A stretch of DNA of 31,648 nt from a virus, in IMG/VR virus record IMGVR_UViG_3300048814_000080, positions 1 through 31,648 of that record. The stretch is one strand, 5' to 3'. Shown here in pieces: positions 1 to 31,648 of this stretch (position 1 is its first letter; every line of letters starts with the position of its first letter). The notes under the pieces are model-generated. The model was not told the DNA's origin. It searched no databases and saw only the letters and a list, made by a program, of their open reading frames with translations. A program made the position numbers and the translations under genes.

Positions 1-11
1 GTGGTGCTCAT
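1..11 (-). CDS. 5' end of a gene that leaves the window
   Basis: The ATG (complement of 9-11) overlaps the TGA of the preceding gene in a TGATG junction, the same coupling used through the rest of this operon. Only Met-Ser-Thr and part of a fourth codon are inside the window, so the product is unknown. It shows that the operon continues past the left edge. Confidence 0.5.
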
Positions 12-325
12 CAGGCCGCACCCCCGTCGTCCATCCACGCGCGGCTCGTCTCGCTCGTCGGCGTGACCGGTGCATGCTCCTGCTGGTAGCGCTCCACGGC
101 CTCCATCGAGCCGTCAATCAGCTCCAGCTCCACGGCCTCCATCGAGCCGTCAATCAGCTCCAGGTGCCGTCGCGGGCTGCCCGCCTTCCAGCAGAACAGC
201 CGGTAGTAGGCGAGCACCTTGGGCAGCAGCTTGTCCCTTGCGCGGAACACCACGACGGGCTCGTCGTCGGGGATGTGAGCGCCGTGCTCCAGCGTCACGC
301 GCCCGTATTTGCGGTCTATTGCCAT
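11..325 (-). CDS. Conserved small phage/element protein with an internal 12-residue duplication
   Basis: The protein has 104 residues and no function I can assign. Its N-terminal half (KYGRVTLEHG, DDEPVVVFRARDK, LAYYRLFCWKAGSPRRH) resembles, from memory, a small family common in actinophages and actinobacterial elements. Residues 55-78 are a perfect tandem duplication of LELIDGSMEAVE, caused by two 36-bp DNA repeats; one copy is probably ancestral. The ATG has a good ribosome binding site (AAGGAG, 7 nt upstream), making this one of the few genes here not started by overlap. It may therefore be translated independently of the helicase genes before it. Its TGA overlaps the ATG of the next gene. 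Confidence 0.8.
   Translation of the reverse strand: MAIDRKYGRVTLEHGAHIPDDEPVVVFRARDKLLPKVLAYYRLFCWKAGSPRRHLELIDGSMEAVELELIDGSMEAVERYQQEHAPVTPTSETSRAWMDDGGAA
92..163. repeat. 36-bp perfect tandem duplication (2 copies)
   Basis: Positions 92-127 and 128-163 are identical. The length is a multiple of three, so the reading frame of the small conserved gene is kept and 12 residues are added. Two perfectly identical copies suggest a recent slippage event. Confidence 0.95.
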
Positions 326-350
326 GGTCGGTCTCCTTGGTGGGTGGTGG

Positions 351-590
351 TCACGCGGTGCGGCGCAGTCGCCGCGGGAAAGGGATCACGGTCTCGCTGC
401 CGTCGTCGTAGCGGACATGGACATTCCGGGGTCCGGACGCTGACCTCGGCGGCCTGAGCCAGGTGCAGACGGAAGGCTCACGGTGTCGGCGCGGTCCCCA
501 CTGGGTTAGGACGACGCAGCGGCGAGGGGGGTCGTAGCGGCCCGTAAACCGGTCTCCGGGGTCGGTGTAGACGCGGGTTGCGGGGATCAC
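351..590 (-). CDS. Small basic hypothetical protein
   Basis: The protein has 79 residues and was not recognised. It is rich in Arg and Pro, with aromatic residues spread through it (VYTDPGDRFTGRYDPP, VVLTQWGP, NVHVRYDDGS). The C-terminal part looks like a short beta-rich fold. The GTG start (complement of 588-590) overlaps the TGA of the preceding Cys-rich gene as GTGA, which fixes the start and implies coupled translation. A longer reading of the same frame runs upstream to 941, but its first part encodes the Cys-rich N-terminus of the neighbouring gene in a shifted frame. Confidence 0.6.
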   Translation of the reverse strand: MIPATRVYTDPGDRFTGRYDPPRRCVVLTQWGPRRHREPSVCTWLRPPRSASGPRNVHVRYDDGSETVIPFPRRLRRTA

Positions 591-884
591 GCGGCACCCG
601 GCTTGCGGGTGTTCGCCTGAGCGTTGCGGTACTCCGTCAGGCCCGAACGGCGCTTGCCGGACGCGACGTGGCGGATATCCACAACCGTCTCCCCGATCGC
701 GTACGCGGTGTCCGGCGTCCACGATGGGCACCGGCCGCAATAGCAGCGGAGCGGGGCGCAGTAGCGTTGCGAGTCCGGCTCGGGGGCTCCCCGCCAGCTT
801 CGCGGGAGTGTGGTTGCCGCAGCGGTAGCCAACGGCATACAGGCGGACGTCCGCCGAGCCGCAGAAGCATGCACCCGATGTCAT
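587..884 (-). CDS. Cys-rich putative zinc-binding protein, interrupted by a +1 frameshift
   Basis: Two frames together give one sensible protein. The ATG at 884 overlaps the TGA of dnaB as ATGA and encodes CFCGSADVRLYAVGYRCGNHTPAKLAGSP. The second frame continues EPDSQRYCAPLRCYCGRCPSW and ends at 587. CxC, C..H and CYCGRC motifs suggest one or two zinc sites, and small proteins of this form occur in actinophages. The frames join if one C is removed from the CCCCC run (GGGGG at 782-786 on the plus strand), giving 98 residues. The run may be a sequencing error, a natural inactivating mutation or, less likely, a programmed slip. As read, translation from 884 passes into the frame of the next gene without a stop. 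Confidence 0.6.
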
Positions 885-2245
885 GCGACCTGCCCCCGGC
901 CCTGCTGCTCGTCCTGCTCGGGGTTGTACATCTCGCCGCACATGGCGAAGTGGCCGCGGAACGCGAGCGTTGCCGTGCCGAGCGCCCCCTGCCTGTTTTT
1001 CGCGACGATCAAGTCGATTTCGCCGGCCCGGGCGGTCTCCTGCTCGTACACGTCCTCGCGGTACAGCAGGATCACGATGTCCGAGTCTTGTTCAACCGAG
1101 CCCGAGTCGCGCAGGTCCGCGGGCAGCGGACGGTGATCCGAGCGCATCTCGGGTCCGCGGTTGAGCTGACTGCCGACGATGACCGGCACCTTGAACTCCT
1201 TGGCCAGCAGCTTGATCCCCCGGGAGAACTCCGACACCTCCCGCTCGCGGCTCTCGGCCTTCCCCTTCTGCTTGCCCATCAGCCCGAGGTAGTCAACGAC
1301 GACAAGCTCGGCCGGGTGACCGGCCCTGGCCATCGCCCGCAGGTTGGAGCGGATGGACTGCACGCTCATGTACGGGTTGTCATCGATCATCAGGTTCCCC
1401 GCGGCAGTCAGGTGCGGGTGCACCGCGGCGATGCGGTCCCAGTCGGGCTCGTCCAGCAGCCGGGCACGGATCTTCCGCAGGTCGACGGTGGCCTGGAAGG
1501 CCAGGATGCGCTCGATGCACTCGTCTGCGGACATTTCCATGGTGCACACCAGGACCGGGCGGCCGAACGTGACGCCAGCGCGGACGGCGATGTTCAGCAT
1601 CACCACCGACTTGCCCATCGACGGCCGGCCGCCCACGGTGACCATCTCGCCGGGACGGAAGCCGGGTACGAGATTGTCGAGGTCTGACCATCCGGACCTG
1701 ACGGCCCGGACTTCCTCCGGGCCCTTCTCCAGCCTGGTGAGGAACGGGCCGATCAGGTCCGCGAGGCTGAGGGCGCCCTGCGGTGCGGCGATCCCCGCGG
1801 CCTCGTCGATGATCCGGTACACCCGGTCGATCCGCTCGGCCAGGTCGGCGGACCCGGCGAGCGCGGCCTGCTTGATGCGCTCGCTGGCCTCGGCGATCCG
1901 CCACCGGACCGCGCACTCGCGGACCCGCCCGGCGTAATGCGCGGCCATCGCCGGGGACGGCACGGCGGCGATCAGGGTGTGCAGGTAGTCCGCGCGGCCG
2001 ACCTTGCCGATCGTCCCCCGCCGTTCGAGCTCGGCCTTGAGCGTGATCGCGTCGGCGTCCACGCCGCGGGCGGCCAGGGCGGTGATGGCCGCGAGGATTT
2101 CCTTATGCGCCGGGCGGACCATGTCGTCCGGGCCGAGAATCTCCAGGCATTCCGCGAGAGCGGCCGGAGAAAGGATCATCGAGCCGAGCGCGGCCTGCTC
2201 GGCCTCGATGTCGCGGGGCATGTCAGCGAAGTCGTCGTCGCTCAT
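881..2245 (-). CDS. dnaB: Replicative DNA helicase, DnaB family
   Basis: This is the hexameric 5'-3' helicase that unwinds the fork during replication of the element. The 454-residue length is normal for DnaB. The N-terminal domain (about 1-150) opens with the typical DIEAEQAALGSMI. The RecA-like C-terminal domain begins near LDNLVPGFRPGE and has Walker A GGRPSMGKS at 205-213, Walker B ELVVVDYLGLM near 305-315, and the late motif VAKNRQGALGT. The ATG at 2245 overlaps the stop of the SF2 helicase gene as ATGA. In-frame sequence extends upstream, but it lies inside the neighbour and is Arg-rich shadow. The helicase loader two genes upstream is its expected partner. The stop overlaps the Cys-rich gene. 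Confidence 0.96.
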   Translation of the reverse strand: MSDDDFADMPRDIEAEQAALGSMILSPAALAECLEILGPDDMVRPAHKEILAAITALAARGVDADAITLKAELERRGTIGKVGRADYLHTLIAAVPSPAMAAHYAGRVRECAVRWRIAEASERIKQAALAGSADLAERIDRVYRIIDEAAGIAAPQGALSLADLIGPFLTRLEKGPEEVRAVRSGWSDLDNLVPGFRPGEMVTVGGRPSMGKSVVMLNIAVRAGVTFGRPVLVCTMEMSADECIERILAFQATVDLRKIRARLLDEPDWDRIAAVHPHLTAAGNLMIDDNPYMSVQSIRSNLRAMARAGHPAELVVVDYLGLMGKQKGKAESREREVSEFSRGIKLLAKEFKVPVIVGSQLNRGPEMRSDHRPLPADLRDSGSVEQDSDIVILLYREDVYEQETARAGEIDLIVAKNRQGALGTATLAFRGHFAMCGEMYNPEQDEQQGRGQVA

Positions 2246-3897
2246 CGCGGCGCCTTCCGTAGCTTGCGGATGTCTTTCGCCGCGTAATGCGCGGTCATCA
2301 GGTCGGCCGCGCCGCCGCGGGTCAGGCCCGCGAGCTTGTCCGCGTAGCCCATGCGCTCCAGGGCGCCGGTCTGCGCCGGGGTCGGCGGCCTGTCCCGCCA
2401 TGCGGCCTTGGCCTGCGACAGGACCCCGCCATTCGCTCGGGCGACTTCCTCGCCGACGCCGCGGGCCCAGTCCAGGGTGAGCGGCTTACCGGATTCCAGC
2501 AGCGGCAGGCGGCCCTTCGCGCAGCGGTACACATTCCAGGAGTCGTCCAGGCCGTCACCCGGAACCGGGACCAGGATCATCGTCTGATCGGCGCCCGCAG
2601 GGAGCACCCACGACCCTTCGGCCTCCAGCCAGCGCAGGTCGCTGCGACGCAGGAGGTCGACGTGCCTGGTCCGGGCCGCGGCGACGGCGATCTTCTGCCT
2701 CTCGGTGCCGGCCTGCTCCTCGGCCGCGTCGAGCAGGGACTGCCCCTTCTTGACCGAGCCGGGAGGCAGGCCGGCCAGGTTCGCGATCGTCGCGAGCCCG
2801 AGATCGGACGCGCCGGTCACGTCGAGGATCAGCGCGTCATCCTTGGCGTACGGCTGGCCGTTGAGCTTGCCGACGAACGGGCGCAGTACCCGGCCGGCCA
2901 TCTGGACGAACAGCGGCGCTGATTTGGTCGGCCGCAGCATCAGCGCGCACGACACGGCCGGCTCGTCCCAGCCCTCGGTGAGCACGGCGCAGTTCGTGAC
3001 CACCCGCGTCTCCCCGCGGTGCAGCCGGGCCAGGACGCCGCGGCGGTCGTCGGTGTGCATCGTCCCGTCGACCGCTTCGGCCGGGATTCCCGTGGCCCTC
3101 AGCTTCTCCGCGAGGGCGTGCGCGGTGGCGATCGTCGGCGTGAACGCGACCCCGAGGCGGCCCTTCGCGTACTCGGCGTACGCCTTCGCCGCGGCGTTCA
3201 GCGCGTCGGAGCGCTCCAGCTCGGCGCCGATCGAGGAATCCGTGTAGTCGCCCGCGCGGACCTGGACGTTGCCGAGGTCGAAGTCCGTTCCGATCTGGAC
3301 GGCCCGGACATCGCACAGGTAGCCCTCGGCGATCATCTGGACGATGCCGCGCTGGTAGGTGATCTCGGACCACGCCGCGCGGAGCCCGACCTTGTCGCTG
3401 CGGCCCGCGGTGGCGGTAAAGCCGACCGTCAGCGGGCCGCCCGCGTCCATGCACCCGAGCTCGGCGAGGATGTCCAGGTAGGTGCTGGCGACCGCGTGGT
3501 GGGCCTCGTCCACGATGACCGTGGAGAACTTCCCGAGCCGTGCCACCCGGCCGGGCCGGGCCAGGGTCTGCACCGAGGCGACGACAACGCGGGCGTCGTG
3601 CTCGTCCTGCCGTGCCTTGACGATCCCGATGTCCAGCGAGCCGCCGACGAGCGCCAGCTTGGACGCGGCCTGCGAGATCAGCTCGTCCCGGTGGGCCAGG
3701 ACCAGCGCGCGGCCGGGGCGGCGGCTCACCAGGTGGGCGAAGACAACGGTCTTGCCGCCCCCGGTGGGCAGGACGACGAGCTGGCGGGTGACGCCGCGGG
3801 CATGAGCGGCGCCGATGGCGTCCAGGGCCTGCGACTGGTAGGGCCGCAGCGGCAGCGGGGAGTTGCCGGGCATCTCAAGCGCCAGTGCCGCGGTCAT
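2242..3897 (-). CDS. DEAD/DEAH-box superfamily 2 DNA helicase
   Basis: This 551-residue SF2 ATPase is of the kind found in phage replication modules, where it probably remodels forks or recombination intermediates. Visible motifs are Q-like LRPYQSQALDAI near 17-28, Walker A PTGGGKT (44-50), the DEAH box VIVDEAHH (128-134), motif III TATA (161-164), and motif VI QMAGRVLRP in the second RecA domain. The C-terminal third (after about residue 400) has the repeated Trp/Leu pattern seen in element-borne relatives of RadD/UvsW-type helicases. The ATG at 3897 overlaps the TGA of the loader gene (ATGA). Long in-frame extension upstream to 5073 is antisense-like low-complexity sequence overlapping two real genes. 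Confidence 0.93.
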   Translation of the reverse strand: MTAALALEMPGNSPLPLRPYQSQALDAIGAAHARGVTRQLVVLPTGGGKTVVFAHLVSRRPGRALVLAHRDELISQAASKLALVGGSLDIGIVKARQDEHDARVVVASVQTLARPGRVARLGKFSTVIVDEAHHAVASTYLDILAELGCMDAGGPLTVGFTATAGRSDKVGLRAAWSEITYQRGIVQMIAEGYLCDVRAVQIGTDFDLGNVQVRAGDYTDSSIGAELERSDALNAAAKAYAEYAKGRLGVAFTPTIATAHALAEKLRATGIPAEAVDGTMHTDDRRGVLARLHRGETRVVTNCAVLTEGWDEPAVSCALMLRPTKSAPLFVQMAGRVLRPFVGKLNGQPYAKDDALILDVTGASDLGLATIANLAGLPPGSVKKGQSLLDAAEEQAGTERQKIAVAAARTRHVDLLRRSDLRWLEAEGSWVLPAGADQTMILVPVPGDGLDDSWNVYRCAKGRLPLLESGKPLTLDWARGVGEEVARANGGVLSQAKAAWRDRPPTPAQTGALERMGYADKLAGLTRGGAADLMTAHYAAKDIRKLRKAPR

Positions 3898-4475
3898 CGT
3901 GCCGCCCTCCTGCGGTCCTGGCCGCCGAGGACGATCGGCTTCCGGCACATCGCCGAGAGGCGGGAGGCAACCCGGTCGCCGAGCGCCGCGCGGAGGTCCG
4001 CAAGCGGCACGTTCGAGGTGAACAGGCCAGGCAGCATCGCCTGGTAGCGGTCGTTGACCAGCCGGTAGAGGATCTCCTCGGTCCATTCGCTGGACTTGCC
4101 GGCGCCGAGGTCGTCGAGCAGCAGCAGCTGAACCGCGGCGACCTTGCGGAACTCCGCTTCGGTGTCTGTGCCCTCGCGGGGCCGAAGGCTCGCGAACAGC
4201 CCGGCCGCAGTGTCCGCGTGCCAGCCGACGGTGATGCCCGCGGCGGCGAGGGTGCGGATCGCACCGAGCGCCTGATGGGTCTTGCCTGTCCCGGTCGGGC
4301 CGAGGATCAGCAGCGACGGGGAGTCCGGGCCGAACGCCTCGCACCAGGCGATGACGTCGGGGTGGGTGGCGGTGGCCTCGCGGAACCGCGGCGGGATGCG
4401 CTTGTCGGTCGTCTCGACGGCCCTGCGGAGGAATCCCTCGCGGGTCGAGACGTCGTAGAGCTCGGGGGTGGTCAT
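3894..4475 (-). CDS. DnaC/IstB-like AAA+ ATPase, helicase loader
   Basis: At 193 residues this is a compact AAA+ protein. It has Walker A GPTGTGKT (59-66), Walker B LLLLDDLG (117-124) and a sensor-1 FTSN (152-155), as in the DnaC/IstB family. Its position between the initiator and DnaB in one operon indicates that it loads DnaB at the origin. It is shorter than E. coli DnaC, with a short N-terminal region before the ATPase core, which may contain the DnaB contact. The start ATG (4475) shares one base with the stop of the initiator gene (TGATG). IstB of an insertion sequence is the alternative, but no transposase accompanies it. Confidence 0.9.
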   Translation of the reverse strand: MTTPELYDVSTREGFLRRAVETTDKRIPPRFREATATHPDVIAWCEAFGPDSPSLLILGPTGTGKTHQALGAIRTLAAAGITVGWHADTAAGLFASLRPREGTDTEAEFRKVAAVQLLLLDDLGAGKSSEWTEEILYRLVNDRYQAMLPGLFTSNVPLADLRAALGDRVASRLSAMCRKPIVLGGQDRRRAAR

Positions 4476-5323
4476 CAGAGTGTCCCCTCGTAGACCGAGT
4501 CGTCGGCTGGGTTCCGGTATGGCTGGTGGCCGCGCTTCGGCACATGACCGGCTGCGGCTGCGGCGTCCTTGCGCACCTGGACGGCAAGGTCGTGCCACTC
4601 GCCGCCGCCCATGGTGTGCGCCGCCTTGATGAGCGTTTCCGCGTCGCAGCCTTCGGCCAGCAGTTGCCGAGCCTGCTTGCCGACGCGGGCGACGATGCTG
4701 GAGCTAGGACGAGGCTGTCCCGATGCGGTGGCCCCGTCGATGAAGGCACCGACGACATCGCCGACGTTTTTCGCTCGCTCAGGCTCAGCGAGAGGATCGG
4801 GCCGACGCGGCTTGCCCGCGTCCGCCGTAGGCGGAACTCCTGTCTCCTGTCTCCTGTCTCCAACCGCCCGCGCGCGAGGATCACGGTCGCCTGCGGAGCC
4901 GTTCCGCTCCCGTTCCGCGACTGGGTGCGGAATCGTTCCGCGACTGGGTGCGGAATCGTTCCGCGACTCGTCCAGGAATGACTCCACTGGTAGAGGCGGT
5001 TCCGGGAGGATGCTCGGCTGCGGCTTGGAGATGCGCTGATGCTTGGACCAGTTGGGGAAGTAGGCGTACTCAATGCCCCTGACCTGGTAGACGACGAGAA
5101 ACCCGATGTCGTGCGCCTCGTCGCGCCATGCCCGTATCGCCGCGGGCTTGAGGTCGTCGGCGGGGAAAATGTCCCCCGCGAGCTTCGCCGTGGAGGCGAA
5201 CAGCCGTCCCTCGTCGTCGGCGTGGGAGATCATCCCGATGACGAGCAGACGGGCGCTCATGGACAGCGCGATGAACTTCTCATCGGTCCAGATCGACGGC
5301 TTGAGCGAGCGAATCCGGGCCAT
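4475..5323 (-). CDS. Phage-type winged-helix replication initiator carrying iterons in its gene
   Basis: The 282-residue protein begins MARIRSLKPSIWTDEKF and has LLVIGMISHADDEGR, IFPADD and FPNWSKHQRI motifs (residues 1-97). These match the N-terminal domain of actinophage replication initiators that precede DnaC and DnaB. Residues 119-137 (SRNDSAPSRGTIPHPVAER) are encoded by the iteron block at 4911-4967 and form a linker. A 7-bp slippage tract (ctcctgt, 3.5 copies, 4837-4861) encodes the nearby GDRRQETG. The C-terminal part (about 190-282) is helical and could contact the loader. The ATG at 5323 is chosen from family similarity; no clear ribosome binding site precedes it, so a leaderless mRNA is possible. 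The layout recalls lambda O, whose gene also contains the origin. Confidence 0.87.
   Translation of the reverse strand: MARIRSLKPSIWTDEKFIALSMSARLLVIGMISHADDEGRLFASTAKLAGDIFPADDLKPAAIRAWRDEAHDIGFLVVYQVRGIEYAYFPNWSKHQRISKPQPSILPEPPLPVESFLDESRNDSAPSRGTIPHPVAERERNGSAGDRDPRARAVGDRRQETGVPPTADAGKPRRPDPLAEPERAKNVGDVVGAFIDGATASGQPRPSSSIVARVGKQARQLLAEGCDAETLIKAAHTMGGGEWHDLAVQVRKDAAAAAGHVPKRGHQPYRNPADDSVYEGTL
4911..4967. repeat. Iteron block A inside the initiator gene
   Basis: Two complete 23-bp units (4911-4933 and 4934-4956) are followed by an 11-bp partial unit. Each unit is cgttccgcgactgggtgcgg plus aat. A unit contains TTCCGC-N8-GCGGAA, and adjacent units form GCGGAA-TCG-TTCCGC, so the block can bind a dimer or fold in two alternative ways. 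It is identical to block B. It is likely recognised by the initiator it lies in. Confidence 0.9.
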
Positions 5324-5399
5324 AACACGGCCCGCCGGGCGGCGACTTTGCCAGTGCTTTGCCCGCAAAAATCCGGAATCCGGCGCCAGTAACCCCGGC

Positions 5400-5456
5400 C
5401 GTTCCGCGACTGGGTGCGGAATCGTTCCGCGACTGGGTGCGGAATCGTTCCGCGAC
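5400..5456. repeat. Iteron block B upstream of the initiator gene
   Basis: This block is a 57-bp exact copy of block A, 489 bp away. That distance is a multiple of three, so both blocks encode the same residues in the same frame, although this copy lies outside the chosen gene start. It sits between the initiator gene and an AT-richer stretch, as expected for an origin or an autoregulatory operator. Confidence 0.9.
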
Positions 5457-5607
5457 CCAGCCTTCGGCTGCACTCTCCCCGCTGATCGGTGCTACGGGGA
5501 TGCGGACGGACGGGCACTGAGCGCCGCCTTCCTGTACGTGGTGCCAGTGGTTGACATGCGGTTCCTGCGAAGCCGGGAGGGTAATCCGGCGAAGTTCGTT
5601 CAAGTTA

Positions 5608-5638
5608 TCATGACTCTAGATCATGTCAAATGGTCATG
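5608..5638. promoter_or_regulatory. Three TCATG direct repeats at exact 13-bp spacing
   Basis: TCATG starts at 5608, 5621 and 5634. The first two units are tcatgactctaga and tcatgtcaaatgg. The spacing is not a full helical turn but is constant. The sites lie 24-54 bp upstream of the rightward ATG, a plausible operator or initiator-binding array. Confidence 0.4.
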
Positions 5639-5661
5639 TGGAGTTATCGCGATCTTAGGTA

Positions 5662-5991
5662 ATGCCTGATAAGATTGGCGTCACGCATGACTTGGCATCG
5701 TGTTGCCGGGTCACCGATGATGAGGACGTGGACGACGTGGTGGATGAACTGGTAGCAGCGGTGAAGGCGGCCCGCGCCAGCACCGCGCAGGCCGAAGCCG
5801 ATCACGAGCGGGTCAAAGACCTGTTCGTGCGGGCGCGCATCGAACGGCCCGACCTCGGCCCGGACGACCTCGAGGAACTGACGGAGAAGTACATGGACCG
5901 GTCCGTCATCAGCCGGATCACGGTGCCCGAGATGCGCAGGCTCGGCCATGAGCCCGCCCGCAAGCCGCGGCGCCGTCGTCCGCGGTCCTGA
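5662..5991 (+). CDS. Small helical, possibly DNA-binding protein
   Basis: The predicted protein has 109 residues and no assigned function. It is almost entirely helical: an acidic N-terminus (DDEDVDDVVDELVAAVKAAR), a central RVKDLFVRARIERPDLGPDDLEELT, then YMDRSVISRITVPEMRRLG and a basic tail RKPRRRRPRS. The DRSVISRITV segment could be the recognition part of a small helix-turn-helix, as in short regulators of actinobacterial elements. The ATG at 5662 lacks a strong ribosome binding site; GTG codons within the first 30 residues (near the DVDDVV segment) are alternative starts. It runs opposite to all neighbours, directly beside the candidate origin, so a role in regulating replication or copy number is plausible but unproven. 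Confidence 0.65.
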   Translation: MPDKIGVTHDLASCCRVTDDEDVDDVVDELVAAVKAARASTAQAEADHERVKDLFVRARIERPDLGPDDLEELTEKYMDRSVISRITVPEMRRLGHEPARKPRRRRPRS

Positions 5992-6011
5992 CCTCCCCCG
6001 CGCACGCGAAC

Positions 6012-6033
6012 GCCGCCCGGTCTCCCGGACGGC
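6012..6033. terminator. Hairpin between convergent genes
   Basis: GCCGCCCGG and CCGGACGGC pair with one mismatch around a 4-nt loop. It lies between the stop of the rightward small gene and the stop of the long leftward operon, where a bidirectional terminator is expected. There is no T-run. Confidence 0.4.
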
Positions 6034-6053
6034 ACCTGAACCGCTCGTCCCCA

Positions 6054-6230
6054 TCAGCTAGCCGGCCTTCCTCGTCGCTGCGCTCTCTTAGCCGCTGCCG
6101 TCGCCTTCGGATCGAGACGGAACACCCCGCACCCGCACGCCCGGAGGATGCACCAGCCCGGAGGATGGCGGATCTTGCCGTGACTGCACAGGCAGACGGG
6201 CGGTGTCTCCGGTACCGGGGAGGGCATCAT
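6054..6230 (-). CDS. Cys-rich small protein, last gene of the recombination operon
   Basis: This 58-residue protein contains C-L-C, C-I-L and CGC groups (VCLCSHGKIRHPPGWCILRACGCGVFR) that could bind one zinc ion, and ends in a basic tail KRAQRRGRPAS. Such proteins are common late additions in actinophage gene clusters; the function is unknown. The ATG at 6230 overlaps the TGA of the methyltransferase gene as ATGA. The second ATG three bases on is the less likely start. Confidence 0.7.
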   Translation of the reverse strand: MMPSPVPETPPVCLCSHGKIRHPPGWCILRACGCGVFRLDPKATAAAKRAQRRGRPAS

Positions 6231-7792
6231 GCGGCACCCCTTGCAGCGACGAGACGGGCCTCTACGGCCACGATCCGGCGCATGATCCACTCCACGACGG
6301 GAACGGCCACACTGTTCCCGATCTCCCGGTAGCGGGCCGAGTCGGACTGCTCGGAGCCATCAGCGAGCCATCGGGTCCAGTCGTCGGGAAGCCCCTGGAG
6401 GCGCTCGCACTCGCGGGGGGAGAGACGGCGGACGGCGGTCCCGGTGCTGACGCCGGTTACCTGGTTTGCCTGGAGCGCGGTCGGCATCGGGCCGTAGCCG
6501 AGCCGGGCTTTGGAGCCGCCCGACTGCGGGTTGAATGCCATAGGCGCGTCATCGGGGATTGACTCCGGCGCGACAACCCAGTTTTCTTCACGGTCGTTGC
6601 GGTCGTTGCGGCTCGTAAGCGCGTAGGCGACGATCGGCGTTCCGCGCCCCGTCCCGTCCTCTGAGGCGTCCGCACCTTCGGAAGTGAGGGCGTGGTCCAC
6701 GCCCTCACTTCCGAAGGTCGCCACCATCGCGTGCGAGGAACCGCCTGTTGACGCCCGGACGGTGTACGCTGCCTCGCCTGCCTCGCCTGCCTCGCCTGCC
6801 TCGATCTGGCTCCCGGAATCCCGGCCGCGCAGCGCCACGGGGATTGCCACCAGGTGCCCCCCCGCCGCCCCTTCCGCGTCTACCCGGTGGCCGCGACGTC
6901 CGCCCCCCTGGAGGGTTGAGACGACAAGCTGTCCGGCGGCGGCCTCGTCGGCCCCGAGCCGCCATCCGCCGCCAGGCCCGACACCGCCGAGGGTTCCGAC
7001 TGTGCGAGAGTCTCCAGCGCCACCCTGAGCGTGCCGGGGATCTCCCTGCCCCGCCGGGCCGCGCGCCGCAGGATTCCCCTCGCCGCCTTCGGGCTCAAGG
7101 AGTACCCGGACAGGTGCGGCCCGGTCTCCAAGACATCCGGCAATGAAGACGCGACTGCGGCGCTGGGGGACGCCGAAAAACTGAGAGTCCAGAACTCTGT
7201 AGGCGACCCCATCCCAGCGTTTCCCCACCGCCCCGAGGACGGTACCCATGGCTCCTCCGTGGAGTCCCATGCAGCCGCCAGGGCAGGCGCCGCCCTCGGG
7301 AACGTGGGAGACATGGGGGATGAAGACTCGCTCCCCGTCTCGTTTTTCCCATCGTCCGCACCGAACAGCGCGTCCACTGACCAGGCAGGTTTCGTCCCCG
7401 GAGCACGAGCAGACGGCCGAGAGCAGGCCCGGCACGTTCTCAAATAGGAGCCAGCGTGGGCGCAGCTCGTCAGCGAGCCGCATGATGTGCCAGAAGAGTC
7501 CTGAACGTGCTCCGCCCAGGCCCGTGCGGCGGCCAGCGATTGAGAGGTCCTGGCAGGGTGACCCCCCGGCGAGGATTCCTCGTCCGGGAACAAAGCCTGC
7601 TGCGATGAGCTGGTCACCAGTGACCTCCGTGACGTCGTTGAACAGTGCCGTGTACGGGAAGTGGCGGGCGAGGACACCGCGGCACTCCGGGTCGATCTCC
7701 ACGGCGGCCACGACGTTTACCCCGGCCCGCTTGAGTGCGAGATCGATACCGCCGATGCCGGCGAACAGGGAGACTGCGGTCAGGTCGCTCAC
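6227..7792 (-). CDS. DNA (cytosine-5) methyltransferase
   Basis: This enzyme transfers a methyl group from S-adenosylmethionine to C5 of cytosine in duplex DNA. Over 521 residues the family motifs appear in order: I (FAGIGG, 10-15), IV with catalytic Cys (SPCQ, C80), VI (ENV, 118-120), VIII (QRRSR, 210-214), IX (RRLSPRECERLQGLPDDW near 455-472) and X (GNSVAVPV near 490-497). A Cys-rich insert (about 127-175) sits between VI and VIII. The variable region (about 230-440) is long and low in complexity, with a GEA repeat and a perfect DNA palindrome. No restriction enzyme is adjacent, so protection of the element from host restriction is the likely role. The GTG start overlaps the upstream TGA (GTGA). 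Confidence 0.94.
   Translation of the reverse strand: MSDLTAVSLFAGIGGIDLALKRAGVNVVAAVEIDPECRGVLARHFPYTALFNDVTEVTGDQLIAAGFVPGRGILAGGSPCQDLSIAGRRTGLGGARSGLFWHIMRLADELRPRWLLFENVPGLLSAVCSCSGDETCLVSGRAVRCGRWEKRDGERVFIPHVSHVPEGGACPGGCMGLHGGAMGTVLGAVGKRWDGVAYRVLDSQFFGVPQRRSRVFIAGCLGDRAAPVRVLLEPEGGEGNPAARGPAGQGDPRHAQGGAGDSRTVGTLGGVGPGGGWRLGADEAAAGQLVVSTLQGGGRRGHRVDAEGAAGGHLVAIPVALRGRDSGSQIEAGEAGEAGEAAYTVRASTGGSSHAMVATFGSEGVDHALTSEGADASEDGTGRGTPIVAYALTSRNDRNDREENWVVAPESIPDDAPMAFNPQSGGSKARLGYGPMPTALQANQVTGVSTGTAVRRLSPRECERLQGLPDDWTRWLADGSEQSDSARYREIGNSVAVPVVEWIMRRIVAVEARLVAARGAA
6674..6718. repeat. 45-bp perfect palindrome inside the methyltransferase gene
   Basis: Two 22-bp arms (6674-6695 and 6697-6718) are exact reverse complements around a single T at 6696. 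The arms begin accttcggaag. It encodes about residues 359-373 (FGSEGVDHALTSEGA) in the variable region. A palindrome this long inside a gene is rare and could extrude as a cruciform. Confidence 0.97.
6771..6806. repeat. 9-bp tandem repeat in the methyltransferase gene
   Basis: gcctcgcct is repeated three times exactly, with a partial fourth copy. It encodes Gly-Glu-Ala repeats just before the palindrome. Slippage would change the protein by three residues per unit. Confidence 0.85.
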
Positions 7793-8145
7793 GTTGCCTC
7801 ACCGGCCCACCAGGGGCCGTCCTTGTCCGCCCGCTTCTGGAGCCGCTCACCCAGCCGCTTCAGGTCCCCGGCATCAACCGCCTCGCAGGTCCGGGTGACG
7901 TGCATGCCGCCACCCGCCTCCGGCCAGAGCCAGGCCCTCCACTTCTCCGGATCCCCGCCGGGGCTGATGCGGTGCACGTCCCCGACAAGCAGCCGCGCAC
8001 CGCTGACGTACGGCCCCTCCGGGGGCATGACAGCGATGAGGTAGCCGCTGCGCTCACCGGTGCGGGCAATGAGGATCCGCGGGGCGCCCGGCTGGCAGGC
8101 GGCCAGGAGCGCGCTCACGCCGGGTGCGACCTGTTCTGTGGTCAC
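7789..8145 (-). CDS. Hypothetical protein upstream of the methyltransferase
   Basis: The 118-residue soluble protein was not recognised. It has a beta-rich core (RILIARTGERSGYLIAVMPPEGPYVSGARLLVGDVHRISP), a Trp-rich strand (EKWRAWLWPEAGG), and a C-terminal helix LKRLGERLQKRADKDGPWW. The GTG start overlaps the TGA of the upstream gene and its own TGA overlaps the GTG of the methyltransferase. The two may be made in fixed proportion, but nothing in the sequence proves that they act together. Confidence 0.7.
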   Translation of the reverse strand: MTTEQVAPGVSALLAACQPGAPRILIARTGERSGYLIAVMPPEGPYVSGARLLVGDVHRISPGGDPEKWRAWLWPEAGGGMHVTRTCEAVDAGDLKRLGERLQKRADKDGPWWAGEAT

Positions 8146-8405
8146 CGGGCAATCACTCCCGGTCCCGCATTCGCGCCCTGCCCGTACCTGGCGCCGCCCG
8201 CGGAGACGTAGCCGGGGACGACCCGGTAGCTGCCCTTGCGCGGTGCCTGAAGGTCGGGGAAGTGGCCGCGGTCGAACAGCTCGTCCCGGTAGTCCTCCGC
8301 GGCCTTCCTGCCGCTTGAGTCCTGGCGTCCAGCGTCCTCGAACGTGCGCGTCTCGCAGGGCGGCTCATGGCCGCACTCGCACCTCTCGACCTTGCCGGGG
8401 CTCAT
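8142..8405 (-). CDS. Hypothetical protein with N-terminal Cys motif
   Basis: The 87-residue protein is unrecognised. It starts MSPGKVERCECGHEPPCETR, a CxC-GH-C pattern that could bind a metal, followed by a charged helix (RKAAEDYRDELFDRGHF) and a Gly-rich C-terminus. The ATG at 8405 overlaps the TGA of the resolvase gene as ATGA. That junction rejects the longer in-frame reading upstream, which is Arg/Pro-rich. Confidence 0.65.
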   Translation of the reverse strand: MSPGKVERCECGHEPPCETRTFEDAGRQDSSGRKAAEDYRDELFDRGHFPDLQAPRKGSYRVVPGYVSAGGARYGQGANAGPGVIAR

Positions 8406-9013
8406 GCTTCGCCTCCCGGCGTCTCGGTGAGGTGCAGGACCAGCCGCCCTTTCGGGAACGGCTCCCCGATGATGCAGCGGACTCCGGCGACATGCCGCGA
8501 GTCGTCGCCAGGCAGGCACCGGGCGGCCACGATGCCATCCAGGGCCGCTTTCCCCGCCGGTGAGATGTTGTCCGCGTCGCGGTGCCTGCGGTCGGGGGGC
8601 TGGTACTCCACGACGACGGAGACGCGATCGAGCTGCGGCACCCTGGCGTTCAGGGCCATGACCCACGCGGCCCTCTTGAGCTCCTGGGCGCGGCTGTTGC
8701 GTTCCCGCCAGTGCAGCCGGTCGTTCAGGCTCAGGAGCTTCAGCCCGGCCGGGAGGGTGATGGTGTAGGTGGACCCGGCCAAGACCGCGCTGTCTGCATC
8801 AAGCGCGGCCCCGGCCGGAGCTTGTGCCCCTCCCCGGCCCCGCGCAGCAGCACGGCCTGAGGCTGCGCGGGTAACCGGGGAGGGAGTCCGGGCCAGCTCC
8901 CCCTGGGGGGGATAGGGGGAGCTGGCGCCCGTGCGGCCGGGGTCGGTACCGGCGGCACGGGACACGCGGGCGAGGGAGCGGTTCTCGCCGGCGCGGTCTT
9001 GGGTTGAGGTCAC
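8402..9013 (-). CDS. RusA-like Holliday junction resolvase
   Basis: RusA-family enzymes are small dimeric nucleases that cut four-way junctions. Here the domain occupies about residues 80-203. It contains LLSLNDRLHWRERNSRA, then DADNISPAGKAALDGIV, then GDDSRHV, matching the family pattern D-x2-N-x4-K-x3-D with a later DD. The first 80 residues are a Pro/Gly/Ala-rich linker, so the protein is longer (203 residues) than E. coli RusA (about 120). The GTG at 9013 overlaps the TGA of the small membrane protein gene (GTGA). With the ERF protein and exonuclease of the same operon it completes a phage-style recombination set. Confidence 0.82.
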   Translation of the reverse strand: MTSTQDRAGENRSLARVSRAAGTDPGRTGASSPYPPQGELARTPSPVTRAASGRAAARGRGGAQAPAGAALDADSAVLAGSTYTITLPAGLKLLSLNDRLHWRERNSRAQELKRAAWVMALNARVPQLDRVSVVVEYQPPDRRHRDADNISPAGKAALDGIVAARCLPGDDSRHVAGVRCIIGEPFPKGRLVLHLTETPGGEA

Positions 9014-9159
9014 CACGGACCTCCGGTAGCGGCATAGGCCACAGCAGAGACGGCGGCGATGACGCACAGGACACGGGAGGTACGCCGCCGCCCGGCCTCG
9101 CCGTAGATGAGGGCACCGCCGCCAGCACAGCCGGCGATGACGAGGAAGGCCGTGTTCAT
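9010..9159 (-). CDS. 49-residue membrane peptide
   Basis: Two hydrophobic segments (AFLVIAGCAGGGALI and VLCVIAAVSAVAYAA) flank a short basic loop EAGRRRTSR, giving a helical hairpin. No family was recognised. The ATG at 9159 overlaps the stop of the HIT gene (ATGA) and its stop overlaps the GTG of the resolvase gene. It is one of several tiny membrane proteins placed between nucleases in this operon. Confidence 0.65.
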   Translation of the reverse strand: MNTAFLVIAGCAGGGALIYGEAGRRRTSRVLCVIAAVSAVAYAATGGPW

Positions 9160-9518
9160 GACTTCGGCTCCCGCTTCTGCCGGCCGCTCCACCACGGGAG
9201 CGCCAAGCCGTCACCCGGCCGGCGCGGCACGATGTGAGCGTGGAGATGGAAAACGCTCTGCGAAGCGTCCAAGCCGACCGAGGTGATGATGTTGGCCTGG
9301 TATCCGAGGTTGGCCAGCAGCCGCCCGGCGTGCTCCATCACGTAGCCGGTGACGTGCGGCTCAGCGGTAGCGTCCCGCACGTGGCGGAACGGGACGACCA
9401 GGAGATGGCCCCGCGTGACCGGGTTCAGCGGTTCGAACACGGCCACCTCGCCGGGCAGGCTCATCTCCTCGTCGTACTCGCCAGCGGCGATGCGGGCGCA
9501 GAACGGGCAGTCGGCCAT
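9156..9518 (-). CDS. HIT (histidine triad) family nucleotide hydrolase
   Basis: This 120-residue protein has the complete triad signature QSVFHLHAHIVPR (H91, H93, H95), the preceding GLDASQS, the substrate-proximal NPVTRGHLLVVP, and an N-terminal CPFC pair like zinc-containing HIT proteins. Family members hydrolyse or transfer nucleoside monophosphates from compounds such as Ap4A or AMP conjugates. It is encoded in the middle of a recombination operon, joined to both neighbours by start/stop overlaps (TGATG upstream, ATGA downstream). That makes it part of the element rather than a stray host gene. Its substrate in this setting is unknown; nucleotide salvage or removing AMP from stalled ligation products are possibilities. 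Confidence 0.92.
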   Translation of the reverse strand: MADCPFCARIAAGEYDEEMSLPGEVAVFEPLNPVTRGHLLVVPFRHVRDATAEPHVTGYVMEHAGRLLANLGYQANIITSVGLDASQSVFHLHAHIVPRRPGDGLALPWWSGRQKREPKS

Positions 9519-9745
9519 CACTGCACCCCGCCTGTCTCCCGGACCATGGCGGCAGCCGCCTGGATAGTCCGCCGTTCGGCGCACTTCACGCACGACGCCG
9601 GCTCGCGGCCGTCACGGTGCTTGCAGGGCGGCGGGAGCAGGGTTTCGATGGCGTCGGCGTACTGGGTGGCGAGCTGGGTGGCGAGGGCTACCGCGTGCCG
9701 CTTCAGCATCGCGTCGACGGCCTTGCTCGTGTAGAGGCGGCTCAC
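9518..9745 (-). CDS. Hypothetical protein with CxxC motif
   Basis: The 75-residue protein has an N-terminal helix (SKAVDAMLKRHAVALATQLATQYADAIETLL) followed by PPPCKHRDGREPASCVKCAERR. That supplies a possible C-H-C-C zinc site. No family was recognised. The GTG start overlaps the TGA of the upstream membrane-protein gene as GTGA, and the stop shares one base with the HIT start. Confidence 0.65.
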   Translation of the reverse strand: MSRLYTSKAVDAMLKRHAVALATQLATQYADAIETLLPPPCKHRDGREPASCVKCAERRTIQAAAAMVRETGGVQ

Positions 9746-9924
9746 CGGAGCTCACCGGCCGCCAGGATCTGGACGGCGGCGATCAGGGCGCACGTCACGG
9801 CCAGGGCCGCCAGGTAGGCCCTCGGCCGCCGCGAGGGGGCGTTTACTGCCCAGACGACCATGCCTGCGCCCCCGACGGCGAACCATCCGGCGATGACGTA
9901 CAGCGCGATGGCGAGGATGATCAT
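9742..9924 (-). CDS. 60-residue membrane protein
   Basis: Two transmembrane segments are clear (residues 1-27 and about 37-56), separated by the basic loop NAPSRRPRAY. The function is unknown. The ATG overlaps the TGA of the HNH gene (ATGA). It resembles the 49-residue membrane peptide further along the operon in layout, though not obviously in sequence. Confidence 0.65.
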   Translation of the reverse strand: MIILAIALYVIAGWFAVGGAGMVVWAVNAPSRRPRAYLAALAVTCALIAAVQILAAGELR

Positions 9925-10283
9925 GCTGGTACCTCGAACATGGGGTCCATTCCGGCAGAGGCCAGGGCGGCGCGAGTCCGCGCTGCGGTCTGCGCGTGGT
10001 GATCACGGTCGTAGTGCAGGTGGCAGCCTTGGCAGGCTGCGAATAGGTTGACCGGGTCGCAGTTCTCGGGCTGGTGGTCACGGTGGGCAGTGGTGAGCAC
10101 CACCTTGGATCCGGTGCCGTAGGCGGGCTGGCCGTGGCGGTTCGGGCAGCGGCCTTCGTGCGTGCCGCGCCCGCACTCGCCTTCGCACTCACAGCGCCCA
10201 AGCGCCCGGCAGAACTTGATCCAGGCGGTGATGACCGGCCAGTCGGCCGGGTAGCGCCCGACGTTTTCTTTCCTTATGGGCAT
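9921..10283 (-). CDS. HNH-like endonuclease
   Basis: The 120-residue protein has a Cys-rich first half (CRALGRCECEGECGRG, then CPNRHG) and an HNH-like core LTTAHRDHQPENCDPVNLFAACQGCHLHYDRDHH. The AHRDH segment would carry the catalytic His, N78 or a nearby Asn the middle residue, and CxxCHxHYD the last His with structural Cys. Such small nucleases in phage operons may process recombination intermediates or DNA ends. The start is ATG 10283; a 32-residue reading upstream overlaps its first bases. Downstream it is coupled to the small membrane gene. Confidence 0.8.
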   Translation of the reverse strand: MPIRKENVGRYPADWPVITAWIKFCRALGRCECEGECGRGTHEGRCPNRHGQPAYGTGSKVVLTTAHRDHQPENCDPVNLFAACQGCHLHYDRDHHAQTAARTRAALASAGMDPMFEVPA

Positions 10284-10372
10284 AGCAGCCGGTCGCTCCT
10301 GTCGTGCTCGACGCGGCGGCTGGTGATGAACAGGGCGCTCATGCTCCAGGTCCGGTCTTCTGCGGTGCTCAC
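10274..10372 (-). CDS. Possible 32-residue peptide gene
   Basis: A GTG (complement of 10370-10372) overlaps the TGA of the upstream gene in the GTGA arrangement used across the operon. It opens a frame reading MSTAEDRTWSMSALFITSRR and ending DRSDRLLCP before a TAA at 10274-10276, which overlaps the first codons of the HNH gene. Without it the operon would have a gap of about 85 bp. The support is position and coupling only. Confidence 0.4.
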   Translation of the reverse strand: MSTAEDRTWSMSALFITSRRVEHDRSDRLLCP

Positions 10373-10620
10373 GCGCTCTCCCCGCTCCGGAGCGGCCCTC
10401 TGCCGCATGGATCCCACTCGGGCCGGACGGGTCCGCTCATCGTGTCCCGGGCCGCGTCAGGGATGCCGTCGTCGTCGCGCGGCAGGCGCCTCACCCTTCC
10501 AGCTGGCCGGGGCGGCATGTCCTCAGCCGGAGGGGTGAGGCGCCTCTCCCCGCGCGACCAGAAAAGCGACGGTTCCGGCGCGGGCAGGCGCTGGGACTGC
10601 GCCCGGCGGAAGATGCTCAT
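10369..10620 (-). CDS. Basic hypothetical protein
   Basis: The 83-residue protein is rich in Arg and Pro, with no recognised domain (MSIFRRAQSQRLPAPEP, later RRLPRDDDGIPDAARDTMS). It looks mostly disordered. The ATG overlaps the TGA of the upstream membrane-protein gene (ATGA), which is the main evidence that it is translated. Confidence 0.5.
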   Translation of the reverse strand: MSIFRRAQSQRLPAPEPSLFWSRGERRLTPPAEDMPPRPAGRVRRLPRDDDGIPDAARDTMSGPVRPEWDPCGRGPLRSGESA

Positions 10621-10847
10621 GCGCTCGCCCCGATGCTTGTGCTGGCCAGTGCCGGGGCGGTCTCACGGGGAAGCCACTGCGCCAGTTCCTCCGGGGTCGC
10701 GGTCCTGACCACCTCGCGGACACGGGCGTCAAGACGGCGGTCCCTGCGCCACGCCCGGAACTCTGCCGCGTAGTAGCAGGCGAGGCCCAGGAAAAGCGCG
10801 GCGACGACAAGGACCGGGCCCGCGTACTGGCTCGTCAGGGGGCTCAT
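10617..10847 (-). CDS. Single-span membrane protein
   Basis: The 76-residue protein has one transmembrane helix (about 10-28, AGPVLVVAALFLGLACYYA). A basic stretch FRAWRRDRRLDARVREVV follows on what is probably the cytoplasmic side, then PEELAQWLPRETAPALA. The ATG at 10847 overlaps the TGA of the second HNH-type gene. The function is unknown. Confidence 0.65.
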   Translation of the reverse strand: MSPLTSQYAGPVLVVAALFLGLACYYAAEFRAWRRDRRLDARVREVVRTATPEELAQWLPRETAPALASTSIGASA

Positions 10848-11329
10848 GTGGCATCGTCCCCGTCCGCATTCCAGGAGTGCTTGAGCAGGCCGGAGGTGTA
10901 CGCCCATTCGGGCCCGAGCGTGATCTCGTCGTGACAGACGCGTGCGAGCGGGATGGCGTTGGCCTCGTCGATAATGGAGCCGCCCCGGGCCCGCGTGAGG
11001 GGCTCGTGGAGGTCATCGGCCAGCCGGTGGCATTCGTCCCGGCCGCACCCGCACATCACGGTCCCCTCGCGGCGGTCAGGCCAGAGCCGGTCCGCCATCG
11101 CCCGGCGTTCCCGGTTCTCCGCCGCCCGCTTCTTGCTGACCGGGCGGATTGGCTTCCGTGCCGATACGCCGCTCTCCGCTGCCGGAGAAATCGGCTCACG
11201 CGACCCTGTAATACGCGCCAGCGTGGTGATGCCGGGGACGGTCCGTGCCCACGGTGGCCTCGCCGGTCCCGTGTTGTTGCGGCCGAGTGGCTTCGTGCGC
11301 TGCGGCAGGGTGCTGTTCCAGGAGTTCAC
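10844..11329 (-). CDS. HNH-type protein of phage recombination modules
   Basis: The 161-residue protein begins VNSWNSTLPQRTKPL, a start I associate with phage HNH proteins. It has a basic central part and ends with CGCGRDECHRLADDLHEPLTRARGGSIIDEANAIPLARVCHDEI. The ECH, LHEPLTRARGGS, N and RVCH elements fit a divergent HNH/recombination nuclease of the NinG-like kind. The usual catalytic DH pair is replaced by LHE, so activity is uncertain. The GTG at 11329 overlaps the TGA of the coiled-coil gene (GTGA). A longer in-frame start was rejected for that reason. Confidence 0.7.
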   Translation of the reverse strand: MNSWNSTLPQRTKPLGRNNTGPARPPWARTVPGITTLARITGSREPISPAAESGVSARKPIRPVSKKRAAENRERRAMADRLWPDRREGTVMCGCGRDECHRLADDLHEPLTRARGGSIIDEANAIPLARVCHDEITLGPEWAYTSGLLKHSWNADGDDAT

Positions 11330-11697
11330 GAGGCACGACCCCCCGTCGCGTTCCACATCGAGCGGACGCTGTTGAGGATCGACTGCCACGCGAACAGTTC
11401 CTTCTCCAGCGAGCCGGCTTCCCGCTGGGCGTGATGGAAGGCAACCTCAGCCTCGTCGGCCGCCTCTTTTTCTGTCATCGCCACCTGCGTGGCCTCGGCC
11501 TTCCGCATGTACTCGGGGCCGTCTGCGGAGAGCATGGCGCGGGCGAACTCATGGTCGTAGGCCCGGCGCGCGGCCTTCATTGCCGTCTCGGCCTGGTCCA
11601 CGATGAGGACCGCCTCGCCGATGCGGTCCTTGGTCTCCTCGATCAGGTCCTCCACGTCGACCGGGTTGCGCACCGGGCGCTCGGCCTCGATGCTCAT
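11326..11697 (-). CDS. Coiled-coil phage protein paired with the exonuclease
   Basis: The 123-residue, almost wholly helical protein has heptad-like stretches (DLIEETKDRIGEAVLIVDQAETAMKAARRA and TEKEAADEAEVAFHHAQREAGSLEKEL). It ends FAWQSILNSVRSMWNATG. Proteins with this tail follow Cas4-like exonuclease genes in actinophage recombination modules, as I recall. Its TGA overlaps the GTG of the HNH-type gene, and its ATG overlaps the exonuclease stop. A scaffold or partner role for the exonuclease is an inference from order alone. Confidence 0.75.
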   Translation of the reverse strand: MSIEAERPVRNPVDVEDLIEETKDRIGEAVLIVDQAETAMKAARRAYDHEFARAMLSADGPEYMRKAEATQVAMTEKEAADEAEVAFHHAQREAGSLEKELFAWQSILNSVRSMWNATGGRAS

Positions 11698-12692
11698 GCC
11701 GCCGCCCTGGGTGCCTTGATCTTCGTGACGGTCAGCCGGCCGGCGCTACCGGGCCTGGTGGTCATCGGGACCTTCTCGCCGCGGGCCTCATAGTCAGCGA
11801 AGATGGCGGTCTCGTCGGGGACCGGCTTGTCCTCGCCAGCCTCGCCGGTCGACACCCGCCAGTCGCCGGCGATGCCACGCAGGCCGCGGACGAGCGGAGC
11901 GAGCCCCTTCTTCTCCTTCTCCAGCGGCCCGATCATGGCGTTGATCTCGCCGTACCGGGCGACCGCCGCGGCTAGCTCCGGGTCGGAGATCAGTTCACCT
12001 TCGGGCTGGCTGGTCTCGCGGCAGAGCGAGAAGAAGCTGCACCAGCTGGCGCACCAGGCGTACGGCTTGTCCTTCGGCAGCGGGTCACCCGCGGCCACCC
12101 GGTCGCGCACCCACTCCAGCCGGTCAGCCCCCTCGTCAGCGAGCGAGCGGTCGAACGGCTCCTCGTATGCCCACCAGTCGGCGAACGTGCTGCCGCCGAC
12201 CGGGATCACCAGGAGGCGCACCGTGCAGTCCTCCGGCAGCTCGCCCCCGTCGACCAGCCCGGCGGCGTAGCCGTGGACCTGGACGCGCTTGGGGCGCAGC
12301 AAGTCGTGGTCGGCTGCCCAGAGCTTGGAGTTGACAAGGCTCGTGGTCTTGAAATCCACGAGGAAGTCGGGGCCTACCAGGTCGGCGTGGCCAGGGATGC
12401 CCCGGTACGTCGTGTCTACTTCGGTACGTACGCCGGGGCCGAGCGCGTCCTTGAAAAGCTCGATCGGGTCGATGCCGGGCCCGAGGATGTCTTCCAGGTA
12501 CTCATGGATTGACGTTCCCGTCTGTGCCGCCCACGAGTCGGTGTCGTCAGTGGCGAACGCCCCGTCGAGCCGGAAGCCGAGCGCGGCCCGGCACCCGCCG
12601 ACCTCGGACCAGCCGACCGCGCGCTGGAGGGACCGCGGGCGCGCGGCGTCGTGGTCGCGCACCCGCTTGATCACCTGCTCGATCCAGCTCAT
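11694..12692 (-). CDS. Cas4/RecB-like PD-(D/E)XK exonuclease
   Basis: This is probably the 5'-3' exonuclease that makes single-stranded tails for the ERF protein. In 332 residues the nuclease core shows a His motif GTSIHEYLE (H63), GHAD with D104, VDFKTT with D113 and K115, and QVHGY (Q138, Y142). Four Cys (C34, C214, C218, C224) are placed as in the iron-sulfur cluster of Cas4/AddB nucleases. The C-terminal 100 residues (after about 230) add a helical region and a basic tail. The gene lies between ERF and the coiled-coil gene with ATGA overlaps on both sides. No cas genes are present, so a CRISPR role is unlikely. Confidence 0.88.
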   Translation of the reverse strand: MSWIEQVIKRVRDHDAARPRSLQRAVGWSEVGGCRAALGFRLDGAFATDDTDSWAAQTGTSIHEYLEDILGPGIDPIELFKDALGPGVRTEVDTTYRGIPGHADLVGPDFLVDFKTTSLVNSKLWAADHDLLRPKRVQVHGYAAGLVDGGELPEDCTVRLLVIPVGGSTFADWWAYEEPFDRSLADEGADRLEWVRDRVAAGDPLPKDKPYAWCASWCSFFSLCRETSQPEGELISDPELAAAVARYGEINAMIGPLEKEKKGLAPLVRGLRGIAGDWRVSTGEAGEDKPVPDETAIFADYEARGEKVPMTTRPGSAGRLTVTKIKAPRAAA

Positions 12693-13654
12693 GTCGCTGC
12701 CGGCGCCTTCTCGCGGAGGGTCTTCGCGGCGGCGCGGAGCTGGGCCGGGGTGGCCGTCTCCATGCCGGTGCCGACGACAGCCTTGAGGTAACCGTCAAGG
12801 TCGGAGACATCCCGCTCGGCCGCTGCTGCGGTCAGGTCCGCCAGCGCATCGTCGGCTTCCTTGATCTGCCTGCGTTTCCAGTCGAGGTAGACGGCGAGCT
12901 TGCCGGGCTTCCCGTTCCCGTCGCCTGCCGGGTTCCGGACGAGCGCGGCGAGCTTCCCGGCCACGCGTGCCCGCTGGTGGATGTCCTCGATGTCGTGCGG
13001 GGTGACCGCGCCGTGAGCCTCGTCGGCGTAAGCCTGAGCGTCCTTGTCGATGTCCTCGGGTGCCGTCTCGGCCGCGGCGGGCCTGGGCGGCTGCGCGGGA
13101 CGGGAAACCTGGCCGCGCTGCTGCCCGTTCCCGTTCGCCGGACGAGCTGGTGCGGCGTTATCCCAGACGTCGCCTGCCGACTGGCGGCTGCCGTGGTCCT
13201 GCTGGGCGCGCTGTCCGTCGTCGTCATCTTCAAGGACGATGTTGGTCGCGGCAGTGAAGCAGTACCGGCGGCCGTAGGTGATCGCGCTGCCGAGCGACTG
13301 CGGCTTCTGGCTCGTAGGGCCGAGCGGCCACTCTCCGGTCTTCTCCTCGCCAGACTCGTGGAGCAGCGACCAGACGAGGATCATCTCTCGCCGCTCGGCC
13401 GGGTTGATCGTCGGCCCGCAGTGGAACGCGAGCCCGTACTTGGCCAGGAGCGGCCCGACATCGGCGACGACATCGCCAAGGTCGGCGTAGGAGTACTCGT
13501 AAGAGAAGTACTTCCCCGCCTTGTTCTCGCCCTCGACCTTGCCCGTCTTGGTCTTGGTGACCCGCGGCAGCTCACCCTGAAGCAGGGACAGTGCCTTGTT
13601 CAGGTTCGGCGTGCCGGCCTTCACGGGCGCGGTGGCCGTCTCGGTCTCGGTCAT
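12689..13654 (-). CDS. ERF-family single-strand annealing protein
   Basis: ERF proteins anneal complementary single strands in phage recombination and end repair. The N-terminal domain (about 15-160) carries the expected pattern LNKALSLLQGELPRVTKTKTG, FSYEYSYADLGDVVADVGPLLAKYGL and GSAITYGRRYCFTAATNI. An acidic DDDDGQ stretch and a Pro/Gln linker lead to a helical C-terminal part (about 215-321) ending RAAAKTLREKAPAAT. The ATG at 13654 overlaps the TGA of the upstream gene (ATGA). It directly precedes the exonuclease it should work with. Confidence 0.9.
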   Translation of the reverse strand: MTETETATAPVKAGTPNLNKALSLLQGELPRVTKTKTGKVEGENKAGKYFSYEYSYADLGDVVADVGPLLAKYGLAFHCGPTINPAERREMILVWSLLHESGEEKTGEWPLGPTSQKPQSLGSAITYGRRYCFTAATNIVLEDDDDGQRAQQDHGSRQSAGDVWDNAAPARPANGNGQQRGQVSRPAQPPRPAAAETAPEDIDKDAQAYADEAHGAVTPHDIEDIHQRARVAGKLAALVRNPAGDGNGKPGKLAVYLDWKRRQIKEADDALADLTAAAAERDVSDLDGYLKAVVGTGMETATPAQLRAAAKTLREKAPAAT

Positions 13655-13977
13655 GACTGCGTTCCCCCCTCTGCTGCTGCCGGAAGCAGGATCACGAGGA
13701 CCTGCGCTATCTCGTCTGCGTTCTCCGCTTCGAGCTTGAGTGCCCTGGAGTGACCGCCAGGGCCGGCTTTCATGCCCGCGAACCAGGCCGGGACGATGCC
13801 GCGCTGAAGGTCCCGGTAGACCTTCAGCGCCTTCGCGAGGTCCCGAACGGTCTCCTCGATGAGGTCCCGGTCGGCCCCGGGCCATTCCCGGCTCAGGTCG
13901 CGGGCGCGGCTGAAGACGTCGGTGGCCCTGGCGATCAGGTCCTCGTCGTAGGTGAGCTCGGCGGCCGCGGCGGTCAT
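13651..13977 (-). CDS. Helical hypothetical protein
   Basis: The 108-residue acidic, helical protein (YDEDLIARATDVFSRARDLSREW, RDLIEETVRDLAKALKVYRDLQRG) was not recognised. A central PAWFAGMKAGPGGHS loop separates two helical halves. It is coupled by ATGA overlaps to ERF and to the gene before it, suggesting a recombination accessory protein, without further evidence. Confidence 0.7.
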   Translation of the reverse strand: MTAAAAELTYDEDLIARATDVFSRARDLSREWPGADRDLIEETVRDLAKALKVYRDLQRGIVPAWFAGMKAGPGGHSRALKLEAENADEIAQVLVILLPAAAEGGTQS

Positions 13978-14747
13978 GCCGTCACGTCCTCTGCGCCGGC
14001 CTGCTCTGGTGCCGCCGGGACGGGATGCAGGGCGTCGTACGCCTCATCGGCGCGGTTCAGGGCATCACAGATGCCGTCCGGGGTGCGAACCTGCACGCCG
14101 CCCCATCCGATCGTGGTGCCGTCCCGCTCGGCCTGCTCGGCGGCGATCAGTTCCCGGGGTGCCGTGCCGAAGGTGAACGCCGCGATCTCAGGCGGCGCGA
14201 GAAGGCGGGTGCCTTCCAGGACCATCTGCTCGCCCCATGTCCGGCCGTCCGCCGTGGCGCCCGCATGGCAGCGGGTGCGCCTGCCGATGGCCTGCCGGAA
14301 CACGAGCAGGTCGGCCAGGTCAGCGGCAATGTCGGGCACGTACGCGGGCACCAGCTCATCGCCTACGCCGGGCTCGTCCCACGGTCCCCAGGACTCGCTG
14401 TAATCGGCGGGAGGGCCGTCGTGCGCCGCCCCGTGCTGCAGGTGCTCCAGCGCGACGTGGCCGACTGTCGGCTCGTCGGCGGGAGCGGTGGCGTGCAGCC
14501 GGCCGGCCGCGGTGCCGGAAGCGACGGGTCCCGGGCGGTACCGCCGGAACCAGGACCGGGCCCCGCGGCGCCGGGCGTGACCGGGAGCGGGAGCCTTCCC
14601 GCCCTGCTCCGCCACCAGCTCCGCGGCGATGTTCGCATGGTCCTGCTGGACTCCCCTGATCCAGGCTCCGGTCCGCTCGCCGTACGGGTCGTCCTGGTGG
14701 TCCTGGTCGTCCTGGAAGGCGGGGAGCACGCTCTGCGGGCCGGTCAT
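13974..14747 (-). CDS. Large hypothetical protein of the recombination operon
   Basis: This 257-residue protein is unrecognised. It begins with an Asp/Gln-rich stretch (FQDDQDHQDDPYGE) encoded by imperfect repeats. A basic region RRRGARSWFRRYRP follows, then a probable globular C-terminal half with alternating strands and helices (YVPDIAADLADLLVFRQAIGRR, GEQMVLEGTRLLAPPEIAAFTFG, GGVQVRTPDGICDALNRADEAYDAL). The ATG overlaps the stop of the HNH-AP2 gene (ATGA). Confidence 0.7.
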   Translation of the reverse strand: MTGPQSVLPAFQDDQDHQDDPYGERTGAWIRGVQQDHANIAAELVAEQGGKAPAPGHARRRGARSWFRRYRPGPVASGTAAGRLHATAPADEPTVGHVALEHLQHGAAHDGPPADYSESWGPWDEPGVGDELVPAYVPDIAADLADLLVFRQAIGRRTRCHAGATADGRTWGEQMVLEGTRLLAPPEIAAFTFGTAPRELIAAEQAERDGTTIGWGGVQVRTPDGICDALNRADEAYDALHPVPAAPEQAGAEDVTA

Positions 14748-15259
14748 GCTGCGACTCCGTTCAGGTATGCGTACTCGCCGTACGCTTCGAGTGCAGCGGC
14801 GTCATAGGCGAGCGCGGCCTCTTCCTCGATTGCGAAGACACCGAGGTATACGCAGCGTCCGTTGAGCTTGATGGTGGCTTGCCACTTGCCGACTCGCCGA
14901 TGCCAAGTCACGCCCTTGAATCGCGAGGAACCGGCGGCGCGGGGGCGCTGATTGTGGTTATTCTGCGCGATGGTCGCGGGCCTAAGGTTTTCGCGCCGGT
15001 TGTCTAGGCCGTCATGATTGACGTGATCCACCAGCCGACGGCCCATGATCAGGTTGTGCATCGCGGTCGTGGTCTTACCGCCATCGGGGCGCCGAGTGGT
15101 GGTGTACGCATATGGGCCGCGCGCGCGCGCGTGGCGACCCTTTTGGTCCCAGAGATGCCATCTGTGGACGCTGACTAGCTCGTAGTCCTCGTCATCGACC
15201 AGGGCCGCCCGGCCTGCGGCTTTCTTCCCGGATAGGGGTATTTCTCTTGTGGCGGGCAT
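14744..15259 (-). CDS. HNH homing-endonuclease-like protein with AP2 domain
   Basis: The 171-residue protein combines an HNH nuclease (residues about 55-105: HNLIMGRRLVDHVNHDGLDNRRENLRPATIAQNNHNQ) and a C-terminal AP2 DNA-binding domain (SSRFKGVTWHRRVGKW through NGRCVYLGVFAIEEEAALAYDAAALEAYGEYAYLN). This is the architecture of free-standing homing endonucleases in phages. A GC dinucleotide run at 15120-15132 encodes the Arg-Ala-Arg loop. The ATG shares one base with the upstream stop (TGATG) and its TGA overlaps the next ATG, so it is neatly integrated into the operon and not an obvious recent insertion. Confidence 0.88.
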   Translation of the reverse strand: MPATREIPLSGKKAAGRAALVDDEDYELVSVHRWHLWDQKGRHARARGPYAYTTTRRPDGGKTTTAMHNLIMGRRLVDHVNHDGLDNRRENLRPATIAQNNHNQRPRAAGSSRFKGVTWHRRVGKWQATIKLNGRCVYLGVFAIEEEAALAYDAAALEAYGEYAYLNGVAA

Positions 15260-15672
15260 CAGGCGGCGCTCCGGCCGGTGATCGCGGCGTGCGTGGCTCG
15301 GGCCGCAGAGCGGATTTCGGCCACCCGCCGATTCGCGTCGAACGAGGCCATGTGAGCGTTGTAGGCGCCCATGTGGTCACGGGTGATGTAGGTCGCGGAG
15401 TAGGCGACGGGGCCGAAGTCCAGGTGAGTCTCGCTGACCGATTCCCCGGTGACGGGAGTGCCGAGCATCGCCGCGATGCGGTTCAGCTCGTCCTCGCCGG
15501 CCTGGTCGGTGGCTGCGGGAACGCAGTAGTGAATCTGGACGTCCGCCGGGATGGGCAGGTCCGGGTGGGTCCGGATGTAGCTCGCCGCGTCGGTGAGTGC
15601 CTGCGCGAGACGGGCGTGCATCCCGCCGTCAGTGCCGGCGAGGTATATCTCATGGGGTGTCTTGCCCTGCAT
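15259..15672 (-). CDS. First gene of the coupled recombination operon, hypothetical
   Basis: The 137-residue protein (MQGKTPHEIYLAGTDGGMHARL at the start) was not recognised. It has a helical start, a central IPADVQIHYCVPAATD, an acidic helix EDELNRIAAMLG, strands ETHLDFGPVAYSATYIT, and a C-terminal helix. The start is fixed by AAAGGAG 7-8 nt upstream of the ATG, the strongest ribosome binding site in the operon. All following genes lack one and depend on overlap. The longer in-frame reading upstream crosses the XRE gene and is rejected. Confidence 0.75.
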   Translation of the reverse strand: MQGKTPHEIYLAGTDGGMHARLAQALTDAASYIRTHPDLPIPADVQIHYCVPAATDQAGEDELNRIAAMLGTPVTGESVSETHLDFGPVAYSATYITRDHMGAYNAHMASFDANRRVAEIRSAARATHAAITGRSAA

Positions 15673-15706
15673 TACGTGCTCCTTTATGATTGCGTTTACG
15701 TGCTCC
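15672..15706 (-). promoter_or_regulatory. Duplicated translation-initiation sequence
   Basis: GGAGCACGTAA occurs twice, 24 bp apart; only the second copy runs into an ATG. The first copy is followed by ACGCAATC and no start codon in a good position. The second gives the strong ribosome binding site of the operon's lead gene. Confidence 0.5.
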
Positions 15707-15758
15707 GTGCCAACTCGTCGTCCTAAGCGGCGAGTTGCTGCATTTCCGGCGCCCGGGG

Positions 15759-16058
15759 CTATCCGGCCCGCTGGAGCGGCTCGTCTTCGGGGTCCGCCTC
15801 GCCGTCCTCCGCCGACGCTTCCCCGGTCTCCGCGCAGTCCGCGATCGTGATGGCGGCCGGCGAGACGCGCAGGAGCCTGGCTATCTGGCGGCACAGGGGC
15901 ACCGGGGCGTACTTGCGGCCCGCCTCGATGTTCGCGAGATAGGGGCGGGACACGCCTGCCGCGATCGCGAGCTCACCCTGCTGGATGCCGCCGGCCCGGC
16001 GGAGGGCCTTGATGGTTGCGCCGACCCGCTTGTTCTCGGGGTTTATCGCGTTGGTCAT
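15759..16058 (-). CDS. XRE-family HTH repressor (leftward)
   Basis: The 99-residue regulator has a XRE helix-turn-helix at about 12-65 (VGATIKALRRAGGIQQGELAIAAGVSRPYLANIEAGRKYAPVPLCRQIARLLRVS) and an acidic C-terminal tail EASAEDGEADPEDEP. The ATG follows a promoter-like TTGACA/TAAGAT pair so closely that its mRNA is probably leaderless. It is transcribed divergently from a second XRE gene and, after a short gap, leads the recombination operon. It is therefore placed to control that operon and itself, like Cro or CI in a phage switch. Confidence 0.9.
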   Translation of the reverse strand: MTNAINPENKRVGATIKALRRAGGIQQGELAIAAGVSRPYLANIEAGRKYAPVPLCRQIARLLRVSPAAITIADCAETGEASAEDGEADPEDEPLQRAG

Positions 16059-16064
16059 GCGGCA

Positions 16065-16094
16065 ATCTTAGGGAACAACCGGAAACTGTGTCAA
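16065..16094 (-). promoter_or_regulatory. Promoter of the leftward XRE gene
   Basis: On the minus strand TTGACA (complement of 16089-16094) and TAAGAT (complement of 16065-16070) are separated by 18 bp. The -10 ends 7 bp before the ATG, consistent with leaderless transcription. GGGAAC operator-like sites lie within and beside it. Confidence 0.65.
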
Positions 16095-16204
16095 CCTGGG
16101 AACGGAAACTAGGGGGAACTTTTTCTGGAATGCCTGCCACGTAAGGATGTCATTTGTATACAAGTTTCTAAATGTTCCCATTGCGGTTTCCCTGGAGTTT
16201 CCCC
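16071..16204. promoter_or_regulatory. Operator array between the divergent XRE genes
   Basis: On the left side GGGAAC or GGAAAC occurs at 16071, 16081, 16098, 16104 and 16114. On the right side the reverse forms GTTCCC (16174), GTTTCCC (16186) and GTTTCCCC (16197) occur. The orientation flips across the region, symmetric about the divergent promoters. A 10-bp palindrome TTGTATACAA (16154-16163) sits between the two sets. CCCCATCATGGGG (16201-16213), just before the rightward start, is also palindromic. Confidence 0.7.
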
Positions 16205-16215
16205 ATCATGGGGAC

Positions 16216-16827
16216 GTGGCTAAGAGCGATGAAGTGCAGCGAGTCGGCCGGGCTGTGGCAGCCAGGCGCGGCCGACTCGGCATGACGCAGCAGGAACTTG
16301 CCGATGACGCGTACGTGGACATCAAGACCGTCTACAACCTCGAATCCGGCACCCGGTGGCCGATCGCGAAGAACCGCGCTGCCCTTGCCGTCGCGCTGCG
16401 ATGGGAGCCGGACGCGCTCGCGGTCATCGCCGCCGGGCGCGAGCCGGCAGCGGCAGCCCTCGCAGAAGCCACCCCTTCGCCGGCATCTCCCGAAGGCCGC
16501 CGGACGGCTCCCGGCCTCCACCGCAACGGGGACCTGTTCCCCGGCCTGTCCCCCCAGCTGGCGGTGGAGGTCGAGCCGCAGTTCCGGGAGATCGAGGCCC
16601 GCATCGCCGTCGCCGGGGCTGCCCGCCCGGGTGCCCCGCTAACCGGGAGCATGGTCTTCCCCGACAGCACGATGGACGCCGCCCGCTGGGACGGGCTGGC
16701 CGCGAGGGGCTACACCCTGTGGCAGCTCGCGCAGGCCCTCGCCGTGATCCACGTCCTGGACCCGGCGGTCCAGGCCGAGCCTCGCGACGAGACAGCATCC
16801 GGCTTAACCGCAGAGGAGGCCTCTTAA
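16216..16827 (+). CDS. XRE-family HTH regulator (rightward)
   Basis: The 203-residue regulator has a helix-turn-helix at about 7-65 (VQRVGRAVAARRGRLGMTQQELADDAYVDIKTVYNLESGTRWP). A longer C-terminal part contains GDLFPGLSPQLAVEVEPQFREIEARI and a helix WDGLAARGYTLWQLAQALAVI. The GTG at 16216 is preferred because the sequence before it is full of operator repeats and the HTH starts soon after. An ATG at 16147 would add 23 residues. This is the likely second half of a bistable switch with the leftward XRE protein. Confidence 0.87.
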   Translation: MAKSDEVQRVGRAVAARRGRLGMTQQELADDAYVDIKTVYNLESGTRWPIAKNRAALAVALRWEPDALAVIAAGREPAAAALAEATPSPASPEGRRTAPGLHRNGDLFPGLSPQLAVEVEPQFREIEARIAVAGAARPGAPLTGSMVFPDSTMDAARWDGLAARGYTLWQLAQALAVIHVLDPAVQAEPRDETASGLTAEEAS

Positions 16828-16907
16828 TGCGCAGCAGATGCGCAGGCCTCGCCCCGCAATTGCACAAATGCCGCCAGTCCATGACGGCGTGCCGGAAAAG
16901 CGGGTAA
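16827..16907 (+). CDS. Possible 26-residue peptide
   Basis: An ATG shares one base with the TAA of the XRE gene (TAATG) and opens MRSRCAGLAPQLHKCRQSMT ending ACRKSG. Three Cys and several basic residues are present. The coupling is suggestive, but the length is too short for confidence. Confidence 0.25.
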   Translation: MRSRCAGLAPQLHKCRQSMTACRKSG

Positions 16908-16974
16908 TGTCCCGGGCACCGCGCGTCATGGGCGACGGCGCGCCTGAGGCTGGGGAGCTTCGGGCTGCGCGAGG

Positions 16975-16991
16975 ATAGCCCTGGAGGCTAT
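16975..16991. other. Small inverted repeat in a gene-poor gap
   Basis: ATAGCC and GGCTAT flank a 5-nt loop, between the XRE cassette and the next gene. There is no T-run, so a terminator is uncertain. The rest of the gap (16908-17036) shows only the ribosome binding site of the next gene. Confidence 0.3.
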
Positions 16992-17036
16992 GAGGCAGGG
17001 GGGTCCGGAAGCGGGCCCTGGGGAGGGTAACCCATC

Positions 17037-17318
17037 GTGAGCGAGACGGCGAAGCTGCCGGTACCGGACCGGGGCCTCGGCGCCCTCGTCTGCCGGGCCA
17101 TCGCGGAGATGGCGGAGACGAGGGAGATCGTCCTGCGGGGCCTCGCGGAACGCGGCGAGCTCGGCGAGCTCGCGATCGCCCTGACCCGTCTCGCCGGGGC
17201 GCTCGAGGCGGCAGCCATGTTCGCGGAGATCACCGAGCAGCTGTACGCCGTCCCCGCGACCCCGCGGCACCGTCGTCACGCCCCGGGCCGCCAGCACCCC
17301 CTGATGCGCGTGGTCTAG
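17037..17318 (+). CDS. Helical hypothetical protein
   Basis: The 93-residue protein is helical in its first 70 residues (LGALVCRAIAEMAETREIVLRGLAERGELGELAIALTRLAGALEAAAMFAEITEQLY). Its tail is His/Arg-rich (PRHRRHAPGRQHP). No family was recognised. The GTG follows GGGAGGG at a suitable distance. The repeated GEL and Leu spacing suggests a helical bundle or coiled coil. Confidence 0.55.
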   Translation: MSETAKLPVPDRGLGALVCRAIAEMAETREIVLRGLAERGELGELAIALTRLAGALEAAAMFAEITEQLYAVPATPRHRRHAPGRQHPLMRVV

Positions 17319-17542
17319 GAACGGCCCTCCCTGCTGCCGGGGAAATCCCCGTGCGCGACCCCTGTAATACGAAGGTGCTGCACCGGGCACGACGGAGCAG
17401 TGCCCGGCGCGGCACCATGGCGGGGCCACGCCGGCAGGGAGCGGGGGCTAGCTGCCGGCGCGGCCCCCTGCGCGGCGGCGGACCTCACCAGGGGGCGCAG
17501 GGAGAGAGAACGCCCCCGCATCGCCGCCGCGCAACCTCAAGG
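17319..17542. other. Hairpin-rich region between convergent genes
   Basis: No gene is evident. Perfect inverted repeats are CCGGGCAC/GTGCCCGG (17383-17390 and 17400-17407), CGCCGGCAG/CTGCCGGCG (17429-17437 and 17452-17460), and GCCCCCTG/CAGGGGGC (17463-17470 and 17489-17496). The last overlaps the competing pair CCCTGCGC/GCGCAGGG. Because the flanking genes converge, terminators are the simplest reading, but no T-run follows any stem. Confidence 0.6.
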
Positions 17543-17764
17543 CTAGCCCGGGTGGTCGAGCCGGTCCTCCAGCACGTCGAGCAGGTCCCCGAGCTCGAAC
17601 CGGGTGACGACCGACTCGCCGCCGTCCTCAGCGAATATGGCCTGCCAGTACGCGTGCCAGCCCCCGGGCGCTATCCGGACGTGCGGGTGGATGTGCTCGA
17701 ACCGTTCCCGCCGCATAAGTGCGGCCACGGTCCCTTCCCCCGCAGCGCTTCCCCTCGCTGCCAT
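17543..17764 (-). CDS. Small hypothetical protein
   Basis: The 73-residue protein contains RRERFEHIHPHVRIAPGGWHAYWQAIFAEDGG and an acidic end FELGDLLDVLEDRLDHPG. The pattern of His/Trp strands followed by a Leu/Asp helix is seen in small proteins of actinobacterial elements, with no known function. The start is uncertain: the ATG at 17764 has GGAG too close to it, while a GTG at 17728 follows GAAGGG. Confidence 0.55.
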   Translation of the reverse strand: MAARGSAAGEGTVAALMRRERFEHIHPHVRIAPGGWHAYWQAIFAEDGGESVVTRFELGDLLDVLEDRLDHPG

Positions 17765-17882
17765 CTCCTGGTTTCCCTTCCAGACAAAACCTGGGACAAA
17801 CCTCGGATGAACGCGAGGCTACCTCGCAAGATGCGATTCACAAAGAGACTGGCCGGAAGGTAAGGCGAGTGTGGCCGGCAGG

Positions 17883-18212
17883 TCAGCGGAGGCTAACCGC
17901 GCGGCCCCGCTCGGGCCTCTCCCGTCCGGTGAGCGCGTAGTACCTCATCCGCGCCCCCGTCTTGGACATGTGAACGCGGCGGCCAATCTCCCCGAATGAC
18001 AGGCCCTCGCGGTCCCTGAGGTCCAGGATCGCGCTGTTGCGGACATCGGGCCGGGGCCGGGGTCCGGGCGAGTTCAGCAGGTCCGGGCCTAGCCAGCGCT
18101 GAACGGTGCGCGGGTCGGCGCCGAGCTGGCCGGCTATCGCGTACGTGGTGAGGCCGAGGCCGTAGAGGCGCTTAGCCTCCGCGACCCTGGCCTCGTCGCG
18201 CTGGCGGGTCAC
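17883..18212 (-). CDS. Double helix-turn-helix protein
   Basis: The 109-residue protein has two HTH-like units. One is homeodomain-type (ARVAEAKRLYGLGLTTYAIAGQLGADPRTVQRWLG, about 8-42), and the other is RNSAILDLRDREGLSFGEIGRRVHMSKTGARMRYYAL (about 58-95). It probably binds DNA as a regulator or resolvase-like recognition module, without a catalytic domain. The GTG at 18212 overlaps the TGA of the upstream gene (GTGA). Confidence 0.8.
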   Translation of the reverse strand: MTRQRDEARVAEAKRLYGLGLTTYAIAGQLGADPRTVQRWLGPDLLNSPGPRPRPDVRNSAILDLRDREGLSFGEIGRRVHMSKTGARMRYYALTGRERPERGRAVSLR

Positions 18213-18436
18213 GAAGTGGTGCACTCGACGATCGCGCCCCGGTCGGCCATCTCGGCGACGACCGCGGTGCCGTGCGAGCCCTGCGGGGTGATCTCCCAGG
18301 TGCGGGCGGCGCCGTCGTAGCTGCCGTTCCTGCGGGCCATGGTGAGGCACTTGGTGAAGTCGGTCTTGTGCATGCCGCGCGGGAAGCTGATGACGTAGGT
18401 CTCGCCTGCGGTGATGTCGTTCCTGGTGAGTGCCAT
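18209..18436 (-). CDS. Small hypothetical protein (hydrolase-like strand pattern)
   Basis: The 75-residue protein begins MALTRNDITAGETYVISFPRG and has a central MARRNGSYDGAARTWEITPQGS. It looks like a small beta-rich fold. The family was not recognised. AAGGAG lies about 6 nt before this ATG, so it is preferred over a TTG 48 nt upstream. It is the first gene of a two-gene unit with the double-HTH protein. Confidence 0.65.
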   Translation of the reverse strand: MALTRNDITAGETYVISFPRGMHKTDFTKCLTMARRNGSYDGAARTWEITPQGSHGTAVVAEMADRGAIVECTTS

Positions 18437-18497
18437 TTCCTGCTCCTTCGGCTGTTCCTTGCTGACACCTTCATAATGCCGCAATGGAGCCCGATTG

Positions 18498-18659
18498 TCA
18501 AGCGCGGGCAGGGAGATCCCTGCACCGGGGCAGCGGCGGCGCAGCCAGGTCGCACGCCTTCCCGCAGGCGGTGCACTTGTGATACAGCGTCGTGCGGCCC
18601 TCCACGATGACGAGAGAGCCGCAGCAGTCGCTGAGGCTCTCAGCGAGGTAAGTGGTCAT
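18498..18659 (-). CDS. Zinc-ribbon small protein
   Basis: The 53-residue protein is MTTYLAESLSDCCGSLVIVE followed by GRTTLYHKCTACGKACDL. The CC...CTACGKAC arrangement fits a zinc ribbon. The ATG shares one base with the TGA of the upstream gene (TGATG). A longer in-frame start was rejected because it overlaps that gene. The function is unknown. Confidence 0.7.
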   Translation of the reverse strand: MTTYLAESLSDCCGSLVIVEGRTTLYHKCTACGKACDLAAPPLPRCRDLPARA

Positions 18660-18880
18660 CAGGTCGCCGGGTGCATCGGCCGAGTGAACGGAGATGTCCT
18701 CATCGCCAGCAGGTAGTTGTGCGCCTCGCACGCCTCTTCCGCCAGCTCGCGGCTGTCCATCATCCCGAGCACCTGGTCGTCATCGGACGCCCGTGGGCCG
18801 GTCATGGCGTAGACGGTGCGGCCGAGATGCCTGCCCGTGCGCCATGGCAGCGACAGGAGGTTCGGCCCGGCTTCGGTCAT
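18659..18880 (-). CDS. Conserved small element/phage protein
   Basis: The 73-residue protein has NLLSLPWRTGRHLGRTVYAM and DDQVLGMMDSRELAEEACEAHN. From memory this matches a small family in Streptomyces phages and elements (LPWRVGR, D-T-x-E-L-A...AHN). It has no known function. The ATG at 18880 lies 5 bp after the vWA stop. Confidence 0.72.
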   Translation of the reverse strand: MTEAGPNLLSLPWRTGRHLGRTVYAMTGPRASDDDQVLGMMDSRELAEEACEAHNYLLAMRTSPFTRPMHPAT

Positions 18881-18885
18881 GCCCG

Positions 18886-19530
18886 CTAGTGTGCCGCTCC
18901 GCGCCGGGGCTTCGCCGTCGCTGCCGCCCGCTCTTCCGGGGTGAATCCGTAGTTGCCGCTCGAAGCGCCCCGCGTGACCATGGACGACGCCGACGCGAAA
19001 GCCCCGACTGTCGTCGCCGTGTCGTAGTTCGCGCTTGACGCCACAGGCACGCCCATCGCCCCGCCCGCTGCGAACGCGTCCTGATTGGCGCCGATGAACA
19101 CGAACTTCCACCCGTAGGCGTCCTGCTGGGTCGTGAGCATCGCCTTGACCTGCGGCAGCGTGTACTCGTGCGAGGAGTTCTCCTCCCCGTCGGTGGCGAT
19201 GAGCACGATGACCTCACCGGGCCGGGCATCTTCGCCCATCGTCGCCAGCCGCTCGCCGGTCTTCGTCACCGCGAAGCCGACCGCATCCAGGAGCGCCGTA
19301 CCGCCGCGCGGGACAAGCCGCCACGCCAGGTCATCCCGGACATCGGAGAACGAGGTCACCTCATCGTGCTCGGTGTCGAACTGGTACAGAGAGATGGTCG
19401 TGCGCCCGGGAACCTTGCGCTGCTCTCCGATGAATGCCTTCACCCCGCCCTCGGTGTCGCGCCTGACGGGCTCCATCGATCCTGAGCGGTCGATCACCAG
19501 GACAATGTGGCGGTATCCGGGGTCGGTCAC
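18886..19530 (-). CDS. von Willebrand factor A (vWA) domain protein
   Basis: The 214-residue protein is essentially one vWA domain with a metal-binding MIDAS: D14-R-S16-G-S18 near the N-terminus, a Thr in RGGTALLDAV, and the Asp of IATDGEEN. Such domains bind partners through a divalent metal; bacterial stand-alone versions are often adaptors for ATPases or stress proteins. There is no signal peptide, so it should be cytoplasmic. GGAAGGGACC precedes the GTG start. The DUF397 gene is 35 bp upstream on the same strand. No partner AAA+ ATPase is adjacent, so the role is open. Confidence 0.9.
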   Translation of the reverse strand: MTDPGYRHIVLVIDRSGSMEPVRRDTEGGVKAFIGEQRKVPGRTTISLYQFDTEHDEVTSFSDVRDDLAWRLVPRGGTALLDAVGFAVTKTGERLATMGEDARPGEVIVLIATDGEENSSHEYTLPQVKAMLTTQQDAYGWKFVFIGANQDAFAAGGAMGVPVASSANYDTATTVGAFASASSMVTRGASSGNYGFTPEERAAATAKPRRGAAH

Positions 19531-19565
19531 GGCAGGTCCCTTCCTTGCTGGCGGCAGTGTTCCCG

Positions 19566-19850
19566 CTAGTGTGCCACGGGCTCGCGCTTCACCCCCGCCG
19601 TGAACGCCGCCCACGCCCCGGCCGGGAACGTCAGCACCGGGCCGCCTTCGCGGTCTTTCGTGTCACGGACCCCGACCACGACCGGGCCGCTGCCTTCCTG
19701 CCACGCCGCTACCTCGGCGCACTGCCCGTTGCTGAAGCTCAGGCTGCTCTTGACCCAGAACGCACGGTCCCTGCTCGCGGCCACCTCGATGCAGCTGCCG
19801 CTGTAGGCGCTGAAGCTGGACTTCCGCCAGTTGCTCAAGTCGTCATCCAT
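19566..19850 (-). CDS. DUF397 protein with two DUF397-like halves
   Basis: The 94-residue protein begins LSNWRKSSFSAYSGSCIEVA and repeats the pattern as FWVKSSLSFSNGQCAEVA. It continues into VVVGVRDTKDREGGPVLTFPAGAWAAF, the diagnostic DUF397 ending. These small actinobacterial proteins normally sit next to a XRE regulator with a DUF5753-type domain and behave as its antagonist or partner. Here the neighbour is a vWA gene and the nearest XRE genes are over 2.7 kb away. A TACACT box 8 bp before the ATG suggests leaderless transcription. Confidence 0.88.
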   Translation of the reverse strand: MDDDLSNWRKSSFSAYSGSCIEVAASRDRAFWVKSSLSFSNGQCAEVAAWQEGSGPVVVGVRDTKDREGGPVLTFPAGAWAAFTAGVKREPVAH

Positions 19851-19936
19851 GCCGCGAGTGTAAACAATCGTGACGCGTGGTGGTGTATCCGTCGGCTGCG
19901 GGTTACCGTGTTAACAGCGGAAGGGGGGATGCCCCG

Positions 19937-20113
19937 GTGCAACGGCCCTGGATCGATGACCCCGCCGTCCTCGCGGTCCTCCTGCGCGATCCCTGCCCGT
20001 GCGGGAAGTGCTCGGCCAGCACCACGAATCGCAGGCGCTGGCCGCGGCTTCACCTGCCCGTGCGTGCTCGCGGCGGCCATGCTCAGCTCCCCAGATCCCC
20101 GCGCCCCGCCTGA
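19937..20113 (+). CDS. Small Cys-rich hypothetical protein
   Basis: The 58-residue reading VQRPWIDDPAVLAVLLRDPC then PCGKCSASTTNRRRWPRLHL contains a CPCGKC motif and a basic tail. The GTG follows GGAAGGGGGG with normal spacing, divergent from DUF397. An ATG 8 bp earlier, in another frame, runs on into antisense sequence and looks worse. It ends just before the convergent conserved gene. Confidence 0.45.
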   Translation: MQRPWIDDPAVLAVLLRDPCPCGKCSASTTNRRRWPRLHLPVRARGGHAQLPRSPRPA

Positions 20114-20117
20114 TCAG

Positions 20118-20450
20118 CTAGACGACCTTCTGCAGGTACCGGCATCCGATCATGGTCCCCTCGTCGTTGCGGACCTCAACGTACGGCGCGAGCAGGTCAT
20201 CACGGTGGACGGCCAGCGCGACGACGAGGGAGACGATGTAGTCGGTGCCGTCGGTCGGCTGCGGCAGGTCGTGAGCGTGGCCGTACTCGACCAGCTCGAA
20301 CACCGCGGTGTTCGAGACCTGCGTCCCGAGGTCGATGGTGGCGAGGCGCGTGACGGTGCCAGATGGGGGGATGACCTCCTTCGGGCCGTCCTCCACGGGG
20401 TTGTTCCCGTAGATGGCGACCGGGTGCGGGGTCAGGTTGACGAGGGTCAT
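20118..20450 (-). CDS. Conserved NLTPH-type small protein
   Basis: The 110-residue protein starts MTLVNLTPHPVAIYGN and continues through a PPSGTVTRLATIDLG segment to a C-terminal DDLLAPYVEVRNDEGTMIGCRYL. The opening is typical of a widespread phage and plasmid family of unknown biochemical function. The ATG at 20450 is chosen over an ATG 9 bp upstream because GGAAGGA lies 9 nt before it. It also shares one base with the TAA of the 33-residue membrane peptide (TAATG). Confidence 0.82.
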   Translation of the reverse strand: MTLVNLTPHPVAIYGNNPVEDGPKEVIPPSGTVTRLATIDLGTQVSNTAVFELVEYGHAHDLPQPTDGTDYIVSLVVALAVHRDDLLAPYVEVRNDEGTMIGCRYLQKVV

Positions 20451-20551
20451 TACATCCATTCCTTCCGGTGGGCGACGATCCAGGCGGCTGAGGCGCAGAC
20501 GAGCACGGCGACGATGACGGCCAGCCAGAACGCGGCGATGAACGGACTCAC
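20450..20551 (-). CDS. 33-residue membrane peptide
   Basis: The gene begins with a GTG overlapping the upstream TGA (GTGA) and ends with a TAA overlapping the ATG of the NLTPH gene (TAATG). Its product, MSPFIAAFWLAVIVAVLVCA then SAAWIVAHRKEWM, is one transmembrane helix with a basic end. Its last codons also provide the ribosome binding site of the next gene. Precise coupling on both sides supports real translation. The role is unknown. Confidence 0.65.
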   Translation of the reverse strand: MSPFIAAFWLAVIVAVLVCASAAWIVAHRKEWM

Positions 20552-20853
20552 GTCGTCACCGGCCGGTACTCGTAGCTGGTCACGGGCACCTTCTCGACCT
20601 GGGTAAAGGTGACCGCGTCCATAGGCCCTCCGGCCCCCGATGGGTCCTCGAACGGCCGGGTGTCCTGGTATTCGGTCAGGCCCTTCTCGTATGACGTCGA
20701 CCAGAGCCTGCCGTCCCTGTCCTTCACGATGAGCCGGTGCGTGCTCACCCAGCGGCGGGTGCCTGTCTGTACCCTGGTCTCGACTTCCAGGCCTAGTGCA
20801 GGGTCGGCCTCGTCATAGACGAGTTCCCTGGCCTGCTCGCCGGTCAGTATCAC
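20548..20853 (-). CDS. Hypothetical beta-rich protein
   Basis: The 101-residue protein has an N-terminal helix (GEQARELVYDE) followed by strand-like segments (EVETRVQTGTRRWVSTHRLIVKDRDGRLWSTSYEKGLTEYQ) and an acidic tail. The central stretch resembles small phage proteins that wrap a beta-barrel, but no family was recognised. The GTG overlaps the TGA of the ParB-like gene (GTGA); the longer frame upstream is shadow. Confidence 0.65.
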   Translation of the reverse strand: MILTGEQARELVYDEADPALGLEVETRVQTGTRRWVSTHRLIVKDRDGRLWSTSYEKGLTEYQDTRPFEDPSGAGGPMDAVTFTQVEKVPVTSYEYRPVTT

Positions 20854-21686
20854 GACGCCTCTTCGGCGAGCCTCAGCTGCCCGTCGCCGTCCGCGCGCCA
20901 CCAGGATGACAGCTTCTTTCCGCCTCGTCCGGAGTTGATCAGTTCCACAGCCGCGGCGGCGACACAGTGCGCCTTCTGGTTCCCCGTCTGCTTGCGCAGG
21001 AACTCCGCCTTGTTCAGGAGACCATGGACCCCGCCGAACGCCTTCGACAGAACGGCCACAGCCCGCTCGTCGGTCAGGTCGCTGCCGTACCGGTGGCACA
21101 GCAGCCCGATCCCGTCAATGACGCTGGCCTCCAGCCCGGCATCCCCGTAGGCGTCGCGGACGACGCACAGGGTACGGGCGAGGCTTTCCCCGCCGCCGCG
21201 ACGGTAGACGCGCAGCAGCGTGTTCACCGCGGAGATCGCGCCCTGGCTCCGGTCCCGGCTGATCCGGAGCCCGGCCGAGCGGACGACCTTGTCGATCGCG
21301 CATTCCTCCTCGCGCCCGGCCTGGACCGACACCTTGAACTTGGCGAACGCGTTGACGGTGAGGATGTCGTTGAGCTTGAGGAACTTCTCCGCCTCTTCGG
21401 TGTCGGTCAGGCCCCGGTATGCCCAGCACTGGACCAGCTGGTCGCCGTAGCCGATCTGGACGAGGGCGCCGACGCGGTGCTGGCCGTCGATGACGAACCA
21501 GTGGCCGTCGCGGAAATTGACGGTGGGCGTGCCGAGCTGCTCCAGGTCGAAGTCGGCGGCGAGCCGGTCGACGCGGGCCTGGTTGAGGTCCCGCTGGGCG
21601 AGCGGGGAGACCTGCATCAGCTCGATGGGCACCCACTCGAGGACAGCGTCGCGCTGGACTCGCTTCGGGGTAGTGTCGGTTGTCAC
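20850..21686 (-). CDS. ParB/sulfiredoxin-fold protein (DUF6551-like)
   Basis: The 278-residue protein has the ParB-like signature WVPIELMQVSPLAQRDLNQARVDRLAADFD (17-46) and VIDGQHRVGALVQIGY (about 65-80), where DGQHR is the nucleotide-binding box. A helical C-terminal region follows. Relatives annotated as DUF6551, as I recall, are common in actinophages and elements. ParB-fold proteins may act in segregation (with CTP), as nucleases or as regulators. No ParA ATPase gene is nearby, so classical partitioning is not supported. The GTG overlaps the TGA of the preceding gene (GTGA). Confidence 0.85.
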   Translation of the reverse strand: MTTDTTPKRVQRDAVLEWVPIELMQVSPLAQRDLNQARVDRLAADFDLEQLGTPTVNFRDGHWFVIDGQHRVGALVQIGYGDQLVQCWAYRGLTDTEEAEKFLKLNDILTVNAFAKFKVSVQAGREEECAIDKVVRSAGLRISRDRSQGAISAVNTLLRVYRRGGGESLARTLCVVRDAYGDAGLEASVIDGIGLLCHRYGSDLTDERAVAVLSKAFGGVHGLLNKAEFLRKQTGNQKAHCVAAAAVELINSGRGGKKLSSWWRADGDGQLRLAEEAS

Positions 21687-22603
21687 TGGACGGCCTTTCT
21701 CATGGTCTTGGTCAGTCGGCTAAGCACCTTGATGGATTCCGTGAGGGAGTCCGCCCAGTCCCCTGCCTGGGCCGGGTCGAGGTCGCCGGGATCAACGAGC
21801 CCGACTCCCATGGCCAGGCCTTCGAGGGCGTGGACGGTCTCCCTGACAATCCGGTTGGAGTCGTGGCGGCGGGTGCCGACGACGAACTGGTCGGCGGGGA
21901 TCTCGACGCCCATTTCGCGGGCGATGCGGCGCACCGCGTCATCGCGCATACTGAGACGCTGTGCAATCTGCCGGGACGAGTAGTCCTGGCCGGCCCAGGT
22001 GCGGATTAGCTTGCGGCGCTGGACCGGTGCGTCACCGTGATTGTCGCCGGGGTCGGGTACCCACTCCTCCGGGCGCGGCTTCCTGGCGCGAACCTTGCGG
22101 GCCACGCTTGCCCGGGACAGGTTCCCCTCGGCCCTGGCCTCTCCGATGGCCTCCTCGAACTGCTCATCAGGTACGCCGTCGGTCAGGTCGTAGAAGCCGG
22201 GCTGCTGGCTGTTGCCAGTCAGCTCGGTGTGGGTGGCGAAGTCGGTAACCGGCTGAGGGCAGGACGCGTTATCAACTAGTCCGTTCCCGCAGAACTGTCC
22301 GGACTTGCGGATGGTGCCGTCTTCCTGTCCGCGGCGGATCGCCGCGCCGATGCCGCGCTCAGCCCGGCGCACGATCTCCTGCGCCGACAGCCCGGCGTCC
22401 TTCCCGAGGTTCTTCTGCATCGTGTAGACCCGGATCGCCTCGGCCTGAGACTTGACCTCGATGATCTGGCCGATGTCGCCGTGGTCGAGAACTTCCTGGA
22501 GCCACACCTTGGCCCGCTCGCACGCCTGGATGACGAACTCGGCGGGGTCAGCCGACCGCTCCAGGAATCCGGGGTCGGCGGCGAGGGCCAGGTCGGCCGT
22601 CAC
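21683..22603 (-). CDS. Phage-type helical protein with C-terminal HTH, ParB-associated
   Basis: In 306 residues the first third is helical, with IGQIIEVKSQAEAIRVYTMQKNLG and AQEIVRRAERGIGAAIRRG. That pattern (AEAIRVY...RAERRxG) is typical of proteins encoded next to ParB-like genes in phages. The C-terminal part has an HTH-like SSRQIAQRLSMRDDAVRRIAREMGVEIP (about 205-232) and a final helical domain WADSLTESIKVLSRLTKTMRK. It probably binds DNA. The GTG overlaps the stop of the ribbon-helix-helix gene (GTGA), so three genes form one unit. Confidence 0.78.
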   Translation of the reverse strand: MTADLALAADPGFLERSADPAEFVIQACERAKVWLQEVLDHGDIGQIIEVKSQAEAIRVYTMQKNLGKDAGLSAQEIVRRAERGIGAAIRRGQEDGTIRKSGQFCGNGLVDNASCPQPVTDFATHTELTGNSQQPGFYDLTDGVPDEQFEEAIGEARAEGNLSRASVARKVRARKPRPEEWVPDPGDNHGDAPVQRRKLIRTWAGQDYSSRQIAQRLSMRDDAVRRIAREMGVEIPADQFVVGTRRHDSNRIVRETVHALEGLAMGVGLVDPGDLDPAQAGDWADSLTESIKVLSRLTKTMRKAVQ

Positions 22604-22755
22604 GACTCCTGCCGCTCGGACGTCTCGCCCTGCACCACGCGCCCGACGATGACAGCCAGCCAGTTGCCCAGGCTGCGCTGCTCGGCTTCGGCCGCTTGAC
22701 GCACCTGCTCGTAGATGTCCTGCTCAACCTGGAAAGTGATCTTGCGCTTGCCCAC
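22600..22755 (-). CDS. Ribbon-helix-helix DNA-binding protein
   Basis: The 51-residue product GKRKITFQVEQDIYEQVRQA continues AEAEQRSLGNWLAVIVGRVV, which matches an Arc/MetJ-type strand-helix-helix. These proteins bind operators as dimers. The GTG at 22755 (AGGA 8 nt upstream) gives the usual short N-terminus. An ATG at 22827 with AGGGAAC is a possible alternative adding 24 residues. As first gene of the ParB-like unit it is the probable autoregulator. No toxin gene accompanies it. Confidence 0.78.
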   Translation of the reverse strand: MGKRKITFQVEQDIYEQVRQAAEAEQRSLGNWLAVIVGRVVQGETSERQES

Positions 22756-22923
22756 GGCGGAAATCCTGTCTCCGTTACGAGTCCAGTTTTCCTCCACTTT
22801 ACCGGATGTGCCCTTAAATTCCCGCATGTTCCCTACGGGCGTGGCGGTGATCCCGGAGATAATCCCAGATGCGAACGAGGAGCGAGTCAGGCGGAAGGCG
22901 CGCGGTGCTGCCTCAGCACAGCA

Positions 22924-22960
22924 AGACGGCCCGTCCGTACTCGCCCCGGACGGGCCGTCT
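22924..22960 (-). terminator. Perfect 13-bp hairpin after the lipoprotein gene
   Basis: AGACGGCCCGTCC (22924-22936) pairs with GGACGGGCCGTCT (22948-22960) around an 11-nt loop. It lies 70 bp beyond the stop of the leftward lipoprotein gene and before the next promoter, a good place for its terminator. No T-run is present. The remaining bases of the gap 22828-23029 hold nothing recognisable. Confidence 0.7.
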
Positions 22961-23029
22961 GCTTGCTTCCTGGTCAGGAGCTAAGAATGCGCCCCAGGTG
23001 CTGGCGCACCGCGGGGAACATGTCAGGCA

Positions 23030-23404
23030 TCAGCTGGCCGGCTCGAAGGTGATCTTGTTAGAGGCCGGCAGGATGTTGGCGTACCCCGCCGCCGTGCTCC
23101 CGTCCGAGTAGGTCACGATGCACTGAACGGTCCAGGTGTTCCCCGCGTTGTGCCTGACCGTGGACGCCTTGCATACCGCCCTGGTCGACACCGAGTTGTC
23201 CTGTGCTACCAGGCCTACCAGGTTCGCCTGGGCGTCGTGGACGATGCAGGCGTGAGTCGTGCACATGGCGGTAGCGGACGGGCTCGGTGCCGCGGCGGTG
23301 CCCGCGGGCGGCCCGGCGACGGCGGTCCCGGTTCCTGCGCCGGCACAGCCGGTGATCGCTGCGGCGGCGATGGCGACCGCGATTAAAGCGGATGTCCTGC
23401 GCAT
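23030..23404 (-). CDS. Small secreted lipoprotein
   Basis: The 124-residue protein has a signal peptide MRRTSALIAVAIAAAAITGC with lipobox ITGC, so Cys20 would be lipid-modified on the outer face of the membrane. A Gly/Ala/Pro linker follows, then a domain of about 75 residues with paired Cys (MCTTHACIVHD, VCKAST, VQCIVTYSDGS) ending GYANILPASNKITFEPAS. The domain resembles small actinobacterial DUF4333-like modules, a weak guess. GGGAGGG precedes the ATG. A surface-exclusion role would fit a conjugative element but is inference. Confidence 0.8.
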   Translation of the reverse strand: MRRTSALIAVAIAAAAITGCAGAGTGTAVAGPPAGTAAAPSPSATAMCTTHACIVHDAQANLVGLVAQDNSVSTRAVCKASTVRHNAGNTWTVQCIVTYSDGSTAAGYANILPASNKITFEPAS

Positions 23405-23555
23405 TGATGCGTCCCTCCCTTGCGCGGCCCGGGTGGCCGCGCTCACGTTCACAAGACGCGGCAAAGGGGGTGAAGGTGTACGGAGGGGGTGAATCCGATG
23501 CGGTGCTGTTACCGGGCTGTGGCGGGATGGGTTTCCTGTTCCAATTGTCAACTTA

Positions 23556-23586
23556 TGTCTGAAAGCCGGTTTCCGGCTTTCAGACA
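23556..23586. terminator. Perfect 14-bp hairpin with TTT loop
   Basis: TGTCTGAAAGCCGG and CCGGCTTTCAGACA flank TTT. It could end transcription of the Zn-finger gene at 23721-24281. Alternatively, as it shares its core with two nearby repeats, it may be an operator for the lipoprotein gene. Confidence 0.6.
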
Positions 23587-23667
23587 TTTCGGGCACCAAG
23601 GCCCCTGACCTGCGAGTATCCGTTTTGTCCGAAGGCCGGTTTCCGACCTCGCCTTGGCCGGTTTCCG
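23565..23667. repeat. Three copies of GCCGGTTTCCG
   Basis: Copies start at 23565, 23635 and 23657. The first and third are centres of inverted repeats (CCGG-TTT-CCGG with 14-bp and 8-bp arms). The second is flanked by a weaker one. Conserved core with different arms suggests a protein-binding or folded-DNA signal. Confidence 0.75.
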
Positions 23668-23720
23668 GCCAATCGCATTCGCTCCACCTGCGGCATTTGA
23701 CAACCGCGGTCGCATCTGTG

Positions 23721-24281
23721 CTACGACTCTGTGTCAACGACCCCTCCCCCCGTTTGGGGGTGACCGTCCGAAGGACGACACCACCTTCCCGCCGCTTCCT
23801 TGGCCTGGGTCTTTCCGATGCCGAGACTCACCGCGAACTTGACGCACGGGCCGAACTCGCCGGGCACCTTGCGGCCTTGGGCCTCGGCCAGCATCAGGCG
23901 CATGTCGGCCGGGCGCAAGTGCGGGACGGCGAGAATATCCCCGATGGCCCGGCTCATGGTCCTGGCCGCCTCGGGGTCGATGTCCTTGCGGACGGGCCCG
24001 TCGTAGATGCCAAGGCAGGCCGCGGGGATGTCTCGCACGAGCAGCGCGGCGCGGATGTCGCCGGGAGTGCAGCGGCAGAGCTTGCAGGCACAGGTCCACA
24101 CATTCCGGTAGGCGCGGACGCGGGCGGCCGACACGCGGAATCCGCCGTGACTGCAGGCAGGGCAGTGCGCCTCGTAGTCGGTGCCGTCCGGTTCGGGACT
24201 GCCGAGATACCGGGCGATGTGCTCTCGCCGGCATGCATCAGCCGCCAGGTCGCACGCCAACCAGAACCTCCGTCCTCGCAT
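23721..24281 (-). CDS. Zinc-finger protein of AICE type (primase-like Zn domain)
   Basis: The 186-residue protein has HCPACSHGGFRVSAARVRAYRNVWTCACKLCRC (about 39-71), similar to a CHC2-like zinc domain. A helical part (DPEAARTMSRAIGDILAVPHLRPADMRLMLAEAQG) follows, and then KFAVSLGIGKTQAKEAAGRW, a helix-turn-helix-like segment. Proteins of this form occur in Streptomyces integrative elements, as I recall. There is no primase catalytic domain, so it may be a DNA-binding accessory or regulator. The ATG at 24281 has no clear ribosome binding site. Confidence 0.75.
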   Translation of the reverse strand: MRGRRFWLACDLAADACRREHIARYLGSPEPDGTDYEAHCPACSHGGFRVSAARVRAYRNVWTCACKLCRCTPGDIRAALLVRDIPAACLGIYDGPVRKDIDPEAARTMSRAIGDILAVPHLRPADMRLMLAEAQGRKVPGEFGPCVKFAVSLGIGKTQAKEAAGRWCRPSDGHPQTGGGVVDTES

Positions 24282-24359
24282 GCTCGCGCGGACCGGGATG
24301 ACGCGTGCCTTACGATGGGCACTGGTGATGCGTCAGCGGTCGCGCTGATGAATCGGCTT

Positions 24360-24384
24360 GAGCCAGCGCCCCACGCGCTGGCTC
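24360..24384 (-). terminator. 10-bp hairpin between two leftward genes
   Basis: GAGCCAGCGC and GCGCTGGCTC flank the loop CCCAC. It lies 33 bp after the stop of the upstream gene, in the 135-bp gap before the Zn-finger gene. It has no T-run. Confidence 0.55.
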
Positions 24385-24416
24385 TTGCTGTTTCCGGGGC
24401 TACTCCCCGCGCATCG

Positions 24417-24935
24417 TCATGCCACGTGCCTCTCGGAGTACAAGCCGGCCAGCGCGGGCCGGAGCGGTTCGAGGTGGTGCTGCCAGAGTTCACCCATCGC
24501 CGCGTCCGCTTCCTCGTCGTGGTCCCTGAGATAGGCCAGATGCCGCAGGCCATGCCAGAGCACGTCGATGTAGCGCGGCACGGGCGCCTCGTTGGCGGCG
24601 TGCGTTGGCGGCTTGCCGACCGCCTCGGCCAGGTCTGCGGTGACCGGGGCGGCGTCCGGCCACCTCTCCATCGCGAACCCCGTCACCTTAATCACGGCCA
24701 TGTAGGTCAGGACGATCGTCGGGCCGTCGGGCCGCCATGATGTCGAGTGGATGGCGGCCACGTCGGCGGCCGGGCTGATGCCCTGCTCTGCGAGCAGGGA
24801 TTCCGCCTCGTAATGCACGTCGCCGTCTGATGGCACCGGACCCCAGCGCAACGCGTCGTTACCGCTGACGAGCCAGATGCCCGCCTCGTCTGCGGCTACC
24901 GGCCAGACCTCAACCGTGATGTTCATGGGCTCCAT
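24417..24935 (-). CDS. Conserved actinobacterial element protein
   Basis: The 172-residue protein starts MEPMNITVEVWPVAADEAGI and includes IHSTSWRPDGPTIVLTYMAVI. It ends with EAVGKPPTHAANEAPVPRYIDVLWHGLRHLAYL and a Leu-rich tail WQHHLEPLRPALAGLY. The same set of motifs is familiar from Streptomyces mobile elements, but no activity is known. AAGGGAGA 8 nt before the ATG at 24935 fixes the start. It overlaps the end of the upstream HTH gene by 26 nt, so the pair is co-transcribed. Confidence 0.8.
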   Translation of the reverse strand: MEPMNITVEVWPVAADEAGIWLVSGNDALRWGPVPSDGDVHYEAESLLAEQGISPAADVAAIHSTSWRPDGPTIVLTYMAVIKVTGFAMERWPDAAPVTADLAEAVGKPPTHAANEAPVPRYIDVLWHGLRHLAYLRDHDEEADAAMGELWQHHLEPLRPALAGLYSERHVA

Positions 24936-25230
24936 CGGGCAAATCTCCCTTCTGGTCCTTCTCTCCAGCCTTGATGAGCTGGTGAAGCCGGGTCGTGCTG
25001 ATGCCGACACGTCCGGCTAGCGGCCGGAGCTTCAGCTTCTCGTTCTCGCGGATCGCGATCACTACGTCGCGGCGCAGGGCGGCCACCTCGTCAGCGAACT
25101 CCCGCAGCCCTTCGGCGAACTGGCTTGCCGCCTTGAATTTGGCCGGGGTGTCCTCGCGGGACCGGATGCCGTCTAGCCCTTTCCGCAGCGCCTCTAGCAG
25201 CGCTGTCACGTCTTCGTCATCACTATCCAC
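24910..25230 (-). CDS. HTH-type small regulator
   Basis: The 106-residue protein has an acidic start (DSDDEDVTALLEALRKGLDGIRSRED), a central helix EGLREFADEVAALRRDVVIAIRENEKL, and a C-terminal HTH (LRPLAGRVGISTTRLHQLIKAGEKD). Position and size are typical of a regulator reading away from a transfer operon. The GTG at 25230 is the best start by composition, but an earlier one cannot be excluded. It is divergent from the excisionase-like gene. Confidence 0.72.
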   Translation of the reverse strand: MDSDDEDVTALLEALRKGLDGIRSREDTPAKFKAASQFAEGLREFADEVAALRRDVVIAIRENEKLKLRPLAGRVGISTTRLHQLIKAGEKDQKGDLPDGAHEHHG

Positions 25231-25253
25231 ACCTTCAGCGTAAAGGGCTGCAC

Positions 25254-25322
25254 GATTTCTGTGCAGGGGCGGCCGAACAAGATTCTGTTCAGGGGGGACT
25301 TGACGTTCAGCCCCTCCTGAAC
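25254..25322. promoter_or_regulatory. Operator-like repeats between divergent genes
   Basis: GATTTCTGTGCAGGGG and GATTCTGTTCAGGGG are near-direct repeats. GTTCAGGGGGG (25287-25297) also pairs with CCCCTCCTGAAC (25311-25322) with one mismatch. The arrangement is suited to a dimeric repressor, probably the HTH protein to the left, controlling the rightward transfer operon. Confidence 0.6.
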
Positions 25323-25374
25323 AACAATAGCGGTAAGAGATGAAGTTGACCACCCCAGATCGGCAGGAGTCCTC

Positions 25375-25659
25375 TTGAGCGGCAAGGGTCCTACGGACAG
25401 CAGCAGATGCGCCGCCGGCGTATCCGTCGCGGATGCCTCGGAAGCAATCGGCCTGTCCAGGATCACGGTGCTTCGGCGGCTCAAGAGCGGTCAGTGGCCG
25501 GGCGGCAGGAGCGGGCGCAAGTGGCTCGTCTCCAGCGGGTTCGTCCGCGCTGTCGAGGCCGGCCTTGGAAGCCCTCAGTTCGACATCGAGGACTTCGCCG
25601 CCGGCTGGATGACACAGGGCGCGACCCCGGCGCCGGCCGCCTCGGCGGTCGCATCATGA
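25375..25659 (+). CDS. Excisionase/MerR-like HTH protein
   Basis: The 94-residue protein has VSVADASEAIGLSRITVLRRLKSGQWPGGRSGRKWLVSSGFVRAVEAGL, a winged-helix fold of the excisionase/HTH_17 type, with a C-terminal tail rich in Ala. The start is TTG, with AGGAG 4 nt upstream. It could be an excisionase (Xis), but no integrase is in the window; as lead gene of the transfer operon it could equally be its activator. Confidence 0.75.
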   Translation: MSGKGPTDSSRCAAGVSVADASEAIGLSRITVLRRLKSGQWPGGRSGRKWLVSSGFVRAVEAGLGSPQFDIEDFAAGWMTQGATPAPAASAVAS

Positions 25660-25683
25660 CCGCCGCATCCCTCGCACGCAAAA

Positions 25684-25711
25684 GCGCCGCCGGTGGCCAC
25701 ACCGACGGCGC
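25684..25711 (+). other. Hairpin in the leader between HTH gene and next gene
   Basis: GCGCCGCCGGT and ACCGACGGCGC pair with one mismatch around GGCCAC. It sits 50 bp upstream of the next start, in the gap after the HTH gene, and could act as a processing site or attenuator. Confidence 0.45.
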
Positions 25712-25761
25712 CTCAAGCCAAGCCCCCGTCCACAGAGACGGAGGCGAAAGGAAAGCAACCG

Positions 25762-26022
25762 ATGGCCACGATACTCCAGTTTCCCGCCCCCATCCCGGAT
25801 CCGGCATCCGACGTCTCCCAGTACGGTGCGTGCCTCCTGCGGGTTGGCATCGCCGCCGGCTCGATGGCGGCGATCGGCGTGCACGACCTGGCCGCTGCGA
25901 TGACCCCCGGGGACTACGAGGCGGAGCTGTCCGGCCGCGAGCACGTGGCCGGGATCCACGCCCGGATCGAGCGGGAGCTGACGGCTGCCGGGGTCGCGGC
26001 GGTCCAGCAAGCGTCCCGCTGA
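25762..26022 (+). CDS. Small conserved element protein
   Basis: The 86-residue protein starts MATILQFPAPIPDPASDVSQ and contains SMAAIGVHDLAAAMTPGDYEAELSGREHVAGIHARIERELTA. It is familiar in form from AICE transfer operons, but without a known role. AAAGGAAAG lies about 6 nt before this ATG. An upstream ATG at 25693 in frame is less well placed. Its TGA shares a base with the next ATG (TGATG). Confidence 0.72.
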   Translation: MATILQFPAPIPDPASDVSQYGACLLRVGIAAGSMAAIGVHDLAAAMTPGDYEAELSGREHVAGIHARIERELTAAGVAAVQQASR

Positions 26023-26225
26023 TGGACCCGTGGGCCCTGTACGACGTGCTCAGCTGCACGGCGACCGCGATCACTGCCGCCGAGGAGGAGCCCGGCATAG
26101 CCGAGCAGGCGTACCTGGAGGCCACGTTCCGCGCCCCCGATGCCTTCCCGCCCGGACCGCTGGCCGACGCCCTGAACCTCGTCCTGGGCGCTGTCGGCGA
26201 CGCAGTGAACGGGGTTCCGGCATGA
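26022..26225 (+). CDS. Small acidic hypothetical protein
   Basis: The 67-residue acidic, helical protein (DPWALYDVLSCTATAITAAEEEPGIAEQAYLEA) was not recognised. It starts with ATG in a TGATG junction and ends in an ATGA junction with the next gene. The same frame is open upstream to 25656, but that region overlaps the preceding gene. Confidence 0.65.
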   Translation: MDPWALYDVLSCTATAITAAEEEPGIAEQAYLEATFRAPDAFPPGPLADALNLVLGAVGDAVNGVPA

Positions 26226-26344
26226 GCGCCACCACGGAGTACGTGACAATGCTCGGCTACCCGGAGCCTGACCGGGGACCGCTGCAGGTGCTGCACTCCC
26301 CGGAGCGCGCGCCGGAGCCAGTGCCCACGGGGGGCCCGTCATGA
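26222..26344 (+). CDS. 40-residue hypothetical peptide
   Basis: The product MSATTEYVTMLGYPEPDRGP ends VPTGGPS. It is too short for family recognition. ATGA overlaps link it to the genes on both sides, the last being whiB, so it is likely translated. Confidence 0.6.
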   Translation: MSATTEYVTMLGYPEPDRGPLQVLHSPERAPEPVPTGGPS

Positions 26345-26847
26345 GCACCAGCCCCTACACCGTCGCCCCCTACCTGCGGGAGCACGAGTTCACCCAGCGC
26401 TCCGGCGTCCGCCACCAGGACTGGCGCGACCGCGCAGCCTGCCGCGACGAGGACCCCGGGCTGTTCTTCCCCGCGGACGACGGCACCGGAGTGGCCGCCA
26501 CGCGCGAGGCCAGGGCCATCTGCGCCGGCTGCCCCGTGTCCGCTCAGTGCCTCCAGTTCGCCCTGTCATCCCCTGAGCGCTGGGGTACGTGGGGCGGCCT
26601 GCCCGAGCAGGAGCGGCACGGCATGAGGCCCGCGACCCCGGATGGCCCCGGCCTGTGCAGGAAGAGGCTGCACGTCATGGACGCGGAGAACACCATCCCG
26701 GCCGGGCCGAACGGCGAGTGGAAGCGGTGCCGCGCGTGCACGAACGCCGGCGAAAGAGCCCGGTGGCAGGAAGCGAAATACGACCGGCAGGCCGCGAAGT
26801 CCGCGGCTCAATCCACCACCACCAGGCCCCAGAAGGCGGCAGCATGA
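26341..26847 (+). CDS. WhiB-like regulator with extra C-terminal zinc finger
   Basis: WhiB-like proteins hold a [4Fe-4S] cluster and bind the sigma factor of RNA polymerase; they are found in Actinobacteria and their phages. The four cluster Cys are C34, C61, C64 and C70 (CRDED ... CAGCPVSAQC), followed by the GTWGGL motif at 82-87. At 168 residues it is longer than the usual 80-140. The added part has C106, H111, C130 and C133 (LCRKRLH ... CRACTNAGERAR), a likely zinc finger, and a basic tail. As part of the transfer operon it may reprogramme host transcription during transfer. Confidence 0.93.
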   Translation: MSTSPYTVAPYLREHEFTQRSGVRHQDWRDRAACRDEDPGLFFPADDGTGVAATREARAICAGCPVSAQCLQFALSSPERWGTWGGLPEQERHGMRPATPDGPGLCRKRLHVMDAENTIPAGPNGEWKRCRACTNAGERARWQEAKYDRQAAKSAAQSTTTRPQKAAA

Positions 26848-27089
26848 TCAAGAACCTGTTTCACGCATTCCTAGGCACGGTCGCTTTCCTCGTCCTCGGA
26901 TGGCTGGCATCCCGGCCGGCGGAGGTCAGGTGGATGACCCACCACAAGGACGTGCACTACGCCGCCCTTGGCGCCCTCATCGTCCTGGCGCTGTTCGTCA
27001 TCGTGTGCCTCGTCCTGGCAGTGCGGCCGGCCAAGCCGGAGTCAGCCGGCCCGCGGTACGGCCGCCCCGCCCCGGCCCGGCGGAGGTAA
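26844..27089 (+). CDS. Two-span membrane protein
   Basis: The 81-residue protein has transmembrane segments FHAFLGTVAFLVLGWLA (about 5-22) and YAALGALIVLALFVIVCLVLAV (about 39-60), then a basic tail PRYGRPAPARRR. ATGA with whiB. Its size and position resemble the small spread (Spd) proteins of Streptomyces conjugative plasmids, an assignment by context. Confidence 0.7.
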   Translation: MIKNLFHAFLGTVAFLVLGWLASRPAEVRWMTHHKDVHYAALGALIVLALFVIVCLVLAVRPAKPESAGPRYGRPAPARRR

Positions 27090-27097
27090 GCGCGCCC

Positions 27098-27529
27098 ATG
27101 ATCAGCATCCTCGCCCGCGGCTGCCCGCCCGGTGCGAACCCGGCAGTGTGCCCCGGGCCGGCTCCGGCGGAAACCTGTCTGCCCGCCCCGGCCCCTCCGG
27201 GAGCGTTCAGCCCGGCCATGCATCCCGGCACCTGCTACGAGTGGACGTCCGCACTGGCCTCGCCGTCCTGGTGGGCACCGTGGCGCATAGCGGTCCTGGC
27301 GGTAACCGTGACAATCGTGGCCCTCCTGCTAACCGCGTACTTCCGGTCCTGGTCCAGGTTGTCCCGCATGCTCCTGGCCGTTGTCGCCGCCTGGGCCTTC
27401 GCCGTCGCCACTGCCGGCCTTCCCTGGGATCACCTGTACCACCTAAGCCTTGCTGCGGTCGTCATCTGCGGCGTGCTGTCCGTGGTCTGCATCGTCACCC
27501 TGCGCATGACGAGAGAGGCCCGGTCGTGA
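27098..27529 (+). CDS. Multi-span membrane protein
   Basis: The 143-residue protein has a Cys/Pro-rich first 45 residues with C9, C18, C27 and C46. Three transmembrane helices follow: RIAVLAVTVTIVALLLTAYF, MLLAVVAAWAFAVATAGL, and LSLAAVVICGVLSVVCIVTL. It is possibly a spread or pore protein of the transfer apparatus. GGAGG precedes the ATG by 11 nt. No family was recognised. Confidence 0.7.
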   Translation: MISILARGCPPGANPAVCPGPAPAETCLPAPAPPGAFSPAMHPGTCYEWTSALASPSWWAPWRIAVLAVTVTIVALLLTAYFRSWSRLSRMLLAVVAAWAFAVATAGLPWDHLYHLSLAAVVICGVLSVVCIVTLRMTREARS

Positions 27530-27657
27530 ACCCCGACTTCGTCCTCGCTGCCGGCCACATGTCTGCCCACACCGCGAACGTGGTCGCCTGGGCGGTCATC
27601 GTCCTCGCCTTGCTGCTTGCCTTCTGGGGCCTGCTCAGGATGCTCGGGCTGCGGTGA
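27526..27657 (+). CDS. 43-residue single-span membrane protein
   Basis: One transmembrane helix (VVAWAVIVLALLLAFWGLL) occupies the middle. The GTG start overlaps the stop of the preceding membrane gene (GTGA) and its TGA shares a base with the next ATG (TGATG). The function is unknown. Confidence 0.65.
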   Translation: MNPDFVLAAGHMSAHTANVVAWAVIVLALLLAFWGLLRMLGLR

Positions 27658-27758
27658 TGTTCCGCTACTGGGGCTGCCGCCGGCGGGGTCACAATGCCCG
27701 CCGTTACCGGCGCTACTTCTGCTGCTGGACCTGCGAGCGAGGGTGGGGGCAGCGCTGA
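27657..27758 (+). CDS. 33-residue Cys-rich basic peptide
   Basis: The product MFRYWGCRRRGHNARRYRRY is followed by FCCWTCERGWGQR. Cys7, His12, Cys22, Cys23 and Cys26 with many Arg and aromatic residues suggest a tiny nucleic-acid-binding zinc knuckle. TGATG junctions on both sides tie it to its neighbours, which is the main evidence that it is translated. Confidence 0.6.
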   Translation: MFRYWGCRRRGHNARRYRRYFCCWTCERGWGQR

Positions 27759-28330
27759 TGGCCGCCTACCGCCGGTACAACTACCGCCTGCGCCGCCGCT
27801 ACGGCAAGAACGACAAGGGCCCGCTTATCGCCGTTGCTGCCTTCGTCGTGCTGGCGGCCGGGTCGGGCGCGAAGGTGGCGCATCACGGCACCAGCGGCGG
27901 TCACGGGAGCACCGCCGCTGTCACCGCCGTGATCGTCCCGGCCGGGAGCAACCTGAACACCCCGGCCGGCTGGGCCAGTGCCCTGCTCGCCGCGGAAGGC
28001 GACCCGCGGACGTCTTGCGACTTCAGCGCGGTCACCGAGTGGGAGGCCAGGGAAGGCGGCGGGTTCGGGAACCAGGCGAGCTTTAATCCCTTGAACGTCA
28101 ACCCCGGCCCCGGTGCCGGATGGCCCGGCAGCAACGCCACCGGTGCCTGGGCATTCCCCGACGCCGCGGACGGCCTGCGGTACACGGTCCAGACCCTCAA
28201 CGACGGCTACTACGGCGCGATCCTGTCCGCCCTGCGGGCCGGCAACTCCGCCCAGGCCGTCTGTGACGCGATCATGGCCAGCCCGTGGGCGGCCAGCCAC
28301 TACGACGGCACCCTGACGGCTAACTGCTAA
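27758..28330 (+). CDS. Membrane-anchored putative peptidoglycan-cleaving protein
   Basis: The 190-residue protein has a basic N-terminus (RRYNYRLRRRYGKNDKG), one membrane helix (LIAVAAFVVLAAGSGAKV, about 22-40), and an outer domain. The domain contains VTEWEAREGGGFGNQASFNPLNVNPGPG, then GLRYTVQTLNDGYYGAILSALRAGNSAQAV and a final Cys pair. The Glu of TEWEA and the NPLN motif recall lysozyme/transglycosylase-type domains. Such an enzyme would open the cell wall for DNA transfer. Catalytic identity is inference. Confidence 0.72.
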   Translation: MAAYRRYNYRLRRRYGKNDKGPLIAVAAFVVLAAGSGAKVAHHGTSGGHGSTAAVTAVIVPAGSNLNTPAGWASALLAAEGDPRTSCDFSAVTEWEAREGGGFGNQASFNPLNVNPGPGAGWPGSNATGAWAFPDAADGLRYTVQTLNDGYYGAILSALRAGNSAQAVCDAIMASPWAASHYDGTLTANC

Positions 28331-28346
28331 GGAAGGCAAGAACTCA

Positions 28347-29258
28347 ATGATCCTCACCACCATCGGCTGGCTGGCCGCTCTCGGCCTGCTAGCCGCCTGC
28401 CTGTCCTCGGCCTGGCACGGCATCCGCGACAAGTGGTGCGGCCCGTGGATCGCCGCCGGGCTGTATGCCTGCGCCGCCGTGGTCCTGCTGGCCGCCGTCG
28501 GTGCCCTCAGTCCCGCCGCTGCTGCGGTGCTGGCGCTCCTGGCCCTTCTCGCCGCGGCGGGACTCGCCGTGACGGAAGCCCTGGCGGCTGGCGATGAAGA
28601 GGGCGTGCCGCCCGGCTGGAGGCTGGCGGCAGCAAGAGGCGTGCTCGGCCACGCAGGTGCGGGCTTCGGCTATCTCGCCCGCGACACCCGCAGCCTGACC
28701 AGCCGGCCAGCCAGCTGGCTGGGCCGCCGCTGGCAGGAACTGCGCACAGGCGAGGACTCAGACCTCGAGCCCGCACCACCCATCCAGCCCAGCCCGAACG
28801 GAGCAAGCGCCATGCCATCAAGGAACACCGGAGGAAACGGCACCAGGCCGCCAGCGAACGGAACTGTCCAGCAGCCCGCCATCCGGGCCCGGCGCATCGC
28901 CGCGGCGGCCGGGATGGTGGCGGTGCCCGCGGAATGGTCGGCTGTCGTCGCCGGGACCAGCGATTTCGAGGCTGACAGCAACATCGAGCTCGCCCAGTGG
29001 ATGACCGCGCAGGTTCTGGGCCTGGCCGCCTGGGCGGAGTCGGTTGTCGAGCAGCACGAGACCAACCGCGGCAAGGGTGTCGACGCGGCAGCTATCTCCA
29101 TGCTGCAGGACGTCGCAGAGGCCGGGGTGACCTGCGCTCAGACGATGGCCGGCGCGGTCGGGGCGTTCTGCGCCTACTTCGAGCTCCCCGACGCCTTTGT
29201 CGACAGCGGCGGCCAGCTGGCGCACGACGGCAGGTGGCATCAGGGCAGCCCCGGTTAA
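28347..29258 (+). CDS. Membrane protein of the transfer operon
   Basis: The 303-residue protein has hydrophobic spans TTIGWLAALGLLAACLSSAW (about 4-23) and two more between about 34 and 78 (GLYACAAVVLLAAVGALS, AAVLALLALLAAAGLAV). A basic/Pro-rich region (RSLTSRPASWLGRRWQELR and IQPSPNG) follows, and a cytoplasmic C-terminal domain (about 180-303) with EWSAVVAGTSDFEADSNIELAQWMTAQVLGLAAWAE. GGAAGG lies before the ATG. Position just before the translocase genes suggests a partner in the transfer complex. Confidence 0.72.
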   Translation: MILTTIGWLAALGLLAACLSSAWHGIRDKWCGPWIAAGLYACAAVVLLAAVGALSPAAAAVLALLALLAAAGLAVTEALAAGDEEGVPPGWRLAAARGVLGHAGAGFGYLARDTRSLTSRPASWLGRRWQELRTGEDSDLEPAPPIQPSPNGASAMPSRNTGGNGTRPPANGTVQQPAIRARRIAAAAGMVAVPAEWSAVVAGTSDFEADSNIELAQWMTAQVLGLAAWAESVVEQHETNRGKGVDAAAISMLQDVAEAGVTCAQTMAGAVGAFCAYFELPDAFVDSGGQLAHDGRWHQGSPG

Positions 29259-29278
29259 CCAGGAGATAAGGAACCGCC

Positions 29279-29650
29279 ATGAAGACCGCTACAACGTTCA
29301 GCGAAATCCGGGAGCGGGCACAGCAGCCAGCCCCTCCGGTCATCGTAGATTCGCAGGCTCGGGCAGCCATCCTGCGCATCGCCAGCGCCCTGACCCCGTA
29401 TGCCGACCGGGGGTCGGCCGGGGGCGTCAAGGCGACCGCCGGACCCCTGCTGGAATGGGCCGGGCGCGCGGCTGACCGCGAGGATCTGCGGAACCGGGTC
29501 CGGGCCATGGAACAGCAGTACGCCAACACCCCGCAGGTGACCCGCAAGCTGCCGCACGCAGCCGGTCAGCTGGCCGTGTTCGCCGCCGAGCCCGAAGTTT
29601 CGGCAGGGGAATTCCTGGCCGAGACCGAATCCCTGTACGCCTTCTACTGA
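29279..29650 (+). CDS. Hypothetical protein before the translocase
   Basis: The 123-residue helical protein is MKTATTFSEIRERAQQPAPP, with helices including ARAAILRIASALTPYAD and EDLRNRVRAMEQQYANTPQVTRKLPHAAGQLAVFAAEPE. No family was recognised. AAGGAAC lies 5 nt before the ATG. It probably is a cytoplasmic accessory of the transfer complex, judged only by its place. Confidence 0.72.
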   Translation: MKTATTFSEIRERAQQPAPPVIVDSQARAAILRIASALTPYADRGSAGGVKATAGPLLEWAGRAADREDLRNRVRAMEQQYANTPQVTRKLPHAAGQLAVFAAEPEVSAGEFLAETESLYAFY

Positions 29651-29672
29651 AACCAGGAAGAGGAAACCAGCG

Positions 29673-31648
29673 ATGCCGTCCGCCGACCCGGACACTTTCA
29701 CCCGGCCGTCCCCGGTCCCAGGCCATCCTGAGGACCTGCAGGACACGGCCGGGCCGATGGTGCCCGAGTCGGCGTGGCGGCGTTTCCGCGCCTGGCATAT
29801 GGCTGCGCCGGCCGAGCGGATGCCGCTCACCGGGATCCTGGTGACGTGGCCGGCCGCGTGGCTGATGTACCTGGCCCGCGTCCGGCTCCTGGACACCGTG
29901 CTGGCCGCGGCTGCCGTCACCGTCCTGACATGGCTGGTGTGGGCGTGGCACACCTGGAGGTATGACCGGGCGCTGGCCGCCGGCCGGCCCGCCCGGCAGC
30001 GATTCCTGCCCAGTGAGGCGGCCGGCGTCGCCGCGGCCGCGGGCGGGTGGATCACCGCCGCCGCCCGCTGGGGCCCGCTCGCCCCGCCCGGCTTCTGGCC
30101 GACCGTCGTCTACGTGGCCGGGGCTTACTTCGGCTACCGGTGGCTGCGGCGCCATCCGGCCGTGCAGGACGCGCGGGACCAGCGGGAGGCTGCCGCCGCC
30201 CTGGTGCGCCGGAAAACCTGGTGGCACCTGATCGCCCACCTGATCGGCCTGGGCGGCTTCGACCTCGTGAACGTCATCCCGACATTGCTCGGCGAGCAGC
30301 TGCTGCTGACCAGCTCCCCGGGGAGCCGCAGCGGCCGGGCATCCCAGATCGCCGCCCACCCGGAGGGGGTAGCGGAGAACCTGCTGCACCATCTCGGCAT
30401 GGACTACGGCAACATCGACATCACCACCCCGAAACCTGGATGGCTGCTGGTCGACATCCGCTATGAGGACCCGTCGATCGAGGGGCCGGTCCGGCATCCG
30501 ATGATCGATCCCGGCTCTCAGTTCGCTGATTACTTCCCCGCCGTGGCCTCGGTCCGCGACCCGGTGCCGCTGCTGGTCGTCCCGGAGACAGGCGAGGTCG
30601 CCAGTATCTCGCTGTGGGATGAGAACGGCGGGAAGGTCATCGGCGTGTATGCGGCGGGCGGCATGGGGAAAACTACCGTGCTCGATAATTTCCGCGAGCG
30701 GATCACCGCGATGGACGACGCGGTGATGCTTCAGGTCAACGGCGCGAAGGTCGGCGATGAGCTGGCGTGGGCTGACCTGGCTGCCGGGACTGCGGCCGGG
30801 TCGGTCCTGGCCGACGAGCCGGCCGGGACGTGCGACAAGATCCTCGCGGTCCTGCAGTACGCGCAGGAGCTGATCACCGCCCGGTCTGCCACCCACGTGA
30901 TCACCGGGGACTCGGTGTTCCAGCCGACGCCGGCAGACCCGGCCGTGGTGATCCTGGTGGACGAGGTCGACGAGGCCCTGAAGGTCCCCGGCGCGCAGTC
31001 CGGGATCGAGTTCCTGGCCAGCAAGCGGCGTTCGGCCGCCGTTATCCTGGTCCTGGCCAGCCAGCGGGCGGTGCAGCAGTGGACCGGCGGCGGCGGGGTC
31101 CGGGCGAACCTGACCGACGTCCTGATCGGCAACATGACCCGCGCGTCGGAGTCCCGCCACGCGACCGGCGCCGAGCATGACATGCCGGACATCAGCGAGT
31201 ACTCCAAGGGCGAGCCTGGCTACTTCCAGCACTGGAAGCCGATGGCCAAGCGGGTCGTGGCCCGGGGCCGGGCGTTCAACATCGGGACGATCGGCGAGCA
31301 GCAGCGGAACATCATCTGGCAGCGCGACCCGGCGGGCCGGCCTGCTCTCCCGGGGCCAGGGCTCGACCTGGACGGCTACGGGCAGCCCGAGCCTCAGCAG
31401 GACGTTGACGACAGCGGTCGACTACCCGCGTCCGATGACCCGGACAGCCTGCGGGGCCGCCTCGCCCGCGCTGTCGGCCTGCTACCTGGCGGTAACCAGC
31501 GGTGGCACGCCCGGCCGGCCGGCGCGACCCCTCCCCCGGAAGCCCCTTCCGTCCCGGCTCCGGCCGCGCGGACAGCGCGGATGATCCCCGGCGTTCCCGC
31601 GCACGCAGTGTCGAAGATGCTCCCGCTGCTGGAGAAGGGGACCACCGC
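29673..31648 (+). CDS. FtsK/TraB-like DNA translocase (3' end beyond window)
   Basis: The first 658 residues are inside the window. The N-terminal part has two membrane regions (about 50-95, with ILVTWPAAWLMYLARVR and VLAAAAVTVLTWLVWAW; and about 110-155). An ATPase domain follows with Walker A GGMGKTT (329-335) and Walker B VVILVDEVDEA (425-435), then the ASQRAVQQW sensor region and a Pro-rich tail (DDPDSLRG to APAARTARMI). In AICEs such a hexameric pump moves double-stranded DNA between mycelial cells and is the only essential transfer gene. AAGAGGAAACC precedes the ATG. The C-terminal recognition domain is not visible. Walker A is slightly unusual (AAGGMGKTT). Confidence 0.88.
   Translation, partial: MPSADPDTFTRPSPVPGHPEDLQDTAGPMVPESAWRRFRAWHMAAPAERMPLTGILVTWPAAWLMYLARVRLLDTVLAAAAVTVLTWLVWAWHTWRYDRALAAGRPARQRFLPSEAAGVAAAAGGWITAAARWGPLAPPGFWPTVVYVAGAYFGYRWLRRHPAVQDARDQREAAAALVRRKTWWHLIAHLIGLGGFDLVNVIPTLLGEQLLLTSSPGSRSGRASQIAAHPEGVAENLLHHLGMDYGNIDITTPKPGWLLVDIRYEDPSIEGPVRHPMIDPGSQFADYFPAVASVRDPVPLLVVPETGEVASISLWDENGGKVIGVYAAGGMGKTTVLDNFRERITAMDDAVMLQVNGAKVGDELAWADLAAGTAAGSVLADEPAGTCDKILAVLQYAQELITARSATHVITGDSVFQPTPADPAVVILVDEVDEALKVPGAQSGIEFLASKRRSAAVILVLASQRAVQQWTGGGGVRANLTDVLIGNMTRASESRHATGAEHDMPDISEYSKGEPGYFQHWKPMAKRVVARGRAFNIGTIGEQQRNIIWQRDPAGRPALPGPGLDLDGYGQPEPQQDVDDSGRLPASDDPDSLRGRLARAVGLLPGGNQRWHARPAGATPPPEAPSVPAPAARTARMIPGVPAHAVSKMLPLLEKGTT

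Follow-up and report, generated by a model that had tools for sequence, protein, structure and literature searches.

The window, as the whole stretch analyzed here is called, spans a 31.6-kb virus record (31,648 nucleotides; IMG/VR record IMGVR_UViG_3300048814_000080) and has a GC content of 69%. Its minus strand carries a gene for a replication initiator of 282 amino acids (positions 4475 to 5323), followed by genes for a DnaC-like helicase loader (3894 to 4475; phrog_50, E value 8e-31; PF01695) and a DnaB-like replicative helicase (881 to 2401; PF03796, E value 3e-78; phrog_19), with a DEAD/ResIII helicase gene among them. The order of initiator, DnaC-like loader, and DnaB genes is that of phages with an origin of the λ O or SPP1 oriL type. 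Searched as DNA against known phages, the locus had no match. Elsewhere in the window we observed a recombination set of a RusA-like resolvase, an exonuclease, and an Erf-like annealing protein (8402 to 9214 and 11694 to 13885, the last two proteins being encoded within the second interval), a 36-bp tandem repeat in two copies (91 to 163), and 3.9 copies of CTGCCTCGC (6769 to 6803) within a cytosine methylase gene (6227 to 7792). A ParB-like/DUF6551 protein is encoded at 20850 to 21686; given that it is the sole basis for assuming a phage-plasmid life style and that no ParA was found among the proteins scanned, we discarded this assumption.

The initiator is composed of an N-terminal winged helix, a linker encoded by the putative origin, and a C-terminal part, and it starts with the residues MARIRS, which are conserved in its family. 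Over the N-terminal domain and linker it matches two PHROG families of replication initiation proteins, phrog_2149 (E value 2.6e-28) and phrog_1408 (E value 1.6e-27). The N-terminal domain was modeled as a confident winged helix (pLDDT of 95), whose best Foldseek matches in the PDB are 4pt7 (“structure of initiator”) and then 4pql; both are weak (E values of 3e-3 to 5e-3), and their VIA Z of ∼7 is tied with that of many winged helices. 4PT7 is listed among plasmid RepA and DnaD structures (PMC7145576). Viral matches comprise phage “replisome organizers” and p19 of Mx8. At the sequence level, no Pfam match to PF06970 (RepA_N) was found at E values up to 10, the match to PF13730 is weak and below the cutoff (E value of 0.0011), and the N-domain profile picked out nothing convincing among the sequences of solved structures.

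In the part of the initiator gene that encodes the linker, we found an array of 2.5 copies of a 23-bp unit, CGTTCCGCGACTGGGTGCGGAAT (4910 to 4967), and a second array of the same composition upstream of the gene (5399 to 5456), with a 100% match among units in both (TRF). The two blocks are identical over 58 nucleotides (nt) and lie 489 bp apart from start to start, a spacing that corresponds to a noninteger number of helical turns. The earlier note had reported a 57-bp identical pair (4911 to 4967 and 5400 to 5456) built of TTCCGC-N8-GCGGAA units with GCGGAA-TCG-TTCCGC joints; the units and joints are as described there, and the pair is one base longer. On the minus strand, the strand of the replication genes, the unit reads GTCGCGGAACGATTCCGCACCCA, with GCGGAA-CGA-TTCCGC as its core dyad. 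Shuffling the window 20 times (first order) gave longest repeats of only 14 to 18 nt, which excludes a chance origin of the 58-nt repeat; the next longest real repeat in the window is 37 nt.

Relatives of the initiator are encoded at six loci in viral contigs. Two of them (L005 and L013) belong to essentially the same phage as the window (99.84% over 10 kb) and thus provide no independent evidence. The in-gene array is present in L006 (81%) and L007 (70%) and is visible in the partial locus L008, while in L009/L022 (42%) the same motif is located past the stop codon of an initiator of 122 residues. In the window, the in-gene array runs on into a half-site and a third dyad (GCGGAGCCGTTCCGC, or GCGGAACGGCTCCGC on the minus strand; 4893 to 4907), resulting in GCGGAA steps of 23, 23, and 11 bp, and this dyad is kept in L006 and L007. 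Adjoining the array on the minus strand is a purine-rich 7-bp repeat, GGAGACA, in 3.6 copies (4837 to 4861), a putative strand-opening or helicase-loading element that is unchanged across the window, L006, and L007, yet is not AT-rich. It is covered by 17 invariant codons (DPRARAVGDRRQETGVP; 4832 to 4882, minus strand) without a single base change among these three sequences, as compared with 42% invariant codons over the whole initiator gene. No clear AT-rich element was found at the candidate origin, and GC skew along the whole window, suggested earlier as a check, shows no sharp switch at the array. A further 15 codons in a row (codons 86 to 100, YAYFPNWSKHQRISK; 5023 to 5068) are free of base changes in the window, L006, and L007; they stand just ahead of a variable stretch and the array and are perhaps a recombination joint.

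The same arrangement recurs in the wider initiator family, for which 160 loci (L021 to L180) were fetched with the N-domain profile. Repeat lags of 10 to 11 and of 5 are common between 300 and 600 nt into the gene and scarcely occur between 600 and 900 nt or upstream. Iteron-like repeats occur in 85 of 134 nonredundant members versus none of 134 codon-shuffled sequences, and a purine tract lies on the coding strand in 87 of 133 members, compared with 2 on the other strand and 2 of 133 in the control region. Wherever the order could be read (55 of 55), the iterons precede the tract, at a median distance of 49 nt; about one-third of the members fall below the thresholds for this layout. Its usual form, near 300 to 600 nt from the initiator start, is a set of palindromic iterons of 10 to 12 bp and then a purine tract, often GGAAR, in 5-bp steps. 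Among cultured phages, Butters has CTCGCGAGACA followed by GGAACAGG repeats, and further examples are Purky, Bradissa, a Stenotrophomonas phage, and a Klebsiella phage.

Several features indicate that it is the DNA rather than the encoded peptide that is conserved. The iterons show no preference for a reading frame (29/22/34 in 134 members), the 23-bp unit of the window is not a multiple of three and shifts the frame at each step, and in six members the purine tract comes only after the stop codon, which implies conservation of DNA and not of peptide. Given the use of other frames, the layouts past the stop codon, and a noncoding pattern of change, we rejected the idea that selection on the peptide produced the repeats. 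The in-gene array of the window thus exemplifies what appears to be a general origin layout, and comparison of gene order, iterons, and family layout lends good support to the earlier proposal of an origin within the initiator gene, as in λ O. On these sequence comparisons we regard the in-gene array as very probably the replication origin.

The GGAGACA repeat is not specific, since among nine extra contigs with three copies of it a family initiator was found upstream only in L207. In that contig (about 11745 to 12250), the frame of a distant initiator ends before the array, and CTCGCGCGC and GTTGGAGACAGGAGACAGGAGACAGGAG are shared with the window origin. Z-DNA-like CGCGCG stretches are not clearly enriched in the family linker. 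Two candidate matches to the array were dismissed: a Rhodococcus plasmid has no repeat array at the matching place, and the single pattern match that came up when 395 genomes from the class to which L101 belongs were scanned is not array-like. A study of mycobacteriophage RepA origins found no repeats and proposed that the origin is located upstream of or within repA (PMC7157519).

The upstream array is located in the noncoding leader of the initiator gene and ends 75 nt before the start codon. L006 likewise carries both arrays 489 bp apart, and in L006 and the window alike the first GCGGAA stands 130 nt ahead of the ATG. In L007 the in-gene array, the third dyad, and the GGAGACA repeat are present and the upstream array is absent; the leader is shorter by about the array and the stretch behind it, although part of that leader is still recognizable, including a segment (5475 to 5572 in the window, minus strand) with 73% identity over 100 nt. 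The hexanucleotide CGGCTA occurs ∼43 times upstream of the L007 initiator gene (L007 positions 3190 to 3445). Among close relatives, the refuting case named in the earlier note, an initiator gene kept without the arrays, was found for the upstream copy and not for the in-gene one. Because L007 does without it, the leader array is not essential in this group.

The 75 nt between the upstream array and the start codon (5324 to 5398, minus strand) are identical to L006 at 44 positions, with changes distributed 11/9/11 by codon position versus 27/37/74 inside the gene. Because this stretch changes equally at the three positions, the upstream copy does not look coding, and the 489-bp spacing within the same codon frame, which is real as claimed, is not a sign of a translated upstream copy. 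The AT-richer stretch (53 to 55% GC versus 69%) that had been placed beside this copy does exist, but at about 5500 to 5800, beyond it. Within the stretch, an intergenic part flanked by divergent open reading frames (5560 to 5700) contains a near-palindrome, ATCATGACTCTAGATCATG, and a minus-strand TTGACA-like box, a possible operator or promoter.

Neither a third dyad nor a purine repeat, both of which accompany the in-gene array, was found at the upstream copy. When the 500 nt upstream of the gene were compared with the linker, the longest exact match was 58 nt in the window phage, 60 or more nt in L006, and at most 13 nt in 166 other loci; in an ungapped 24-nt scan, the window phage and L006 each scored 24/24 and none of 131 others exceeded 19, a level like that of a control region, both scans being of a kind that could miss degenerate short iterons or copies farther away. 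Of the two origin-like arrays named by the earlier note, only the in-gene one therefore keeps this description: the upstream one lacks the other elements and is absent from L007 and the other members scanned. The interpretation of the earlier note is thus supported in part, and the upstream copy is most likely a second binding array and not a second full origin.

The two arrays have not changed independently of each other. Between the window and L006 they are identical at 54 of 57 positions, while the adjacent leader has the 44 of 75 given above, and the three differing sites are the same three in both arrays. Within one phage, in contrast, the two match perfectly, over 58 nt for the window phage and over 67 nt for L006. 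This joint change implies copying between them. The identical tract of L006 takes in the leader flank CCGAATACG, and since the same flank is found upstream of the gene in L007, this suggests that in the L006 lineage copying ran from the leader to the gene. Conversely, since it is the in-gene array that is widespread, the leader array was probably once copied from the gene. The Erf-like annealing protein and the exonuclease could be agents of such copying. The leader array is carried by only two independent lineages, and the relatives are metagenomic fragments.

From these observations we infer binding, origin activity, a direction of copying, and regulation, which would be connected as follows. 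The N-terminal winged helix of the initiator would bind GCGGAA/TTCCGC sites on a lattice of ∼11 to 12 bp, the adjacent purine-rich repeat would be opened, and the DnaC-like loader would place DnaB there, with the origin DNA doubling as coding sequence for the initiator linker. A copy of the array would have entered the leader of the initiator operon in the ancestor shared by the window phage and L006, and conversion would since have kept both copies alike. The leader copy would then be a second site for initiator binding without the other origin elements, through which abundant initiator could limit its own synthesis or the leader could pair with the origin. Autoregulation or looping in the operon leader appears to us its most likely role; the handcuffing or looping between two identical arrays raised by the earlier note is a possible form of it. 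We assign this complete statement, an in-gene origin plus a working leader array, a probability of roughly 55%.

The main competitor accepts the in-gene origin and takes the leader copy to be a functionless product of recombination, alike only through repeat conversion. The joint change of the arrays, the inclusion of the leader flank in the identical tract of L006 (as conversion would give), the absence of the copy from L007 and every other family member scanned, and the presence in the window of genes for an annealing protein and an exonuclease all fit this idea, and conversion alone can explain the high identity of the arrays. Against it, the copy is intact and in the same place in two phages despite the divergence of the adjacent leader. 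We consider a neutral copy unlikely, with substantial weight nonetheless because L007 does without the leader array.

Clearly less probable is that the leader copy acts as a fork barrier, as proposed for gp38 at SPP1 oriR, favoring a switch to concatemer synthesis: a fork leaving toward the purine repeat would round the circle and meet the initiator-bound leader array just before the origin. This reading has the SPP1 precedent (PMC3485210, PMC6316719), the position of the array on the origin side away from the purine repeat, and the encoded resolvase, exonuclease, and annealing protein, whose functions are used in the SPP1 model. However, oriR of SPP1 is 12 to 13 kb away with its own unwinding element, the reading presupposes one direction of replication, and such recombination genes are common in phages. 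We give still less credence to an action in RNA, in which the palindromic units would fold stably into a hairpin within the leader of the initiator mRNA and affect translation or transcript ends. The leader array does fold at −33.4 kcal/mol (z of −4.15), but the palindromes by themselves account for the fold, z reaches only −2.0 in L006, and the identical in-gene sequence is explained by the origin; searches for RNA families, tRNAs, and terminators found nothing, neither a terminator-like site nor an Rfam match. Least credible is an upstream initiator start with a duplicated linker peptide, since the shared frame, which is open in both the window phage and L006, is outweighed by the frameshift at each 23-bp step, the layouts of relatives in other frames or past the stop codon, the noncoding pattern of change before the ATG, and the family N terminus at MARIRS.

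In the reading that we favor, the in-gene site has an arrangement common to many phages, and the second set, found only in the window phage and L006, may be a control site. A broader version would hold that a widespread initiator family shares an origin module of palindromic iterons on a 10- to 12-bp lattice and a coding-strand purine repeat, in the linker or just past the stop codon, and that here a conversion-maintained leader array has the role of a control site or of a fork barrier; we put this forward tentatively, with the odds somewhat against it. The open-access papers found contain no description of such a module; it may be described elsewhere. The position of the origin becomes testable in the window phage and, by way of the shared layout, in many other phages and prophages of several phyla. 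An array in the origin and one in the leader, together with a relative without the second, form a natural experiment on limiting initiation, and with a purine repeat taking the place of an AT-rich element, one must ask how an origin opens in a genome of 69% GC.

Compared with known systems, the locus resembles SPP1 in working principle, with initiator, loader, and DnaB genes arranged in series, origin repeats located within the initiator gene, and a second repeat set elsewhere, which in SPP1 is bound by the same initiator (PMC6316719, PMC3485210). There, gp38 binds oriL within its own gene 38 as well as oriR, where forks are thought to stall (PMC6316719, PMC3485210). In contrast to the distant oriR with its unwinding element, the second array here is 489 bp away in the leader, and no purine repeat or third dyad was found beside it. 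With λ O (oriλ in gene O) it shares midgene iterons and a loader gene after the initiator (PMC7466680, PMC3349717); the element to be opened beside the iterons is AT-rich in λ, which has no second leader array, whereas the putative one here is a purine repeat in a 69% GC genome. Extra iterons inhibit replication in λ, for which handcuffing was suggested (PMC3349717, PMC4488673).

Among other initiators, RepA_N proteins (pSK41/pTZ2162) and PLE RepA also have a winged-helix N-terminal domain (PMC5703833, PMC7145576), and pSK41 carries semipalindromic ∼22-bp repeats (Rep boxes) in the center of rep, where the encoded linker is dispensable (PMC5703833). The window initiator differs in having no sequence match to PF06970, and its weak match to the 4pt7 fold is tied with many winged helices. 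The likeness to Rep of the pPR9 type, described as having a phage-like helix-turn-helix (PF13730) (PMC5703833), is the weak, below-cutoff domain match. Finally, iteron plasmids such as pSK639 have repeats upstream, at the rep promoter, which suggests autoregulation (PMC5703833), but these are the likely origin there, while in the window the origin would lie in the gene and the upstream set would be extra.
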